This document shows positions 1 through 64,000 of a DNA stretch of 64,000 nt, piece after piece (position 1 is the stretch's first letter; every line of letters begins with the position of its first letter). The notes under the pieces were generated by a model that saw only the letters and a program-made list of their open reading frames with translations, ran no database searches and was not told the DNA's origin. Origin of the DNA: a virus. The position numbers and the translations under genes are program-made. The stretch spans positions 49,267 to 113,266 of IMG/VR virus record IMGVR_UViG_3300005613_000011; one strand, given 5' to 3'.

Positions 1-153
1 GGTGGGGTATTAGGGACTTTGAGCAACTTGACAAAGATGACATTGGATGCTCGTAACGCTATTTCGCAAGATGGTGCCATGGTTCGTGTTACTAAGTCAG
101 GATATGGTATTATTGTCATGGAAAACAACACTGGATCTAAACCTCTTTTTTAA
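1..153 (+). CDS. C-terminal end of a protein beginning outside the window
   Basis: Fifty codons are open in frame 1 from the first base and end at TAA 151-153. The visible residues (for example LGTLSNLTKMTLDARNAI) have ordinary composition, with no motif I recognise and no membrane segment. It lies immediately before a set of very large virion genes on the same strand, so a structural or assembly role is a reasonable guess from position only. The stop codon lies inside a perfect inverted repeat at 141-159. The family cannot be judged from so short a piece. Confidence 0.6.
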   Translation, partial: GGVLGTLSNLTKMTLDARNAISQDGAMVRVTKSGYGIIVMENNTGSKPLF

Positions 154-159
154 AGAGGT
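141..159 (+). terminator. Inverted repeat over the stop codon of the first gene
   Basis: ACCTCTTT at 141-148 is the exact reverse complement of AAAGAGGT at 152-159, with a TTT loop. It overlaps the stop codon. It is AT-rich and not followed by a T-run, so it is weak as an intrinsic terminator. It may be an RNA processing or protective hairpin. A similar hairpin occurs at 622-640. Confidence 0.3.
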
Positions 160-290
160 GAGCGGGAAATCACTGTAGATTTAGCATAAGGATGAAAGCA
201 AACGAAAATTTAGTCTCGCCTAATGCCGATAAGTTTCTAAGAAAAACAATTAAAAGGATTTAGTTAGTTAAAAAAGGAAAATTAAATTAA
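160..290 (+). other. Non-coding stretch with potential RNA structure
   Basis: No start/stop pair of useful length is seen here. Two stems can be drawn: GTGA with TCAC near the start (about 158-176), and GCATAAGG (about 186) with CCTAATGC (about 219), which pair with one mismatch. The stretch ends in an A-rich leader for the small gene at 291. It could be a leader RNA. No known riboswitch or intron core was identified. Confidence 0.3.
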
Positions 291-497
291 ATGTCCATTG
301 AAAACTCACTTGAAATTTTTGCTAGGCGAAATCTTGAATCTGTTAGAAGTGAAATTAGCAGTAATGATGTTATGGATGATGTTTTGAAAATGGCAGATGG
401 TTGGAGAGAACTGGGTCTTTTTATGACTGGTGGTTGCACTAATGTTTCCGGTAATTTTGCCAAGATAGGTCAAGGAGGAAAGGTTGTAGGAAGGTAA
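291..497 (+). CDS. Small protein of unknown function (68 aa)
   Basis: The frame has gene-like codon use (GAA, AAT, GGT, GTT rich) and runs from ATG 291 to TAA 495-497. The product has a mixed N-terminal half (SIENSLEIFARRNLESVR) and a glycine-rich C-terminal third containing MTGGCTNVSG. A purine-rich stretch, AAAGGA, lies about 13 bases upstream, a long spacing for a ribosome site. No family is recognised. It sits between two non-coding, potentially structured stretches ahead of the virion genes, so it could also be an ORF carried inside a larger RNA element. Confidence 0.45.
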   Translation: MSIENSLEIFARRNLESVRSEISSNDVMDDVLKMADGWRELGLFMTGGCTNVSGNFAKIGQGGKVVGR

Positions 498-656
498 TGT
501 CAACTATATACTTCTTAAGTGAAGAGGCTTGTAAGAGTCTAAGTTGACCAGACCACTAACAGGAGAATAAAAGTTGTTAGTAAACGATAAGGAAGAAATT
601 AGAAACGAAAGGATGACAGCCACTCTTTTTTAAAAAGAGTTTTGTTATAAAGTAAT
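498..656 (+). other. Non-coding leader with several stems before the first virion gene
   Basis: The 159-base gap contains nested inverted repeats: GTCAACT 499-505 with AGTTGAC 542-548 (7 bp), CTTC 511-514 with GAAG 521-524 inside it, ACTAACA 555-561 with TGTTAGT 575-581 (7 bp), and ACTCTTT 622-628 with AAAGAGT 634-640 followed by TTT. This density of stems suggests a structured RNA, or a leader plus a weak terminator. No ORF of note is present on either strand. Confidence 0.4.
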
Positions 657-2297
657 ATGCCTGGATTCACTCAATGGTACAATCTCGCATACTTTGATTT
701 TGGAGATGAGCTTGATACTACTATCAACGCTCAGCTAGAAGCGGATCGTTTTGTCACAATAGACAGACAGATGTATGGGTTGTACAGGATCTTTGGAGAT
801 GGAGTTATAAGCGGTTGGGAGGTATACAATAATGGTTATAGCGAGTCTAATGGCATATCTATAGGCATAACAAACGGGGTAGGCGTTATAAGATATACTG
901 CTGTAGAAACAGATGCTCCTTATTTTATCAATTCGTTAGTTCCTAATTCTGTTATTTATATATACGCTTTACCGCTATCTAGTTCGTCAAGCACTAGAGG
1001 CGTTGAATTTATAGCGAGTCTTACGGAACTGTCTGGTTTTGTTGTCAGAATAGCAACCATTATAACAGAAAATACTGGTATTAGTACTATAGATAATACC
1101 GTAAGAGACTATATTGCTTTTGAACGCAATATATTAAATGTTATTAACAACCACACTCACAGAAACAGCATCACAAAAATAAATCTATCAACTGAAACGA
1201 AAGGCGTTCTGCCTGGTTCTAAGATAGATGGTTTTGATGTTGATAAACTGGAAACAGGCAGGCTAGATTCTGAAAGAATACCTGTTTTAGACCATAACGA
1301 TCTGGAAAACGCAGGGAACCTTACCCATGCACAAATAGATAGTGTTATAGAGACTATCAGCGACAATAATCTTGGTCTTCTCGGAGAAGTGGCAACAGTT
1401 AACTTGTTGAGGCAAATTATATTTTTGCGTTACAGGTACGACAATGCCGATCAATATTTTGTAAACGAGCTTGTTATCATTCCTGGTTTTTCTACCTCTA
1501 GACATATTGATTATAATTCAAGTTCTGCTCTTATCGATGAAGATAATAGTTGTATAATAGGCTATCCTGTTGGTAGCTCGTATACTTACTTTTTTACACA
1601 AAATTTCACATTGCCTGCCAGAGCTACAAAAGCTATAATAACGAGTAATAAGTCTGTTCCTTCTGATTCATCTATCGTGTTTGGTGTCAATACCACAAAT
1701 TCCATTGATTTTGATAATTATACAACTGTTACAGAGGATTCGGTTACAGACATTCCTTTAGGGGGAACAAGCATAAGAGTAGGAATACAGTTTTGCTGGA
1801 CAGGCACTGTTCCTGATTTTAGCGATTCTGAAGATACTTTCAGTGATTTTGTTTATTTCTTCTTTGAGAATACGGCAGCAGAACAGGAGTTTCATTTCAG
1901 AGTAAGATTTTACGATTCATATGATGGCACGAATGTTAGCGGGTTGTTATTGACAGCGGAAAGCAGGACAGATCAGGAAAGGTGGTTTGTAACAGACGAA
2001 GACCAGACATTTACTGATGCTATGCCATGTTGCGGATATGAGGTTGATACAAACCAGGAAATAGTAGTGAATTATTATCCTGATTTATCAAGATTTTTAT
2101 TTAATAAGAGATATTACGTCATTGTAGACGTGTGGGACGGAGATTCCTACACGCTTGCTTCGGACGTTTCTACGTTTAGGGTAGCAGGTGGCAGTGTTGT
2201 TGATTTATGCACTAAGTATGATTATCTCCCAATAGTAAAGAATTTTGGTATTATGTTCGAGCTAGAAAACGGTCAACATGTAACGTTGAATATATAG
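657..2297 (+). CDS. Virion surface/tail protein sharing an N-terminal module with the next gene
   Basis: 546 residues, starting at ATG 657 directly after the structured leader. Residues about 8-58 (YFDFGDEL ... RIFGDGVISGWEV) match the start of the protein encoded at 2301 in order and spacing (FSLNDVYS ... SFVGDGVIYGWDV), so the two share a module that probably attaches them to the same particle site. A second shared block follows: an NHTH motif, LPGSK, then ERIPVLDH; the neighbour has NHSH, LPGTK and EQLPAIDH. The C-terminal half is beta-rich, with alternating Thr/Ser/Val and no catalytic motif visible. There is no signal peptide, as expected for an intracellularly assembled phage protein. 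A tail-fibre or baseplate appendage role is inferred from composition, size and neighbours. The exact product is unknown. Confidence 0.8.
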   Translation: MPGFTQWYNLAYFDFGDELDTTINAQLEADRFVTIDRQMYGLYRIFGDGVISGWEVYNNGYSESNGISIGITNGVGVIRYTAVETDAPYFINSLVPNSVIYIYALPLSSSSSTRGVEFIASLTELSGFVVRIATIITENTGISTIDNTVRDYIAFERNILNVINNHTHRNSITKINLSTETKGVLPGSKIDGFDVDKLETGRLDSERIPVLDHNDLENAGNLTHAQIDSVIETISDNNLGLLGEVATVNLLRQIIFLRYRYDNADQYFVNELVIIPGFSTSRHIDYNSSSALIDEDNSCIIGYPVGSSYTYFFTQNFTLPARATKAIITSNKSVPSDSSIVFGVNTTNSIDFDNYTTVTEDSVTDIPLGGTSIRVGIQFCWTGTVPDFSDSEDTFSDFVYFFFENTAAEQEFHFRVRFYDSYDGTNVSGLLLTAESRTDQERWFVTDEDQTFTDAMPCCGYEVDTNQEIVVNYYPDLSRFLFNKRYYVIVDVWDGDSYTLASDVSTFRVAGGSVVDLCTKYDYLPIVKNFGIMFELENGQHVTLNI

Positions 2298-2300
2298 AAA

Positions 2301-5300
2301 GTGCCAATTAATACAAGATATTATGGTTTGACAGCATTCTCTTTGAATGATGTTTATAGTGCAAGTGCTGATCTTGTTCGTTTCAATATTATTGATAGTC
2401 AATTATCCTCTTTGTCGTCATTTGTTGGAGATGGGGTTATATATGGTTGGGATGTCAGGGATGTAAGCCCGTCAGGCAGTTTAATCATTGAAGTTACTGC
2501 TGGTATTGGCATATCTGACAGGATAGTGTACAGAACTTTTGGAGATATACGTTATACTGTTGCTGATAATACTTCTGTCTATGTTTATATGCAGAAAAAA
2601 TTCAACTATATTGGAGGGTTTAGTCCTTTCTCCAATATAGTAACAATTCAATATGAAGACAATTTTCCTCCTCCTCCCCCTTCTTCTATTACTGTTGTGG
2701 GTTGGGATTACAATTTTGTAAGCATTAGTTGGGATTCTATTCCTTCCGAAGAACCAGATTTCAGCCATTATGCTGTTTATAGGAGTACTGATAATTTTGC
2801 AACTGAAGCGCAAATAGATACGTCAACAACTAACAGTTATACTGATACTACGGTTGTTGAAAATACCATTTACAGATATAGGGTTACATCTGTTGACTTG
2901 ACAGGGAACGAGAGTAACCCTTCTCCGTCAACAGGGGATATCACTACTTTAACCAATATCATCCCGCCACTAGATCCGTATTATATTTTGGCATTTCCAG
3001 GCGATGAATTTCTTAACATAATGTGGAAGGCATCGGAATCTGTCAATACACAAAGATATGAACTTTGGATACAAGAGTTAGATGACGAATATAATCCGGT
3101 TGGTGGCGTATCTGTAGAATCGTTAAATCCTGATGTTCTTAGTTTTAAAATCGAAAATTTAGTCAATGGTGTTTTCTATCGTGTAACATTGTACACTGTT
3201 AATAGCAATAATATATATTCTTCTGGTATAAATGTTATGGAATCTCCAATATCTAATTTTGGACCAGAAGAAGTTTCGTCTATCACTTTGTCTGATGAAC
3301 AAAACGTTAAGAACCAGTATGGTATAAGGTTGAATATTGGATTTGTACCGGGAGTAGATCCTTATAACGAGTTTGTGACAGAAAGATATGTTATAACAAT
3401 AATCGAAAATGGAGTGATAACATCTGAGCATATTTATGTATATAATGAAACCTCGCTTTTTGTAGATTTATTTATTGTTAATGGTGGGTATCGTCCATTT
3501 TTATCATCTACAGATTATATAGTAAAAATAGAAGCTGAAGATGAAGAGGGACATCTCAGTAATCCCGTTGTAAACAGGATAGAAACTTCTGAATATATAA
3601 CACCTGCCGCTCCAACCGGACTTCAATCCAGTCAAAATAGTGATGGAGATTTAATCTTCTCTTGGATTAATAGCAATAGCGATTTTGATTATAACGAAGT
3701 TTCTTTGATAAGGACAAACTTATCGAACGGACAGGATGTAACTATTGAAGATAAAACTAATTATTTGAAGCAATCTACATATAGAATAGAAAGAGCAGAT
3801 TTGGCTCTAAATTCAAGGTACACAATTACATTGAGATCTATTAGCTCTACTGGTATACGCAGCGAACCTGTTAGGACTGGTTTTGATACGCTTGAATCTA
3901 TAACCGGGACAGCGGACATTCCGACAGGCTTAACAGCATTGAGAGGGAATGGATTTGTGAGGTTACAATGGGACAAAGTAACAAGTACTTTTCCTTCTCA
4001 GTATAAAATATGGAGAGCACCATATGTAACGTATGGATTATCAGCATCTGATTTTAGTTTGGTAGCTACAATCTCTTCTGATTATACCAGTTATGATGAT
4101 TACACAATTTCTACTGGTGGAAGGTATTATTATTTTGTTACAACTGTTGACGTGTATGGCAGGGAATCTTTGAATCCTATAGACGACAACTATTTCTTTT
4201 ATCCACTGGCTTTTGGTTACTACCGACCTGATGAGTCGCAATCCCAGGTTTCTGATTTGCAGGCCCAGGCCGATGAACACGATGTTATTGTCTCGTGGGC
4301 TGAGACCATTGACGAATTTGACGGTTATGAGATTTGGAGGTCTGATGGGGATGACGCATCTTGGGAAAAAGTAGGAGACGTTTCAAAAGAGTTTACAGTC
4401 TTCATAGACGAAAATGCTTTATTGGTTGGTGGCCAGTATTATTATATGGTTAGAAGATTTCGTAACGAAGGACATCTATTTGTAACAAATTCTTTTGCAG
4501 AACCTGTTAATTCTGTTTTACTTGCTATAGTTACTGCTAGAAATGGTTCTATTAGTATAAACACTTCGGTTAAAGAAAATGTTGATGTTTTTTCTACTAT
4601 GCTTGAAAATTTTATTGAGAACGAAGTTACTAATCATTCCCATGATTTGGCATCTGATCGTGATTTAAGAATAGATCTTGACAAAAACGTTACTGTTACC
4701 GATTCGGATTGGGAAACAACAGATAATATTGTTTTTACTACGACAAAAGACATCGTCGGGGCATCGGATTATGTAGTATGGCAGGCTGGGGAGATATTGT
4801 CTGTGCCATTTGAGGTAGATGCGAATGCCGGTACAATAACATTTTCAGAAGTACTAGGTTCTTCTGCTATAACGCTTGAGTGTGTTGGGCTTGATGAGAC
4901 AAATAATACATTGCCAGGAACCAAGGTTGGTTATCCTAGTGCGACGAAAGCATATTCAGGTCGTTTCCCGAAAGAACAATTGCCAGCGATAGATCACGAC
5001 GGGAGAAAAGAACAAGAATTGTTACCGTTGCAACTTCCAATGGTTACTAGTGATGGATACGGTTTCGGAATAGAAGAAAATCAAATATATGCAACAAGAA
5101 CAGCGAATCTTATTGCAGCAGATATTGGGGAAGAACAGGAGATATCTGGAGAAAGTATTGGAAGCTCAATTACATTTTATGATATTGTCGATTTGTCTGA
5201 AAATATTAGTAGTGGTTTAAAGAATTGGTTCCCTGTTTTTTGGGTTCCTAAAAAATGGGTTCCTCAACGTTGGTTCCCAGGTTCTGAAGAAGAGATTGTT

Positions 5301-8018
5301 TTTAGACTTAATGATACATCTTCTGTAGCTGCTGCTACGAGCAGGGGTTTATTGAGGTGGGGTGGTTCTGATTGGGAGGTCGCTATGGAGACGGATAGTG
5401 CTCCTCATAGAATCTATTATGCTTCCTCAATTGAAAAGTATTTTGCTTTAACAGGAACGTCTGTTTATGTCAGCAATGACGGACTCACATGGGTGCAATG
5501 TCTGGGATTTGACGGGATCTCTGTGGTTAGAGATATTACAGAGGATAGCAATAATAATGTTTTTGTTACAACGGACAGGGGTGTATATAAAACTAACGAA
5601 ACAGATCCATTTGCCGAGTATTTGTTTTGGGAACAAACATCACAAGTAGATTCTCTTACTTCCAATACTTATGCGATATGGAACGATATTACTAATAGTA
5701 GAATTGTAGTATCTGCTGAAAACGGATTATTCTCAACAGTAGATGATGGGAGTACCTGGAATGCAATTGTAGAGATAGATTCTGACGAAATGGTACAGTC
5801 GTTTCTCAGGGAAGGTGATTTAGTTTATGCTTTAACAAATAGTAGTGTTTGGAGGAAGCGTGTTACTGATGGAGAGTTTGAAGCGATAGCCTCTTTAAAT
5901 TCTGTTGCTGCCAGGAAGATATTAATATTCGAAGACAGGCTATGGATTACGACTAATGTTGGATTGTTGGTTTCTGATAGTAGCAGCAACATATATACGG
6001 ACTCAATTATTAGTTTGCAAGAGAGTATTCCAGGTATTAATTTTACACATGTGCCAGTTCCTGTTACTTCTTTAAACAGGAACAGTACATCTATAATTAT
6101 AGGCACTGATTCTAAAATATTTACCGGGACCGACACGGAGAAGGTCTCAGTCCTTTATGACGATACTTCTTCCACTATCCCGACTATATTTGTTAATTAT
6201 GAGATGTATGATATTGGTTTTACTTATTATACTGTTACCAATACTGTAAGGTTTGATCATTTTATCCCTCACGATTCTGTTGTCACTGTTGCCAATCAAT
6301 ACCAACACTACAGGGCCAGAAACAAGGGTTGGTTGGACAAGAGATATGACGCTGATTTAACTGTTTATCGGAACGGGCTTTTGTTGGCAAATGTTTCTGG
6401 AGATGATGCTCCTGCCGTTGCTTCGCTTTTGAATGTGGAATTTGAAGACTTTACCGAGATCGATTCTTATGTTAGTGGAGCTGAAGAACAGCAGGAACAG
6501 TTTAATACTGATGTCGATAATCTTGTTGCTGCTCAAGAGCAGGGAGTGACAGATCTACAGCCTTATATTTCTGACGCAGTTGATTCTTATAACAAGGTTT
6601 ATTCCAACGTTCACGGCAGGGTCAGGTTTGTTTCTGTTGAAGAGATAGATGATGAGAGTTACGTTATTTTTGAATACCAGAAAATACCTTTCGATTTTTA
6701 TCCTCAAATGTTGTCAGACTATGAAACAGTCCCTGAGATTCCCGACGTTCTCGCATCTGATGCTGATGGTGTTGTTAGTTGTAATGTGGTTAGCGGTGTT
6801 TTTAGTTTTTTGAGTTCTTACAATAAATATGATTTTTTGACGATTGACTTGAGAAATACAGCGTTTGGAGAGGACTTGGATAACAATCATCGAGAAATAG
6901 AAAACGGTTTGCAGTTGATCAACTCAGGCTTGTCTATGTCTATGGGCGAAGTCCAAGAGTCTAACTTGCTGAAAATGGGATTGTTTTTTGAAAGAGTGTG
7001 GACAGGAGATCAATGGGAAGTTGATGAATGTTTCTTGCCTATGCTTGCTACCTACAATCTCAGGTATAATCTAACTACGAATAATAGCTGGTACGATGTT
7101 TTGAATTCAACAGTTGATTATGCGGTACATGTTGACTATGACGATGTTGGTTTTGATTTTGATTATCCAACAGCCGTTTATTATGAATCTAATATTGGGA
7201 AGGTTTTGGTTGGTTGCAGGACTGGTGTTATAACAGTTGATACTACCGATTATTCGTTGGAGGTTTTGGATTTTAACGATTCCAAACAAGAATTTGTTAG
7301 AGAAATAAAAACATATGATAATATTTTGTATATTTTGACTGATGATAATTTGTATAGAAGTTCTGATCACGGTATCAATTGGTCGAGAGAGGAGTTACCT
7401 AATTTGAGTGGAAAGTTTTTACAATTTTCTAAGTTCAGGAACTTCTTTATTATTGCTACTGACAATGGTGTTTATTACAAGAGCCTGGTAGATGATTATT
7501 GGTATAGGTCTCTTGTGAATTCTGAGATAACTAAAATACACAGCGGGACGTATCTAGTCGCTATCAAGGACGGAGACAAGGTTTACTATAGTTCAAATGC
7601 TGTTGATTGGGTTTCTGGCGGTACTTTACTGGATAATGTCAGGGTAAATGCTATAGAGTCGTATAACGGCTTGTTGCTGCTTGCTACAGATCAAGGATTG
7701 AGGTATGATAATTCTACGTTTTATAGTGATGCTGCCGCTACTTCTTTAATTGATGTAGCTGTCGATTTTGATATATCGGTCGCTCTGGAGTTCAACGATG
7801 TGGCTGTAAAGTCTATTGATGGCGATCACGTTGGTGGAACTAGCGACGGTAATTATTATGTTTGGAACGGGTCTAGTTATAGCAGAACTGTTACGGACTT
7901 GGAATCTATACATAAGATAATTTATGTTAACGATGAATATTGGGCGTTTGGATATGATAGTGTTTGGATATCATCTATTAGTCATTCGATAAAAATAACA
8001 CTGGGAGTTCCTTTTTAA
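2301..8018 (+). CDS. Giant tail/adhesin protein with FN3 domains and Asp-box beta-propeller
   Basis: 1905 residues, GTG start four bases after the previous stop. Order of parts: the shared N-terminal module (about 5-55); a proline run and FN3-type domains (about 125-700), recognisable by repeated SWD/SWI and Y-x-V/I-x-R-x strands (VSISWDSIPSEEPDFSHYAV, VRLQWDKV, VIVSWAET); the shared NHSH-LPGTK-PAIDH block (about 775-900); a tryptophan/proline-rich linker with tandem WFP/WVP units (about 973-995); then a long region with Asp-box turns of sialidase/sortilin-type propellers (SNDGLTW, TVDDGSTW, SSDHGINW) to the C-terminus. Asp-boxes are structural, so enzyme activity is not implied. A role in host-surface binding is inferred. 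Possible alternatives are baseplate hub or long tail fibre. Confidence 0.85.
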   Translation: MPINTRYYGLTAFSLNDVYSASADLVRFNIIDSQLSSLSSFVGDGVIYGWDVRDVSPSGSLIIEVTAGIGISDRIVYRTFGDIRYTVADNTSVYVYMQKKFNYIGGFSPFSNIVTIQYEDNFPPPPPSSITVVGWDYNFVSISWDSIPSEEPDFSHYAVYRSTDNFATEAQIDTSTTNSYTDTTVVENTIYRYRVTSVDLTGNESNPSPSTGDITTLTNIIPPLDPYYILAFPGDEFLNIMWKASESVNTQRYELWIQELDDEYNPVGGVSVESLNPDVLSFKIENLVNGVFYRVTLYTVNSNNIYSSGINVMESPISNFGPEEVSSITLSDEQNVKNQYGIRLNIGFVPGVDPYNEFVTERYVITIIENGVITSEHIYVYNETSLFVDLFIVNGGYRPFLSSTDYIVKIEAEDEEGHLSNPVVNRIETSEYITPAAPTGLQSSQNSDGDLIFSWINSNSDFDYNEVSLIRTNLSNGQDVTIEDKTNYLKQSTYRIERADLALNSRYTITLRSISSTGIRSEPVRTGFDTLESITGTADIPTGLTALRGNGFVRLQWDKVTSTFPSQYKIWRAPYVTYGLSASDFSLVATISSDYTSYDDYTISTGGRYYYFVTTVDVYGRESLNPIDDNYFFYPLAFGYYRPDESQSQVSDLQAQADEHDVIVSWAETIDEFDGYEIWRSDGDDASWEKVGDVSKEFTVFIDENALLVGGQYYYMVRRFRNEGHLFVTNSFAEPVNSVLLAIVTARNGSISINTSVKENVDVFSTMLENFIENEVTNHSHDLASDRDLRIDLDKNVTVTDSDWETTDNIVFTTTKDIVGASDYVVWQAGEILSVPFEVDANAGTITFSEVLGSSAITLECVGLDETNNTLPGTKVGYPSATKAYSGRFPKEQLPAIDHDGRKEQELLPLQLPMVTSDGYGFGIEENQIYATRTANLIAADIGEEQEISGESIGSSITFYDIVDLSENISSGLKNWFPVFWVPKKWVPQRWFPGSEEEIVFRLNDTSSVAAATSRGLLRWGGSDWEVAMETDSAPHRIYYASSIEKYFALTGTSVYVSNDGLTWVQCLGFDGISVVRDITEDSNNNVFVTTDRGVYKTNETDPFAEYLFWEQTSQVDSLTSNTYAIWNDITNSRIVVSAENGLFSTVDDGSTWNAIVEIDSDEMVQSFLREGDLVYALTNSSVWRKRVTDGEFEAIASLNSVAARKILIFEDRLWITTNVGLLVSDSSSNIYTDSIISLQESIPGINFTHVPVPVTSLNRNSTSIIIGTDSKIFTGTDTEKVSVLYDDTSSTIPTIFVNYEMYDIGFTYYTVTNTVRFDHFIPHDSVVTVANQYQHYRARNKGWLDKRYDADLTVYRNGLLLANVSGDDAPAVASLLNVEFEDFTEIDSYVSGAEEQQEQFNTDVDNLVAAQEQGVTDLQPYISDAVDSYNKVYSNVHGRVRFVSVEEIDDESYVIFEYQKIPFDFYPQMLSDYETVPEIPDVLASDADGVVSCNVVSGVFSFLSSYNKYDFLTIDLRNTAFGEDLDNNHREIENGLQLINSGLSMSMGEVQESNLLKMGLFFERVWTGDQWEVDECFLPMLATYNLRYNLTTNNSWYDVLNSTVDYAVHVDYDDVGFDFDYPTAVYYESNIGKVLVGCRTGVITVDTTDYSLEVLDFNDSKQEFVREIKTYDNILYILTDDNLYRSSDHGINWSREELPNLSGKFLQFSKFRNFFIIATDNGVYYKSLVDDYWYRSLVNSEITKIHSGTYLVAIKDGDKVYYSSNAVDWVSGGTLLDNVRVNAIESYNGLLLLATDQGLRYDNSTFYSDAAATSLIDVAVDFDISVALEFNDVAVKSIDGDHVGGTSDGNYYVWNGSSYSRTVTDLESIHKIIYVNDEYWAFGYDSVWISSISHSIKITLGVPF

Positions 8019-8032
8019 GGATAAGAATATAA

Positions 8033-9025
8033 ATGGCAAGTATGTTAGTGGATGGCAAATTGTCTACTGGTACAAATTCAGGTTTAGTCAATGATGGTTG
8101 GGCTAATGCAAAACAGGGTGCAGCTGGTCTACAAACGGCAATAAACCAGGCAGATGCTGGAGACACGTTGTATCTTGTTAGAACTTTTGCTCTTACTGCT
8201 GCAATAGATATAGATATTAATCAGGGCGACGACGGTTCGCCTATTAGAGTTATTGGATACAATTATAATGAAGGTTCTCCTGTTTTAGATGGTTCAAGAG
8301 CGGTAGTTGATGCTAAAGGAACTGTTGCTAATTGTATTGTTGTTGATGGAAACAATCATTGGATTTGGGAAAATATAGAATTTAAAAATGCTACAGGTTC
8401 TAACCTTATAAACAATGCCGTGGATAATTATGCCAGAGATTGGTTTTTTATAAATTGTATTTCTCATGGTTCAGTATCTGGCGATGGTTGGGGGCCAGGG
8501 GATAGTGATTTTTATGATTGCAGATTTTTCTTTTGTAAAGCTTACGACAACGGAAATGATGGCATAAATATATATAGAGGTACTATTTTTGGTTGTACTA
8601 TTAATGATAATGGCAGATATGGGATTTATGGGAGAAAAACAGATACTACAAATTCAGTTATATATAATAATACGAGTTATGGTATATTTTCTGATCTTGG
8701 GAATAATGCTGCTTCTATAGATAATTGTGTTTTAAATAATAATGGTAATGCTGCTATTTATACGGAGGACATAGCATATGTTATTGGATGTAGGATAACG
8801 AATCATGCTGTTGGAATTTTAGGAGATGGAGGATCTACTGTTTTTAATTTTTGGAACTTTTTTAAAGATAATACGGTTAATAGTAGTAATATTACTGATA
8901 TCTATACTTTTCGTGGAGAAGATACAAGAATAACTAATGGTGTTACTGGTTATACCAATGTTAATAACGATAATTTTAATTTAATGCCTGATGCTGCTGG
9001 AAGGCGTAAAGAAATAGAGATTTAA
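8033..9025 (+). CDS. Right-handed parallel beta-helix protein (tail-spike-like)
   Basis: 330 residues. After a short N-terminus come repeated rungs of the pectate-lyase type: alternating hydrophobic residues with Asn/Gly turns (NHWIWENIEFKNA, YDNGNDGINIY, TINDNGRYGIYG, VLNNNGNAAIY). This pattern is characteristic of beta-helix tail spikes and surface glycan-binding or -cleaving proteins. No catalytic residues can be assigned from sequence alone, so whether it cuts a polysaccharide is open. It lies 14 bases after the FN3/propeller gene and overlaps the next ATG by one base (TAATG), implying co-translation with the other virion genes. Confidence 0.8.
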   Translation: MASMLVDGKLSTGTNSGLVNDGWANAKQGAAGLQTAINQADAGDTLYLVRTFALTAAIDIDINQGDDGSPIRVIGYNYNEGSPVLDGSRAVVDAKGTVANCIVVDGNNHWIWENIEFKNATGSNLINNAVDNYARDWFFINCISHGSVSGDGWGPGDSDFYDCRFFFCKAYDNGNDGINIYRGTIFGCTINDNGRYGIYGRKTDTTNSVIYNNTSYGIFSDLGNNAASIDNCVLNNNGNAAIYTEDIAYVIGCRITNHAVGILGDGGSTVFNFWNFFKDNTVNSSNITDIYTFRGEDTRITNGVTGYTNVNNDNFNLMPDAAGRRKEIEI

Positions 9026-9987
9026 TGTCTACTTATATATATATGACATCTGGTGTACCATGTGGAGATGTTCTTCTAGAGCCTTCTTCTACTCCTGTCG
9101 TATATATCACTTCTGGGCTAATCGGTCCTGATGCTCTTCCCCTTCCGGAACTAACTAGTGTTAAATTAGCACAAGTTTTTGGGGTATATGATCAGTTTGT
9201 ACCAACTAAAGCATCTGTTTATCTTAAGCAAAAAGTGTCTGAAAGTATTCCATATATTCTTATAGATGGAGATGTGGCTGTCGATGCTCTCAACTTTTCT
9301 AATTTATTGCAAGGGACAAATAAATTATTGCCATCTACAACTTTTGCCGATTATTCTGGTCATGGCCATTTGTGTGTAGATGAGTTTGATTCTAGTGGCT
9401 CTTATGGAGTTGTTGAGTACCCTATCAAATCTGGATCTCCTGGTAATTATAATATCATGTTTCGTTGTAGGAAGGCAGGCAACCCGTTTATAATGAGAGT
9501 ATATTTTGACGGAGTATTAATCAATACTATTAATGAAAATTTAGCCGTTACTGGAGCTTGGAATTGGCTTTTCATAACTGTTAACATACCGGACACACAG
9601 ATTCATACGCTGGGATTATCTTTAAGACAAGGAAATGCTGCTCTTGATAAAATAGTTATAGCTAACGAATGGCTTACACTTGCTACGGTTAATAATTATA
9701 CCGATTCATATATTACTATACACACAAATCTTTATACTGTTGATGCAAACGATAGACCAGAATCAGAAATGTATATTTATGATTTTAAAACTACAATAGG
9801 TGAAGTTCAAACTGATGATTGGTACAGTTTTGATCTCAGTTTTTTAGATGACTCAAGAGCAGTTAATTTCGAAGATAAGCATGCTCTTGTTTTATATTCG
9901 GTTGGTTCAAATCAAAACAAATATGTGATTTGGGAAATTTCTGATTCTGATGAATACATAGATGGTCCATCTGCCATAAAAGCCTAA
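9025..9987 (+). CDS. Virion-associated protein of unknown fold, possibly carbohydrate-binding
   Basis: 320 residues; ATG 9025 shares a base with the previous TAA. The middle part (about 125-215) reads like a beta-sandwich: GSPGNYNIMFRCRKAG, a glycine turn, then TQIHTLGLSLRQGNAALDKI, resembling carbohydrate-binding-module jelly rolls that end with an IDKI-type strand. The C-terminal part (about 225-320) is another beta-rich unit with many Asp/Tyr. No enzyme motif is seen. Position inside the tail gene run suggests an accessory fibre or decoration protein. The CBM resemblance is a pattern impression and should be treated as such. Confidence 0.65.
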   Translation: MSTYIYMTSGVPCGDVLLEPSSTPVVYITSGLIGPDALPLPELTSVKLAQVFGVYDQFVPTKASVYLKQKVSESIPYILIDGDVAVDALNFSNLLQGTNKLLPSTTFADYSGHGHLCVDEFDSSGSYGVVEYPIKSGSPGNYNIMFRCRKAGNPFIMRVYFDGVLINTINENLAVTGAWNWLFITVNIPDTQIHTLGLSLRQGNAALDKIVIANEWLTLATVNNYTDSYITIHTNLYTVDANDRPESEMYIYDFKTTIGEVQTDDWYSFDLSFLDDSRAVNFEDKHALVLYSVGSNQNKYVIWEISDSDEYIDGPSAIKA

Positions 9988-10058
9988 AGGACTAGATGTA
10001 ATAAAATCGAAAATATATACGGTATAACTGTTTTTTTGAAAAATAGGTAAGTCTATAT

Positions 10059-13000
10059 ATGAGTGTTTGTTCATTTAATCCTAGTAATCAGTGGAGTTTG
10101 ATAAATTATTATTGTCTCTATTATAACATAGGGGACAATTGGGCCAGCGGGACGTGGTATATCAACAACGACAAGAAGCATGCTATCAAGATTTTTGGAT
10201 CTAATGAAAACGGGGGTTTCGGGGACAACAGTATTACAGTTTCCCCTCCTTCTCAAGAGTCTTTTATAAGTAGCTATTTTGATAGTAATAATCTTGTATT
10301 GAATGGTACAAGATTGCAGGATGATGCATATGGTTTTAATGATATAGGTCTTGATTTCAATAACAACATAATAACTTTTCTGTTTGATGAAAGTGGGAGC
10401 ATGCTGTGGAACGATAATGGTGGTTTCAGGTACGATCTTGCAAAAAGGTATATTAATCGGGTTGCTGGTGCTTATCCGGCAGAAGTGTTATACAAGATAT
10501 TTAAGTTTGGAGGACAAAAAGTAAAACTTACCATTGGGGCCGATTTAGAGTCATCTAATCAATTGAGTCAATTAAGGACGGAGTTTTTCCAGCAATATTT
10601 GTTTGGCGATTCTATAATAAACTTTACTGGCATAAGAGTTGTAAGAAGAGAAGACGGTTTTCCGTCTAACCCTATTGATGGAGATATAATATTTGACGGC
10701 ATTTCTAATGGAGTGCAAGATTTAAACGTTTCTGCCGATTCAACATATTATTATACCGTTTATACTTTCAATAGTAACTATCAGTTTAGTGATGGTGTCA
10801 GAATACAAGTGACTTCTCGTGATGGAGATTCTCCAAGAGGTGTAAAAACCTTTGACTATGAAGTTCTTTCTGGTTCCGGTGTGCCTTTTGATGAGAATAT
10901 TGTAGGGGTTTGGCATTTTGACGAAGCAGATGGTCAGGTTGTATATGATTTTGCCACTAATGTCGATTTGTCTGTATCTGAGACTAATGCGATTTGGTTG
11001 ACCGAGGAAGATGTTCCTGTTGGACAGTCTGGTTTAAGGTTTAATGGAGAGACAACTTCAGTTTCAACTCAATCTGTCGTTTCTAATTTTGAACTCAGAC
11101 AAAGTAGTTATATGACACTTAGCGCTTGGATCAAGCCTTATAATTTTTCTTCGAATAGAGCAATTATTTCCAGGCAGGATGGAACTAATCTAAACTATTT
11201 TCTGTATACTAACACATCAGGAGGGTTGACGTTCGAGACCGCGTTTACGAACGCCTCATCAACGAATGGAATTTTGACGGAAGAACAGTGGAATAAAGTA
11301 GACGTTGTTATAGACATGTTTACTGGTATTGTTTCTTTTTATGTGAACGGGTCTCCTGCTGGATCTCCAGTCCTGTCTAATTTAAACCTGACTTTTGGAA
11401 ATATGTATTTTGATGTTGGATATAACAGGGGAGCAATTTCTGGAATTGAGAGATTTTTTGGGGAAATTTGCGAAATCTCGGTACACGATGTAGCAAGAGG
11501 TTTTAACTATATCACTGAGCACCATAATATTTTGAGAAACGATAATGGCGATAGACTCGTTATTCTTAAATATGCCATACCTGAAGTTTATAATTTTAAT
11601 GGTAATGATGTTGTTATTATAGCGAACGAGATGAGAGTTCCTTCTTATGTCGGAGACGGTCTAGAGATACATTCTAATACTATAACTTCGTCAGGGGATT
11701 TTTATACTACGTTTAGGGATGAGTTTCTACTAGGTTCGAACTACTATTTTAGAATATTCTCCAAAAATCAAAACCGTCACTACTGTCATATTGATGATGC
11801 TATGTCATTATCTGTACTTGTCCCAAACATTGATACAGAAAACAGAGAGATAGTTCCTTCTCTTTCGTCTCTACTTGCCCCGCCTTACAATATCGAGGCT
11901 ATAGCTGGTGACAGGAAAGTATACATAAGGTGGGATTTGGATCCGTCTGATGAGAGGTTAAAAAGAGTGAGGCTGTACAGGTCTGATAGTGCTTTCCCGA
12001 TATTAGACGAGGAAGGTAATAGTGATAGTATCTTGATTTTCGATGGTGACACATATGAAACTGGTTATGTTGACGTTCTACTGTCTAATAATGTTCGTTA
12101 TTATTACACTTTGTGTTCTATTGACAAATATGGGAGACCGTCTGAGGAGAGTACTGTTGATGTTGTCCCGTCTAGTGGACTTGATGAATCACGAATACCT
12201 TTAAGAGATGTGAAAAATGTTCGTTATGAAATTGTAGATGGAAATCATCTTAATTTGATGTGGGATGAATTTGTGTTAGAAAGAGACATTAGCACATTTT
12301 TTAGCGAAAATATAGTTTTCTATATGAAGCTAACAGACCAAAGCGGCAATAAGTTAACTAAAGATTATACTATTTCTTGTGATATCATAGATGCGTCTTA
12401 TACGTATCCAGACGATGTTGCAGAAGATATTTTTATCAACGACACAAATATTCCAACTCCTGATATAAACGATTTGTATAGTTTAACTGTTACGTCCGTT
12501 GACAAGGGTTTATCAAAAGGGCTGGTCGAACTGACAAAAGATAATAGTTTGTTGACTAATATAAAATCTGTCTTGTTAGTTTTAAGATTTAATGTTACTT
12601 TTAGTAGCGTTGGTGATAGTGAGTTTGTATACAGGTCGAGACCGATAGTTGTAGAGTGGAAAAATAACTTATCTGTTGATATCACTAATAAAGATAGTAA
12701 ATATGTAGAAATCACCAGTAAGCATAAAATCAATGCTTTAGATGATCAAGTCCCGTCTTCTGTTGTAAAATATAACGGTATTTATGCCACATCTTCTAAT
12801 AATTATGTTTGTAGAGTTTATTTATATAATGCTGGTCAACAGGCTTCAATTGTGAGTTCTACTGTTGATGTTGCTGTATATGATGCAACGATAGATTTTG
12901 ATGATATAGTCCCGACTCCAGTTAGAGGAAATATTAGTTCGACAGTTCGTGTTCTTAATTCTTTGAGTATTGTGTCTGGGACGAGAGAAGTTAGAAATGT

Positions 13001-16000
13001 TTATGGAGAATTTACGGGGGAGACTGAAAATGTCACCTATGTTGATATTCTTCTTTTTACCCCATCTCAGGAGCATACTGTTCTTTTGTATGTCAAGTCG
13101 CGTTTGATTGACGGGTCTACGATTATCAAGAAAATATTAGTTGTTTTTAAGAGCCCGTTGATTGTTGATATACTACCAAGTGTTCCGGTTGGTGATGGGA
13201 GACAGGTCAGGGAGCAAAGTGCTCTTGTCTATATGGTCGATCCAGACGATCCTGACGATTTATCCAAAAGAACATATTTGCCTGATACAACGATGGTCGA
13301 ATGGAAGTTGGAGAAAAAGTCCGACGCAATTGATAGAATATTTTATTCTATGGATAGCACTCCATCGACTGATGGCATTTTTTCATACCTGAACAGAGGA
13401 TTAGCCAGAAACGTTTTTCTTGGCCCAATTAACAATGTAAAAGTTCATGGGTATGATAGTGCCGGGAATCCACAGTATGAAACTCATACTATGAGTGTTT
13501 CTGTCTTTTATGACGGAGTATCAGCAACTGATTCTCAAGATATAGAACTGATTCCATTGAGAGAGAAAGGTCATCGTGTTATGCCTTCTAATTTCTTAAT
13601 GGAATTTAGTGATCTGAAACAAAAATTCTGGACCGATGGCATAGGATATGCAACTCTTATAATTTCACACAATGCCGAATCTTCAACTACTAAGTATTCT
13701 CAACCATTTAGACAGTGCATGTCTTTGGCCGGTAAACAAATATATCAGTTGAATAGTGGTATGATGGTTAGGATAGATACAAACGATCCAGATGTTGAGA
13801 TTATATGGGGCGATGTTGTAGAATATCTTGACCCGTATCTAGACAGATGGGTTTTGGATACGAGCAATGCTCATATCGCTTATGGAGCAGCATCTGTTAA
13901 TCTCTCTCAATATAATGATACTTATGTTTATTTCAGGCAAGATAAAAAATATACAAGTCAAGGAGCAGCCGGGTTTGAGAGGTTGCGAACCGATTGTTCG
14001 TCGTTATCTGCTGATAAATATACTTTGTATAATGATGAAATAACTGTTACTGGGCATATTGTTTCTGATTTTAATGGAGACCTGTTGACTCTTACTGGAG
14101 GTGGTTCTTTTGGAACTGGTCTTGTTCCAACTGTTTTAATACCTGAAGAACCATTAAGAGTCAGGGCCGTGGACAGAAGGTCTAGAATCGGGAACGCTAT
14201 TACCAGGCAAGAAGGAATTATACTTGATGGTGTTAGTATCAACCAGTTTGTTTTGGATGTGTCTTTTGCTGAGACATGTGTTCCTGATGGGACTCCTATA
14301 GACATAGAAGTAGTTAATTATTCAGAAAATTCTGTTGAGCCTGTTAATAGTAGAATAAGAACGGCTACAACAGTTGATAGCGATATTGATCCAGACAGGG
14401 AACGAAGCTATGCCGTTTTTGAGCTGCAACCCCTACAACCAAAAAAGAACATAGCCGCTAATATCTATTTGACAGCGACATATCATATAGAACAGGAAAA
14501 TATTGGTGTAATAGACAGGACTGAAACAATTTGTTTGCTTGTCAGGTATGATGCTGACGATTGGAAGGACCAGTCTTCTGCCAGTAATATCAGAAGTATT
14601 TTCAGTGGAAGGGTTGATAGGTATAATACTTCTACAAATGCGTGGACTCAACTTGCTTCTATGAATACAGCAAGGGGCCATTTGTGTGTAGAATCAGTAG
14701 GAAATATAGTATATGCTATTGGCGGGATAGGAGCGAATGAAATATTATCTACTGTCGAAGAATATGATATTTCTTCTGATTCTTGGGCAGAGATGACTTC
14801 TATGAATACCGCCAGAATGGGTGCCATGTCGGTGGTTGTTGGAACCGACATATATGTTCTTGGTGGCATAGAATATGATAGGACTAATAACAGAGTATAT
14901 GTTTCTCGTGCAGTAGAAAGATACGATACACTAGGTAATTCATGGGCAGAACTTGACAGTATGCCAACAATAGATGTTGGTTCTATTGAAAGAATCCCAT
15001 ATGGAGTTGCTTTTGGTTGTGCTGAGTACATTCAGTCTTTGAACAGGATTTATGTTGTCAGTGGGATAAGGGATATTACTGATGATGCGGCTTTTATTGA
15101 TCACAACAATAGGGTTTTATATTATGATATAGATAATGATGAGTGGGGTTATTCCGATCCTATTTCCGAGACAGAGTTTCGATCCTATTACAGGATTTCT
15201 CCAATATCTTTTGTAGATGGGAATGAAATAATTGTTCTCTCCGGAGCATACCAGAAACTGAATGGGTCTTTGGAATATTATGTAACATCTTATGCATATA
15301 ACACATCTTCTGGATCTGTTGAATCTAGGGAAGACGAATTTAATCATATGTTGCAACCAAAGTATTTTGCGGCATCTGCGACAAGCGGGACAGAGACTTA
15401 TTCTGTAGGTGGTTTTGGGCCTGATTCCGAAACGTTGAAAACATTTGAGATTGTGGAGAACGTTGGTGGGAACCCGTTGTATGATGTCGCCGAGTTGGGT
15501 AATACAACGAAATCCAAGAATGGTGGTGGATGTTGTTTTGTATCGAGCGGAGGAATCACTAATCTTATATATGCAGGTGGCGTTGAAAGTGGTAAGGGTA
15601 ATGGTTTTCTTAAAATGACCATTAGTCCATATGAAGACGAAATGATGCTTAATGGCAGACAATATCTTGGGGCTAGAGTAAGCATGACTGATGACAGTGG
15701 CGAGAATGATGTTTTAGCCACAGCTAGGATTACAGGATATCTACAAATTACAGATCCTATAGACGAAACTTTAGTTCCTCAAGATTTACTTCCTTATAAT
15801 ATTCTTTTTGACGAGGAGGTGTTGGATATAGTTGATGGTAAGGCGGAAGTTTCTTTGAAACCTCGCTCCGACGATATCTTAAAGAAACTTAATACGAGTC
15901 TTAATTTTACAGAAGGTTCTGATAATAATCTTTATAAGATTGTTTTGCAGTCTACTATAATAGATGGTTATGTTCCTGAGACTATAGGTACTGCTGGACA

Positions 16001-18002
16001 GGGGCCGGTCCCGTATTACGGACAGACGTTGTTAAATACAATTAGTGATGATAGTAATGCTACGGTTCTTTCGCCAACATGTATTGTCCCTGTTTCTTCG
16101 AATATAATTATAGCATCTCTTAATTCCGCATCTATATTTGAAGATAATGTATTTAAGCTTATTTCTGCACCATTATATCAAAACAGGTCTGTTGCTACGG
16201 ATGTTTCAGCTAGTAGCATGGTTATACCGTTAGTGGCTGATTTGACAAGTGGTGGTCCTGTGCAATCGTCTTCAGCTATATCTGTTATAGATGAAATGGC
16301 TGATGCTATTCCTGTCGGTTGTTCTCCTTTGTATGATGCTCTTGAAGTTGTATCCAACACGCTAAATAATGAAGAGTTTGACAATTACGGTAAGTCAATA
16401 ATATCTTTTGTTGATAGCGATCCAAACACTTCGGATAATAGCAACCAGGATGCTATAGATGCTGTTAATAATATTGATAATTACCAGGACGTTCCTCTCC
16501 TTGTTGGCAATTTGTCTATGAGTAGTCCGTATGTTGTTTCTTCTAGTCTGGAAATGACGGGTTCCGTAGAACTCGATAAATTGGCCTATTTTACGGGTGG
16601 TCAAAGTTTTAGTATTGTATCAACGCAATTTGAGGATGAATTGGTTTGCATGATGACGGGTAGAGCGAGAGGTTCTCTAGGTTATGGTTCTGCTGTTTAT
16701 ACGATAGATTTGGGTGAATTCGTGAATCTTGAATCTGCTAATGTAATCTTTTCTTTGCCAGATAACACTTATGGGGAATGGAGGATGTCTGTAAGCGAAG
16801 ATGGGTATGATTATACTCCGTATACTATTTATTTTACACCTGGTTTTGATGTTGGGTTTTCGAGTTTGGATACAAGGTATATTAGATTTGATATGAGATT
16901 GCAGAGTTGTTTGACTATTACTAATGAAGAATCTGATGAGAGTTCGCCAACCGGGATGCCTTTGATAGAAGGATTGAATTTTGGTTATACACCAGTAAAA
17001 ACAGATTATTTGTTTGTTAATGAGTTAACTGTAAACGACAATACGCAGCAAGCGATAGCGACTCTGGACGCAGACGACGAAAACGGAGAAATACAGTTTG
17101 GTATTTCTACTTCTAAGTCTCATAACTGGAATGATTTTGATAGTGATTCTAAACCTTCGAGACCTATTGCTGGTGGTAATGTAATTTTACCAGTTAGAAA
17201 CAGGGATATAGTAGGTATTCGTTCTGAAGAACTAATAAACGTAGACAATTGTGTATTTAGAGCGAGATATGGTAATTGGGATTATGAATCTACAGTTGCG
17301 ATTTATGATTCTTCTAATGATTTGATTGATTCTAGTTTATACAAAACATATCCAAGGCAAGGCAGGGTAATTTTTTCTGCAAAGATGTATGATAGTTATA
17401 TTATAAGAATACAAGATCCTGATAAGATCAGGTCTGGTTTTAGGATTAACAACAGCAATTCTAATGTTCCTGTTAACATATATGGGCTTGGAGAGATGTA
17501 TGCTTCTCAGAGATCGATTAAGGATTATTTGCAGGGGACAACTTCTGCTACAACTGCTACAACTGTCTGTGTTGAATTTCCATGGATTACATGTAGCAAT
17601 CCATCTCATTCTGTTGCTTCAGTAGCGATTGATTCTGTCCCTGGTAACGGTTGTTATGATAGATCTAGTGGAACTTACGTATATGATTCAACATTAGATA
17701 CAATCGGTTTTACTGGTTGGTGGTTCAGAAAAGTTGCTACTAATATTGCTTTAATTATTCTGTTTTGTAAGAGTGATGAAAAATATTATGCCGAGATATA
17801 TGACATATCAGCAGACGAAGCAATATTTGGTGCAGATACAAACGAATGTCCATGTGTTAGTTTGGAGAACGATAAGTTAAGAGATCTCTCTGGTACAGGG
17901 TTATGTTGCGATAATGTTTCAGAAGCAGTTATTGGTGAGTTTGTCTTGAGAGGAATCGGAGATTGTTCTTTCTATAATGCGACAGTTACAGTTTCAGTTT
18001 AA
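10059..18002 (+). CDS. 2647-residue virion protein with VWA, LamG-like, FN3 and kelch parts
   Basis: One of the largest genes expected in any phage. Residues 110-115 (DESGSM) form a MIDAS D-x-S-x-S metal site of a von Willebrand A domain in the context ITFLFDESGSMLW. Residues about 281-490 are a concanavalin/LamG-type sandwich (GVWHFDEADG, LRFNGETTSV, MTLSAWIKP, FYVNGSPAG). Residues about 607-705 are FN3-like (VYIRWDLDPSDERL). Residues about 1517-1800 contain kelch repeats (VDRYNTSTNAWTQLASM, VYAIGGI, VERYDTLGNSWAEL). Around 2088-2180, CSPLYDALEVV and SIISFVDSD look like the second half of a VWA fold, so that domain may be interrupted by about 1900 residues of insertions. The C-terminus is Cys-containing and beta-rich. 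A long adhesive fibre or receptor-binding protein is inferred. Confidence 0.85.
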   Translation: MSVCSFNPSNQWSLINYYCLYYNIGDNWASGTWYINNDKKHAIKIFGSNENGGFGDNSITVSPPSQESFISSYFDSNNLVLNGTRLQDDAYGFNDIGLDFNNNIITFLFDESGSMLWNDNGGFRYDLAKRYINRVAGAYPAEVLYKIFKFGGQKVKLTIGADLESSNQLSQLRTEFFQQYLFGDSIINFTGIRVVRREDGFPSNPIDGDIIFDGISNGVQDLNVSADSTYYYTVYTFNSNYQFSDGVRIQVTSRDGDSPRGVKTFDYEVLSGSGVPFDENIVGVWHFDEADGQVVYDFATNVDLSVSETNAIWLTEEDVPVGQSGLRFNGETTSVSTQSVVSNFELRQSSYMTLSAWIKPYNFSSNRAIISRQDGTNLNYFLYTNTSGGLTFETAFTNASSTNGILTEEQWNKVDVVIDMFTGIVSFYVNGSPAGSPVLSNLNLTFGNMYFDVGYNRGAISGIERFFGEICEISVHDVARGFNYITEHHNILRNDNGDRLVILKYAIPEVYNFNGNDVVIIANEMRVPSYVGDGLEIHSNTITSSGDFYTTFRDEFLLGSNYYFRIFSKNQNRHYCHIDDAMSLSVLVPNIDTENREIVPSLSSLLAPPYNIEAIAGDRKVYIRWDLDPSDERLKRVRLYRSDSAFPILDEEGNSDSILIFDGDTYETGYVDVLLSNNVRYYYTLCSIDKYGRPSEESTVDVVPSSGLDESRIPLRDVKNVRYEIVDGNHLNLMWDEFVLERDISTFFSENIVFYMKLTDQSGNKLTKDYTISCDIIDASYTYPDDVAEDIFINDTNIPTPDINDLYSLTVTSVDKGLSKGLVELTKDNSLLTNIKSVLLVLRFNVTFSSVGDSEFVYRSRPIVVEWKNNLSVDITNKDSKYVEITSKHKINALDDQVPSSVVKYNGIYATSSNNYVCRVYLYNAGQQASIVSSTVDVAVYDATIDFDDIVPTPVRGNISSTVRVLNSLSIVSGTREVRNVYGEFTGETENVTYVDILLFTPSQEHTVLLYVKSRLIDGSTIIKKILVVFKSPLIVDILPSVPVGDGRQVREQSALVYMVDPDDPDDLSKRTYLPDTTMVEWKLEKKSDAIDRIFYSMDSTPSTDGIFSYLNRGLARNVFLGPINNVKVHGYDSAGNPQYETHTMSVSVFYDGVSATDSQDIELIPLREKGHRVMPSNFLMEFSDLKQKFWTDGIGYATLIISHNAESSTTKYSQPFRQCMSLAGKQIYQLNSGMMVRIDTNDPDVEIIWGDVVEYLDPYLDRWVLDTSNAHIAYGAASVNLSQYNDTYVYFRQDKKYTSQGAAGFERLRTDCSSLSADKYTLYNDEITVTGHIVSDFNGDLLTLTGGGSFGTGLVPTVLIPEEPLRVRAVDRRSRIGNAITRQEGIILDGVSINQFVLDVSFAETCVPDGTPIDIEVVNYSENSVEPVNSRIRTATTVDSDIDPDRERSYAVFELQPLQPKKNIAANIYLTATYHIEQENIGVIDRTETICLLVRYDADDWKDQSSASNIRSIFSGRVDRYNTSTNAWTQLASMNTARGHLCVESVGNIVYAIGGIGANEILSTVEEYDISSDSWAEMTSMNTARMGAMSVVVGTDIYVLGGIEYDRTNNRVYVSRAVERYDTLGNSWAELDSMPTIDVGSIERIPYGVAFGCAEYIQSLNRIYVVSGIRDITDDAAFIDHNNRVLYYDIDNDEWGYSDPISETEFRSYYRISPISFVDGNEIIVLSGAYQKLNGSLEYYVTSYAYNTSSGSVESREDEFNHMLQPKYFAASATSGTETYSVGGFGPDSETLKTFEIVENVGGNPLYDVAELGNTTKSKNGGGCCFVSSGGITNLIYAGGVESGKGNGFLKMTISPYEDEMMLNGRQYLGARVSMTDDSGENDVLATARITGYLQITDPIDETLVPQDLLPYNILFDEEVLDIVDGKAEVSLKPRSDDILKKLNTSLNFTEGSDNNLYKIVLQSTIIDGYVPETIGTAGQGPVPYYGQTLLNTISDDSNATVLSPTCIVPVSSNIIIASLNSASIFEDNVFKLISAPLYQNRSVATDVSASSMVIPLVADLTSGGPVQSSSAISVIDEMADAIPVGCSPLYDALEVVSNTLNNEEFDNYGKSIISFVDSDPNTSDNSNQDAIDAVNNIDNYQDVPLLVGNLSMSSPYVVSSSLEMTGSVELDKLAYFTGGQSFSIVSTQFEDELVCMMTGRARGSLGYGSAVYTIDLGEFVNLESANVIFSLPDNTYGEWRMSVSEDGYDYTPYTIYFTPGFDVGFSSLDTRYIRFDMRLQSCLTITNEESDESSPTGMPLIEGLNFGYTPVKTDYLFVNELTVNDNTQQAIATLDADDENGEIQFGISTSKSHNWNDFDSDSKPSRPIAGGNVILPVRNRDIVGIRSEELINVDNCVFRARYGNWDYESTVAIYDSSNDLIDSSLYKTYPRQGRVIFSAKMYDSYIIRIQDPDKIRSGFRINNSNSNVPVNIYGLGEMYASQRSIKDYLQGTTSATTATTVCVEFPWITCSNPSHSVASVAIDSVPGNGCYDRSSGTYVYDSTLDTIGFTGWWFRKVATNIALIILFCKSDEKYYAEIYDISADEAIFGADTNECPCVSLENDKLRDLSGTGLCCDNVSEAVIGEFVLRGIGDCSFYNATVTVSV

Positions 18003-18091
18003 TTGTACGAATCAGTTTCATATATGTATATTATCGGAATTAAATAGAAATTCCTTTAATTATTTTAAAAATATTTTTAAGAAAAGAGAAG

Positions 18092-18134
18092 AGGCAATTC
18101 CTCCTCTACGACAAGCGTAGAGGTTTCCTTGCCT
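18092..18134 (+). promoter_or_regulatory. Two-tier stem-loop in the leader of the first glycosyltransferase
   Basis: AGGCAA 18092-18097 pairs with TTGCCT 18129-18134. After a 5x5 internal loop, CCTCTACG 18103-18110 pairs perfectly with CGTAGAGG 18116-18123 around ACAAG. The element sits in the 140-base gap after the giant virion gene, nine bases before the next ATG. It could end virion-gene transcription, protect an RNA end, or hide the ribosome site of the downstream gene. Only a 5-base purine stretch is otherwise seen near that start. Confidence 0.5.
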
Positions 18135-18142
18135 TACAAAAT

Positions 18143-18934
18143 ATGAAAAATGTAGTTGTTTTTCCAAAAAAAGAAATTTCAAGTCCTGTTTGCGTAATAG
18201 TTCTTACTCATAATAGACTTGATGTCACAAAAGAATTTTTGTCTTCTTTTTTATTGAACACTTTTAATAAATATGACCTCGTGATTGTAGACAATATGTC
18301 TACGGATAGGACAAGAATTTTTCTGGAATATTTTAAGTATGAGTATAATGATGTTCATTTAATTTTTCTCGATCATAACAGCGGTGTTATTGAAGGGAGA
18401 AACGAAGGTTATGAAAGAGTAAAAGAATTTCATCATGATTATTTGATATTTTTGGATAACGATCAAATCGTACAGGAAGGATGGCTCAGTCAACATATTA
18501 ATGTTTTGAATAGTGGTTATGATCTCGTGGGTGTAGATGCCTGGACGATGAATGATAATTTTCGTCCAATAAGATCAATTAGTAATCCAGACGAAACTTT
18601 TTCATATGTTGGTTGTGGTGGGATGATAATAAAAAGAGAAGTTATTGAAGAGGTTGGTTTATTTGATCCGATTTTTAGTCCTATGTATTTCGAAGATCCC
18701 GATTTCAATTTTAAATGTCATAATGCTGGTTTTAAAATCGGGTGGAATTACAAGGCGAAAATAAATCATCTTGCTCATCAGACAATGGAAATAATTTCTC
18801 AACAGGAAAGACGCAAAAACTTTAAACAAAACTTAGAAAAATTCCGAAATAAATGGAAAGGGTATAAACCCTTGAGATTGAAGCAGTCAAAACTTAAAGT
18901 ACTTGATGATTACTATTATAACAACTGTTTATAA
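18143..18934 (+). CDS. Family 2 glycosyltransferase
   Basis: 263 residues with the GT-A fold signature of GT2: an N-terminal nucleotide-binding strand (VCVIVLTHNR, about 17-26), VDNMSTDRT, the metal-binding motif in FLDND (about 109-113), and an acceptor-side ED motif (PMYFEDPDFNFK). It would transfer a sugar from a nucleotide-sugar donor; donor and acceptor cannot be told. It has no membrane helix, so it is probably cytosolic. It follows a structured leader and overlaps the next glycosyltransferase by about 29 bases in another frame, so the two are likely translated as a pair. Glycosylation of virion proteins or of modified DNA bases are the main possibilities. Confidence 0.85.
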   Translation: MKNVVVFPKKEISSPVCVIVLTHNRLDVTKEFLSSFLLNTFNKYDLVIVDNMSTDRTRIFLEYFKYEYNDVHLIFLDHNSGVIEGRNEGYERVKEFHHDYLIFLDNDQIVQEGWLSQHINVLNSGYDLVGVDAWTMNDNFRPIRSISNPDETFSYVGCGGMIIKREVIEEVGLFDPIFSPMYFEDPDFNFKCHNAGFKIGWNYKAKINHLAHQTMEIISQQERRKNFKQNLEKFRNKWKGYKPLRLKQSKLKVLDDYYYNNCL

Positions 18935-19613
18935 TTGTGGCAAATACATAAAAGAATCAATAGATTCGATATTAACCCAAGTTTTTGATGATTTTGAGTT
19001 GATTATAGTAAACGATGGTTCTACTGATGATACGTCAGAAATTATCAGATCTTTTGATGATGACAGAATTATATTCATAGATCATGAAGAAAATGCAGGA
19101 ATTCCAATTCGAGCTAACGAAGCTATAGATATAGCAAAAGGAGACTATATAGCGATACACGATGGAGATGACATAAGCCTTCCTTTAAGATTAAGCGTAG
19201 AATTTTCTACTTTAAAATCTGATAAAAGTCTATTTTGTGTCGGTAGTTATGCTATAATAATTGATGATAATAGTAATGAGATAGATCGTTGGAGACATCC
19301 TCCAACGAATAATAATGATATGATTAATATGATCGCCAGGGGCAAGAATCCTGTAATAAATCCTTCTTCCATGTTTAAGAAGTCCGATTTTAACAAAGTC
19401 GGAAAATACACAACGGAGAAGAAATTTCAACTCGTTCACGATCTTGAGCTTTGGGGTAAATGCTTATTTTCCGGTCTGAGATTTTGCACAATAGAAATTC
19501 CATTAGTTAAATATAGGATTAATAATAATGGTTTAACATTTGGTAGAACATTAGAAATGAGGAAATCTCACCATTTATTGTTAGGAAAATGGAGAGAGGA
19601 AGGAAAATTATGA
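18906..19613 (+). CDS. Family 2 glycosyltransferase
   Basis: 235 residues counted from ATG 18906; a TTG three bases upstream is also in frame but ATG is preferred. Canonical GT2 features are visible: ITIITTVYNCGKYIKESIDS, the IVNDGSTDDT motif, and the DxD-type site in IAIHDGDDISLPLR, followed by a region with WGKCLFSG. It is short compared with usual GT2 enzymes and ends soon after the catalytic core. It overlaps the previous glycosyltransferase, and its TGA overlaps the following ATG (ATGA), which suggests translational coupling along the operon. Confidence 0.85.
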   Translation: MITIITTVYNCGKYIKESIDSILTQVFDDFELIIVNDGSTDDTSEIIRSFDDDRIIFIDHEENAGIPIRANEAIDIAKGDYIAIHDGDDISLPLRLSVEFSTLKSDKSLFCVGSYAIIIDDNSNEIDRWRHPPTNNNDMINMIARGKNPVINPSSMFKKSDFNKVGKYTTEKKFQLVHDLELWGKCLFSGLRFCTIEIPLVKYRINNNGLTFGRTLEMRKSHHLLLGKWREEGKL

Positions 19614-21853
19614 GTAATAAAGATAAAAAGTTTAAATTTGGACCTAGAACATGGACGGAACATGAAGAGATATTATTATATTGTATGAGGGAAGACGGAG
19701 TAAATTATCGTATTATTGCATCCGAATTATATCGTTCTATAGATTCCTGTGAGAAGAAATACAGAAATACAAACTGGTCGCAAAAATCGTTTTACGATCA
19801 CCAAAAACACACGGTTAAAGAAGGACTAAAAAGAGGATATCTTGAACGCATTACGCAGTTAAGAGATAAGAGACTTTATGATTATAAAGTAAAAGCAGAC
19901 ATTATAGCTGATCGTATTGCCCGAGCTGTTGAGGGATTGCCAAGAGTTCCAAAACCAAGATATAGTCGCAAAAAAAGCCATAAAAAAGACCATATAGAAG
20001 ATGTAGGTCTTGTTTTGAGCGATTGCCATATTGGTCAGGAATTCACTATGGAAGAAACAGGCAATTTATGCGAATATAATTTGCAAGTGTTTAAGCGTAG
20101 GATTAAAAATCTTATGTATGCCTCTGCGGATATTGTTGAATTGCATTCTCAGTTGTACCAATTGCCAACAATGCATATTTTTTGTTTGGGAGATATAGTA
20201 GCTGGCATGAACGATGTTGGTGCTTGGTCGCCAACTTATATTAATATGCCTATTTTCGAGCAGTTTGTAGAAGGTGTCGAGGCGATATCTGATACTATTA
20301 ATTATTGGCTTGGTATTTTTGATAATATTAGATTTTATGGTGTCTACGGAAATCATGGAAAATGTCAAGACAAAAATACAAAAATTCTAACACCAGATGG
20401 ATATAAAACTTACGACCAAATAAAAGAAGGTGATCTTGTTGGCACGGTTAATATGGAAAGTAACAAATTTGAGTTCCAACCAGTACAAAAAGTTCATATT
20501 TATGAAAACGAACCAAATCTTGTGGTTGGCAAGACTGCTTCTGTAGAAATAAAGCAAACATTAGATCATGATGTTTTAATTTATAGTCGGGATAAAAAAA
20601 GACTAAGCAAGGTTAAAGCTAAGTCATTAGTGAAAAATACTAGTACGCATCATATAATACCAGTTTCTACACGTTCTAATAATGCTGATTACAATATATC
20701 AGATGACATGTTACGTTTGTTGGGTATCATTATGACAGATGGCAGATATCCTCCTAGATGTAAAAGTATGATGATTTATCAATCAAAGATTAAAAATATA
20801 AACAAAATAAAGAAATTACTTGAAAGATTAGGTTGCGAATTTAAGATATATAAAAGAAAAAAGAATGTTGATTCAATTTTAGGGAAAAAACTTAAATCAA
20901 CTAAAATAGAAAATTGTTTTTATATTAATTCTTCTGATCTGACACGAGAAATAAGAGATCTTTTACCGATTAAAGAATCTATACCTAATTGGATGTATAA
21001 TTTATCTGATCGTCAAGTTAAAATTATTTTAGAATATATAGTACTTGGAGATGGTAGTGTTAGAAAAAAGAAAAAACGTAAAGACGGAAACATAAGAAAA
21101 GGAGGGTTAGATATAATCTGGGGTAAAAAAGATTTTATTGAATCTCTTGCAGGTTTGTTAATCTCTCATAATATCTCTTGTTCACTAAACAAACATAAAA
21201 GAAAAAAACATAATTCGCAAACAAAAAATCAAGAAAATTGGTATTTGCAAATTAAGAAGCGAGCATGTTATTGTATCAAGTCAAGCCAATTTAATATTGT
21301 TGATTATAATGATACTGTATGGTGTGTAACTGTTGAGAATGGAACTATTGCTGTTCTTAGTGGCCAGGGAGACGCATATTTTACTGGTAATTGCGCTTCT
21401 AAGGGTGTTGAGAAAGAATATGTCAACTGGGATTATATGTGTTACCAGTTTTTGATGGCAAGATTTAAAGGCAATCCAAGGATAGAATTTATTGTACCTA
21501 AGACATGGTGGATATTCGAAAAAATAAGAAATCATAAATTCCTTATTGTCCATGGTGACGATCTAAGAGGGGTGACTTGGCCTGCTCGTAATCTCGTTAA
21601 TTACGAACAAAAAATGATGTCCATCCTTAAGGACATACCAAATTATACGATAGCCGGGCATTATCATAGTGCAGCGGAACTTTCTACTAATCATGGTAAA
21701 GTGATGCTAAACGGTGGATTTGTAGGAGGTGATATTTATTCGTTGAAGAATCTCCAGAAATCTTCAAAGGCAGAACAAAAAATATTTGGTATTCACGATA
21801 AGCGCGGTGTTACTTGGACATATGATCTTGATTTAAATGATGACCGGAGGTGA
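19610..21853 (+). CDS. Metallophosphoesterase with N-terminal HTH and an in-frame intein
   Basis: Start chosen at ATG 19610 because AGGAAGG lies six bases upstream and the ATGA overlap couples it to the previous gene; an in-frame ATG 21 bases earlier is less likely. Residues about 12-55 look like a Myb/HTH helix-turn-helix (WTEHEEILLYCM ... RSIDSCEKKYRNTNW). Calcineurin-type phosphoesterase motifs follow: SDCHIG (Asp138, His140), LGDIVAG, GNHGK (His249), VHGDD and AGHYHSAAEL. The intein (residues 252-594) interrupts the chain directly after the GNH catalytic motif, so the enzyme should be inactive until splicing. The product is probably a DNA or nucleotide phosphoesterase related to SbcD-type proteins. 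The substrate is unknown. Confidence 0.8.
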   Translation: MSNKDKKFKFGPRTWTEHEEILLYCMREDGVNYRIIASELYRSIDSCEKKYRNTNWSQKSFYDHQKHTVKEGLKRGYLERITQLRDKRLYDYKVKADIIADRIARAVEGLPRVPKPRYSRKKSHKKDHIEDVGLVLSDCHIGQEFTMEETGNLCEYNLQVFKRRIKNLMYASADIVELHSQLYQLPTMHIFCLGDIVAGMNDVGAWSPTYINMPIFEQFVEGVEAISDTINYWLGIFDNIRFYGVYGNHGKCQDKNTKILTPDGYKTYDQIKEGDLVGTVNMESNKFEFQPVQKVHIYENEPNLVVGKTASVEIKQTLDHDVLIYSRDKKRLSKVKAKSLVKNTSTHHIIPVSTRSNNADYNISDDMLRLLGIIMTDGRYPPRCKSMMIYQSKIKNINKIKKLLERLGCEFKIYKRKKNVDSILGKKLKSTKIENCFYINSSDLTREIRDLLPIKESIPNWMYNLSDRQVKIILEYIVLGDGSVRKKKKRKDGNIRKGGLDIIWGKKDFIESLAGLLISHNISCSLNKHKRKKHNSQTKNQENWYLQIKKRACYCIKSSQFNIVDYNDTVWCVTVENGTIAVLSGQGDAYFTGNCASKGVEKEYVNWDYMCYQFLMARFKGNPRIEFIVPKTWWIFEKIRNHKFLIVHGDDLRGVTWPARNLVNYEQKMMSILKDIPNYTIAGHYHSAAELSTNHGKVMLNGGFVGGDIYSLKNLQKSSKAEQKIFGIHDKRGVTWTYDLDLNDDRR
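20363..21391 (+). mobile_element. Intein with LAGLIDADG endonuclease in the metallophosphoesterase
   Basis: 343 residues starting at Cys (CQDKNTKILTPDGYKTYD, block A) and ending VLSGQGDAYFTGN before a Cys +1 residue. A block B TxxH-like motif is present (TLDHDVLIY). Two LAGLIDADG-type motifs (LLGIIMTDG and EYIVLGDGS) indicate a homing endonuclease, so it is probably a full, mobile intein. The penultimate residue is Gly instead of the usual His, which is seen in some active inteins. The insertion point is immediately C-terminal to the GNH metal-binding motif of the host protein. Confidence 0.85.
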
Positions 21854-21870
21854 ATTGTCTTTTGAAAAAA

Positions 21871-22311
21871 ATGAGCGTACATTTTTCTAGCAAGGATATG
21901 ACATGGGAAACTCCGCAGGATCTTTTTGACAATTTAAATGCCGAGTTTAATTTTACACTAGATCCTTGTTGCACAAAAGAAACTTCAAAGTGTGATAAAT
22001 TCTTTACCCCTGATGATGGGCTTTTACAGGATTGGAGTAAAGATATCGTTTTTATGAATCCTCCTTATGGTCGTAAAATAGGTTATTGGATGAAGAAGGC
22101 ATTTCTTGAGTCTCGGAAAGGTGCAACTGTTGTGTGTCTCATCCCTTCAAGGACGGATACTGCTTGGTGGCATGATTACGCCATGAAAGGCGAAATTCGA
22201 TTTATTCGTGGCCGACTCAAGTTTAGTGGAGCGAAATGCAGCGCACCATTTCCATCTGCTGTTATAATATTCAGGCCAGCGATTACTTTTTTAGAAAACA
22301 AAGAAATATGA
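21871..22311 (+). CDS. Phage Dam-family DNA N6-adenine methyltransferase
   Basis: The product starts SVHFSSKDMTWETPQDLFD, the typical beginning of the short phage Dam family, which supports ATG 21871. An upstream in-frame GTG (21850) and TTG (21862) exist near a GGAGG at 21846-21850, so the start is not certain. The catalytic DPPY-type motif is NPPYGR (about residues 62-67). About 146 residues is normal for this family. It would methylate adenine N6 in DNA, either protecting the phage from host restriction or marking its own DNA. No partner restriction enzyme is present nearby. Confidence 0.8.
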   Translation: MSVHFSSKDMTWETPQDLFDNLNAEFNFTLDPCCTKETSKCDKFFTPDDGLLQDWSKDIVFMNPPYGRKIGYWMKKAFLESRKGATVVCLIPSRTDTAWWHDYAMKGEIRFIRGRLKFSGAKCSAPFPSAVIIFRPAITFLENKEI

Positions 22312-22317
22312 TTAGAA

Positions 22318-22356
22318 GAAATCCTTGATATAGAACCGAGATAATTCAAGGATTTT
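22318..22356 (+). terminator. Possible transcription terminator after the Dam-like gene
   Basis: AATCCTTGA at 22320-22328 pairs exactly with TCAAGGATT at 22346-22354, extendable by one or two base pairs outward, with a 17-base loop. It is followed by TTTT. It lies in an 82-base gap between two genes. The loop is long and the T-run short, so termination efficiency is uncertain. Confidence 0.4.
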
Positions 22357-22393
22357 AAAACCATTTATCGAAATAATAGATGGAGATAAAAAA

Positions 22394-22861
22394 ATGATCG
22401 ATTTGCCACAATGGTTAGAAACTCATATATCCGACATAGAGTGTCCTAATTGCGGTAAAAGTCTCAAAAGTGAAACTGTAACAGCGGTTGGAATCAAGGA
22501 ATACAAAGAAGGTAAGAACAAAAAGAAAAAAACTTCTTATCTTACAATCGAACATACTTGCGATTATTGCGGTAAAAGTTATGGTTTTGATATAACGCAA
22601 TGCGATGTTAAAGAATATATTTGTGACATGATAGAGAAATACGGTCTTGCAGAACAAGTTGATAATGATGAAGGGGATGAAGTTATTCCCAGTTTTTCCG
22701 TAAGTAAAAAAGAGAATGATAAAAAAAATCAAAGCGGTATTTCACAGGAAGAGGTGGACTGTTTCAGACTTATTACAAAAAACATTTTAACGTGGGAAGC
22801 TATGATGAAAAGTGTTGGAATTTCAAAGGATGATATTGAAAAATATATTAAAGAGAAGTAA
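22394..22861 (+). CDS. Zinc-ribbon protein of unknown function
   Basis: 155 residues from ATG 22394, with GGAG eight bases upstream. Two CxxCG knuckles (CPNCGK at about 17-22 and CDYCGK at about 57-62) form a likely zinc ribbon interrupted by a lysine-rich loop. The C-terminal half is charged, ending in a helix (ISKDDIEKYIKEK). Such proteins often bind nucleic acid or act as adaptors, but no specific family is recognised. The stop overlaps the next ATG (TAATG), suggesting co-translation with the following gene. Confidence 0.7.
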   Translation: MIDLPQWLETHISDIECPNCGKSLKSETVTAVGIKEYKEGKNKKKKTSYLTIEHTCDYCGKSYGFDITQCDVKEYICDMIEKYGLAEQVDNDEGDEVIPSFSVSKKENDKKNQSGISQEEVDCFRLITKNILTWEAMMKSVGISKDDIEKYIKEK

Positions 22862-23916
22862 TGCCAACAGTTAGTTATTATAAATTGTCTTTTTTTCTCA
22901 TAGAATCAGCTTGCACTGGTGTCAATTGTTCTTTTGTCGATTTACAAGTCGATACGTCAAAAGATGGTTTTGTTGGTTTCAAGAACGGAAAGATTTGTGT
23001 TGGAGAACCTGTTAGTTGGGCCGAAACAAATAGCAGAATTGTTTCTGTGTATTTTGAGAATTTTAAGAAGATCTGTAATTGCAGTTTATTAATGAATCCT
23101 TCTGAAACTAAAAAAGTATTAGAATTATGGGAAGAGTTTTTAGCTTTTATATGCTATGACAATGAGTCGTTGGAAGAATCTAGACCGAACGAATCGATTA
23201 AGCTCAGGTTATTCCAGTTCCCTATTGTTTGGTTATTGATGAAGGATATTATATGTCCTTCATATGAAGTAACTATAAAAAATGCTCCAGTAATAGTCGT
23301 GAAAGACACTCCGCTATGTGATGTCTCAAATTACGTTGATAAAGACGAAGACTCGTTTATAATCGTTAATAGTGATGTCGAATACAAACCGGTGAGAGAC
23401 GCATTTGTTCTGTTGTCTGTTCTTGAGTATCATGGTTTTAACCCCTGTGATTTGATAAGGGAAATAATGTTATCAGATCTGAAAGATAAAGTTACTAATG
23501 CCATGAAACTGGCTTATAATAAAGACAAGGAAATAAATGATTTCTTGATGACTCTTCTCACTTTTGCTGGTATAGAAAATAAAGTTGAACAACTTGTAGT
23601 CGATTCTGTAAAAAGAGCTAGTAGCAACAAGATAGTTAAGCAGGCACAATATAATAACCTTACTAATTCCTTTTGGTATTTTGGTCTTTTAGAGAAAATG
23701 CTTGAACCGGCGAGAGGATCCGATTGGAGTGTTTATAGAAATCTTCTTCCATGGTTCAAGGATATAGAGACAAAAATCGAAAAAGAGAAGAGAAAAGCAG
23801 GGAGGGACGGAGTTAATTACGAATATATGCTGAGAATAAAAAGTGGAGAAAACACTAAGGAAGAAAACGAAAAAATTATTGAAAAGAGACTTGGGACTGA
23901 TAGAGTTGGACCATAG
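22861..23916 (+). CDS. Protein of unknown function (351 aa)
   Basis: Starts at ATG 22861, overlapping the previous TAA. No known motif was found. The N-terminal part is hydrophobic and Cys-containing (FFLIESACTGVNCSFVDL), the middle is mixed, and the C-terminal 60 residues are strongly charged and helical (IETKIEKEKRKAGRDG ... ENEKIIEKRLG). It lies in a run of small genes between the adenine methyltransferase and the SF2 helicase, so a role in DNA metabolism is possible but unsupported by sequence. Confidence 0.7.
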   Translation: MPTVSYYKLSFFLIESACTGVNCSFVDLQVDTSKDGFVGFKNGKICVGEPVSWAETNSRIVSVYFENFKKICNCSLLMNPSETKKVLELWEEFLAFICYDNESLEESRPNESIKLRLFQFPIVWLLMKDIICPSYEVTIKNAPVIVVKDTPLCDVSNYVDKDEDSFIIVNSDVEYKPVRDAFVLLSVLEYHGFNPCDLIREIMLSDLKDKVTNAMKLAYNKDKEINDFLMTLLTFAGIENKVEQLVVDSVKRASSNKIVKQAQYNNLTNSFWYFGLLEKMLEPARGSDWSVYRNLLPWFKDIETKIEKEKRKAGRDGVNYEYMLRIKSGENTKEENEKIIEKRLGTDRVGP

Positions 23917-23931
23917 AGAAAAAGGAATAAA

Positions 23932-24117
23932 ATGTTAGATAATAAAGAAATATACGATATATTGTGCAATATTTTACAGAAGTTTAGAGTAGCTAGAAGT
24001 CTTCTTGTTGACGGAAAAGAAATTCCAGCCGATAAAAAGTTTCAAGGAATTTATGATAACCTTATAAAACTTACACAATTATTAGAGACCGAAAGTGAAG
24101 ATAATAAAAACTCGTGA
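23932..24117 (+). CDS. Small helical protein of unknown function (61 aa)
   Basis: ATG 23932 is preceded by AAAAAGGAATAAA, a good ribosome site. The product is short and helical, with alternating hydrophobic and charged residues (YDILCNILQKFRVARSLL, then YDNLIKLTQLLETESED). No family is recognised. Gene spacing (15 bases before, 4 after) fits an operon. Confidence 0.6.
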   Translation: MLDNKEIYDILCNILQKFRVARSLLVDGKEIPADKKFQGIYDNLIKLTQLLETESEDNKNS

Positions 24118-24121
24118 ATAT

Positions 24122-24292
24122 ATGAAAATTGCAGGAAGCTGGGACATATATCCTAATTTTCACAAGCACAGAGATAGGGGGGATGAGGGATCTGTCTTAT
24201 TCCAGCAACCTTGCTTACCAAAAACGGAAGACGATATTAAAGAAGAGTGGGGAAAAAAGAAGAAAAAGAAGAAGAGTAAAAAGAATAAATGA
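24122..24292 (+). CDS. Small protein with a poly-lysine tail
   Basis: ATG 24122 (56 aa) is preferred over an in-frame GTG 27 bases earlier that would overlap the previous gene. The tail is almost all lysine (GKKKKKKKSKKNK-like), typical of nucleic-acid contact or of a low-complexity end. The N-terminal half contains WDIYPNFHKHRDRGDEG. The TGA overlaps the helicase ATG (ATGA), so it may be translationally coupled to that helicase. Function is unknown. Confidence 0.5.
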   Translation: MKIAGSWDIYPNFHKHRDRGDEGSVLFQQPCLPKTEDDIKEEWGKKKKKKKSKKNK

Positions 24293-25824
24293 GTGATGAA
24301 ATATCTTTAATAATTACTAATACTACCACTTTTGTAAAAGGCAGACTCAAGTCTGATATATATCAAGGGCTTAAGAGAAAACTTGGATATATGCCTACAA
24401 ATGCCTTTTTCACTGTAAAGTATTTAAAGATGAATCCTGAATTCAGCAAGAAACCCTGGCTGAAGAATTATGACGGGCATATCACTACTGTATGTTATAA
24501 CAAGGCAAAATGCAGATGTACTATCAAGAAAGAAGGAACTCACTTCCCAACAGGTCTTGTTAGTAAGGCAATAGAATATTTCAAAAGCAAGTATGTTAAT
24601 TGTAAAGTCTACGATAAGCGTACTAAGGTTGAACCTTCTCTTTCTTTAAGCATAAACGAAGAGAAATTTGAACTTAGAGATTATCAAAAAGATGTAATTG
24701 ATAAGGCTCTGTACGCTGAACGAGGTATTATTAAGATGGCGACTGGTGGGGGGAAGACCCCGACTGTTGCTGGCATTATATCCAAGGCCAATATTAGTCC
24801 TTTTGTGTTTTATGTAACGTCAAAAGATTTACTGAAACAGGCAAAAAGCGAATTGCAAAAATTTGTTCTTTGTAACGGTTCTCATTTGGATGTTGGAGTT
24901 ATAGGTGACGGTCAGTGTGACATTAAAGATATAAATGTTATGACAGTTCAAACCGCTGTTCGTGCTTGCGGGATGAAATATAAAAAGTTTGATGATGAGG
25001 AAGAATCTAAAGAGAAAGGTATTTCTGAAAAATATAGGGATGATATTAAAAATCTTATAACTTGTGCTAAAGGGATATACGTTGATGAATGCCACCATGT
25101 GAGATCAGAATCGTGTCAGATTATTTCTGATATGTCTGTTAATGCTAGACTAAGATATGGTGGTTCAGCTACACCTTACAGGGACGAGAGTGATGACATA
25201 TTAATAGAATCTTGTTTTGGTAGAAACATATGTGATATTAATGCTTCTTTCCTTATTAATGCCGGTTATTTGATCAAGCCTGATGTTTATTTTGTCCCAA
25301 TTAACAATATGAGAGGCAGGGGATTCGGAACATATGTGACAGCATATAAAAAAGCAATAGTAAAAAATTCGGTAAGAAATGATATTATTGTGAAAGTTGC
25401 AGAACAATTTGTAAACAACGGAAGAGTAATTTTGATTCTTTGTCGTTATATTGAACACGGGAAAATGTTGGAGAAATTGATTCCTGGTAGTGTTTTTCTT
25501 CATGGCGCTCATTCCTCTAAAAAAAGAAAAGAACATTTAGATAAAATTAGAAAACGAAAGGCTTCTGTTACAATATCTTCCATTATTTTTGATGAAGGAA
25601 TTGACGTAAAGCCATTAGATACATTAATTCTTGCCGGTTCGGGGAAATCGGCTACTCGTGCATTGCAAAGGATTGGTCGTATCTTGAGAACTTTCCCAGG
25701 TAAAGACGAAGCAACTGTTATTGATTTTATGGACAACTGTAAATATATGTTATCTCATAGTAAAAGGCGTAAGAAAATTTATAAGACCGAGCCGGAATTT
25801 AATATTGATCAACTGTCCTTTTAG
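24289..25824 (+). CDS. Superfamily 2 DNA/RNA helicase (UvsW-like organisation)
   Basis: 511 residues. SF2 motifs in order: Q-like LRDYQKDVI (about 125), Walker A MATGGGKTPT (about 149-158), motif II VDECHH (DECH box, about 264), motif III GGSATPYR, motif V region FDEGIDVKPLDT, motif VI QRIGRILR. A roughly 120-residue N-terminal domain precedes the helicase core, as in T4 UvsW, which remodels branched DNA and R-loops; that functional match is inference. It overlaps the previous gene by ATGA and is followed by remnants of an IscB element. Confidence 0.85.
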   Translation: MSDEISLIITNTTTFVKGRLKSDIYQGLKRKLGYMPTNAFFTVKYLKMNPEFSKKPWLKNYDGHITTVCYNKAKCRCTIKKEGTHFPTGLVSKAIEYFKSKYVNCKVYDKRTKVEPSLSLSINEEKFELRDYQKDVIDKALYAERGIIKMATGGGKTPTVAGIISKANISPFVFYVTSKDLLKQAKSELQKFVLCNGSHLDVGVIGDGQCDIKDINVMTVQTAVRACGMKYKKFDDEEESKEKGISEKYRDDIKNLITCAKGIYVDECHHVRSESCQIISDMSVNARLRYGGSATPYRDESDDILIESCFGRNICDINASFLINAGYLIKPDVYFVPINNMRGRGFGTYVTAYKKAIVKNSVRNDIIVKVAEQFVNNGRVILILCRYIEHGKMLEKLIPGSVFLHGAHSSKKRKEHLDKIRKRKASVTISSIIFDEGIDVKPLDTLILAGSGKSATRALQRIGRILRTFPGKDEATVIDFMDNCKYMLSHSKRRKKIYKTEPEFNIDQLSF

Positions 25825-26060
25825 TGATAAAGGGTTTGAGTAGTGATGCTCAACGTAAGAGTTGATTAGGGAGCTTAACTTAGGAAAAAGTTATGCAGAA
25901 GTTATTAGAAAAGTTAAAGAACACACCTACAAGTACTTTCCTAGCTTGTAGCCCTGTAAATCTTGTATTAAACAAAGTTGAAAGACTTAGTGTACAGGAT
26001 AAAGTACTGTCTAATAACAATCCCGAAGGGAATCTACCTCAACGTAAAGAGGAGAAGAAC
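25825..26060 (+). ncRNA. Possible omega-RNA region of a decayed IscB element
   Basis: The 236 bases between the helicase stop and the inferred IscB start hold clustered short stems just upstream of it: AGAC 25983 with GTCT 26009 (enclosing GTAC/GTAC), TCCC 26021 with GGGA 26028 around GAA, and CCTC 26037 with GAGG 26049. In IscB systems the guide RNA is encoded immediately 5' of the gene, so this location is right. An open frame from 25893 runs through it but gives no recognisable protein. Its first part is repeated at 35972-36026. Assignment rests on position and hairpins only. Confidence 0.45.
25862..25917 (+). repeat. Repeat copy 1 (IscB left-end-like)
   Basis: About 55 bases closely match 35972-36026 on the same strand, including a 23-base identical run (25893-25915 and 36002-36024) and the shared TTAGGGA / AACT / AGGAAA blocks upstream. 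Here it lies in the leader of the decayed IscB gene. Confidence 0.75.
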
Positions 26061-26198
26061 TTGAGAGTATCTTCTAAAGTTTACGTATTAAGTAAGAGAG
26101 GAGAGCCTTTAATGCCTTGTTCTCCTAGAAAAGCAAAGAAATTATTAAAGGAGAAAAGAGCAAATGTAATCAAGAGATCACCTTTTACGTTAAAATAA
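26061..26198 (+). pseudogene. iscB: N-terminal remnant of IscB (PLMP/RRXRR domain)
   Basis: From TTG 26061, with GAGGAG seven bases upstream, the 45 residues KVYVLSKRGEPLMP then CSPRKAKKLLKEKRANVIK and RSPFTLK match the N-terminal PLMP (RRXRR) domain that defines IscB-type RNA-guided nucleases. The reading ends at TAA 26196-26198, just where an IS200/IS605 end begins. The bridge helix, RuvC and HNH parts are absent. A C-terminal piece of the same family follows after the IS scar, so this is one gene that lost its middle. It should have no nuclease activity. Confidence 0.7.
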
Positions 26199-26236
26199 CA
26201 AGAAAGCCCACGACTTTAGTCGTGGGAGTATGTCAA
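26195..26236 (+). mobile_element. Solo IS200/IS605 end (left and right ends fused)
   Basis: The first 33 bases are identical to the left end of the TnpB element at 55920, and the last part (CGTGGGAGTATGTCAA) is identical to that element's right end at 57299-57314. The shared palindrome CCCACGACT/AGTCGTGGG lies at 26207-26226. Only one hairpin remains, as expected if recombination between the two end hairpins removed the transposase genes. It sits exactly at the deletion junction in the IscB remnant and provides the ATG of the downstream ORF. Confidence 0.75.
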
Positions 26237-26478
26237 AATTAAATAGAAAAGGCTTTAAGAGATCTATTAGGAGAAAGAGATATAATATCCAACCTAAAGA
26301 TTTAGTCAAAATTAGTAATAAGTGGTTTGAGACAAAAGGTAGTCATTGCAAAGGTTCTAGAGTAATGATCTCAGGTAAATCAATGAATATTAATTTAGTA
26401 GAACGAGTTTTTCATTATGGATCTTTAGTGTGGAGGAGTGTGGAGGTTGGCTATTCTTTTGTCAATAATATAGCATGA
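26230..26478 (+). pseudogene. iscB: C-terminal remnant of IscB
   Basis: The ATG at 26230 comes from the IS end (AGTATGTCAA). The following residues KGFKRSIRRKRYNIQPKDLV, then KGSHCKGSRVMISGKSMNI and HYGSLVW, resemble the C-terminal target-interaction region of IscB proteins (R-x-R-x-x-QPxDLV, then a KGxHCxG turn and a GKSxxI strand). It is on the same strand and in the right order relative to the N-terminal remnant. Residues beyond about 65 look unrelated. Whether the short ORF is translated is unknown; its TGA overlaps an ATG at 26475. Confidence 0.55.
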
Positions 26479-26736
26479 AAATGATAATTAAAACAAGCAT
26501 TATAACTGATACCGGTGGTTCTGGTTTATATTCAATAAAATCAAGAGACTGGTCCATGCTAGAGTCTTTGTCATTTTCTTTTTCGTTAGGTGTTGATGGT
26601 TCTGAATTTGGATCAAATAATAAGTTTATTTGTTTTTCGTGGAGAGAAAATTGTCGGTCAAGTAGATCGTGGGATTGGCATTGTGTTTCATCCTATAAAC
26701 CTTACCATCGTTGATTTTAAATTATTAAAAATATGA
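26475..26736 (+). pseudogene. Small gene that appears frameshifted
   Basis: The frame from ATG 26475 gives 79 residues ending at 26714. Its first half (MKMIIKTSIITDTGGSGLYS) looks protein-like, but its second half is rich in Trp, Cys, Ser and Arg, as in shifted reading. In the +1 frame, 26596-26736 reads VFRGEKIVGQVDRGIGIV then FHPINLTIVDFKLL and ends with TGA overlapping the next ATG (ATGA), which looks like a real gene end. One inserted base around 26600-26640, or a sequence error, would explain both. No function is recognised. A 46-residue gene starting at 26596 is the alternative. Confidence 0.4.
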
Positions 26737-27821
26737 GATCGTATTCACCTGTTCATATTGATTTTAATACTTGCAAGTGTTGTGAAACTTTTTATTCCAA
26801 AGTTAATTATATCGTTAATAGAATAAGTGGAATGACAAATCCTTATACAGGGAATAAAAGAAATATCATTCCAACGATGTTGAATCTGCTTGAAAAAGAA
26901 AATATAGAGTACGATTCTGTTCTCGACTTATTTAGCGGTAGCGCTTATGTCTCTATGGCTATGAAGTATATGGGAAAAAACGTTATATCAAACGACATTT
27001 TATTAAGTTCTTATTATTATGCAAAAGCATTTGTTGAAAATGATTTTATGAAGATCTCTGAAGAGCAAAAAGATTATTTATTGAATAATGAAAATAAAGA
27101 TAGGAGTAGTTTTGTAGAAGAAAATTTTCATAACAGGTTCACAGATAACGAAGCGAAGTTTCTTGATAATTTTCATGCAAACGCAAAAAATCTTGATAAT
27201 GATTATGCGGAAGCATTAGCTTTTTCCAATATGCAAATGTATATAGAGGACAGGTGTTTTTTAGGTGGAAGACTTAATAATGGACAAATTATAGCAGAAC
27301 TTGATTTTAGAATATCTCACAATAGAAATAAAGGTTTTGAGATGCCGTTTACGAATATGCGTTGGTATTCCTTCGTAGATGATTTTAATACTGTGACTTG
27401 TTGTAAATCGTTTTGCGAAGATTCAATTGAACTTTTGGAGTCAGGTAATGTTGGTGTTGACTTGGCATATATAGATCCTCCCTATGGTGGTCAACAAAGT
27501 GATTATGGTTTTATGTACAACTTTTTGGAATCTTATGTCAGACAACAATTACCTGAAAAGTGGCCTACTGCACAACATATGAAAAGATTTGTCAAGAAAG
27601 ACGATTATGAAGACAATTTTATAGAGATGATAGAATTAGTATCTGATATTCCTGTTCTTGTTGTAAGCTATAATAATTCGTCTTGGTCAGAGATAGATCA
27701 CATAAAGGAAATTTTGTTTAGACATAGAGACGAGGTGCAAGCGATAGAAGTTAATTACGATTATAATTATCGTGATAAAAAGAACAAATCTGGTGTAGAA
27801 TATTTGATTATTGCAAGATGA
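26733..27821 (+). CDS. D12-class DNA N6-adenine methyltransferase
   Basis: The first about 30 residues are Cys-containing and not typical. From about residue 35 the D12 (Dam/DpnM) pattern is clear: the SAM-side motif NPYTGNKRN, motif I DLFSGSAYVSMAM (about 68-80), and the catalytic motif IDPPYGGQ (about 246-253). 362 residues is somewhat longer than usual, owing to the N-terminal addition. It would methylate adenine in a short DNA site. It is one of three methyltransferases in the window with no restriction partner, so protection against host restriction is likely. Its stop overlaps the next ATG. Confidence 0.85.
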   Translation: MRSYSPVHIDFNTCKCCETFYSKVNYIVNRISGMTNPYTGNKRNIIPTMLNLLEKENIEYDSVLDLFSGSAYVSMAMKYMGKNVISNDILLSSYYYAKAFVENDFMKISEEQKDYLLNNENKDRSSFVEENFHNRFTDNEAKFLDNFHANAKNLDNDYAEALAFSNMQMYIEDRCFLGGRLNNGQIIAELDFRISHNRNKGFEMPFTNMRWYSFVDDFNTVTCCKSFCEDSIELLESGNVGVDLAYIDPPYGGQQSDYGFMYNFLESYVRQQLPEKWPTAQHMKRFVKKDDYEDNFIEMIELVSDIPVLVVSYNNSSWSEIDHIKEILFRHRDEVQAIEVNYDYNYRDKKNKSGVEYLIIAR

Positions 27822-28669
27822 AAAATAATAGCACAAAAAAAACAATACTCGACATACTGAAAAAAGAATTTAGTATAAAGAAGAAGAAAAACAAAAAGAC
27901 TCCTAAAGAACAACCAGTTGAACTGTACGGGTCTAATACATCAATAAAAGATATATCATTTTCTGATATTAAGAAAAATGTTTCCTGGACGATAAGAGAT
28001 GATATTCTCGACTGGAGAAACTCTGATTTTGTTATATATATACAAAACAAGTTTAATGAAAAAATAGATTCGACCTGGGAATGCGATAAAGTCGCAATGG
28101 TTCTATTTTTTGGTAAGATTACAGACACATTAACAGAGATTGTAAGTTTTTGTGATAATATAGTAATCAAAGATTATATAGACTTTTTCATAGACAACTG
28201 GGCGGGTTATTACGTACAAGAGAAGGGGAATTTTACACTTTGGTATATGAATGAAAATGCTCCTATGAAGGATTTTTTTAAGCGTTATGATTATAACGAA
28301 AGTTTCAGGAAATATTTCTCGGCTACTAAAAAGAAAGATGATAACAAAGAGGTTACTTCAAAAGAAATAGAACACTATTATTATGCTGGTGGGCAAAGCT
28401 TGATACTTGAATATGGTTTGCTTCTTCCTCTCAATTGGTTGATAGAATGTAAAAAATATTCACTTGAACAGTCTGTTATTTACATAGTAGGAGCTTTTGG
28501 AGCATTGCATTCAAATGGTAATTGGAGAGAAGTTATTCAAAAGACAGAAAGTTTAAACCCTTATCCAGGTAGTTTCTTTGTACAAAATTGTGATAGTATA
28601 TTTGAAAAGTTAAATCTTGATATAAAATTAAACCTAGTATTTTCGGAAAGGAATTGGTGTAAGTTTTAA
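27818..28669 (+). CDS. Protein of unknown function (283 aa)
   Basis: ATG 27818 overlaps the methyltransferase TGA. The N-terminal 35 residues are very lysine-rich (KKEFSIKKKKNKKTPKEQ), followed by a helical and aromatic-rich body (FIDNWAGYYVQEKGNFTLWY, then YYYAGGQSLILEYGLLLPL). No catalytic motif is identified. It immediately precedes the IF3 gene (TAAATG), so the two are likely in the same operon. The basic N-terminus would allow nucleic-acid or ribosome contact, but this is speculation. Confidence 0.7.
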   Translation: MKNNSTKKTILDILKKEFSIKKKKNKKTPKEQPVELYGSNTSIKDISFSDIKKNVSWTIRDDILDWRNSDFVIYIQNKFNEKIDSTWECDKVAMVLFFGKITDTLTEIVSFCDNIVIKDYIDFFIDNWAGYYVQEKGNFTLWYMNENAPMKDFFKRYDYNESFRKYFSATKKKDDNKEVTSKEIEHYYYAGGQSLILEYGLLLPLNWLIECKKYSLEQSVIYIVGAFGALHSNGNWREVIQKTESLNPYPGSFFVQNCDSIFEKLNLDIKLNLVFSERNWCKF

Positions 28670-29170
28670 ATGAAAGAGATTTTAAACGAAAGGATCAAGT
28701 CAGAAATTTTATTTTTAATTGCAGAAGATGGTTCTACCATAGGTGCGGTTACTAGAGAAGAGGCGTTGCAGAGGTCGAGATCTGCCGGATTGGATCTCGT
28801 GCTCATTTCGCATAAAAATAATGATAAACCACCGGTTTGTAAGATATTGGATTATGGTAGGATGAAATATGAAGAGAAGAAAAACAACCACAATAAGAAG
28901 AAATCGGTAGTTACGAAGGAGATTAGGCTCAGAAATGCTATGAATATTTCAGATCATGATCTTGATATCAAGCATAGGCAGATGAGAAAATTTCTTGAGA
29001 AGAAAAATAAAGTAAAATATGTATTTGTTGTGAAGGGAAGACAGCGTAGAATGATGGACGAAGCAAAAGAAAAATTAAATGAAAATTTGTCTCAGTTTAA
29101 AGATATTGCTACGTGGGATGAACCAAAAACATCTGATGGTACAATAATTGTATTGTTGTCCCCAAAGTGA
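28670..29170 (+). CDS. infC: Translation initiation factor IF-3
   Basis: 166 residues covering both IF3 domains. N-domain: NERIKSEILFLIAEDGSTIG and the signature PPVCKILDYGRMKYEEKK (about 55-72). A lysine-rich linker follows (NNHNKKKSVV), then the C-domain TKEIRLRNAMNISDHDLDIK and VFVVKGRQRRMMDEA (about 80-166). Length and motif order match bacterial IF3 (about 170-180 residues). IF3 binds the 30S subunit, blocks 50S joining and rejects weak start codons. Unlike bacterial infC, which often starts with AUU, this copy starts with ATG. It occurs directly after an unknown gene (TAAATG). A phage copy could bias initiation during infection. Confidence 0.9.
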   Translation: MKEILNERIKSEILFLIAEDGSTIGAVTREEALQRSRSAGLDLVLISHKNNDKPPVCKILDYGRMKYEEKKNNHNKKKSVVTKEIRLRNAMNISDHDLDIKHRQMRKFLEKKNKVKYVFVVKGRQRRMMDEAKEKLNENLSQFKDIATWDEPKTSDGTIIVLLSPK

Positions 29171-29180
29171 TAGACGTTGT

Positions 29181-29189
29181 TGTTATAAT
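29181..29189 (+). promoter_or_regulatory. Candidate extended -10 promoter before the AAA+ gene
   Basis: TGTTATAAT at 29181-29189 matches the extended -10 consensus (TGnTATAAT). No convincing -35 is seen 17 bases upstream, which extended -10 promoters can lack. It would start a transcript about 33 bases before ATG 29229, which also has AAGGAAGA as a ribosome site. It lies in the 58-base gap after IF3. Confidence 0.35.
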
Positions 29190-29228
29190 AGATGCGGAAA
29201 TGGATTGTAACAGATAAGGAAGAATAAT

Positions 29229-30230
29229 ATGCCAAAGGAAAATGTGGATCAACACGAAGATGCATACAAGATTATGGGAACAAAGGAATTCAATGACGAG
29301 CTAATAGCTCTTCTAAAGATCCGCGCTCCGGTTGTTTTTCTCACCTGTCGTGAAGAAAAACGTATGCTGAATTATTTTAGGCATCTTTCTGAGGCTAGAG
29401 GTTTTAAGACGTATACGTGGGATCTTTGTAACGGTATTAGAAATCTGATCAGCGGCAAGCAGGAAAAAACAACTGGGGACGATTGTACTGAACCAGACAA
29501 TGCCTTGAATGTCATGATAGAGGAAGCAAGTAATGACAAAGATCAAAGAGTGAAGCTTGAAGCAAGCAAAATAAAAGGTAAGATTTATTTATTGCTGGAT
29601 TTTTATAAGTTTCTAGATGAACCAACTACTGAGCGTAGAATAAAAGAGTTTTCCAAAATCGATTCTATGACAACTATTATTTTGACCGGCCCGACTCTTG
29701 ATTTGCCAGTAAGTATTGAGAATCTATTCAGCGTCCTTGATTTTCCTTACCCTAACAATGAGGAAATCAGAGGTTCGATTACTAATCTTTTGAAAGCTGT
29801 TAAAAAGGAAAAGGTTGATCTGCATGATAAGTTGCAGAAACAGTTTAAAAAGGAACAGCATGAGATAATTGGTTCGGTTACAGGTTTGACACTTTCTGAA
29901 GCTCAAAAAGCGTTGTCTAAATCTGTTGTTGTAAAAGCCTCATTTGATATACCATCTATTCTTGCGGAGAAGAAGCAATATATTCGCAGGCGTGGTATTT
30001 TGGAATATTACGAACCCAATCTGACTATGGCAGATGTTGGTGGTTTGCATAGAATGGTCAGGTGGTTGAAGCACAGAAAGCTGGCGTTTAGTCCCGAAGC
30101 CAGAGAGTTCGGGATTCCAGCCTTAAAAGGTTTTCTTGCAGCTGGTGTTCCTGGATGCGTACTAGCTGATACGAAAATCATGATAAAAAAGATTTCTAGC
30201 GAAGGAAAACATAAAGTTATCGAATTTTAG
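29229..30230 (+). CDS. Ycf46-like AAA+ ATPase, N-terminal part plus N-intein
   Basis: 333 residues. Residues 1-309 are the N-extein: an N-terminal domain (VVFLTCREEKRMLNYFRHLS, ILTGPTLDLP), then the AAA+ entry typical of Ycf46 (VRWLKHRKLAFSPEAREFGI, GVPG). Cys310 opens an intein (CVLADTKIMIKKISSEGK) exactly inside the Walker A P-loop. The frame stops at TAG 30228-30230 after only 24 intein residues. The rest of the intein and the rest of the ATPase are in the next gene, one base out of phase. Trans-splicing would give GVPG-SGKS, a correct P-loop. Either a natural split intein or a one-base insertion in the T4 tract 30225-30228 explains this. Confidence 0.85.
   Translation: MPKENVDQHEDAYKIMGTKEFNDELIALLKIRAPVVFLTCREEKRMLNYFRHLSEARGFKTYTWDLCNGIRNLISGKQEKTTGDDCTEPDNALNVMIEEASNDKDQRVKLEASKIKGKIYLLLDFYKFLDEPTTERRIKEFSKIDSMTTIILTGPTLDLPVSIENLFSVLDFPYPNNEEIRGSITNLLKAVKKEKVDLHDKLQKQFKKEQHEIIGSVTGLTLSEAQKALSKSVVVKASFDIPSILAEKKQYIRRRGILEYYEPNLTMADVGGLHRMVRWLKHRKLAFSPEAREFGIPALKGFLAAGVPGCVLADTKIMIKKISSEGKHKVIEF
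30156..30227 (+). mobile_element. N-terminal intein segment (24 aa) in the AAA+ P-loop
   Basis: Begins with Cys and block A (CVLADTKIM) and ends HKVIEF before TAG. Its size resembles atypical split inteins whose N-part is about 25 residues, such as the phage TerL intein from Ace Lake metagenomes. With one T removed from 30225-30228 it would run on into the C-part as a 168-residue mini-intein. No endonuclease is present. Confidence 0.75.
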
Positions 30231-30282
30231 AAGTTTAAGAGAGATTTCAGAAAACCACCAAGAAGCAGATGGAGAAACTATT

Positions 30283-30660
30283 ATGCAAATTGGAGAAGAA
30301 ACAGAGATTACAATATCTGATTTTTTTAAATTAACAGCAAAAGAAGGAGGGAAATACAAGGTGAGTACACCAGATGGGTGGTGTGATTTAGGAGAACTGG
30401 TCAAGAAAAAGAACAAGAAGTGTTATTCGATTAGGCTTGATAATGGAATGGCAATGGCTGGTTCTGAAGATCACTTAGTTGAGACAAAAGAAGGATGGAA
30501 AAAACTCAAAGATTTAGAAGTTGAAAACGATATGATTTTAACGTCTGATGGTTTTTGTGAGTTAGTTACTATAGAAAGTATTGGTGTTCATGATACTTAT
30601 GATTTCGAGGTTTTGAGTGAAAAACACAGGTATTTTGCGAATGGAATTGTATCACACAAT
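30283..30660 (+). mobile_element. C-terminal intein segment (126 aa)
   Basis: Carries the splicing blocks F and G (FEVLSEKHRYF and NGIVSHN) and a block-B-like SEDHL, and ends in the His-Asn pair required for cyclisation, followed by Ser +1. It completes the 24-residue segment at 30156. The insertion point is inside the host Walker A motif. Confidence 0.8.
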
Positions 30661-31386
30661 TCAGGTAAAAGCTTGATTGCAAAGGCATGTTCTAGCGAAT
30701 ACGGGATTCCTTTGCTCCGTCTTGATTTTGGAGCGTTGTTTAGATCACATGTTGGAGAATCAGAGGCCACAACAAGAGATGCTATTAAACTGGCCGAGGC
30801 ATGTGCTCCGAGCGCCCTTTGGTGTGATGAAGTAGAAAAAGGCTTGTCAGGAACTAAGTCAAGCGGTTCGACGGACGGTGGTACTACCGATAGGGTTGTG
30901 TCTACTTTTTTGACTTGGATGCAAGAAAAGACATCTGAGGTCTTTGTGGTGGCAACTGCAAATGATATAGAAAAGATTCCCGTTCCATTTTACAGGCGTT
31001 TTGATGAAATCTTTTTCGTAGATTTTCCGAATAAGGAAGAAAGGGTAGAAATCGCTCAGGTGTTGTTGAGAAGATACAAAAGGGATTATAAGAAATTTGA
31101 TTGTGAAAGAATTGCTGAACTATCTAATTTGTATACCGGATCAGAAATAGAGAAGGCAATTACTATCGGGCTGTTTGAAGCGTTCGAACATAAAAGAAAA
31201 TTGACTACGGATGATATTGTCAATGCTTTTAATACGTTTACTCCTCAATATAAAATGAGGGAAGAGTATTTTGATAATATGAGAGATCATGCACAATCTT
31301 GTGGTTTTGTATTTGCGAACGAAGAAGTAAAAGAAAGTGCTGAAGGCGCCGGGGGCGATAGTATAGGAATAGATTTAAGCGAATAA
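30283..31386 (+). CDS. C-intein plus C-terminal part of the Ycf46-like AAA+ ATPase
   Basis: ATG 30283 has GGAG eight bases upstream. Residues 1-126 are the C-intein: GEETEITISDFFKL, SEDHLVETKEGWKKL (block B-like), TYDFEVLSEKHRYF (block F), ANGIVSHN (block G) before Ser127. Residues 127-367 continue the ATPase: SGKSLIAKACSSEYGIPLLR, Walker B ALWCDEVEKG, FLTWMQEKTSEVFVVATAND (sensor 1), RRFDEIFFVDFPNKEER (arginine finger region). These match the Ycf46 family, whose biological role is poorly known. The same frame is open upstream of this ATG back past the previous stop, so the start may be artificial if the upstream gene has a one-base error. Confidence 0.8.
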   Translation: MQIGEETEITISDFFKLTAKEGGKYKVSTPDGWCDLGELVKKKNKKCYSIRLDNGMAMAGSEDHLVETKEGWKKLKDLEVENDMILTSDGFCELVTIESIGVHDTYDFEVLSEKHRYFANGIVSHNSGKSLIAKACSSEYGIPLLRLDFGALFRSHVGESEATTRDAIKLAEACAPSALWCDEVEKGLSGTKSSGSTDGGTTDRVVSTFLTWMQEKTSEVFVVATANDIEKIPVPFYRRFDEIFFVDFPNKEERVEIAQVLLRRYKRDYKKFDCERIAELSNLYTGSEIEKAITIGLFEAFEHKRKLTTDDIVNAFNTFTPQYKMREEYFDNMRDHAQSCGFVFANEEVKESAEGAGGDSIGIDLSE

Positions 31387-31420
31387 AAGATAAATTTGTT
31401 ATATCCGTATTAATTAAAAC

Positions 31421-32218
31421 GTGAAAGATATATCTAATATTAAATCTAAGTACGAGAAGTATTATGCCAAGAAATGTTTTGGCGGGACTAGTATATCTCT
31501 TTGTCCACATGGGGAGAAGTGTGTATGTAAGATAGCTGCTGAAATCAGAGCTTACATGCATTGTATCATACCCCATCCATATTACAAATATACGATATGG
31601 GATTTTACTGGTTTAATAAATCGGAAAATGGCGTTACCAGCGAAAGTTGTTAGTGACGCAAAAGAAGTTTTACTTAATTATTGCTGGTATGGTGTGACTT
31701 TGGACGATTTACAACTCTATGCGAATAACAAAGATGAATTGAAATTAGATCAAAAATCCATAATGAATGCCAGGCGTACAAATGGTACTAATTTGATTAT
31801 ATATTCTCCTAGCAAATCACAAACAGGGAAAACTCTTTTGGCTTCTATAGCAATGAGAGAAGCAATAAAGCAGAGATCGAAACCAGGTCATTTTGTTGAT
31901 ACATATGACTGGATATCATTTGTTATGCTTAAGGACTTAATAAGGAAAAAGAGCGATAAAGTTTCATATCTCGAATCTTGTGATTGGTTGGTGGTAGATA
32001 ATATTGTTAATGATACCGGAGTCTCCAGGGCATCCGAATCTTACATCTCTTCTATAATAGATCCGTTTTTTACCGAAAGACTAGAAGACGGATTTCCGAC
32101 AATATTTGTATTTAAGTTTGATATAGAAGAAGAATCGATTAGATGGGAAGAAAAATTTGGTTTGGCTATAGCAAATGTAGTTAAGAATTATTCAAAATAT
32201 AAAATAAAATTGTTTTGA
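31421..32218 (+). CDS. DnaC/IstB-like helicase loader (putative)
   Basis: 265 residues from GTG 31421. The N-terminus has a Cys-rich patch (SLCPHGEKCVCKIAAEI) that may bind zinc. The P-loop is YSPSKSQTGKTLLASIA (about 128-144), where the first Gly/Ala of Walker A is replaced. A DnaC-like Walker B region is LESCDWLVVDNIVND (about 188-202). Length and arrangement fit a helicase loader. The next gene, one base away, is the DnaB-like helicase, which supports the call. Loaders place the ring helicase on DNA using ATP. The weak Walker A lowers certainty. Confidence 0.6.
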   Translation: MKDISNIKSKYEKYYAKKCFGGTSISLCPHGEKCVCKIAAEIRAYMHCIIPHPYYKYTIWDFTGLINRKMALPAKVVSDAKEVLLNYCWYGVTLDDLQLYANNKDELKLDQKSIMNARRTNGTNLIIYSPSKSQTGKTLLASIAMREAIKQRSKPGHFVDTYDWISFVMLKDLIRKKSDKVSYLESCDWLVVDNIVNDTGVSRASESYISSIIDPFFTERLEDGFPTIFVFKFDIEEESIRWEEKFGLAIANVVKNYSKYKIKLF

Positions 32219-32219
32219 T

Positions 32220-33725
32220 ATGAGTGAAAAAGATAAACTACAAAACGAGATGGACTTTTTGAGTCTGTTGTTAAGGCACAAAGATCTTGTTGATGAATGG
32301 ATATCAGAAGGACCGGAGATTAAATTCTTTGATGAAATTCATCATCCTATTCTCGATGCTGTAAGAGTTGCATTTAATCAAAATGTGTTGTTAACAAGAA
32401 GGCAATTTGTAGATATACTGAAAGCTGGACCATATAAAAAAGTCGATATTATCTCCCAAGAGTATCTCTATAATAGGATCAATCATAATATCTCAAATGC
32501 CAAAAGAGATGATTTTTATCATTTGAGATCTAAGATTGTAGAATCTCACATTTCTAAATATATAGTCTCTTATATAGACGATTATAGCAGGGAATTGAAG
32601 GATAAAGGAGGGTTGTTTGCATCAAAGAAATTATCTTCTCGCTTGTCTCGTTTGATGGTTGACAGTGAAGATACAAAGCAAGCCGTTTACGAGGATGTTC
32701 GTGAATATTATCCTGACTATATCAAAGAGATAGAAGAAAAAGCATCTAAAGAAGATGAAGATATTATTACTTGTGGGATTAAAGAGATAGATTATGCTAT
32801 GGTCGTTGGTTTTGCCCCTGGTACTTTGACATTGTTTTGTGCAGATGTTGGAGCTTATAAAAGTACTATGATGCTAAACATAGCCGTTAACATATGGAAA
32901 TCTGGCGATAAAAATGTTTTAGTTGTCCCTCTTGAGATGCCGAGAAGTCTATGGTTACAAAAAATGATGTCAAGAGAGACAAAGATACCATTTGATAAAA
33001 TCCAACATCCAAAGATGCTTAATGAAGAGGATTGGAATAAATTAAAAAATGAGAGTCAAAAATGGGATAATTTGAAAAAGTTCTATATTATGGAGGCACC
33101 TGAAAGAATACCTATCTCATATTTGAGAAGAGAAATTGAAAAACATATAGACAGTTTTAAACCTGATGTAGTTATAGTTGATTATATTGCCAATTTGGTA
33201 TCCGAGAGAAGCTGGGAATCTCTTAGAAGTGACGAACAAATAGGTAATATGCTTAAAGATTTGCGCCAGCTTGGTCGTCCTGGCGGGATGGGTCTACATA
33301 AGGGAGGTTTTTCTGTTATTTCTGGAGCACAAATAAACAGGGAAGGGTTGAAGAGATATAGGAAAAGTGGAGCAGTTAAAGGAAGTTTCTTTTCCGAAGA
33401 CATTCACGGTTCTCATCAGTATTCAGCAGACGCAGATAATATTTTCGGACAGATGAAAGATATGAGCAATAGTGATCGTTTGCATATATTTGTCATAAAG
33501 ACCAGGTATGGAAGAGGAATTTTCCCGAACGGTTCCAGTAAAACTGCTCTTGAGGTACAGGGGAATATAGGTCTTATTAAAGGGGAGAATACTGATTGGA
33601 TTGACGAGATAGCTCAAGAAACTATTCTGTCGAAAGTTGACGATCCTTTAGAAGACTTTGATGCCAGCGAACTTGGTTTGGTCACTGATGGAGATTTGCC
33701 TTGGGGAGATATTGAGAAGATATGA
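32220..33725 (+). CDS. DnaB-like replicative helicase with altered P-loop
   Basis: 501 residues: an N-terminal helical domain (1-170) followed by a RecA-fold ATPase (CGIKEIDYAMVVGFAPGTL, then LVVPLEMPRSLWLQKMMSR, DVVIVDYIANL as Walker B, and FSVISGAQINREGLKR). The Walker A is AlaAspValGlyAlaTyrLysSer (208-215), with Tyr213 in place of the nearly invariant Gly before Lys214. It forms a ring helicase for the phage fork. It sits between the putative loader (1-base gap) and the primase zinc domain (ATGA overlap), a classic replisome cluster. The sequence is otherwise intact, so it is more likely a variant than a dead gene. Confidence 0.8.
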   Translation: MSEKDKLQNEMDFLSLLLRHKDLVDEWISEGPEIKFFDEIHHPILDAVRVAFNQNVLLTRRQFVDILKAGPYKKVDIISQEYLYNRINHNISNAKRDDFYHLRSKIVESHISKYIVSYIDDYSRELKDKGGLFASKKLSSRLSRLMVDSEDTKQAVYEDVREYYPDYIKEIEEKASKEDEDIITCGIKEIDYAMVVGFAPGTLTLFCADVGAYKSTMMLNIAVNIWKSGDKNVLVVPLEMPRSLWLQKMMSRETKIPFDKIQHPKMLNEEDWNKLKNESQKWDNLKKFYIMEAPERIPISYLRREIEKHIDSFKPDVVIVDYIANLVSERSWESLRSDEQIGNMLKDLRQLGRPGGMGLHKGGFSVISGAQINREGLKRYRKSGAVKGSFFSEDIHGSHQYSADADNIFGQMKDMSNSDRLHIFVIKTRYGRGIFPNGSSKTALEVQGNIGLIKGENTDWIDEIAQETILSKVDDPLEDFDASELGLVTDGDLPWGDIEKI

Positions 33726-34402
33726 TGAGAGACAGTCTACATACACTTCATTCTATTAGAAAAAAACATAAGATAGTTGACTATCTCGATTCTAAGGGAA
33801 TTCAACCAGTAGGATCTTATGGAGATAAATTCTCTTACCTGTGTCCTCTCCATAAAGAATCTCAGCCTTCTTTCGTAGTATATTTGCCACAAAAAGAAGA
33901 TGAATATGAGAATTATTTTTGTTTTGGATGCAAACAAAACGGTTGCATTATATCTTTGTATTCAAAATTAGAGAGTGTCTCTTGGAAAGATGCGATCATT
34001 GCGCTTTCAGATGATTTGGAAATTACTGAAACAAGTGAAATAGATTTTCTTGTCAAAATATTAAATAATCAGATTGGCAACGAAGATCCTAATGATGTAA
34101 ATGAAATTGGCAGATTGTCTCTTAGCCTAAGTCTTATCGGGTATATGCATGCCAAGTACACAAAATGCGATACTGAAGAAATGGAATTTCTTGAAAATTT
34201 TTACAGGAAAATTGATGAAATAGTTGAAAAAGAAAGTTTAGAAGACATGCAAAAATTATATCTTTATGTTATGGATAAAATAGTGGAGAAAAGAGACGGA
34301 GAAGAATTGACTCCATTTTTGTATAGGCAAAAAGAGTGGGAAAACCGAGAAAGACAGAAAATAATAGAATGTGCTAAGGCATATGAAAGGATAGGTAATT
34401 GA
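33722..34402 (+). CDS. Primase zinc-binding (CHC2) domain protein
   Basis: 226 residues. The first about 100 match the DnaG zinc domain: KIVDYLDSKGIQPVGSYGDK, CPLHKESQPSFVVY, then NYFCFGCKQNGCIISLYSKL. These Cys/His positions form the CHC2 zinc ribbon that reads template. The catalytic TOPRIM part is not here but in a separate gene at 46730, about 12 kb away. The C-terminal half is helical and acidic. ATG overlaps the helicase stop and its own stop overlaps the next start. With the helicase next to it, it probably acts at the fork, working in trans with the TOPRIM protein. Confidence 0.8.
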   Translation: MMRDSLHTLHSIRKKHKIVDYLDSKGIQPVGSYGDKFSYLCPLHKESQPSFVVYLPQKEDEYENYFCFGCKQNGCIISLYSKLESVSWKDAIIALSDDLEITETSEIDFLVKILNNQIGNEDPNDVNEIGRLSLSLSLIGYMHAKYTKCDTEEMEFLENFYRKIDEIVEKESLEDMQKLYLYVMDKIVEKRDGEELTPFLYRQKEWENRERQKIIECAKAYERIGN

Positions 34403-35283
34403 ATATCATTAATACTATTATAAATAAGGATGTTTTAGAAGGTCTCAAAGATATAACAGACGAAATTGTTTCGTTGACAACTACCTCACCTCCGTATAAC
34501 GTTTTAAGTGGTTCAAAAAATTATGATTCTATAGACGATGATTTGCCATATAAAGAATATCTTGATTGGCTTAAGAAAGTTTTTACTGAAGTATTCAGAG
34601 TGACACGCCCCGGCGGTAGGTGCGCTATTAATATTGACGCAATGACCAACAGGCAAGACGATAAAGATCAAGAATATGTAAGATGCATATATGCACATTT
34701 ATATAACATAATGACAGAAATAGGTTGGAAGTTCAGGACTGAAATTTGCTGGTATAAGCAAAATACTGTTGGGAAAAAAACAGCTCATGGTAGTTGGGAC
34801 TCGTGTTCTAACCCTGTTATTAAGAGAAACCATGAATATGTTCTTGTATTTTCAAAAGATTCTTGGAGACTGGAAGGAGATGATGAGTTATCTGATATGA
34901 CTTCGGAAGAATTTCTTAGGTATACTATGAGCTGTTGGGGAGTTGAGAATAAAGACAGAATCGCTCCTGAAACTAGGAATCTTTGTGGTCATCCATGCCC
35001 ATTTTGTGAAGAACTTGTCAAGCGTTTGATAAAGCTATTTTCTTATCGTGGGGATTTGGTACTTGATCCTTTTAATGGGACTGGCACTACAACTTGTGTA
35101 GCAAAAAAACTATCAAGGAATTATATAGGAATAGATATAAGCGAAGATTATTGCGAGTATGCCAGGCAACGTACCGCTCAAGTGATTGATCTATTTGAGG
35201 TAAAATATATTCCTAGATCTGAAAGATTAAAACGAAAAAAAAAGAAAGAAGAAAAAGTAGAGGATATGTTTGCAAGTGACTGA
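34399..35283 (+). CDS. Beta-class DNA amino-methyltransferase (N4-cytosine or N6-adenine)
   Basis: 294 residues from TTG 34399, overlapping the previous TGA. The catalytic motif comes first (TTSPPYNVLSGSKNY, SPPY at about 31-34) and the SAM-binding motif last (LDPFNGTGTTTCVAKKLSR, about 222-240), the order of the beta group. ARPGGRCAIN-like and WYKQNTVGKKTAHGSWDS segments are typical. The C-terminus is lysine-rich. SPPY is common in N4-cytosine enzymes but not exclusive to them, so the base is undecided. It is the third methyltransferase in the window without a restriction partner. Confidence 0.85.
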   Translation: MNIINTIINKDVLEGLKDITDEIVSLTTTSPPYNVLSGSKNYDSIDDDLPYKEYLDWLKKVFTEVFRVTRPGGRCAINIDAMTNRQDDKDQEYVRCIYAHLYNIMTEIGWKFRTEICWYKQNTVGKKTAHGSWDSCSNPVIKRNHEYVLVFSKDSWRLEGDDELSDMTSEEFLRYTMSCWGVENKDRIAPETRNLCGHPCPFCEELVKRLIKLFSYRGDLVLDPFNGTGTTTCVAKKLSRNYIGIDISEDYCEYARQRTAQVIDLFEVKYIPRSERLKRKKKKEEKVEDMFASD

Positions 35284-35746
35284 ACCTGAGAATAATTTTG
35301 AATTTGAATTACACTTTTCTGACCTGACTATACTTGAAGGTGATGGAGAGTATGCTGAGGTCAAAAAGATCATGGAAAGTGGATTGTATAAGGACGCTAC
35401 ATGGATGTTGCGTTCTGATTTGACTATAGATTTTCCTGCTGGTTCTTGTATACTGATTTTACATTTCTATAGTGACGGGAATATATATATAATGGATTAC
35501 AAGTCGTCAGTATCGGATGTATTTTACAACCCTGACATACCTTGTATCTCGATGTGGGCGCAGGAAAATGGTTGGAATATTCCTCAGCCTCATCCTGACC
35601 TGATTAAGACAGGACTAGATTTCTGGAAGCATTTTTGGGATACGAGAATTATTGATTCTGATTATTTAGACCAGAAATACGGAGAAAGACATATTGTCGA
35701 TTATGTCGATGATGATATAGACGACGATATAGAGGAAGATAAATGA
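35270..35746 (+). CDS. Protein of unknown function (158 aa)
   Basis: TTG 35270 is the longest start, overlapping the methyltransferase end by 14 bases; GTG 35276 is an alternative. The product is acidic and aromatic-rich (SCILILHFYSDGNIYIMDYK, CISMWAQENGWNIPQPHPDL) and ends in a run of Asp/Glu (VDDDIDDDIEEDK). No family is recognised. The acidic tail could mimic DNA or bind a basic partner. The stop overlaps the following ATG, so it is operonic with the replication genes. Confidence 0.65.
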   Translation: MQVTEPENNFEFELHFSDLTILEGDGEYAEVKKIMESGLYKDATWMLRSDLTIDFPAGSCILILHFYSDGNIYIMDYKSSVSDVFYNPDIPCISMWAQENGWNIPQPHPDLIKTGLDFWKHFWDTRIIDSDYLDQKYGERHIVDYVDDDIDDDIEEDK

Positions 35747-35967
35747 GAACCGTTTCTTGTCCATTTTGCGGTAAAGCATATGATATAGAATATGATCATT
35801 TTTTTGGTAAGATATGTAAATGTGGATTTGATATACCTCCAGATGAAGACATTGATCTTGTTAAAAAAAATAAAATAAAGAATGAAGAATTAAAGCAAAT
35901 AGCTATTGGTTCTGTAAAAGCCAAATACTCTTTTTTGAAGAGTATGAATCGTGAGGTTCAAAGGTAA
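35743..35967 (+). CDS. Small zinc-finger protein (74 aa)
   Basis: ATG overlaps the previous TGA. CPFCGKAYDIEYDHFFGK then ICKCGFDIPPDEDID supplies two cysteine pairs (CxxC and CxC), a likely zinc site near the N-terminus. The rest is a charged helix. No named family. It is followed by a 74-base gap containing the second copy of the IscB-leader repeat. Confidence 0.65.
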   Translation: MRTVSCPFCGKAYDIEYDHFFGKICKCGFDIPPDEDIDLVKKNKIKNEELKQIAIGSVKAKYSFLKSMNREVQR

Positions 35968-35971
35968 TTAC

Positions 35972-36026
35972 TTGGTTAGGGATCTTTAACTAGGAAAGTT
36001 AATGCAGAAGTTATTAGAAAAGTTTA
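35972..36026 (+). repeat. Repeat copy 2 (IscB left-end-like)
   Basis: It matches the segment at 25862-25917, including an exact 23-base run at 36002-36024 (ATGCAGAAG ... AAAAGTT). Here there is no IscB gene downstream; the next ATG is at 36042 after AAAAGGAAATTTCGAC, which supplies a ribosome site. It may be a footprint of a lost IscB element or a shared regulatory leader. Confidence 0.7.
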
Positions 36027-36041
36027 AAAGGAAATTTCGAC

Positions 36042-36578
36042 ATGATTAATTCCGACAATAAAAAAGTGACTGTTGATTTTATTTGGACTTCACCATCTTT
36101 AAAAGATGTTACGTTTCATATTAAACATCATCATACTGAGGAATATGGACCGACTATATCAATCTCTCAAGATGCTGATTCGTTTTATGCGTTTCCGGCA
36201 GGAATGTTTGCAGAGATAGTTGATTTTTTGCGTTCAGAGGGAGTTATGAAGCAGGGAGATGTTAAGGTTAAAGAAATCCCACAAGAAAAGAAGAGCAAAT
36301 TGTCTGTCCCTGTAATTGAAAATGTTTCAGGGGGGAAAGAACAGGAACCTGATATTGCACCTATTCTTGAAGTAAAAGGAGAGCCAGTAGAGACGTTTTT
36401 TGATGGTGGTTCACAAAAATCGTCACAGGAGCCACAGTATACCCCAGGATCAACTAAAGTTGATAAACTGGCGTCAGATACGGATGCTGAAGACATGGCT
36501 TTAGAGCGGCAAACCGCTGCTAGTAAAGCTAAAAAGACACCTGGTTTTAAACTCTCTCATAAGTCTAAAGAAGAATAG
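36042..36578 (+). CDS. Protein of unknown function (178 aa)
   Basis: ATG 36042 with AAGGAAA upstream. The first about 70 residues form a compact mixed domain (KVTVDFIWTSPSLKDVTF, FYAFPAGMFAEIVDFLRSEG). The remainder is low-complexity, rich in Lys, Glu, Ser and Pro, likely disordered, ending FKLSHKSKEE. No family is recognised. The domain-plus-disordered-tail architecture is common in phage scaffold or SSB-partner proteins, but nothing specific is seen. It lies directly after the repeat copy at 35972. Confidence 0.65.
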   Translation: MINSDNKKVTVDFIWTSPSLKDVTFHIKHHHTEEYGPTISISQDADSFYAFPAGMFAEIVDFLRSEGVMKQGDVKVKEIPQEKKSKLSVPVIENVSGGKEQEPDIAPILEVKGEPVETFFDGGSQKSSQEPQYTPGSTKVDKLASDTDAEDMALERQTAASKAKKTPGFKLSHKSKEE

Positions 36579-36581
36579 TAG

Positions 36582-36797
36582 ATGGAATATAAATGTGAAA
36601 CTATTTCGTTGCAGAAAATGTTGATAGGACCGAAGGGATCTCTTGAACCTCTTTGTAATATTTGTAAAGCAAAAGATTGTACAAACCCTGTCCAGTGGCA
36701 GAATATCAGTATAATGGGGGTAAAAAAGAAGTTTAAAATACTTACAGTAGGTGATTACTACTATGCCGTAATAAAGTGCGAAGGATTCCTGCCATGA
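36582..36797 (+). CDS. Small cysteine-containing protein (71 aa)
   Basis: Starts four bases after the previous stop. It has CNICKAKDC near the middle plus two other Cys, so a small metal site is possible. The C-terminal half is beta-like (FKILTVGDYYYAVIKCEGF). No family. Its TGA overlaps the next ATG, so it is likely co-translated with the metallopeptidase-like gene. Confidence 0.6.
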   Translation: MEYKCETISLQKMLIGPKGSLEPLCNICKAKDCTNPVQWQNISIMGVKKKFKILTVGDYYYAVIKCEGFLP

Positions 36798-37606
36798 GAA
36801 AATTTTCTATAAAAGATTGGCTCAGTTACAAAAAGGCTAGAGACGTTGCTTATAAAGCACAATACAATCTTTCTATGGACAGGATGAAGAAAGTTAAATC
36901 CAGTTTTTCCACCAAGATTATAAAATATAAAGATTGTAAAAAGGCTTATGATTATGTTGATAAACTTTTCCCGAAAGCAGAAGTAAAAAAGGTCACAATA
37001 TATCGTGTTTCTCAAAGTTGCCTTAACAGAATCGGCCTCAAAGGTGTCGGAGGTTGTTATGATCGAATATCTCAGATCGTAGTTGTTGCCGAAGACATGG
37101 ATTTTTCTCACAGCAAAAAGAAGGACTCTACCTGGTCAACTATTGTAGCCAAAGCGGAAACTGACGAAGTTGTTGTACACGAGCTTCTCCATTATGTATC
37201 AATGCATAATAAAGGTCGTGTAACAAGCATGCACATGGAAGAAGAATTTGCCTATGGAAACTCTCTTGCATATTTGAAAGCGAATGGTCGTGATGATGAC
37301 GATATTATCAATAATAATTTTCTTCCATACTTTATGACTGCTGTTGATAGTAGAAAGATAGCTAGAAAAGTACTTGCTAAAAATGGATACGATATTTCAG
37401 AAGTAGCAACTAAGACTGAGAGCGAAAGAAAAAAGATCTTCAAGAAAGTTGACAAGGAACTTTTTGGAGAGACAAAGAAACAAGCGATAGTCAGAGCAAA
37501 AGAATTAATGCGCATATATTCGGGAAATTATATTGATGCCGAAGATGCTGTCGTCGATAATAGTAATGATAATGAATTTAGCATGATTGATTTTGGAGAA
37601 TTTTAA
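36794..37606 (+). CDS. HExxH zinc-metallopeptidase-like protein
   Basis: ATG 36794 is chosen because it overlaps the previous stop (ATGA); a GTG 18 bases earlier is in frame. 270 residues. The basic N-terminus (YKKARDVAYKAQYNLSMDRM) precedes a domain with the zincin motif VVHELLHYVSMHNKGRVTS (HELLH, about residues 122-126), followed by MEEEFAYGNSLAYL, where a Glu could be the third ligand. The C-terminal part is Lys/Arg-rich and helical. It may be a virion-maturation, anti-host or processing peptidase. The surroundings (replication genes) do not decide. The identity of the zinc ligands is inferred from the motif only. Confidence 0.65.
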   Translation: MRKFSIKDWLSYKKARDVAYKAQYNLSMDRMKKVKSSFSTKIIKYKDCKKAYDYVDKLFPKAEVKKVTIYRVSQSCLNRIGLKGVGGCYDRISQIVVVAEDMDFSHSKKKDSTWSTIVAKAETDEVVVHELLHYVSMHNKGRVTSMHMEEEFAYGNSLAYLKANGRDDDDIINNNFLPYFMTAVDSRKIARKVLAKNGYDISEVATKTESERKKIFKKVDKELFGETKKQAIVRAKELMRIYSGNYIDAEDAVVDNSNDNEFSMIDFGEF

Positions 37607-37643
37607 CATACCAATCTATTGCAATTAAATAGGAAACGAGAAA

Positions 37644-37838
37644 ATGGCGAATGAAGTTCAGTGTGATAAGTGTATAAATATTATAACAAAAGAGTTTTCC
37701 GGCTCTATTGCTGACAGAGTAGGCCGGTTGGTGTCAGAAATTATGAAAGAAGACATGATTGGTTGTAAAATTAACGATAAAATTAAGAGTTACTTAGATG
37801 CGAAGCGTCTTTGTCCTCTTAAGAAAGAAGTCGATTAG
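37644..37838 (+). CDS. Small cysteine-containing protein (64 aa)
   Basis: ATG 37644 is preceded by AATAGGAAACGAGAAA. Contains CDKCINIITKEF near the N-terminus and single Cys at two later places (IGCKIND, RLCPLKKE), so it could bind metal. No family is recognised. Its last 20 bases overlap, on the opposite strand, the end of the homing endonuclease gene, suggesting that the endonuclease arrived just downstream of it. Confidence 0.55.
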   Translation: MANEVQCDKCINIITKEFSGSIADRVGRLVSEIMKEDMIGCKINDKIKSYLDAKRLCPLKKEVD

Positions 37839-38640
37839 GTTTTTTCTTTTTTACTGGATAAGCAGAGCGATATTTTTTCCAGACATTGTATTTTCTGTTC
37901 AGGTAAATTGATGCATCCGAATAAAGCCATTGAAGAATCTGTTCGCATTGTTTTGAACCACCGATTTCTAGAATGTATGCCTTGCCAGTTCTTTGATATT
38001 TTTTAGATTTATAATTAAATATGGTTATGAAAAAGGATTGTAAACTATCAAGAAAATTCTTAGTTCCTATGGTGAAGATTCTCATTTGTGGTGTGTTTTG
38101 GTTTTTTCTACAAATATTTATACACCCATCGCCATCAAAATATCCTCGTATAAAATGATTCAACAGAAAATTTGGAATGTTTGGAAATTTTAATTTTAAA
38201 CTTTTTCTTGGTATGCATCCGTGTTTAATAAGATCATTACATAGTATGTTAGAATAATGTCTACTTTCAATAATTTCTCTACCGTCTTTTAGTTTGTATT
38301 TTCTAGCTTTGATTTTTGAGTCAAGAAAGGTATGAAATTTTTTAAAATGTATTTCATCTTTTCCTGCTAATTTAAGGTGAAACCACTTTGTGTTTCCTTT
38401 AACGTTTATATATCCATCTGCCATTAAAAACCCAAGCCAATATGAGGTTTGTTCATTTTTAATGGTTTTGAAAGCGTGTTCGTTAAACCTTACATTCTTT
38501 TTGGTTAAATTGTGTTTTTTTAAATGGTAATAAAAACCGTTTCTTGATAAACCAACTAATTTGGCTATTTCTGGTACAGGTTTGTTAAAATTGTTATCAA
38601 GGAGTTTTAGTAATTCAGATTTTGTAAATTTATGTTTCAT
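37819..38640 (-). CDS. LAGLIDADG homing endonuclease (free-standing)
   Basis: 273 residues on the minus strand, against the general direction. An N-terminal helix-turn-helix (IAKLVGLSRNGFYYHLKKH, about 25-43) is followed by two LAGLIDADG motifs, SYWLGFLMADGYINV (about 66-80) and FIRGYFDGDGCINI (about 163-176), the usual monomeric layout. It should cut a specific DNA site and copy itself. It is not inside an intein or a recognisable intron, so it is free-standing. It overlaps the 3' end of the small gene at 37644 and leaves a 104-base gap before the next plus-strand gene. Confidence 0.85.
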   Translation of the reverse strand: MKHKFTKSELLKLLDNNFNKPVPEIAKLVGLSRNGFYYHLKKHNLTKKNVRFNEHAFKTIKNEQTSYWLGFLMADGYINVKGNTKWFHLKLAGKDEIHFKKFHTFLDSKIKARKYKLKDGREIIESRHYSNILCNDLIKHGCIPRKSLKLKFPNIPNFLLNHFIRGYFDGDGCINICRKNQNTPQMRIFTIGTKNFLDSLQSFFITIFNYKSKKYQRTGKAYILEIGGSKQCEQILQWLYSDASIYLNRKYNVWKKYRSAYPVKKKKPNRLLS

Positions 38641-38744
38641 ACTTGTGTATTACTTATAAGGCATAAATATCCTTTAAATAATTTGATAATTTTTTATATT
38701 ATTTGCCGATAATTAATTGAAATAATTTAGAATTTATAGGAGTA

Positions 38745-39020
38745 TTGGGCATCCCCTTATACGAGTATTTCCATCCCGAGACAGGCGAAATATTTGAAGT
38801 GTTACGTCCGATAAAGGACAGAAAGAAAAAACACGAAGCTCCAGACGGGGTTATGTGCGATCCAGTAGAAGTTCCTGGCAGCATGGGATATTGCGGAGCA
38901 TCCGAGAACAGTAGAGAAGGGTTTCAGATGGACCCAGAACTGTATAAGAAGCGAAACCCTAAATTTGTGCGTTATAGGGATGGTCATCGGGAAAGATACG
39001 ACCCGACTAAACATTATTGA
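38745..39020 (+). CDS. FmdB-like small protein with altered zinc ribbon
   Basis: 91 residues from TTG 38745, preceded closely by AGGAG (spacing is short, so the exact start is uncertain). The beginning IPLYEYFHPETGEIFEVLRP resembles FmdB/zinc-ribbon regulatory proteins (PxYEYxCxxCGxxFE), but the first Cys pair is replaced by His-Pro-Glu-Thr. Later residues MCDPVEVPGSMGYC supply two Cys. A phage-type derivative of this family is likely. The role is unknown. It precedes the DNA polymerase operon. Confidence 0.55.
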   Translation: MGIPLYEYFHPETGEIFEVLRPIKDRKKKHEAPDGVMCDPVEVPGSMGYCGASENSREGFQMDPELYKKRNPKFVRYRDGHRERYDPTKHY

Positions 39021-39376
39021 TGAGATTCAAGAAAGTCCAAATTATTCATAGCGTTGTTGCAGATGAAGAAATTAACGATCTTCGAATCGCAAGAACTTTG
39101 TTTGAAAACCTGGCTGAAGCTAGCATGGACGTGTCTATAAAGCACATGTTGCCTGAAATCGGTAGTTATACTTTATGGAAGAAAGCTAGAATAAATTCCG
39201 TCGAAGGAGACAAGGTTAATGTCACGGTTTTCTTCACAGGCGGATCTGCGAAAAATCAATTAGAAATAAAAAATATAATTTTTGTTGGAGTCGTGACTGA
39301 CAGATCTAATATAATGTTCCATAAGGAAGAAATAACAAGATATGATTTTTTAGATTTAAGTAGTAATGACGAATAA
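39020..39376 (+). CDS. Protein of unknown function (118 aa)
   Basis: ATG 39020 overlaps the previous TGA (TGATG). Mixed alpha/beta composition with a beta-rich C-terminal half (KVNVTVFFTGGSAKNQLEIK, IIFVGVVTD). No family was recognised. It overlaps the start of the DNA polymerase gene by 11 bases, so it is co-translated with it and may act in replication. Confidence 0.65.
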   Translation: MRFKKVQIIHSVVADEEINDLRIARTLFENLAEASMDVSIKHMLPEIGSYTLWKKARINSVEGDKVNVTVFFTGGSAKNQLEIKNIIFVGVVTDRSNIMFHKEEITRYDFLDLSSNDE

Positions 39377-42362
39377 AATAAGCAATAAAAACTTTGTTCA
39401 CACGCATGTTCACAGCTCTTATAGTCTCTTTGATGGGCTTGCAAGTGTAGAAGGTCTCGTTACGAGAGCAAGAACTCTTGGGTTTCCTGCACTTGCTTTA
39501 ACAGATCATGGTAACATGGGCGGTGCTATCAAGATGTTTAAGCATTGTCTAGCCACTAAGGACAAAAACGGGGTTGATATCGAAACCGATCCTATCAAGC
39601 CAATAATAGGCATAGAACTTTATATGTCTAAAAATAGGTTTAGTAAAGACAAAGAAAATCAACCAGAAGGGCAAAAAGGCAACTATCATATAGTTCTTTT
39701 AGCAAAGAATTGGGAGGGATACCAGAATTTATGTTTTCTTTCCAACGCTGCTTACACAGAAGGATTTTATTTTAATCCAAGAGTTGATTTTGATTTATTG
39801 TCAAAACATTCTGATGGAGTTGTTTGTTCTAGTGCATGTTTAAAGAGTCTTATTAACAGAAATCTATTATATGATAGATATGACGAAGCTAAGAAGGCAG
39901 CATCTATTTTTAAAGATATATATGGTGAAAATTTCTTTCTTGAAGTAATGTATAACGGTATTCCTGCTCAAATGAGGGTAATATCTGATATTTTCAAGCT
40001 AGGTGCAGATCTAAAAATATCTACAATAGCCACAAACGATTGCCACTATATCGACAAGGCGCAAGCAGAGTCACAAGAAGTTCTTACATGTATGTCAACA
40101 AGAACATGCTTATCTAATCCTAAAAGGATGCATCAGCCATATCCAGAGTTTTATTTAAAGACTGCTGATGAGATGTATAAGATATTTAAAGATAAGCCAA
40201 GGTGCTTGACAAATACGGTTTCAATTGCCGAAATGATCGATTCTGATGATATAGAGAAAAATTTGTTTGTAAAGAGGATGAGGTTGCCTGAGTTTGAAGT
40301 TCCTGAAGAGTTTTCGAGTCCGTTTGAGTATCTCAAAAGTTTGGCCTGGAAGGGAATGAAAGATTTGGGTTGGGATAAGAGGGAAAAACATGTAGAGGCT
40401 CTTGAGAAAGAATTAGCAGATATTCAGGTTGCTAAAGAAAATAACAATTATGACTTCGCAACTTATTTTTTGATAGTTTGGGATATTGTAAACTATGCAA
40501 GGGGAAAAGGTATTTTCACAGCTCCTGGGAGAGGTTCGGCTTATGCATCTGTTTTACTTAGATGTTTAAAAGTTTGTTATGGAAGAGACCCTATTGAAAG
40601 TGGATTACTTTGGGAAAGATTCTTGGCGTTTAAAAAATCAGAAGAAACTGGCAAGAGAGTTTTTGCTAGACCTGGTTTCCCCGATATCGATACAGATTTT
40701 GATTTTTTTAGAAGAAGCGAAGTTTACGATTATATTATAGATAAATATGGGAGGGGAAATGTAGCGAACATAGGGACATATATTGGTCTTAAGATCAGGA
40801 TGGCTCTGACAAGAATAATAAAGGCTCTTGATATCGCCGGGTCTTGGCATAAAGGCAAACAAGAATATATCAGCGACAATAATGCCAAGGTGGAAGAGAT
40901 ACTTGGTCAGCTTCCAAAACCTACCGGTGCATTTATGAGAGCCAGAGACGATCAAGGGAATGAACATTTCATAAAAACAATTGATGAGGCTTGTAAGTAT
41001 TGTCCTGATTTCAAGTATTACATGGACAAATATCCTGCGATAGTAAAACACTGTAAAAATATACAGGGGCTATTAAGCTCATTTAGTTGTCATCCTGCTG
41101 GTATTATCATATCTGATATACCTATGTCTAGTGTAGCTCCGGTTCGCAGGTCAAAACAAGGACAGTTCGCTACTCAATACGACATGGAAGATCTTGAATC
41201 TATTGGGTTGGTTAAGATAGACATTTTAGCAACAGCAATACTTACTGTTATTGATCGTACAGTCAAAATGATTAAAGATAATTATGGTATTAATATAGAT
41301 GTTGAGAATATGACGTATGAAGATGAAAAAACATTTGCTTTGTATCGTAGCGGGCGATTAAAAGGCGTTTTCCAGTGCGAGAATAGGGGTATGCAACAGG
41401 TTATGAGGGATATTGGAGTTAGTTCTTTTAATGATATAGTTGTTGCTATTGCCCTGTATCGCCCAGGCCCGATGGCTAATATCCCGGAATATTGTGACAG
41501 AAAAAAAGGTTTGAATACTGTTTCTTATTTTCATAAGTCAATTGAGCCATTTGTAAAAGACCATTTAGAGGAAACGTATGCCGTAGCAGTATTCCAAGAA
41601 CAAATTATGCAAATATGCAACTCTTTAGGTGGACTATCTGTTACTGATGGTTATATTCTGATAAAAGGTATAGGTAAAAAAAAGAAATATCTTATTAACA
41701 AATATAGAAAGCAATTTATCGATGGAGCTGTTAATAATGGTGTTCCTAAAGATATAATAGAACAATATTGGGACAAGTTTATAATCCCGTTTTCTTCTTA
41801 TGGATTCAATAAAGCTCACGCGGAAGCATATGGTGTAATTTCGTGGTATAGCGCATATCTTAAGGCAAATTATACTCCTGAGTTCATGGTTTGCTCATTA
41901 AATGTAGTAAATGAGGATAAAAAGCACGATAAAATTATAGAATTAGAAAGAGACCTAAAGCATTTTGATATTGAACTTGCTGATAAAGACTTAAATACGT
42001 GTGGTGTTGATTATAAAATTCTCAGAAAACAAGATAAAGAATCAGGGATAAATAAGACGCTGATTTCACCTAGTGTTATGGTTAAAGGGGTTGGATATAA
42101 TACGGCAAAAAATATTGCTGATAATAAACCTTATAATTCATTAAAGGATTTTGTCGCAAAAACCGATTCTAAACTAGTAACCAAAGATACTGTTGCTTCA
42201 TTAATAGATGCTGGTTTCTTTCATAAGATGACTAAGGATTATTATAAGAAGAACAAGAAGAGGCTTTCCAAGGGTAAGATATTAAATCAATTCTCTACTA
42301 TTCGTAAAGACTTGAGAAAGGCCGCTAGTAAAGGTGTAGAATCTGTGGATTTATTTGGATAG
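39366..42362 (+). CDS. dnaE: DNA polymerase III alpha subunit (C-family)
   Basis: 998 residues, somewhat shorter than bacterial DnaE (about 1160). N-terminal PHP domain: HTHVHSSYSLFDGLAS (about 12-27) and ALTDHGNMGG. Palm: APGRGSAYASVLL (about 385), PDIDTDFDF (the catalytic pair, about 437-445) and VKIDILAT (third Asp, about 618). Further landmarks: LYRPGPMANIPEYCDRK (about 697) and FNKAHAEAYGVISW (about 815). The missing length is at the C-terminus (OB and tau-binding region), and the chain ends ESVDLFG, which resembles a sliding-clamp motif. It is the main replicative polymerase of the phage. Presence of a 3'-5' proofreading domain is not seen; the PHP domain may serve. Confidence 0.9.
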   Translation: MTNKISNKNFVHTHVHSSYSLFDGLASVEGLVTRARTLGFPALALTDHGNMGGAIKMFKHCLATKDKNGVDIETDPIKPIIGIELYMSKNRFSKDKENQPEGQKGNYHIVLLAKNWEGYQNLCFLSNAAYTEGFYFNPRVDFDLLSKHSDGVVCSSACLKSLINRNLLYDRYDEAKKAASIFKDIYGENFFLEVMYNGIPAQMRVISDIFKLGADLKISTIATNDCHYIDKAQAESQEVLTCMSTRTCLSNPKRMHQPYPEFYLKTADEMYKIFKDKPRCLTNTVSIAEMIDSDDIEKNLFVKRMRLPEFEVPEEFSSPFEYLKSLAWKGMKDLGWDKREKHVEALEKELADIQVAKENNNYDFATYFLIVWDIVNYARGKGIFTAPGRGSAYASVLLRCLKVCYGRDPIESGLLWERFLAFKKSEETGKRVFARPGFPDIDTDFDFFRRSEVYDYIIDKYGRGNVANIGTYIGLKIRMALTRIIKALDIAGSWHKGKQEYISDNNAKVEEILGQLPKPTGAFMRARDDQGNEHFIKTIDEACKYCPDFKYYMDKYPAIVKHCKNIQGLLSSFSCHPAGIIISDIPMSSVAPVRRSKQGQFATQYDMEDLESIGLVKIDILATAILTVIDRTVKMIKDNYGINIDVENMTYEDEKTFALYRSGRLKGVFQCENRGMQQVMRDIGVSSFNDIVVAIALYRPGPMANIPEYCDRKKGLNTVSYFHKSIEPFVKDHLEETYAVAVFQEQIMQICNSLGGLSVTDGYILIKGIGKKKKYLINKYRKQFIDGAVNNGVPKDIIEQYWDKFIIPFSSYGFNKAHAEAYGVISWYSAYLKANYTPEFMVCSLNVVNEDKKHDKIIELERDLKHFDIELADKDLNTCGVDYKILRKQDKESGINKTLISPSVMVKGVGYNTAKNIADNKPYNSLKDFVAKTDSKLVTKDTVASLIDAGFFHKMTKDYYKKNKKRLSKGKILNQFSTIRKDLRKAASKGVESVDLFG

Positions 42363-42372
42363 GAGAAAAACA

Positions 42373-42681
42373 ATGAGCGAAGAAAAAGAAAAGAGAAAAT
42401 CTAAAATTTCGAAATCGGTAAGACGAATTTACAACGTTGCACAATATGAAAGTCTTGAACTTGTTATTAACTATGAAGAAGAGATAGACTGGGACACAAT
42501 TAAGGAGCGGCAACAGAAATCCAAGAATATAACTTCTCTTCTTCTGGATGATTTTAAGAATACCAGAAAAGAAGTTTTTGAGGAATTGAACGAGTCTGAA
42601 AAGAAAGCGTATTTTAAAAATGCTCTTAAGTCAATGAAGGCTACAGAGGACGAATTAGAAAATTTTGATACTATTGAATAA
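42373..42681 (+). CDS. Small charged protein of unknown function (102 aa)
   Basis: ATG 42373 is chosen because GGAG lies eight bases before it; an upstream TTG would overlap the polymerase gene. The product is a charged, helical protein (VRRIYNVAQYESLELVINYE, DWDTIKERQQKSKNITSLL) with acidic C-terminus. No family. It sits between DNA polymerase and an acidic/helical gene, so a replication accessory role is possible. Confidence 0.65.
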   Translation: MSEEKEKRKSKISKSVRRIYNVAQYESLELVINYEEEIDWDTIKERQQKSKNITSLLLDDFKNTRKEVFEELNESEKKAYFKNALKSMKATEDELENFDTIE

Positions 42682-42693
42682 AGGTGATATCAA

Positions 42694-43695
42694 ATGGCGG
42701 AAGTAACTGAAAAAGATTTAGAAGATGTTTTCGGAATCCCTTCAGACCCTGTGAAGAAAGATTCAGATGAAAATAGTACTAGTTTCGAAGAAGGTGTCGA
42801 AGAAATAAATGACACTTTGAAAGATATGGATGAAATAGTTCCTGTTTCAAAAAAGGAACCAGAGATAGTAGAAGAGAAAGATGAGCCTAAAAAAGACGAA
42901 TCCAAAGAATCTACTATAGATTTTGAAAAAGAAACAAAGCAAGTTCAAAAAGAAGCAGAAAGTATGAATGCCCCTGAGAAGAACGATCCCGTTCCAATCG
43001 AAGACAATGTTGATTCTGGTGATTTGCCAAGTGGAGAGATATCATGGCTTACGGTTCCACCTAACGCTAGATTTAACAATTTTTATAAGCAAAAGGTATC
43101 TATCATAAAGGAAATTTTGAAAGACAAACAAATACCTTTTGAGAAATACGAGAACGAACTCAGGAATAGTTATTGTGGTGTAAGATCATCTATATATGAT
43201 TTGCCTCAGCTATATAATAATATGAGTGAAGTTCACAAGATAAGGGATCGTGTATGTCAAATACGAACTGAAATCAATTCTCAGTATTTTAAATTTGAAA
43301 GAATTACTGAACTTTTAAGAGGACTTTTAGCCAGAACTTTATATGAAAGAGGGAAGCAGGAAGGTGTTCAATTTGAACATATGAGAGATGTGGAACTTTA
43401 TTTGGAGAGCCTAAGGTCTCTCTATAAAATTGCCGATATTATACATAAGAACTTGGATGCTGCTTCGGAGTTGTTATCTAGGCAAGTTACTATAGCAACA
43501 ACTGCGAGACCTCCAAATAGAAATATTGAAACTTCTCCGTCTCATCCCAATGAGACCTATATACATAAAGAAGTCCCTGAAGAACTAACGGGTTATGACA
43601 CTTTACCAGTTGGCAGTGGATCTACCGAAAAGAGTAATGTCAAACGGAAACCTGTTCAGGGAGTAAAATCTACAACATGGGATGAGGTGGCGTAA
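42694..43695 (+). CDS. Acidic, helical protein of unknown function (333 aa)
   Basis: ATG 42694 after AAAGGTGATATCAA. The first about 120 residues are strongly acidic and low-complexity (Glu, Asp, Lys; EEKDEPKKDESKESTIDFEK), probably disordered. The middle (about 130-265) is helical with coiled-coil-like heptads (EILKDKQIPFEKYENELRNS, ELLRGLLARTLYERGKQEG). The C-terminus is polar. No enzyme motif. Between polymerase and SSB, it may be a scaffold or recombination mediator, but sequence alone does not show it. Confidence 0.65.
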   Translation: MAEVTEKDLEDVFGIPSDPVKKDSDENSTSFEEGVEEINDTLKDMDEIVPVSKKEPEIVEEKDEPKKDESKESTIDFEKETKQVQKEAESMNAPEKNDPVPIEDNVDSGDLPSGEISWLTVPPNARFNNFYKQKVSIIKEILKDKQIPFEKYENELRNSYCGVRSSIYDLPQLYNNMSEVHKIRDRVCQIRTEINSQYFKFERITELLRGLLARTLYERGKQEGVQFEHMRDVELYLESLRSLYKIADIIHKNLDAASELLSRQVTIATTARPPNRNIETSPSHPNETYIHKEVPEELTGYDTLPVGSGSTEKSNVKRKPVQGVKSTTWDEVA

Positions 43696-43724
43696 TAGGT
43701 CTCTATAGTAAGAGGTATAGTAGT

Positions 43725-44411
43725 ATGAGTACAGTTATTGATTGGGATCAAGTCGGTGAAACAAGTGGTTCAGGCAAGTCTAGAACAGGAGTTAATTTCC
43801 TGCAATTGAGACCAGGAACCTATGAAGTTAGGTTGCTTGGTACGCCTGTTGCCATGAACAAGTTCATGATTCAAGGCAAGGATGATCGTTGGAGAAGCGC
43901 GGTTGTCGAAGATCCAAAAGATAATCCTGTAACCAAGAATCATGGAGTAAATCCTTCCGAACGTTATGCCATTAATTGTTTGGACAGGTCTGATGGAAGC
44001 TTGAAAATTCTTGAAGGTGGAGTCAAGGTTTTTGGTGAGTTTAAGAAGTACTTTAAACACACTGGTAAGAATCCCGGTGCTTCTGATGACGGAGCAGATT
44101 TCAAGATTGTTGTCACTGGATCTGGTAGGTCAAAACAGCTCAAGACAAGTTTCGAGAAGAATACTCCTCTGACGAAAGAAGAGACCGCCTATATCAAGAA
44201 GACCTGTGGTGGTCTTTACGATTTGAAGGAAATTTTCAAGGTAACACCCAATGATCATCTTGAGGCTAGGTTGTTTCCTGATGAACACCAGCCTTCTGGT
44301 TCTCCAGAGCAAAAAAGCGCAGCGGACGATGTTGGTGTAAGTGCTGAAGAAGTTCCATCAGGTAATATTTCTCCTGATACAGAAGAAGTGGAAGATGCGT
44401 TACCCTTCTAA
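43725..44411 (+). CDS. Single-stranded DNA-binding protein-like
   Basis: 228 residues. A beta-rich body begins GVNFLQLRPGTYEVRLLG, resembling the OB-type core of phage SSB/gp32 proteins (PGxYxVRL), with Cys and Lys/Arg surfaces (HGVNPSERYAINCLDRSDG). The C-terminus is acidic and ends EVEDALPF, the same pattern as the DDIPF tail of bacterial SSB that recruits partner proteins. Location between polymerase and RecA supports this. Zinc ligands of T4 gp32 type are not seen. Family assignment is by these features, not by a clear domain match. Confidence 0.7.
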   Translation: MSTVIDWDQVGETSGSGKSRTGVNFLQLRPGTYEVRLLGTPVAMNKFMIQGKDDRWRSAVVEDPKDNPVTKNHGVNPSERYAINCLDRSDGSLKILEGGVKVFGEFKKYFKHTGKNPGASDDGADFKIVVTGSGRSKQLKTSFEKNTPLTKEETAYIKKTCGGLYDLKEIFKVTPNDHLEARLFPDEHQPSGSPEQKSAADDVGVSAEEVPSGNISPDTEEVEDALPF

Positions 44412-44423
44412 ATAGGATTGAGT

Positions 44424-44464
44424 CAATTAGCGAGGAGGGAGATATTCTCCCTCCTCGCTAATTG
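44424..44464 (+). terminator. Long perfect hairpin between SSB-like and recA genes
   Basis: CAATTAGCGAGGAGGGAGA at 44424-44442 is the exact reverse complement of 44446-44464, a 19-bp stem with TAT as loop, much richer in G/C than the region. No T-run follows, so it is either a terminator of another kind, an RNase III-type processing site, or an mRNA-stabilising end for the abundant SSB message. The gap between the genes is 79 bases. Confidence 0.6.
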
Positions 44465-44490
44465 CGAATGTGTGCCTGGAGAAATAGAAA

Positions 44491-46830
44491 ATGGCTAAAA
44501 ATAAAAGTGATATAATAGTTGACAATTTGAAAGGTTTTATTCGCAAAGGCGCTTCTTCTACTCCCGAAGGTTACGTTCCTACTGGTCATTTCAGTCTAGA
44601 TTTCGTAATCAATCACGGAGAGCTACCAGAGAAAATAGATTTATCTGAATTGGAAGGATATGATCCTTCTGAAAATCTGGGTATTCCCCTTGGTAAGCTT
44701 GTAATGTTGTACGGAGAAGAGGGAGGGGGGAAAAGCTCAATTGCATACAGAATATCTGGTTATGCTCAAAAGTTAGGTTATCCTGTTGCATGGTTGGATA
44801 CCGAACATAGTTTTGCAGAGAATCTCGCTAAGATCAATGGGGTTGATGTAGACGAGTTGTATTATTCTACAATGTCTAATCCTAAAGATCCTGACAAGGT
44901 TTATTTTGCAGAAGATGTTTTTGATTCTATTATTGAATTGATTAAGTCTGGTGTCAAAGTAATTATTCTCGATTCGGTTGCGAATCTTGTTCCAAAAGAA
45001 AGGATGGAAGGTAGTGCTGAGAAGATAATTGTTGGGAAACTCGCCAGATTGATGTCTGAAAATCTTGGTAAATTGGTTGCTTATGCCGCAAAGTTTGGAA
45101 CTTTATTGGTTTTTATTAATCAATTAAGATTCAAGATAGGCATAATGTTTGGATGTTTCCATTATAATTCTCGTGTGGTTTTATCTGATGGGACAACGAA
45201 AAAAATTGGTACTATTGTCAATAATAAATTAGATTTGGAAGTTATGTCTTATAATCCTGATACAGGAGATATAGAGCCAAAGAAGATTATAGATTGGCAT
45301 GATAATGGTAGTTTAACAGAAGATGAATGCTTTTTGAATTTTGTTGTAGAAAAACACGGAGGGAATGGAAGGACTAGGTTTTCATGTACTCCAAATCATA
45401 AAATTTTTGTCCCTGAATCTAACGAAAAGTGTTCTAACTATAGCAAAACTATTAGTGCTGGAGATTTGGAGATTGGAGACGAAATATTAGTATCTCAACC
45501 TTACTATTTAAATGACGTGCAAAGACAAATTGTTTATGGGTCTATTCTTGGAGATGGGAATATAAGACCTGGTAGATATAATAGTTCTTGTAGTAATTTG
45601 AGGATTGGTCATGGTCGAGAACAAAAAGATTATTGTCATTGGAAGCAGGAAATTCTTGAGCCTTGGATTGGGTATAGTAAAAACAAGGAAGATAGATACG
45701 ATTTTGAAACTATCCCTATGTTAGAATTGACGAAATTGCAGTATTCCACTAAATATATAACACCAGATTCTAGAGATCCTAGAAATAAAGAAAAAATTAT
45801 TCCAGACGAAATTATTGATAATTTAGGTGAATTAGGGCTTGCTATTTGGTATCTTGATGATGGAACATTTGGTGGTCATTATTCTAAGTGGGGAAATGGT
45901 AAGTCTACTATTTGTTGTATTAAATTTTCCAATAGAGATAAAATGATGAAGACTTTTGATAAATTTGGTTTATGTCCTAAGTTAAAAAAAGTTGGATTTT
46001 TCTTTAATTCTGAAGATACAAGAAAATTACATTCTATTATATGTAAATATGTTCCACCTTGTATGGAATATAAAATTCATCCTAACTTTAGAGGTAAATA
46101 TGATTTTGATATTGACGATCAAGATGACAATATAAAAGAATTGAGAGCAATATCAGCAAAGATCATTGATATTCATGAGAAGGCACCTACAAGAACTAAA
46201 AAGAAATTTGATTTAACGATAGAAGATAATGCATCATATATTGTTGATGGAGCTATAGTCCATAATTCTCCGGAAACTACTCCTGGTGGTATGAGTTTGA
46301 AGCACAATTCATCCTTGATTATCAAGATCACAAAGAAGAAAAGTAGAGATGCCGAAATAGAAATTCCTGGCGAAGATGGAAAAATGAAGCTTATCGGCAG
46401 GAAGTCATACATGAAGGTTGAAAAGAATAGGTTTGCCAAGCCTTGTTTTGAGAATATAGAAGTTCCTATTTATTACATGGAATATTTTCCCAACATAGAA
46501 GAAATAATGTTTGAAACTGGTCGCCAGTTAAAAGTTATTTCTGTCAGGAAGGGAGTATTCAAGTGGACTGATCAAAAAGGCGAAAAACATGAAGCTGAAG
46601 GTAGGTCTGATTTTATAGAGCATATAAAATATAACGAACTTCGGTATTCATTGGCGAAGCATCTCTACGATGTTGCGAATGAAAGCGAAACTATTTTGCC
46701 TCCAGAAATAGTTAAGTGGTTGAAAAATCATGAAGTTAATAATAGTGGTAACAATGATGATGAGAAACCAACCGCCGAGAAGGAGACTGCCGGAAGTGGA
46801 GAGGAAGAAAGTACTCAATCTGGCGATTGA
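44491..46830 (+). CDS. recA: RecA recombinase with an in-frame intein
   Basis: 779 residues including a 371-residue intein. N-extein: GASSTPEGYVPTGHFSLDFV, Walker A YGEEGGGKSSIAYR (about 73-86), AWLDTEHSFAENLAK, VIILDSVANLVPK (Walker B), FINQLRFKIGIMFG (loop L2 entry). The intein begins at Cys222 and ends Asn592. C-extein: SPETTPGGMSLKHNSSLIIK completes loop L2, followed by about 170 residues and an acidic tail. It is strand exchange and recombination repair for the phage. The tail of this gene overlaps the primase TOPRIM gene. Function depends on splicing, because the intein cuts the DNA-binding loop. Confidence 0.85.
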   Translation: MAKNKSDIIVDNLKGFIRKGASSTPEGYVPTGHFSLDFVINHGELPEKIDLSELEGYDPSENLGIPLGKLVMLYGEEGGGKSSIAYRISGYAQKLGYPVAWLDTEHSFAENLAKINGVDVDELYYSTMSNPKDPDKVYFAEDVFDSIIELIKSGVKVIILDSVANLVPKERMEGSAEKIIVGKLARLMSENLGKLVAYAAKFGTLLVFINQLRFKIGIMFGCFHYNSRVVLSDGTTKKIGTIVNNKLDLEVMSYNPDTGDIEPKKIIDWHDNGSLTEDECFLNFVVEKHGGNGRTRFSCTPNHKIFVPESNEKCSNYSKTISAGDLEIGDEILVSQPYYLNDVQRQIVYGSILGDGNIRPGRYNSSCSNLRIGHGREQKDYCHWKQEILEPWIGYSKNKEDRYDFETIPMLELTKLQYSTKYITPDSRDPRNKEKIIPDEIIDNLGELGLAIWYLDDGTFGGHYSKWGNGKSTICCIKFSNRDKMMKTFDKFGLCPKLKKVGFFFNSEDTRKLHSIICKYVPPCMEYKIHPNFRGKYDFDIDDQDDNIKELRAISAKIIDIHEKAPTRTKKKFDLTIEDNASYIVDGAIVHNSPETTPGGMSLKHNSSLIIKITKKKSRDAEIEIPGEDGKMKLIGRKSYMKVEKNRFAKPCFENIEVPIYYMEYFPNIEEIMFETGRQLKVISVRKGVFKWTDQKGEKHEAEGRSDFIEHIKYNELRYSLAKHLYDVANESETILPPEIVKWLKNHEVNNSGNNDDEKPTAEKETAGSGEEESTQSGD
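45154..46266 (+). mobile_element. Intein with LAGLIDADG endonuclease in RecA
   Basis: Residues 222-592: it begins CFHYNSRVVLSDGTTKKIG (block A), has block B-like FSCTPNHKIFVP, LAGLIDADG motifs in VYGSILGDGNIR and AIWYLDDGTFG, then block F/G TIEDNASYIVDGAIVHN before Ser +1. It sits between MFG and SPETT of DNA-binding loop L2. Among known RecA inteins the M. leprae one is, as I recall, at this same place. The endonuclease motifs are intact, so it should be mobile. Confidence 0.85.
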
Positions 46831-47491
46831 TACTTTATATTCACAAGAAGGCAAAGAAGCTCTAGATTATTTGAAAACATCACGAGGATTTTCTGCTTAT
46901 ACAATTAATAGTTTCGGGCTGGGATACGTTCCGTCCCGAGTAAATAATATTTATGGAGATCCTCATGAGTTCGCGGGAAGAATAGTGTTGCCAATTCGCA
47001 ATTCATATGGCGATTTGGTAGCACTATCTTCTCGTGATTTTCGTGAAGGGGCAAGGAACAAGTTTTTTCATGAACAGTTCAAGAAATCTAATTGTTTATT
47101 TGCACTTGATATAGCAAAAGCGTCGATTATAAAAAATAACAAGGTAATAGTTGTTGAAGGTGAATTAGATGTTATGAAGATGTATTCTGTAGGTATTAAG
47201 TATACGGTAGGTACTTGGGGGAGTTCTTTCAGCATAAAACAGGTATCTTTGCTTGCCAGATATTGTCAGGAAATATTTTTGTTATTTGATGGTGACGATG
47301 CCGGTAGAAATGTAATAAGGCGTTCAATGAAAATGAATATTACGTATGGATTAGACGGGTCCGGTATAACGCTTATACCTTCATATCTGCCTGATGGGTT
47401 TGATCCAGATGACTTTATAAAAGAAAACGGGAAAGATGAAATGATAAAACTTCTTAGAAGATCTAAAAAATCGATTGGAGATCAATCATGA
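46730..47491 (+). CDS. Primase catalytic (TOPRIM) protein
   Basis: 253 residues from the longest ATG; the true start may be one of three tandem ATGs at 46754-46760 and the gene overlaps recA by up to 100 bases. It matches the DnaG core without its zinc domain: EALDYLKTSRGFSAYTINSF (about 43-62), GRIVLPIRNSYGDLVALSSR, VIVVEGELDVMKM (TOPRIM Glu) and LLFDGDDAGRN (metal-binding Asp). It would make RNA primers together with the CHC2 protein encoded at 33722. Length is shorter than full DnaG (about 600), consistent with a primase in two pieces. Confidence 0.8.
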   Translation: MKLIIVVTMMMRNQPPRRRLPEVERKKVLNLAIDTLYSQEGKEALDYLKTSRGFSAYTINSFGLGYVPSRVNNIYGDPHEFAGRIVLPIRNSYGDLVALSSRDFREGARNKFFHEQFKKSNCLFALDIAKASIIKNNKVIVVEGELDVMKMYSVGIKYTVGTWGSSFSIKQVSLLARYCQEIFLLFDGDDAGRNVIRRSMKMNITYGLDGSGITLIPSYLPDGFDPDDFIKENGKDEMIKLLRRSKKSIGDQS

Positions 47492-48501
47492 CTTTTGCTG
47501 ATATTGTTTACGTTCCACCTGAGTTGCAATCTATCATGGGATCTGTTGATACTTTTGTTAGACATAGGGCAAAGAGTAATACTAGAGCATATGATAAATA
47601 TCATCCATCTGCATTTGGGCAGTGTTTGAGAAAAATGCAGTACATGAGATATGTTTCTATGGGTTTGATACATGGAGAAGAAGAAGAGTTTGAAAGTAAG
47701 ATGCTTCGTTTGTTTGAGAAAGGACATAGTACACAAGCGAGATGGGAAAAGTATTTTATTGGGTTAGGAGTACTTCGTGGTATTTGGACATGTACTAATC
47801 CATTGTGTCGCCTTTTTGATGATTCTGGGGAGATTATAAAAACAAATGATGTTGAGTCTTATTTTAAAGAGAAGCCAAGGAAGTATGGAGAGGATAATAA
47901 GATAGGCATATTCAAGCCAGATAAATGTATTTGTGGGTGTAACAGGTTTGCTTATGAGGAGATTTGCGTTGAAGATGAAGAATTAAATCTGCGTGGACAT
48001 GTGGATATGATCTTGGATTTTTCCAGGTTTGATCCCTCTATATTTAATAGTACTCCTGTTTCTTTCGATGTTGGTAATTTCCCTAAATCTCCTATTGTGG
48101 TAGATATGAAAACAATGAATGATTATAGATGGAAACAAAAGCTTATGAAGAGTGGTGTTAGCTTGTCATACAGAATACAGCTTTGTATTTATGCTAATTT
48201 ATTAGATTTGGATTATGGTGTTTTAATTTACGAGAACAAGAATACGTCTGAAGCTAGGGCATTTAAAATAGAACGGGCGACAGATACAGTTTTTGCACAG
48301 GTAAAGCAACAAGCCATTGCCATGAATAAAATGGCTGCTTTAGAAAGGCCAAAACTTCCACCCCCCAGACCTGGGACTAAAGACGATTACGAATGTAGTA
48401 ATTGTGGTTTCAAGTCTGTATGTCATAAAAGTACAGTTTGGGCAGATGAGGATAAACTTAACGATAACAGACAAAAATTTTATGGTAATTTGCTGGAATG
48501 A
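47488..48501 (+). CDS. Cas4/RecB-family exonuclease-like protein with possible Fe-S cluster
   Basis: 337 residues. PD-(D/E)xK signature: GHVDMILDF (Asp174), IVVDMKTMND (Asp206, Lys208), and QLCIYANLL (QxxxY-type motif). Cys46 (SAFGQCLRKMQY) together with Cys303, Cys306 and Cys312 (YECSNCGFKSVC) have the C...CxxC...C spacing seen in Cas4 and AddB, which hold a 4Fe-4S cluster. An extra Cys-rich loop (CTNPLCRLF and CICGCNRF) sits in between, perhaps zinc. It is probably a 5'-3' exonuclease in recombination. Its ATG overlaps the primase stop and it lies beside recA. Confidence 0.8.
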   Translation: MTFADIVYVPPELQSIMGSVDTFVRHRAKSNTRAYDKYHPSAFGQCLRKMQYMRYVSMGLIHGEEEEFESKMLRLFEKGHSTQARWEKYFIGLGVLRGIWTCTNPLCRLFDDSGEIIKTNDVESYFKEKPRKYGEDNKIGIFKPDKCICGCNRFAYEEICVEDEELNLRGHVDMILDFSRFDPSIFNSTPVSFDVGNFPKSPIVVDMKTMNDYRWKQKLMKSGVSLSYRIQLCIYANLLDLDYGVLIYENKNTSEARAFKIERATDTVFAQVKQQAIAMNKMAALERPKLPPPRPGTKDDYECSNCGFKSVCHKSTVWADEDKLNDNRQKFYGNLLE

Positions 48502-48584
48502 AGTGGAGGAATTGTTTTAAATAAGCGATATTAAAGATAGTAAAAATTGATTCATTAAAAATTGTTCTTACTTAGGAGAAAATA

Positions 48585-48932
48585 ATGATCGAAGACAGTA
48601 CTGAAAAAGTTCCTTATGTTAATTCAGATGACCCAACATTGCTTCTTATAAAAGGAAGCATACAAGACAGGGAAGAAGCAAAAAAGTATGTGAAACGAAC
48701 AGCCAATGCTGTTTTTCAAGTTATACAGAAACATAGCGTGGCTCATCTGAGATGTGTTGGAGCTGCTTCTCTTAATAATGCTGTGAAAAGCCTTATTATA
48801 GCTAGTGGCGATGCGAAGACTAAAGGTATGGATTTAGTCGCTTCCCCAAGTTTTCAAACAGTTACTTTCGGTGAAACCGGAGAAAAAACATCTATCGTAC
48901 TTAAAGTTTTCGATCTGGGCGAAGATAACTAA
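48585..48932 (+). CDS. SpoVS-like protein
   Basis: 115 residues from ATG 48585 after TTAGGAGAAAATA. From about residue 20 it follows the SpoVS family: LLIKGSIQDREEAKKYVKRT, LRCVGAASLNNAVKSLIIAS (matching IQAIGAGALNQAVKA), GMDLVASPSF (matching GVDLICIPAF), then KTSIVLKVFDL. SpoVS is a small Alba-like nucleic-acid-binding fold known in sporulating bacteria and also elsewhere. An N-terminal extension of about 20 residues is present. In the phage it lies between the Cas4-like nuclease and Gp157-like genes, so a DNA or RNA-binding role is plausible. Confidence 0.75.
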   Translation: MIEDSTEKVPYVNSDDPTLLLIKGSIQDREEAKKYVKRTANAVFQVIQKHSVAHLRCVGAASLNNAVKSLIIASGDAKTKGMDLVASPSFQTVTFGETGEKTSIVLKVFDLGEDN

Positions 48933-48947
48933 CACAGGAGAAATATT

Positions 48948-49535
48948 ATGGATAGCAAAACCATTGCTACTATTTTATCTAGTGGTAATGTAAAGCCTCT
49001 GGATTCAGAATTCGAAATTGAAGAATTGATTCTATCCGTTAACGGCATTAATGAAAAAATAAGCTGGTATAAAGAACTAAAGAAACAGAGGATGGAAAAA
49101 ATAACGAGCGAAATAGACAAATTGGAAGGTAGAAGAAATCTTTTGAAAGAGATAATTATATCTACTCTAAAAAAGAACGAAAAAACATCACTTAACTTTC
49201 CCGGCATAGGTAAAGTTGTTATGAAGAAGACTGAAGGCATTTGGAAAGTGGAAGATGAAGAATCTCTAATTAAATATCTTGAAAAAGAACTCGATAAAGA
49301 CGAGTTTGAAAAAGTTGTTAAAATTAAAGAATCTATCGTGAAAGCAGTTTTGGATAAGAAACTTGATATGTGGGAACAGTCTGGTTCTCTTCCAAGTTCT
49401 GTAGCTAAAGAAGAAGGGAAAGAGTCTGTTGCCGTGATTATAGACAAGGATTTCTCTGATAACAAGAAAATGCAGGAGATTATCCAGTCTGTAGAAAGTG
49501 TAGATGTTGAAGATATGGACGATCTGGAGATATGA
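48948..49535 (+). CDS. Gp157/Mu Gam-like coiled-coil protein
   Basis: 195 residues from ATG 48948 with AGGAG upstream. A long helix, KELKKQRMEKITSEIDKLEG then RRNLLKEIIISTLKK, is followed by a beta hairpin FPGIGKVVMKKTEGIWKVED and a helical, acidic C-terminus, the pattern of the Siphovirus Gp157 and Gam-like family, which bind DNA ends or protect phage DNA from host nucleases. The match is at the level of architecture and a few residues, so it is moderate. It lies next to the Cas4-like nuclease and may protect phage DNA from it or from host enzymes. Confidence 0.55.
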   Translation: MDSKTIATILSSGNVKPLDSEFEIEELILSVNGINEKISWYKELKKQRMEKITSEIDKLEGRRNLLKEIIISTLKKNEKTSLNFPGIGKVVMKKTEGIWKVEDEESLIKYLEKELDKDEFEKVVKIKESIVKAVLDKKLDMWEQSGSLPSSVAKEEGKESVAVIIDKDFSDNKKMQEIIQSVESVDVEDMDDLEI

Positions 49536-50251
49536 AGAAGCATTTATTAGATATTTCTAAGGTCAAAAAGGCACATAATAAACTGAGGAACTTGTATAAT
49601 AAGATTCCAGAGACCATAGGTTGTATGGAAAATCTTGATAAGTGCAAAAGTTTTTGTTGCAATATCCAAACACCTCAAGTTCTTTATGTCGAGTTTTTAT
49701 ATACTTGGAATGATATCCTTGCGAATTGGTCACTCCAAGATATTTTGGACCTGATTAAATCTGCTGTTCGTTGCTATTTGAGCAATAATACAATTAAAGG
49801 GTGTATTTTTAGAAATAAAGATACCGGCTTATGCATGCAACACAAAACCAGATGTTTTAATTGCTATTGTTACGGCATAACCCCTAAAGAAGAGTTCGAT
49901 CTGCGTCTTGAAAAGTTTAAAAAAATATATGAAGATAAAAATGTTGTGTTCCACGATCAATGTTCGTTGGTTAAAACAAAAAATGGTGAAGAGGTTACTA
50001 GTGAAGATTTGGATGGTTGGTGGGATGATCTTGTAAAAATTGAGCATTCTATAGGTATAGAAAAAAATCTTATTAATGATGGACCTGATGGATCATACAG
50101 GACTTATCACGATCATCTTGTATTACATTTGTTGCCTGATGTCGTTATAAACCAGATGACTATTATTAAGATGTCAATTGACGAAAGCGGGAAAGAGGCA
50201 TGTGTGCAGTCTTTAATTAATTGTCTTGCTAACAAGATAGAAATTATCTGA
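49532..50251 (+). CDS. Cysteine-rich protein, YkgJ-like zinc/iron-binding
   Basis: 239 residues overlapping the previous stop by ATGA. A CxxxCC-type motif, DKCKSFCCN (about 37-45), and later TGLCMQHKTRCFNCYCYG (about 99-116) give the cysteine pattern of YkgJ/CxxxCC metal-chelating proteins. The remainder is helical. The function in that family is poorly known. The following 110 bases belong to the left side of a TnpB element. Confidence 0.6.
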   Translation: MKKHLLDISKVKKAHNKLRNLYNKIPETIGCMENLDKCKSFCCNIQTPQVLYVEFLYTWNDILANWSLQDILDLIKSAVRCYLSNNTIKGCIFRNKDTGLCMQHKTRCFNCYCYGITPKEEFDLRLEKFKKIYEDKNVVFHDQCSLVKTKNGEEVTSEDLDGWWDDLVKIEHSIGIEKNLINDGPDGSYRTYHDHLVLHLLPDVVINQMTIIKMSIDESGKEACVQSLINCLANKIEII

Positions 50252-50349
50252 AACTGAGCGAGAAAACTACAGTAATTTATTCCAAATAGATGATAGCGAA
50301 AAACAAAAAATAATTTATAAATAAAGAAGGATTTGGTAAATTGTGAGTG

Positions 50350-50355
50350 TATAAT
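50350..50355 (+). promoter_or_regulatory. Candidate -10 box placed for a leaderless tnpB transcript
   Basis: TATAAT at 50350-50355, within TATAATATAAG seven bases before ATG 50362. No ribosome site precedes that ATG. An identical TATAATATAAG is one base before ATG 55411. Transcription would start at or next to the start codon. No -35 box is evident. Confidence 0.35.
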
Positions 50356-50361
50356 ATAAGT

Positions 50362-51627
50362 ATGCTTAAGTGTCTTAAACTACAAATAAGAAATCCTAAA
50401 CCAATACTAGAAGAACTAGGAAGAATAACTACAGGTCTATATAACACAGCTAACTACGAACGAAGACAACAATGGAAAGAAACAGGTAAAATCCCGAACT
50501 ATGTAGATCAATATAGAAGCTTAAAAGACAATCATCTTTATAAACTATTACATTCTCAAGTAGCACAACAAACCCTTAAAGAAGTTGATAAAGCATATAG
50601 ATCTTGGTATTCACTCAGAAAAAAAGATGAAAGAACTAAACCTCCTAGATTTCGTAAACCAGATACACCTAAGTCTATTTGGTTTACACCTGCTTCCTTT
50701 AAAGTAGTAAATAATAAAGAAATCAGATTATCTGTTGGAAATCTAAGAAAAGATAAACCGTTTGAATATATCAAAGTGAGTTTTGATTCAAGGTATAATA
50801 TTAAAGAACTAAGAGTGAAGATGATAAATGTTGTTTTTGAAGATAATAAAGTCTTTGCTTGTCTTTGTTGTGAGTTTAAGGAACCAGAATTGCAAGAATC
50901 AAAAGGCATTATTGCAATAGATTTAGGTATTAATAATTTAGTAGCTCTTACAGACGATCAAGGACATGAAGAAATAATTAGTGGTGGAGAGATACTTTCT
51001 CACCAAAGATATTTCAATAAGAAAGTAGGACAACTCCAGTCAAGATTAGATAAACCAAAATCAACTAAATGTATTAGAAGATTGAAACAAAAGCAGTCAA
51101 GACAGATAAAACACAAGTTGCATATTGTAACGAAGTATTTAGCAGAGAAAGCTAAACAGGAAAAGGCTAGTATTGTTATAGGAGACTTGAATGGATTAAG
51201 AAAAAACAAATCAAAGAAAAAGGTTGTTAATGAAGATGGTGAGACAAAGAATAAAAGACAGATTAATAAAAAAGCAGGACAGAAAATTCATAGCTGGTCA
51301 TACGCTACTTTCGCTTCGCTCCTTGACTATAAATGTAAGGAAAGAGGAGTAAAATTATTTAAAGTAAGCGAACGGTATACCAGTAGAAGGTGTTTTGCTT
51401 GTAGTAAGGTTAAAAGAAGTAACAGAGTAAAAAGAGGTTTATATAAATGTAGTTGTGGATATCAGTGTAATTCTGATATAAATGGAGCTAGAAATATTTT
51501 AGCTAACTTTACTACAAAAAACGTATCTCTTGTATCTAACAATATTAGAGTAGTTGCTACTGGCACTAGCCTATCTATACTAAGATTTCAGGAGACTGGA
51601 ATTTTAGCAGGCAGAGAATCTGCATGA
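50362..51627 (+). CDS. tnpB: TnpB RNA-guided nuclease with altered RuvC-II motif
   Basis: ATG 50362 is preferred (MLKCLKLQIRNP is a typical TnpB start); a GTG 15 bases earlier is in frame. RuvC-I is IIAIDLGINNLVAL (catalytic Asp about 190), RuvC-III is CNSDINGARNILAN (Asp), and the zinc finger is RRCFACSKVKRSNR with YKCSCGYQ. At RuvC-II, where a Glu is usual (VVIEDL), this protein has IVIGDLNGLRKN, with Gly; a rearranged or absent third carboxylate is possible. The spacing between zinc cysteines is otherwise normal. It would use an RNA from its own 3' end as guide. Confidence 0.8.
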   Translation: MLKCLKLQIRNPKPILEELGRITTGLYNTANYERRQQWKETGKIPNYVDQYRSLKDNHLYKLLHSQVAQQTLKEVDKAYRSWYSLRKKDERTKPPRFRKPDTPKSIWFTPASFKVVNNKEIRLSVGNLRKDKPFEYIKVSFDSRYNIKELRVKMINVVFEDNKVFACLCCEFKEPELQESKGIIAIDLGINNLVALTDDQGHEEIISGGEILSHQRYFNKKVGQLQSRLDKPKSTKCIRRLKQKQSRQIKHKLHIVTKYLAEKAKQEKASIVIGDLNGLRKNKSKKKVVNEDGETKNKRQINKKAGQKIHSWSYATFASLLDYKCKERGVKLFKVSERYTSRRCFACSKVKRSNRVKRGLYKCSCGYQCNSDINGARNILANFTTKNVSLVSNNIRVVATGTSLSILRFQETGILAGRESA

Positions 51628-51643
51628 ATTTATTCATAGCAGA
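51611..51643 (+). repeat. Right-end hairpins of the TnpB element
   Basis: Two alternative stems: GCAGA 51611-51615 with TCTGC 51619-51623, and TCTGC-ATGAAT 51619-51629 with ATTCAT-A-GCAGA 51632-51643 (one bulged A). This switch-like arrangement at the tnpB 3' end is typical of IS200/IS605 right ends and of the 3' part of the associated RNA. Confidence 0.6.
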
Positions 51644-51664
51644 GTGTCAATCTTGGGAGTGATA

Positions 51665-52006
51665 ATGAGCGAGAAGAGAAGGATTAAAATTCTTGATACT
51701 GAATATAAAGAGGAAGAGAAATTAGTATACTGGCACATTGAAGTACTTGACGATAAAAGCAAGATAAAATTGGCTATGCGTGTCAAGGAATTGATGGATG
51801 GTTTTGGTATCGTTGGAAATGTAACTACTGAGCAGTTGTTGAAATTTCTTGATGATATAAAAGGAAAAGAGTTAGATTGGGTTTTTGAGGTAAGATCCAG
51901 TAATTTGCCGGATAAGGTTACTGAAGATAATGCTGGTAGTGTTGCTAGTGTTATAGACGGAGATCCTTATCCGGAAGTTTTTAGAGCGGAAACAAAAGAC
52001 TTGTGA
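51665..52006 (+). CDS. Protein of unknown function (113 aa)
   Basis: ATG 51665 is chosen because GGGAG precedes it by six bases; a GTG at 51644 lies inside the IS end. The product is small, acidic and mixed (KLVYWHIEVLDDKSKIKLAM, LLKFLDDIKGKELDWVFEV). No family. It overlaps the start of the thioredoxin-like gene by four bases and so is probably co-translated with it. Confidence 0.6.
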   Translation: MSEKRRIKILDTEYKEEEKLVYWHIEVLDDKSKIKLAMRVKELMDGFGIVGNVTTEQLLKFLDDIKGKELDWVFEVRSSNLPDKVTEDNAGSVASVIDGDPYPEVFRAETKDL

Positions 52007-52365
52007 AATTATTATTTTTTGGTAGTGAAGAGTGTGATTCATGTGATAAATGGCTTACTGCGTTTAAGGCCGAACAATTTCCGTCTTTTGTCCCTGGAGA
52101 AAAGAATACAAATATAGAATTTATTTATATAGACGCTTTTGCAGATGAACAGCAGAAGTTTTGTGACAATCATGAGGTTGACGAGATTCCTCATATCAAG
52201 GTCTACGATTCTAATAATCGTATCATTTTCAATAAGATAGGGTTTTTCCATCCGAAAGGTTTGTGGAAAATATTTTATTCTTCTGTTCCGATAAGAAAAA
52301 AGGCAAAGGCGATTTTCTCAGGATCTCGCAAAGTATCTGCTTTTAATCTTTCGAAAAATAAGTGA
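52003..52365 (+). CDS. Thioredoxin-like protein
   Basis: 120 residues from GTG 52003. FFGSEECDSCDKWLTAFK contains a CDSC redox pair (CxxC), followed by a strand with IEFIYIDAFADEQ and the cis-proline loop EIPHIKVYDSNNRII. These are the landmarks of thioredoxin/glutaredoxin folds. It probably reduces disulfides or ribonucleotide reductase during infection; there is no reductase gene in the window. The stop overlaps the next gene's GTG. Confidence 0.75.
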   Translation: MKLLFFGSEECDSCDKWLTAFKAEQFPSFVPGEKNTNIEFIYIDAFADEQQKFCDNHEVDEIPHIKVYDSNNRIIFNKIGFFHPKGLWKIFYSSVPIRKKAKAIFSGSRKVSAFNLSKNK

Positions 52366-53087
52366 TCAGAACAGAAATCAAATTAAAACCATATACTTTA
52401 TTAAAAGATAAACACATTGGTGAGTCTTGTTTTGTTGTAGCTTCTGGTACAAGTCTACATAGATTGGATATTTCTGGCATTCACAATCATGTTGTTATAT
52501 GTGTTAATGCTGGCATTTTATTAATGAATTGGGAAAAAGGTAAGCCAGACAAAAGATATTGGATCTCTAATGATGCGTTTTGTAGGCAGTGGAGCTATTG
52601 GAAAAATGTGATTGAGGCAAGGGCTAACAAAATTGTTAGAGACAGTTGGAGAAGATATTTCAGAGAGCTTAAAGGATTTTATGTATTTTCGCCCCGGCCA
52701 ACGGATGAAAATAAGGTTAATCCGGAAGATACTGGTCTTTGTCATTGTTCCAGCGTTCCTACCGCTGTAGATTTGGCCTTACAAATGGGGTGTAAGAAAA
52801 TTTGTCTTCTAGGGGTTGACCAGTATATACGAAAGTATGGTAGGCGTTATTTTTGGGAGCATTGGCCTAAGAGGGAACGCCCACGTTTCCAAAAGATGAT
52901 GCATTCTATATTTCATCAAAGCAAAACATTTATTTTAAATAATAAAGTGTACAAGCAATTGAAAATTTTTGCCGATTATAAAAAAGCAGTTATATATAAC
53001 TGTAATTTATCTAGTAAAATAGATATATTTGAAAAATTAGAATTAAATAAATTATTAGATTTAGCAAACTATGAAAATAGTGTTTAA
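52362..53087 (+). CDS. Sialyltransferase-like protein (GT42/DUF115-type fold)
   Basis: 241 residues from GTG 52362. An N-terminal strand-loop GESCFVVASGTSLHRLDISG resembles the GNGPSLKEID start of Campylobacter GT42 sialyltransferases and of DUF115 (Maf) proteins, and the mid-part SSVPTAVDLALQMGCKKICL then LGVDQYIRKYGRRYFWEH resembles their GYKEIYLSGIDFY region. A second protein at 60219 shares these features. The next genes encode CMP-sialate-type synthesis, which supports a nonulosonate transfer role. DUF115 proteins add pseudaminic or legionaminic acids to flagellin. The exact donor and acceptor are unknown. Confidence 0.55.
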   Translation: MIRTEIKLKPYTLLKDKHIGESCFVVASGTSLHRLDISGIHNHVVICVNAGILLMNWEKGKPDKRYWISNDAFCRQWSYWKNVIEARANKIVRDSWRRYFRELKGFYVFSPRPTDENKVNPEDTGLCHCSSVPTAVDLALQMGCKKICLLGVDQYIRKYGRRYFWEHWPKRERPRFQKMMHSIFHQSKTFILNNKVYKQLKIFADYKKAVIYNCNLSSKIDIFEKLELNKLLDLANYENSV

Positions 53088-53244
53088 AAATTCTCGTAAT
53101 AAATCTATTTGGTTAGAAGAGATTGGAGATTTGGGTGATTATGGTTTTTGTTCAACATGTTGGTCGATGAAAAGAATTTATTCAAATAATAGTGATAATA
53201 GATATTTAGTTAAGTCTTCTTGTTGGAATTCTTCTAGAAAATAA
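53071..53244 (+). CDS. Short protein hidden between larger genes (57 aa)
   Basis: ATG 53071 lies inside the end of the previous gene and the frame runs to TAA 53242-53244, filling a gap that would otherwise be empty. The product contains YGFCSTCWSMKRIYSNN and CWNSSRK, so it has a CxxC pair, and its codon choice (AAT, GAT, TTA) is like its neighbours. It ends seven bases before the next ATG. No family. It may be a chance ORF, but its placement and gap filling favour a real gene. Confidence 0.4.
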   Translation: MKIVFKNSRNKSIWLEEIGDLGDYGFCSTCWSMKRIYSNNSDNRYLVKSSCWNSSRK

Positions 53245-53251
53245 ATTATAA

Positions 53252-54028
53252 ATGATTAATAATAAAAAGATATTGTCTGTCGTGTTGGCTCGGGCTGGCA
53301 GTAAGGGTGTAAAAGGGAAAAATTATCGACCTCTTATAGGAGTTCCCCTTATTTGTTGGTCGATATGTTCATCTCTTCGTTCCAAATATGTTGATTTGAC
53401 TGTCGTAAGTTCTAATTGTAGATATATAAAAGATATTACATTTAATATTATTGATAAGTTGAAGAAAAACGAAGTAAACGAACCAAGGATATTTTTTGAT
53501 TTGATTAAGTCACGTAACCTGGAATTTATACAACGACCAGATGAATATGCGACAGATATTAGCAAGAACGAAGAAGCATTAAAGCATGCTTACGAGTATT
53601 CTAAAAGGCAATTTAATTTTGATGCAGATATTATAGTGAACTTACAACCCACTTCACCTATTCGTGATACTAGAGATAGTGTTTTACTGGATGACTGTCT
53701 TGAAAAAATGGAAAATGAAAAAGCAGATAGTTTGTTTGCTGTAAAGAAATGTACTCCATTTTTTGTTCATGAAGAGCATGGCGAATATATAATGAATAAT
53801 AAAACGCTTCTAAAGAATCGTCCTATGAGGCAGGAACTTAATTTACAGGACTGGTTTTTACACGATTGTGGGAACGTATATTTAACGAATAGTTCTATTT
53901 TGCTATCTGAGAATAATCGTATTGGCCCAAATTTTACTGTTTTTGTGCTTGATCAAAAAAGATCTCTTCAAATAGATAGTGAACTTGATTTTATGATAAT
54001 AGAAGAAGTGATGAAAGAATTCTTATAG
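53252..54028 (+). CDS. neuA: CMP-sialic-acid synthetase-like cytidylyltransferase
   Basis: 258 residues. The nucleotide-binding motif LARAGSKGVKGKNYRPL (about 11-27) matches ARxGSKGxxxKN of CMP-Neu5Ac and CMP-KDO synthetases, and INLQPTSPIRDT-like (IVNLQPTSPIRD) and KNRPMRQELN follow in order. It would activate a nine-carbon acidic sugar with CTP for transfer by the sialyltransferase-like proteins. Between it and the NeuB-like gene lies a 450-base degraded region. The sugar could be Neu5Ac, legionaminate or pseudaminate; sequence does not decide. Confidence 0.8.
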   Translation: MINNKKILSVVLARAGSKGVKGKNYRPLIGVPLICWSICSSLRSKYVDLTVVSSNCRYIKDITFNIIDKLKKNEVNEPRIFFDLIKSRNLEFIQRPDEYATDISKNEEALKHAYEYSKRQFNFDADIIVNLQPTSPIRDTRDSVLLDDCLEKMENEKADSLFAVKKCTPFFVHEEHGEYIMNNKTLLKNRPMRQELNLQDWFLHDCGNVYLTNSSILLSENNRIGPNFTVFVLDQKRSLQIDSELDFMIIEEVMKEFL

Positions 54029-54029
54029 T

Positions 54030-54335
54030 GAATTAATTTTCAATTTTTTCCTGTTTTTTATTTCTCCGTCTGTCAGATTCTTATTTTTAAAAGCGAGTGA
54101 TTTTTGTATTCCAATAAAAATAGCAAAAAAATATGGTTTCTTTTTTACCGGCAAAAAATATAATAGTCAACCATATCCAAAGAAAAGTATAATAAAAAAT
54201 ATAAATTTTTTAATTGGTATGATTAATTCTGATGGTTTTGCTGCTTATAAGAAAACAGGGTATTCGTATTTACAAAGCGTTGCCGTAAAGCCCAAGTGCT
54301 TTAGCTTTGGGATATAAGGCAACAAATTCAAATAG
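54030..54335 (+). pseudogene. Decayed LAGLIDADG endonuclease remnant
   Basis: The stretch from inside the neuA end to about 54335 is open in one frame without a usable start, and contains NFLIGMINSDGFAAYKK at 54204-54254, a LAGLIDADG-type motif (compare WLGFLMADG of the endonuclease at 37819). Just after SYLQS the frame runs into the hairpin at 54279 and a stop. A second open piece in another frame follows (to 54486). The pieces look like one degraded gene. Family assignment rests on the single motif. Confidence 0.35.
54279..54323. repeat. Two-tier hairpin between convergent neuA and neuB genes
   Basis: GTTGCC 54279-54284 pairs with GGCAAC 54318-54323, enclosing a 6x6 internal loop and a second stem CCCAAG(T)GC with GCTTTGGG (54291-54311, one bulge). 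It resembles the inner/outer arrangement at 18092-18134 and IS200/IS605-type end palindromes. Lying between convergent genes it could also act as a bidirectional terminator. No T-run. Confidence 0.45.
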
Positions 54336-54486
54336 TAGTCAATGCCATTGCCTTGATAGTAAGTATAACAGTAAAAATTCTAGAGAAAAAATAAGATATG
54401 ATGTATTTATATCTAGTGAACGTCAGAGAGTAAAAATAGAGACTTTTGGTATTTTCCCAATAAAAAAAGCAAAATTTTCTAAATAA
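54324..54486 (+). other. Degraded or non-coding stretch
   Basis: A short open frame reads QCHCLDSKYNSKNSREK then IRYDVFISSERQRVKIETF to a TAA at about 54486, following the LAGLIDADG remnant in a shifted frame. It has no ribosome site or ATG near its beginning. It may be the tail end of the degraded gene upstream. The minus-strand neuB gene ends at its right edge. Confidence 0.3.
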
Positions 54487-55356
54487 TTATTTTCTTAGTT
54501 TATTTTTTTGTTCAAGTTCTATATTGTCTATTGTATTTGGTTTGTATTTAAAGGCCGCTTCTAATGCTTTTAGGTTTCTAATTAACTTTCTTAATCCTTG
54601 TGGTTCAAGAGAACATGAGCTATCAGAGTGTGGAAATAACCTATTATCAATAAAATGGCGTTCAAAATATCTTGCTCCAAGAACATATGCTGCTGGTTCC
54701 ATAGCAATACCATATCCATGATTGGAAAATCCTAATTTTATTAATTTATTGTGTTTAAATTTGAAATACATTAATATTTTTTCAATTTCTTTTATATAAA
54801 GTTTATTAAATGGTACAGGATAGCCACTAGTACAATGGTATACTATTGTACGTTTTAAATTTTTATCTTTTTCTATTATATGATGAAATAAGGATTTTCT
54901 TTCAGATTTTGTGGTCATACCAGTTGATATATGAAGATCACAATCACTGTTATTATATACATAATCTATTAAGTTGAATTTGTGGTTACATGCACTAGGT
55001 ATTTTAATAAAATTTGGTTGTAATTCAATAATTTCCTTCGTTGACGTTATGTCCCATACAGATGTGCTGTATATAATGTTTATTTTTTCACAATATTTTT
55101 TTAATTCTGCATGTTGGTCTATGGAAAATTCAAGATTTAATCTATGTTCGAGATATGTTTTTCCGTAGGAAAATTTTTGGTTTGGATGAGGTTTATCCCA
55201 CCATTCTTTTGGAACACTTTCGTAAGGATTTCTTTTTTGGAATTTTACTACATCTGCTCCTGTTTCTTTAGCTAGTTTAATAAGATCTTTTGCTCTATTG
55301 ATATCGCCTACAGGTGTACACCCGACTTCAGCCACAATTGATATCTTATTTTCCAT
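54487..55356 (-). CDS. neuB: N-acetylneuraminate synthase-like (NeuB) lacking the SAF domain
   Basis: 289 residues on the minus strand, with AGGAGA before ATG. Matches the NeuB TIM-barrel: ISIVAEVGCTPVGDINRAKD, ADVVKFQKRNPYESVPKEWW, IIYSTSVWDITS, IKIPSACNHKFNLIDY, TGMTTKSERKS, and KLGFSNHGYGIAMEPAAY then RYFERHFIDN. The C-terminal SAF (antifreeze-like) domain of usual NeuB (about 340-350 residues) is absent, and the chain ends after the barrel. It condenses a six-carbon sugar with phosphoenolpyruvate to make a nonulosonate. The opposite orientation to neuA and the phosphatase is unusual for this cassette. Confidence 0.8.
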   Translation of the reverse strand: MENKISIVAEVGCTPVGDINRAKDLIKLAKETGADVVKFQKRNPYESVPKEWWDKPHPNQKFSYGKTYLEHRLNLEFSIDQHAELKKYCEKINIIYSTSVWDITSTKEIIELQPNFIKIPSACNHKFNLIDYVYNNSDCDLHISTGMTTKSERKSLFHHIIEKDKNLKRTIVYHCTSGYPVPFNKLYIKEIEKILMYFKFKHNKLIKLGFSNHGYGIAMEPAAYVLGARYFERHFIDNRLFPHSDSSCSLEPQGLRKLIRNLKALEAAFKYKPNTIDNIELEQKNKLRK

Positions 55357-55398
55357 TTTGTTCTCCTATTTTTTATCGGTTTGTGATCAAATTTTCGA

Positions 55399-55404
55399 TA
55401 TAAT
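55399..55404 (+). promoter_or_regulatory. Candidate -10 box for a leaderless phosphatase transcript
   Basis: TATAAT at 55399-55404 in TATAATATAAG, one base before ATG 55411. There is no ribosome-binding site, so the mRNA could start at the start codon. The divergent neuB gene begins 55 bases away on the minus strand. The same 11-base string precedes ATG 50362. Confidence 0.35.
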
Positions 55405-55410
55405 ATAAGA

Positions 55411-55923
55411 ATGGAAAACAAGATAATAAAAGTAGCCTTTTTTGATCTTGACAGTACTTTAACCGATGGTATTTACCAGGTGTCTTCTGAAGGTATTGTT
55501 ACCAAGTCTTTTTATGCGAGAGATTTTTATGGGTTGTATAAGTTGCAAGATCTGGGAATTGATGTTTGTATACTAACTAATTCTAATGATGGGTGTATAC
55601 AAAAACAAAATGAAAAATTGCCAAAGGTCTTTAAAAGTAGACTTGTAGTGCGAGAGAATGTTAAAGATAAAAAGACATATATAGAAGCAGGTTTTAAGAA
55701 GTATAAAATCACTTTTGATAATGTCGTCTATATGGGGGATGATGAAAATGATTTAGACTGTATGAGATTATCTGGTATTACTGGTTGTCCTGTTGATGCT
55801 ATTGAAGAAATAAAAGCAGAATCTAATTTTATCTCTGACTATCCTGGCGGGAAAGGTGCTGTAAGAGATTTTGTAGAATATTTGATAGGATTATCTGATA
55901 AAGGGATTATTACTATAACATAA
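55411..55923 (+). CDS. KdsC-like HAD phosphatase (nonulosonate phosphatase)
   Basis: 170 residues. HAD motif I is FFDLDSTLTDGIY (Asp12, Asp14), close to the VDGVLTDG start of KdsC/NeuNAc-9-P phosphatases but with Ser for Gly. Later motifs are CILTNSNDG (motif II) and VYMGDDENDLDCMR (motif III). YPGGKGAVRDFVEYLI is the typical C-terminus. It would dephosphorylate the 9-phosphate (or 8-phosphate) sugar made by NeuB. It is divergent from neuB and its stop TAA lies at the left edge of an IS605-like element. Confidence 0.8.
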   Translation: MENKIIKVAFFDLDSTLTDGIYQVSSEGIVTKSFYARDFYGLYKLQDLGIDVCILTNSNDGCIQKQNEKLPKVFKSRLVVRENVKDKKTYIEAGFKKYKITFDNVVYMGDDENDLDCMRLSGITGCPVDAIEEIKAESNFISDYPGGKGAVRDFVEYLIGLSDKGIITIT

Positions 55924-55984
55924 CAAGAAAGCCCACGACTTTAGTCGTGGGATGAATTGATAATTATTTTTTGTTTTTTTTTAA

Positions 55985-56137
55985 AGAAAAGGATATAGCT
56001 CAAGAATACTAAGAAAAGAATTTAAAGAGTTAAGGAAAATACCTACCCTCTGGACACGCTCTTATTATTGCGAATCTGTAAGACATATATCACAAGAAAC
56101 TGTTAAAAAATATATAGAAGACCAAAAAGGTAAATGA
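55985..56137 (+). pseudogene. tnpA: C-terminal fragment of IS200 TnpA transposase
   Basis: In the frame ending at TGA 56135-56137 the residues GYSSRILRKEFKELRKIP, LWTRSYYCES and then ISQETVKKYIEDQKGK are the C-terminal part of a Y1 (HUH) transposase. The YIEDQ carries the Tyr and Gln of the Y1 active site, but the HUH histidines and the rest are missing, and a TAA precedes the fragment. The stop overlaps the tnpB ATG (ATGA), as in complete IS605 elements. So it is a deletion remnant. Confidence 0.8.
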
Positions 56138-57297
56138 TAATCACCTACAAGTACAAATTATACACTAACAAAAAGAATAAATATCTTAACAATAAAATAG
56201 ATATTTCAGGTATAATTTGGAACCATTGTATAGCTCTACATAAAAGATATTATAAAATATATAACAAGTATCTTAATCCTTATCAACTTCAAAAACACAT
56301 AACTAAACTCAAGAAATTAGATAAATATAAGTTCTGGAGATTAGTTAATTCACAAACTATACAAGATATCACAGAAAGAGCTGATAAGTCTTACAAACAG
56401 TTCTTCAGCAAGATTAAGAAGAAACAAAAAGCAAGACCTCCTAAATTTCAGAAAGTTAAGAAATATAAATCTATCACTTTTAAACAAACAGGTTATGAAC
56501 TGTTAGAAGATAATAAAATCAGAATACAAAATAGAACTTTCAAATATTCTAAGAGTAGAATAGCAGAAGGTGATATCAAGACATTAATAATTAAACGTAC
56601 TGATTCAGGTATCTATTTCTACGTTGTGTTTGATAAGAAATTAAAGGCTCCTACAAAAGATTTCAAGTTGGGTAAAATCACAGGGATCGATGTAGGATTA
56701 AAGACTTTTCTAACTTTATCGAACGGTAACAGAGAAGAGTCTCCTGAGTTTTTTAAGTCTAAACTGAAGATGATCAAACGATTACACAAGAAGTTATCTA
56801 GTAAGAAGAAAGGTTCTAATAGAAAGGAAAAGGCCAGAATCAATCTTTCTAAAGAATATGAGAAGATCGCTAACAAAAGAAAAGATTATTTCTTTAAATT
56901 AGCTAATGATCTGACTAAAGAATATTCTTATATCTTTATTGAAGATTTAGATGTTGAATTATGGAAAAAGAAATGGGGAAGAAAAACCTCAGATATTGCT
57001 ATTAGTGAATTCTTTAGAATCTTAGAATATCAAGGGAAGAAAAACGGTTGTATAGTTTATAAGATTAATAGATTCTTTCCTAGTTCTAAATTGTGTAATA
57101 AGTGCGGTTGGAAGAATGATTATTTAGCATTAAAAGACAGAATTTTTAAATGTAAAATCTGTGGTAATAAAATTGACAGAGATTTGAATGCTAGTATAAA
57201 TATAAAAAGAGAAGGGGCATCTTCTCTTAGATTAGACAGTGTAAATCTTTCGTTAGAAAGTAATTGTTGTTTGACTCTAGAATCCCACGTACTTTAG
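56134..57297 (+). CDS. tnpB: TnpB RNA-guided nuclease
   Basis: 387 residues. RuvC-I ITGIDVGLKTFLTLSNG (Asp about 191), RuvC-II YIFIEDLDVELWKK (Glu), RuvC-III DRDLNASINIKR (Asp), and a zinc finger of CNKCGWKNDY with CKICGNK. All are in order, so the catalytic site is complete. The N-terminus (YKYKLYTNKKNKYLNNKIDI) is typical. Its stop lies inside the right-end hairpin (57284-57304), so the end of the gene and the RNA 3' part overlap. Start is ATG 56134, coupled to the tnpA remnant stop. Confidence 0.85.
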   Translation: MIITYKYKLYTNKKNKYLNNKIDISGIIWNHCIALHKRYYKIYNKYLNPYQLQKHITKLKKLDKYKFWRLVNSQTIQDITERADKSYKQFFSKIKKKQKARPPKFQKVKKYKSITFKQTGYELLEDNKIRIQNRTFKYSKSRIAEGDIKTLIIKRTDSGIYFYVVFDKKLKAPTKDFKLGKITGIDVGLKTFLTLSNGNREESPEFFKSKLKMIKRLHKKLSSKKKGSNRKEKARINLSKEYEKIANKRKDYFFKLANDLTKEYSYIFIEDLDVELWKKKWGRKTSDIAISEFFRILEYQGKKNGCIVYKINRFFPSSKLCNKCGWKNDYLALKDRIFKCKICGNKIDRDLNASINIKREGASSLRLDSVNLSLESNCCLTLESHVL

Positions 57298-57328
57298 TCG
57301 TGGGAGTATGTCAAATTAGGAGAAAATA

Positions 57329-57799
57329 ATGACTGTTAATATGACAAAGAAAAAAGTAGATGCCAAGAGACTTGGCGATGTTGAAAGCGTAAAGAATATG
57401 CAAAGAAAATTTGCTGCTGCTGCAAGATATAATCACGTTAGGGTACAGTTTCCAAGCGGAGAAGAAAAACATTTGCTTTTTACAGACTGGCAAATTAAAA
57501 GAGGATTGGAAAGGGCTAGGAAAAATCCAGAAGATCTTCCGAAAGTGACTTGGATCCGTGATATGATTGATGAGGTAAAAATATTTGATACTCAACGTTT
57601 GGCCGATTTGCAGGAAGTAATAAATAGCAATAATCTTCCTGTAGCTGCGAAGAAATATAATCATATAAGAGTTGTAATGGACGGAGAAGAACATCATTTA
57701 TTATTTACTGATAATGATATAATTGTTGCTCTTGAAAGAGCAGATAAGAATCCAGAGGACTTGCCGAAAGTCTCATGGTTGAAAGATATATTTGACTAG
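57329..57799 (+). CDS. Two-repeat protein of unknown function (156 aa)
   Basis: ATG 57329 is preceded by AGGAG. Two copies of about 70 residues are visible: ARYNHVRVQFPSGEEKHLLF then RKNPEDLPKVTWIRDMID, and AKKYNHIRVVMDGEEHHLLF then DKNPEDLPKVSWLKDIFD. So the gene arose by internal duplication. Each repeat is alpha/beta with a conserved EDLPKVxW(L/I)(K/R)D end. No family is known to me. It lies immediately after the IS and before the DUF1257 genes; its TAG stop is in the same frame as the following gene. Confidence 0.75.
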   Translation: MTVNMTKKKVDAKRLGDVESVKNMQRKFAAAARYNHVRVQFPSGEEKHLLFTDWQIKRGLERARKNPEDLPKVTWIRDMIDEVKIFDTQRLADLQEVINSNNLPVAAKKYNHIRVVMDGEEHHLLFTDNDIIVALERADKNPEDLPKVSWLKDIFD

Positions 57800-57817
57800 A
57801 CGAAAGGAAGGTGTATC

Positions 57818-58219
57818 ATCAGCGAATACCATATAGTAGAGGTTGGCTTACAAGACGAGAAATGTCTTGTTGAAGCATTGCAAGAGATGGGTTATAAACC
57901 ACAGGTCCATAAGGATGCTGTGCAATTGCATGGTTATCAAGGAGACAAGAGAAAGCAACGCGCTCATATTGTTATACCGAGATCTCAGGTAGGTAGTGCA
58001 GCCAATGACGTTGGTTTCGAGAAAAAGGGCAATGAATATATATTGCATATTTCGGAATATGACAAGAGACTAAAGCGGTTAGACAAGAATAAATTGAAGC
58101 AGATTTATGCAAAAAATAAAATAGAAAAGACATTATTAAAGAAGGCTGGCAAGTACAAGTTGAAATCCAAGACTGTTGATGAAAAAGGAAGAATTCGCAT
58201 TAAAATAGGTGTAAGATGA
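57818..58219 (+). CDS. DUF1257/Ycf35-like protein, apparent AUC start
   Basis: 133 residues counted from ATC 57818 with GGAAGGTG four bases upstream. The body is DUF1257-like: EALQEMGYKPQVHKDAVQLH, GYQGDKRKQRAHIVI, NDVGFEKKGNEYILHISEYD, KTVDEKGRIRIKIGVR. The next in-frame usable start (TTG 57878) would remove the 20 residues (SEYHIVEVGLQDEKCLVEA) that are conserved with its paralogue at 58303 (SESISVAINLTNEICLVEA), so the protein very probably begins at the ATC. The family is widespread in cyanobacteria and plastids, function unknown. Confidence 0.75.
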   Translation: MSEYHIVEVGLQDEKCLVEALQEMGYKPQVHKDAVQLHGYQGDKRKQRAHIVIPRSQVGSAANDVGFEKKGNEYILHISEYDKRLKRLDKNKLKQIYAKNKIEKTLLKKAGKYKLKSKTVDEKGRIRIKIGVR

Positions 58220-58302
58220 TGAGTGAGAGCAATTTATTTAAATTTGGTAAGAAATATAAATATTTATAATAATGTTGTCTGAAGAAGAAAGGCTGGTGTA
58301 TC

Positions 58303-58701
58303 ATTAGCGAATCTATTAGCGTAGCAATAAACCTGACGAACGAAATTTGTCTTGTAGAAGCCTTAAAGGAAATGGGTTTTGTTGTTGACATATTTAAGTC
58401 TCCTCAGAAAGTGCAAGGATATTATACCAGTAAAAAAAATAAGAAGGCGCATGTAATTTTAAAGAAAAAATCAAATAAAATTTATGCAGATATTGGTTTT
58501 GAAAAGGTTGATGATAAATATGTTATCCATATGGATTCTATGGATAGTCGTAAGTTGAATAAGAAAAAGTTGATACAGTTGTATGCAAAATCTCGTTTAA
58601 AATTCGAAATAAAAAGAAAGAACGCTAAGTATGCTCTGAGATCAGAGACAGTAGATAAGGATGGTAGGATTCGTATAAAAATTGGTGTCCGTGGAGTTTA
58701 A
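58303..58701 (+). CDS. DUF1257/Ycf35-like paralogue, apparent AUU start
   Basis: 132 residues from ATT 58303. The upstream bases GGTGTATCATTAGCGAA match GGTGTATCATCAGCGAA of the first paralogue almost exactly, so the two share both leader and start position. The body (LVEALKEMGFVVDIFKS, AHVILKKKSNKIYADIGFE, ETVDKDGRIRIKIGVRG) is divergent from the first copy at about half of positions. The first ATG in frame (58372) would remove 23 conserved residues. Stop overlaps the deformylase ATG (TAATG). Confidence 0.7.
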   Translation: MSESISVAINLTNEICLVEALKEMGFVVDIFKSPQKVQGYYTSKKNKKAHVILKKKSNKIYADIGFEKVDDKYVIHMDSMDSRKLNKKKLIQLYAKSRLKFEIKRKNAKYALRSETVDKDGRIRIKIGVRGV

Positions 58702-59282
58702 TGTCAAAAAGGCGCAATAAGAATTTAAAAGATCTTCGTAAAAAGCTACGCAAAACAAGAAGAAGACAGATCGAACTTGAAGAGAGATTGAGAGAAAAAA
58801 TATTAACATTTGATGCACCTGAGTTGTATCTTAAGTCAAAAGAATTGAAAGAAGGAGATGATCTCGTTTTTATTAACGATATGAGGGATGTTTTAAAGGT
58901 CACTAAAATTGGTGTAGGTCTTGCTGCCTGTCAAATAGGGGTTAATAAGAGAGTTTGTGTTTTAAGGTTTAGGCCAAGGGACTATTCCATAATAACGTTA
59001 ATTAATCCTGTTATAATTGAGAAATCTAGTGTTAATGTTGTTGGTGAAGAGGGGTGTTTGTCTTTTCCTGGTATTGTTTCTAAAGTTAAAAGACCATATA
59101 AAATAAAAGTTAAATATCTTAAAGAAGATTTTACAGAATCTATCGCTGAATTTGTAAGTTTTGAGGCAAGGGTTGTTTGTCACGAAATTGATCATTTTGA
59201 CGGAATTTGTGCGGTAGGAGATAAATACAAAGAAACAAACAGGAGTGATATTGAAAGACAAGCAGGATCGACTACTGTTTGA
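58701..59282 (+). CDS. def: Peptide deformylase
   Basis: 193 residues. An N-terminal 35-residue basic helix (SKRRNKNLKDLRKKLRKTRR) is followed by the three deformylase motifs: GVGLAACQIGV (motif 1), EEGCLSFPG (motif 2, Cys ligand) and CHEIDHFDG (motif 3, HExDH). Length is near the usual 170 once the extension is removed. It removes the formyl group from new proteins, using a metal. Phage deformylases are known from marine phages. The basic extension may target it to ribosomes. It follows the DUF1257 genes and precedes the radical SAM gene with overlap. Confidence 0.9.
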   Translation: MSKRRNKNLKDLRKKLRKTRRRQIELEERLREKILTFDAPELYLKSKELKEGDDLVFINDMRDVLKVTKIGVGLAACQIGVNKRVCVLRFRPRDYSIITLINPVIIEKSSVNVVGEEGCLSFPGIVSKVKRPYKIKVKYLKEDFTESIAEFVSFEARVVCHEIDHFDGICAVGDKYKETNRSDIERQAGSTTV

Positions 59283-60222
59283 ATGCAAAATTTGTCCACG
59301 CAGATGCAAGTTAGAACCAAAGCAAGTTGGGTTTTGTGGCACTAGGGTAGCAGATAATGATGGCATTCGTTTTGAGGGATATGGCCGTATATCCAACATG
59401 GCTGTGGAGCCAATAGAGAAAAAACCATTTTTTCATTTCAAACCTGGTACTAAAGTATTGTCTGTTGGAGGTTATGGTTGCAATTTAGATTGTGATTTTT
59501 GTAATACAAGAGAGATAAGTCAAAAGCATGATCCTGATGGATGCAAATATTTTAGTCCTAGTGCAATAGTCCATTTAGCCGTAGCAAAAGGTTGTAGTAC
59601 TGTTTGTATGGACTATTCTGAGCCTATTGTTTTTTACGAGTTTCTTATTGACCTAGCTAACAAGTGTCATGACAGAGGTATTTTCTTTGCGATTAACACT
59701 AATGCCTACGTAAATGATAATATTTGGGAAAATATTTTAGACGTTACGGATGCGTTAAATATAGATTGGAAAGGAAAGTCTTGTGTTTACCATAATAGAT
59801 GTAAATCTGATCAATCTAGACCTATTCCTATAAGCAATAGAATAGAACGGTCTATTAAAAACAATAATCACGTTGAAATAAGTATACCTGTTTATCGTGA
59901 TAGTGTCGAAGATGATTTCAAAGATTTATTATTTATAGACATTTTTAATAACGGGAAATCAGACATCCCTGTTCATGTGTTGAAAATTTTGCTAGTTGAC
60001 GAAAATAATAGTATAGCTAAGGACAATGCGGTTTTTAATATCGCTCAATTTTTAAAAAGTAATGGTTTTAATTTCGTTTATGTCCATAACATATACAGTG
60101 AAAAAGCAAAGAATATGAGAAGTACAACATGCCCTAATTGTGGGCTTGTTGTTGCTACCAGAGACCCTTTTAAATTTGAAATAAGAGAGGGTTGTAAATG
60201 TAATCAGTCAATATTCAAATGA
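59251..60222 (+). CDS. AmmeMemoRadiSam/PflA-like radical SAM enzyme
   Basis: TTG 59251 is chosen because AGGAG lies five bases upstream; GTG 59245 is also in frame. 323 residues. N-terminal CKICPRRCKLEPKQVGFCGT is followed by RISNMAVEPIEKKPFFHFKP and the cluster motif GYGCNLDCDFCNTREIS (CxxxCxxC). A second cysteine-rich end CPNCGLVVATRDPFKFEIRE is also present. These match the AmmeMemoRadiSam-system radical SAM proteins. Substrate is unknown. It overlaps the deformylase end by about 30 bases. Confidence 0.8.
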   Translation: MKDKQDRLLFECKICPRRCKLEPKQVGFCGTRVADNDGIRFEGYGRISNMAVEPIEKKPFFHFKPGTKVLSVGGYGCNLDCDFCNTREISQKHDPDGCKYFSPSAIVHLAVAKGCSTVCMDYSEPIVFYEFLIDLANKCHDRGIFFAINTNAYVNDNIWENILDVTDALNIDWKGKSCVYHNRCKSDQSRPIPISNRIERSIKNNNHVEISIPVYRDSVEDDFKDLLFIDIFNNGKSDIPVHVLKILLVDENNSIAKDNAVFNIAQFLKSNGFNFVYVHNIYSEKAKNMRSTTCPNCGLVVATRDPFKFEIREGCKCNQSIFK

Positions 60223-61028
60223 ATATAATAGGTCAAAAAGAATTTAAGAAACTCAAAAAGAGTGATACGATAGTTGTATATGGGTGTGGATATTCCATTA
60301 ATGATCTGACTCTTAAAGAGAAGGAGCATTTAGAAAAATTTGACAGCATCGGATTTAACTGGTTTTGTAAGAGTAAAATACCAACTACTTTTTATTTATT
60401 AAGGGAGCAGGGGACAAAAGCGTTTGCTACTAGGGGAGAGACACAAAGCGTACTTGTAAGTATGTTAAATAAGTATTACGCCGATTCTTGTCTCATTGTT
60501 GATAATTTGCGATTTTCTGCTTCAAGATGGAAGAGATTGAACTCTTATGCTTTAAAAGTAGTTAATAATAGGTTTATACAAAAAGGCGTAGTGTTAAACG
60601 AGATTTTTGCCAGGGATAAATTTGACGAATTCAAAGAAAGGATGGGGAGTAAGGGCAGGCGTTGCAAGGTTGTTGTTGAGAAAATGGCTGATTATGATAT
60701 TTTTTCTGATGGATTGATATATGATTTTTGTTCGATGACATGTGTTATGCATGTTGTTTCGTATCTAGATTATGATAAAATTATATTTGTTGGTGTAGAT
60801 TTGTACGATCATAGGTATTTTTGGTTACCAGAAAATGCTTTGAGGGCAATCACACAAATCATGGGCAGGCAGCTTGATTCTAAGCATTTTGTTCATCATT
60901 ATACTTGTAAACTTGCTAGTATATATATGGAAAAAACTGGCAAGCAGTTGTATACATTCAATTCTAATTCGCTTTTAAAAGACCATATTCCGATATATGA
61001 TAAGAGTTTGATTAAGAAAAATGGCTAA
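60219..61028 (+). CDS. Second sialyltransferase-like (GT42/DUF115-type) protein
   Basis: 269 residues from ATG 60219, overlapping the previous TGA. TIVVYGCGYSINDLTLKEK at the N-terminus parallels VVASGTSLHRLD of the protein at 52362, and YDKIIFVGVDLYDHRYFW parallels CKKICLLGVDQY and RRYFW there. So both have the same fold and probably the same kind of sugar-transfer job. The rest is diverged. It opens a run of GT4 enzymes, suggesting a glycan-building operon. Confidence 0.55.
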   Translation: MNIIGQKEFKKLKKSDTIVVYGCGYSINDLTLKEKEHLEKFDSIGFNWFCKSKIPTTFYLLREQGTKAFATRGETQSVLVSMLNKYYADSCLIVDNLRFSASRWKRLNSYALKVVNNRFIQKGVVLNEIFARDKFDEFKERMGSKGRRCKVVVEKMADYDIFSDGLIYDFCSMTCVMHVVSYLDYDKIIFVGVDLYDHRYFWLPENALRAITQIMGRQLDSKHFVHHYTCKLASIYMEKTGKQLYTFNSNSLLKDHIPIYDKSLIKKNG

Positions 61029-62088
61029 ACCGTTAATTATTCATTATGTTGATGATTTTAATATAGGTGGAGCGCAATCGATACTATTAGAGATTTTTTA
61101 TGCCATTAATAAGTACTCGGATTATAAGCAAATTGTTCTTTCTAGAAAGGTTAAAACGCAGAAAGCGAGAATCAATGCTTTGACATATGGGGCCAGAGTG
61201 GTAGAAGTAAAGAACGTTAATTTTTCTAAAACTATAATATCACACAGACCATGTATATTAATATACCATAAGTTATTTCATTCAAATACAAATATTTATG
61301 CTAATTTATTTTCTAAGGTTCCAATAATTGTAGTTAACCACACTTATACTATTAGTAAAGCCTGGTCTAAAATAAAGAGATGTAATTATATAGTATCTGT
61401 TTGTCATAGTATGTTGAGTGCATTGTCTAAGAATAGGAAAATTTGTAGTGGTAGGATAGAAGTAATTAGGAATGGGGTAAATGCTGATCGATATGAGAAG
61501 ATTAAACCAGATAGGAAATACAGGGGTAAAGTTTTTATAACCGGCAGAATAAACAGGTTCAATAAGTGGAAATATTCTGACGGATGGCTTAAATGGTGTT
61601 CTCAAGTTAATCTGCCTAAAAAAATGATTCATGAATATATCGGTGATGGTCCATTGTTCAAAAGAGCTAGAAAGTATTTATCCAAAGTGAAACATAAACG
61701 AAACGATATTTTTTTGAAAGGACCAGTTACTGACTTCAAAAAGAAGGGTTCTATAATTAAGGCATGGGATGTTTGTTTGTATGAAATAAATGAACAAGAG
61801 GGACTTAGCGTTTCTGTTTTAGAATCGTTAGCGTGCGGAACGCCTGTTATTTGCAGCAATCATTATGGCAATAAAGAAGTTATAGAAAACGGAGTTAATG
61901 GTTATATATTTGAAGATAGGAAGCACGCTAAAAAAATATTAACGGATCTTTGTAATGATGGTAATAAACTTATGAAACTGAAACAAACGACAAGGGAGCA
62001 TTTTATGGATTCCCATTTGGATGGCAAATATATGGCAAAAGGATATATGCAACTTTTTGAAAATTTGCGTAAGCTTAAATATGCATAG
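61021..62088 (+). CDS. Family 4 glycosyltransferase (GT-B)
   Basis: 355 residues. GT4 landmarks: FNIGGAQSILLEIFY (N-terminal glycine motif, about 15-29), VFITGRINRFNKW, EYIGDGPLFKRARKYLSK, and the donor-binding E-x7-E region NEQEGLSVSVLESLACGTPV (about 260-280) with ICSNHYGNKEVIENG. It is likely a retaining transferase. Overlaps the previous stop by eight bases. Probably works with the neighbouring enzymes on a common glycan. Confidence 0.85.
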   Translation: MAKPLIIHYVDDFNIGGAQSILLEIFYAINKYSDYKQIVLSRKVKTQKARINALTYGARVVEVKNVNFSKTIISHRPCILIYHKLFHSNTNIYANLFSKVPIIVVNHTYTISKAWSKIKRCNYIVSVCHSMLSALSKNRKICSGRIEVIRNGVNADRYEKIKPDRKYRGKVFITGRINRFNKWKYSDGWLKWCSQVNLPKKMIHEYIGDGPLFKRARKYLSKVKHKRNDIFLKGPVTDFKKKGSIIKAWDVCLYEINEQEGLSVSVLESLACGTPVICSNHYGNKEVIENGVNGYIFEDRKHAKKILTDLCNDGNKLMKLKQTTREHFMDSHLDGKYMAKGYMQLFENLRKLKYA

Positions 62089-63016
62089 TCCTTTGAGAAT
62101 ACAATTTTTTCACAGTAAAGGTGGTGGTCCTAGTGTTTTTATGAGAAGACTCAGAAGATATTTAGTAAAACACTATGATATTCAAGTAACTGATCGTAAA
62201 CCTCATTTATACCTGTCAGCAGTTTGGAGAGGAAAACCACCTAAAGGAGCGAAGACTGTACATAGAGTGGATAATTGTTATTTTGATAAACTCAACAAAA
62301 ATAGGAATAGATTAAATGATAAAATTAAACTTGCTATAAAGAAGGCAAATGGGGTTATATATCAAAGTGAATTTTCTTTTAAGTTGTGTAAGAACGTACT
62401 CGGTTTGAGAGCATCTAAGTATGTAATAATACATAATGGTTTTGATGAATCATTGTGTGAAGATGTCGTTCAATTTGAACATGGATATAAACACTTGTTT
62501 GTAGCTTGCGCTTTATGGAGACCTATTAAACGACCAAAGTCTATAATGAGAGCTTTTAGAAAAGCAGAGATTCCTGATAGTGCTTTAGTTATGATTGGCG
62601 GAGGGATTAGGCATCCACCATCAGACCCTAGAATAATTTGTACCGGCAGTATATCTCCTGCTGAAGCTTATAGGTATTATAAGGCAGCAACGGCTGTTAT
62701 ACATATTTCTAGACATGAATCGTGTCCTAATACGGCTGTAGAAGCACTCGCTTTTGGTAAGCCTGTCATTTGTAATAATTCAGGAGGCACCAAAGAAATT
62801 GTTGGCAATGATGGCGTTGTTGTTGATATAGATCCTGTTGATAAATTTAATTCTTTTCCAATGAAAAACCCTGAAAATATCGATTATGAAAAGATTTCCC
62901 AGGCTATGAGGGAGGTTGTAAAAAAAGAGTGGGACATATCGAGACCAGACTTGAAGATGTCAACTTGCGCTAAAAGGTATATGAATTTTTTTAACAAAAT
63001 CTTAAATAAGAAATGA
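62081..63016 (+). CDS. Family 4 glycosyltransferase (GT-B)
   Basis: ATG 62081 overlaps the previous stop (ATGCATAG); a longer in-frame start at 62021 exists but would lie inside the preceding gene. 311 residues. IQFFHSKGGGPSVFMRRLRR at the N-terminus, VIYQSEFSFKLCKNVLG, VIIHNGFDESL, ALWRPIKRPKSIM and the GT4 donor motif HESCPNTAVEALAFGKPVIC with SGGTKEIVG. Typical length for GT4 enzymes of phages. Substrate unknown. Its TGA overlaps the next ATG. Confidence 0.85.
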   Translation: MHSPLRIQFFHSKGGGPSVFMRRLRRYLVKHYDIQVTDRKPHLYLSAVWRGKPPKGAKTVHRVDNCYFDKLNKNRNRLNDKIKLAIKKANGVIYQSEFSFKLCKNVLGLRASKYVIIHNGFDESLCEDVVQFEHGYKHLFVACALWRPIKRPKSIMRAFRKAEIPDSALVMIGGGIRHPPSDPRIICTGSISPAEAYRYYKAATAVIHISRHESCPNTAVEALAFGKPVICNNSGGTKEIVGNDGVVVDIDPVDKFNSFPMKNPENIDYEKISQAMREVVKKEWDISRPDLKMSTCAKRYMNFFNKILNKK

Positions 63017-64000
63017 AAATAATTAATATTATTGACAGTTTGGAGATTAATGGTGGATCAACGATGTTTCTTGAGATGGTTGCTGGCATGCAAAAATATT
63101 GGAAAGATGATGAGATTCATACATATGTTGTTAGTAAAACAGGACAGTTTGGGAGAAAAGGATTAGTTAATTCTTCTTTTGCACCGTCTTATGGAGTTGA
63201 TTTAGAAGTTTATGATTATGCTAATTTTGAAAAAAAGGTTGCTGTCGATCTTCGTGATGCAGTTATTTTTCATCATGTACTTGGATATACAAAAAATATA
63301 ACATTTCATCAATCGTGTAAGTATGTTGTGATAAATCATAGGGATGTAAATCTAAGAAGGCTACCTTCTTTTAATGCATCTGCAATTGTATGTGTGTCTC
63401 AATATTTCGCTCAACGGACTAGAAAAGCAAAAGCTGGTAAACCCATTGTTATATTAAACGGGTGTGAAGATTATTGTAAAATTAAACCGTCTGTCCCAAG
63501 CGATAAGTTGGTTTTGGGAAGATGTCAAAGAATAGTAGCATCAAAGTTTTTAAATGAGAGAATAAAAGATAAAAGAGTAGTACAATATGTGATTGGTCCA
63601 GTCAATTTTAAAAATAAACATTTACTTCCTAGGAAGTGTAAATCGTTTGGTCCTGTCTTTGACTTGGATAAAAAAATACCTATTATTAGAAGCTTCGATT
63701 TATATCTTCATGCTACATCTTCTGTAGAAGGTTGCAGTATGTCACTTCTTGAAGCCATGTCATGCGCTGTCCCGATTGTTGCGAAGAATATAGGTGGCGG
63801 TGTAAATGAAATCATTAAACCAGGTGTTAATGGTTTCTTGTATAGAAATACGCCTGAACTAAGAAAAATTATTTTACGTCTTTTAGATGATCGTGATTAT
63901 TTGGGGCAAATAAAAGAAAGTACGTATAAATATTTTTTGCAGAAATTTCATATAAAAAACATGTTGGATAATTATAGGAAAATTTTTTGTGAGTGTAAAG
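63013..64000 (+). CDS. Family 4 glycosyltransferase, 3' end outside the window
   Basis: Starts ATG 63013, overlapping the previous TGA, and is open to the last base (329 codons). INIIDSLEINGGSTMFLEMV, VVINHRDVNLRR, CVSQYFAQRTRKAKAGK, VILNGCEDY, LYLHATSSVEGCSMSLLEAM (donor-site Glu motif) and IGGGVNEIIKPGVNGFLY mark a GT4 enzyme. Nearly full length is visible. It is the last gene of the glycosylation run in the window. Confidence 0.85.
   Translation, partial: MKIINIIDSLEINGGSTMFLEMVAGMQKYWKDDEIHTYVVSKTGQFGRKGLVNSSFAPSYGVDLEVYDYANFEKKVAVDLRDAVIFHHVLGYTKNITFHQSCKYVVINHRDVNLRRLPSFNASAIVCVSQYFAQRTRKAKAGKPIVILNGCEDYCKIKPSVPSDKLVLGRCQRIVASKFLNERIKDKRVVQYVIGPVNFKNKHLLPRKCKSFGPVFDLDKKIPIIRSFDLYLHATSSVEGCSMSLLEAMSCAVPIVAKNIGGGVNEIIKPGVNGFLYRNTPELRKIILRLLDDRDYLGQIKESTYKYFLQKFHIKNMLDNYRKIFCECK

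What the first reader, a model, noticed from the sequence alone, without database searches (positions are those of the whole stretch)
29229..31386. AAA+ ATPase with an intein inside its Walker A loop that is either split between two genes or broken by one base
The Ycf46-like ATPase is cut at GVPG|SGKS by an intein. The N-part is only 24 residues and ends at TAG. The C-part (126 residues, with block F and a His-Asn end) starts 52 bases later in the +1 frame with its own GGAG site. If real, this is a natural trans-splicing intein of the rare short-N type, acting as a switch on an ATPase that has no P-loop before splicing. The alternative is that one extra T in the TTTT tract at 30225-30228 breaks a single 168-residue mini-intein, since the frame is open between the parts.
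Basis: partly seen in the sequence, partly recalled or inferred. Interest (0 to 1): 0.85.

Follow-up and report, generated by a model that had tools for sequence, protein, structure and literature searches.

The report
Split intein with decayed nuclease scar
A phage ATPase is encoded in two genes whose products are predicted to be joined by a naturally split intein, and the short gap between the genes is the scar of a lost homing-nuclease gene that still sits between the halves in related phages; this explains the apparent broken frame and shows how such split proteins arise and decay.

Summary
A AAA+ ATPase is cut inside Walker A (GVPG|SGKS) by an intein whose 24-residue N-part ends at TAG; a 126-residue C-part starts 52 bases on with its own ATG and GGAG.

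Relatives argue that the split is real and inherited. Two viral contigs with the same ATPase (L002, L012) and one with another AAA ATPase (L036) have the same split, with an intact ~305-residue homing-endonuclease gene (NUMOD3 plus TnsA-like PD-(D/E)XK nuclease) between the halves. The window's gap holds a 19-base exact piece of that nuclease's catalytic FRSLRE codons (0 of 5000 shuffles). Two more relatives (L121, L122) are split, nuclease-less, with different nuclease remnants in the gap. A third (L125) is one frame with a nuclease remnant as linker: a natural re-fusion. IntN is 23-24 residues in all six split cases. AlphaFold and sequence searches both put the atypically split VidaL intein closest.

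So this is most likely a trans-splicing intein whose nuclease was deleted. The extra-T error is not strictly excluded, because the deletion junction abuts the TTTT, but it is unlikely. The regulatory switch is unsupported. New member of a known kind.

The parts
29229..30155 (+). N-extein: N-terminal part of the AAA+ ATPase up to GVPG of Walker A
   Evidence: phrog_8638 positions 12-316 of 568; 38-49% identical to L002 and L012 N-parts
30156..30230 (+). IntN, 24 residues CVLADTKIMIKKISSEGKHKVIEF, then TAG stop (30228-30230)
   Evidence: Translation; IntN is 24, 24, 24, 23 and 24 residues in L002, L012, L036, L121, L122
30224..30249 (+). Relic of the homing-endonuclease gene: catalytic FRSLREIS codons (30226-30249); 30224-30242 is an exact 19-base match to the L002 nuclease gene
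   Evidence: BLAST and longest-match tests: 0 of 5000 dinucleotide shuffles reach 19
30266..30285 (+). Probable 3' end of the lost nuclease gene, overlapping the IntC start; GGAG ribosome-binding site at 30271-30274
   Evidence: By-eye similarity: L002 ...GGAAATTATTATGAATG and L012 ...AGATGGAGAATGCAATATG; suggestive only
30283..30660 (+). IntC, 126 residues from its own ATG to His-Asn
   Evidence: Start Met aligned in five other split loci; intein C-terminal model TIGR01443; VidaL match
30661..31386 (+). C-extein: SGKS of Walker A and the rest of the AAA domain
   Evidence: PF00004 4e-20; phrog_8638 positions 317-532

Best explanation
The window encodes a natural, atypically split class-1 intein (short IntN, VidaL type) in Walker A of a phage AAA+ ATPase. 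The intein was split in an ancestor that had a free-standing homing-endonuclease gene between the halves; that arrangement is still seen in relatives (arrangement shown, ancestry inferred). In this phage the nuclease gene was later deleted, leaving a 52-base scar with a piece of its catalytic motif (scar shown). The deletion kept a stop directly after IntN and the start site of IntC, so two polypeptides are still made (inferred). IntN and IntC assemble, Cys1, Ser+1 and His-Asn carry out splicing, and GVPG is joined to SGKS, giving the only intact P-loop (inferred from conserved residues, the predicted fold and VidaL). The nuclease family appears to home to Walker A coding DNA, which would explain the location (supported by its genomic neighbours, not tested).
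For: Same split with an intact nuclease between the halves in L002, L012, L036. 19-base nuclease relic in the window gap, 0 of 5000 shuffles, best match in the whole 64 kb, same codon in about 20 of 27 nuclease homologues. Different nuclease relics in L121, L122 and L125. IntN length 23-24 in six loci. Splice residues conserved. Hint fold pLDDT 88.9, pTM 0.82, with only the relic region disordered; VidaL is the top hit by fold and sequence. No intact nuclease found elsewhere in the 113-kb record.
Against: Splicing itself is not shown. No relative closer than about 55% in the intein was found, so the exact deletion and the T count cannot be checked against a near sister. The relic is short and not significant at protein level (9 of 200 shuffles as good). 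Raw reads were not available.
Confidence: 0.85

Rival explanations
1. Sequencing or assembly error: in the real genome the two parts are one frame, a 168-residue intein whose linker is the nuclease scar, as in L125.
For: Frame +1 is open through the gap; a relative with exactly such a re-fused intein exists (L125); the deletion junction abuts the T run, so homology to the nuclease cannot fix the number of Ts.
Against: Nuclease homologues also read TTTTAGAAG; the stop gives IntN the family length; the window otherwise tiles with long ORFs up to 2647 codons and no obvious second break; five other loci are split too.
Confidence: 0.06
2. Dead gene: deletion of the nuclease destroyed the split intein and the ATPase is no longer made.
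For: The nuclease is gone and the gap is scarred.
Against: Both extein parts, all splice residues, the IntC start and its GGAG site are intact; no other stop in either half.
Confidence: 0.05
3. A +1 ribosomal frameshift at TTT-TAG makes some single-chain precursor that splices in cis.
For: UUU followed by UAG allows the Phe tRNA to re-pair after a +1 slip; the frame beyond is open.
Against: No upstream Shine-Dalgarno-like stimulator as in prfB (seen by eye; prfB from general knowledge). The stops of L121 (GTT TTG TAA) and L122 (CAA AAA TAA) do not have this form. IntC has its own start site.
Confidence: 0.03
4. The split intein is kept as a regulatory switch of the ATPase.
For: Walker A is complete only after splicing (sequence).
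Against: True of every P-loop intein; the site is explained by the nuclease's association with Walker A coding DNA; most homologues fetched have no intein.
Confidence: 0.04

Closest known systems
VidaL split intein (PDB 6vgv; IntN 16 aa, PMC13014065)
   Same: Closest solved relative by sequence and fold; IntC begins at the same place, just before the first helix; short IntN.
   Different: IntN is 24 aa here; host is a AAA ATPase. The VidaL host (UvsX, from memory) was not checked here; PA5oct-type phages have a related RecA/UvsX split intein at GESG|SGKS with another nuclease gene between.
AceL-TerL and GOS-TerL split inteins (IntN 25 and 37 aa; PMC13014065, PMC11766414)
   Same: Natural split inteins with a short IntN from metagenomes.
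   Different: They split after helix 1 (S2 site); here helix 1 is in IntC.
Fractured genes: split inteins with a free-standing homing endonuclease between the halves (Dassa 2009, paper not held; MIJ3 PolB example in PMC6892783)
   Same: L002, L012 and L036 have this layout.
   Different: The window retains only a scar. The nuclease is NUMOD3 plus TnsA-like PD-(D/E)XK; the MIJ3 one is HNH.
P-loop inteins of phage ATPases (mycobacteriophage TerL, PMC5050341)
   Same: Insertion in Walker A.
   Different: The text of that paper does not mention split inteins; here the intein is split, at G|SGKS rather than between Lys and Thr.

Membership tests
Class-1 intein | Cys1 nucleophile, block B His, penultimate His and last Asn, Cys/Ser/Thr at +1 | tested here: met
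   C1, SEDH, SHN, S+1; C1 present in all relatives, His and Asn invariant
Class-1 intein | Hint fold | tested here: met
   AlphaFold model pLDDT 88.9, pTM 0.82; top structural hits inspected are inteins or intein-like domains
Class-1 intein | Self-splicing activity | not testable with these tools
   Needs expression
Naturally split intein | Two genes, each with one half and its own start | tested here: met
   same layout in five other loci
Naturally split intein | Trans-splicing shown | not testable with these tools
   Needs co-expression
VidaL-type atypical split (S1 site) | Short IntN of about 15-37 aa; split after the first strands and before helix 1 | tested here: met
   IntN 24 aa; model has strands 7-14 and 21-25, the relic region, then helix 53-63 in IntC; literature range
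Fractured gene with homing endonuclease | Intact nuclease gene between the halves | tested here: not met
   Only a relic in the window; none elsewhere in the record. Met in L002, L012, L036
Fractured gene with homing endonuclease | Nuclease belongs to the family described by Dassa 2009 | not tested
   Paper not held; here Pfam gives NUMOD3 and TnsA-like
Ycf46-like ATPase | Ycf46 family membership of the extein | not tested
   Pfam AAA, CDC48/PAN/FtsH-like models and phrog_8638 match; none is named Ycf46

The most novel reading that the evidence does not exclude
Split inteins in Walker A are made and unmade by a nuclease family that homes to P-loop coding DNA. The nuclease arrives between the halves, is repeatedly lost by deletion, and its scar either keeps the protein split at almost exactly the same IntN length (window, L121, L122) or fuses it again (L125). 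The window is a nuclease-free intermediate that still depends on trans-splicing.
Probability: 0.6. Interest if true: 0.7.

Novelty: new member of a known kind. Interest (0 to 1): 0.6.

Why it matters
Nuclease-free split inteins are known, but how they lose their nuclease and whether they can re-fuse is rarely visible. Here one intein lineage shows nuclease-bearing, nuclease-scarred and re-fused states, so the order of events can be tested. It also adds natural short-IntN split inteins (24 aa, within chemical-synthesis range) as candidate protein-labelling tools, and a nuclease family associated with Walker A sites.

Tried and rejected
Close relatives by N-part alone in viral contigs: none. HEG and IntC alignments against one genome per bacterial/archaeal species: none. 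HEG in isolated phages: none. A second IntC scan of viral contigs added no loci. Group I intron as host of the HEG (suggested by a shared ATAGTCC upstream of it): no Rfam intron match at gathering score in 16 HEG loci, nothing credible in L002. Protein-level shuffling of the window relic was weak, so the claim rests on DNA. IntC tree: the seven-member clade is supported (96/93) but its inner order is unresolved, so transfer between ATPases is not proven. The Dassa 2009 paper is not held.

Full report
Observation. The window is part of a 113,266-base virus record. The two exteins are one protein: the intein-free family phrog_8638 (568 positions) matches the N-part at 12-316 and the C-extein at 317-532. 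Intein-free homologues read G(L/M/V)PG(C/S)GKS straight through.

Relatives settle most of it. Searching viral contigs with the C-part gave L002 and L012, in which the same ATPase is split at the same place, with a complete nuclease gene of 307 and 303 residues between the halves. Pfam finds NUMOD3 and a TnsA-like PD-(D/E)XK nuclease in it. A search with that nuclease gave L036, where a different AAA ATPase has the same three-part layout and an IntC 55% identical to the window's. A search with IntC gave L121 (same ATPase) and L122 (another AAA ATPase), both split without a nuclease gene, and L125 (same ATPase), in which the intein is one frame.

The gaps are scars. In L121 and L122 the 141- and 120-base gaps encode the C-terminal ~50 residues of the nuclease (scores 94 and 150; best of 200 shuffles 47 and 53). 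In L125 the linker YSPDFIVDGKVLVEVKPK is the nuclease's catalytic PD...ExK piece (64; best shuffle 37). In the window, 30224-30242 ATTTTAGAAGTTTAAGAGA is identical to the L002 nuclease codons for FRSLRE, which hold its likely first catalytic glutamate (assignment from the PD-(D/E)XK pattern, inferred). None of 5000 dinucleotide shuffles reached 19 bases, it is the best match in the 64-kb window, and about 20 of 27 nuclease homologues have their longest match at that very codon. At protein level the 8-residue relic alone is not significant (9 of 200 shuffles). The bases just before the IntC ATG resemble the nuclease's 3' end in L002 and L012 (by eye). So the gap is most simply two leftover nuclease fragments.

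What this says about the T tract. The nuclease homologues with this motif mostly also have four Ts here, the window's stop gives IntN the length found in relatives (24, 24, 24, 23, 24), and the rest of the window has long unbroken ORFs. These favour the sequence as deposited. They do not prove it: the junction between IntN and the nuclease fragment abuts the T run, and L125 shows that a re-fused form is possible. Only reads or very close relatives can close this.

How it most likely works. All splice residues are kept: Cys1, block B His, block F, His-Asn and Ser+1. A read-through of the stop, made only for folding, gave a confident Hint fold (pLDDT 88.9, pTM 0.82). Its one low-confidence stretch, residues 26-39, is the relic region. 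The closest solved structure by sequence and by fold is VidaL, a natural split intein with a 16-residue IntN. The expected reaction is trans-splicing of the two polypeptides, which rebuilds Walker A. This step is inferred, not shown.

Why Walker A. Outside inteins, homologues of the nuclease sit next to P-loop genes. With a strict pattern, 10 of 29 loci have a Walker A motif within about 250-300 bases of the nuclease gene, most of them just past its stop codon, against 7 of 521 background tiles. Several looser cases are visible in the flanks, including duplicated P-loop starts in L052 and L064. The 29 loci are not fully independent and the count was not corrected for relatedness. It suggests that the nuclease recognises P-loop coding DNA, which would explain the intein's site without a regulatory switch.

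Known versus new. Short-IntN natural split inteins (VidaL, AceL, GOS), P-loop inteins and split inteins with a free-standing nuclease are all known (PMC13014065, PMC11766414, PMC5050341, PMC6892783; Dassa 2009 as cited there). This is a new member. What I did not find in the papers searched (a limited search of an open-access library) is the series of nuclease-bearing, scarred and re-fused forms of one intein.

Noticed in passing
L041, L042, L043, L049, L052, L057, L058, L060-L065, L067, L070, L079: Nuclease homologues outside inteins sit beside Walker A coding sequences of P-loop genes (10 of 29 loci by strict pattern, background 7 of 521), as if the nuclease family homes to P-loops.
   Followed up: partly
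window 44491-46830: RecA with a large intein that carries a LAGLIDADG endonuclease (about residues 222-591): a second intein in the same phage, of the ordinary contiguous kind.
   Followed up: partly
window 19589-21853: Exonuclease-family protein (phrog_284) with a LAGLIDADG_3 match inside its C-terminal part; may hold a third intein. Ends not defined.
   Followed up: no
L012:6001-7623 and L121:5001-7415: A second intein just before Walker B of the same ATPase (AP|C...), also seen after the re-fused intein in L125.
   Followed up: no
L118 (NC_071039.1 134722-137728), L128, L129: PA5oct-type phages have RecA/UvsX split at GESG|SGKS: IntN of 17 residues, a 477-residue ORF, then IntC; annotated as hypothetical proteins and UvsX. 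L129 has a contiguous version.
   Followed up: partly
L002:5030-5080, L012:4825-4873, L036:3960-4003: A shared ATAGTCCA followed by possible hairpins between the IntN stop and the nuclease start; no Rfam intron match in L036 or L002; meaning unknown.
   Followed up: partly
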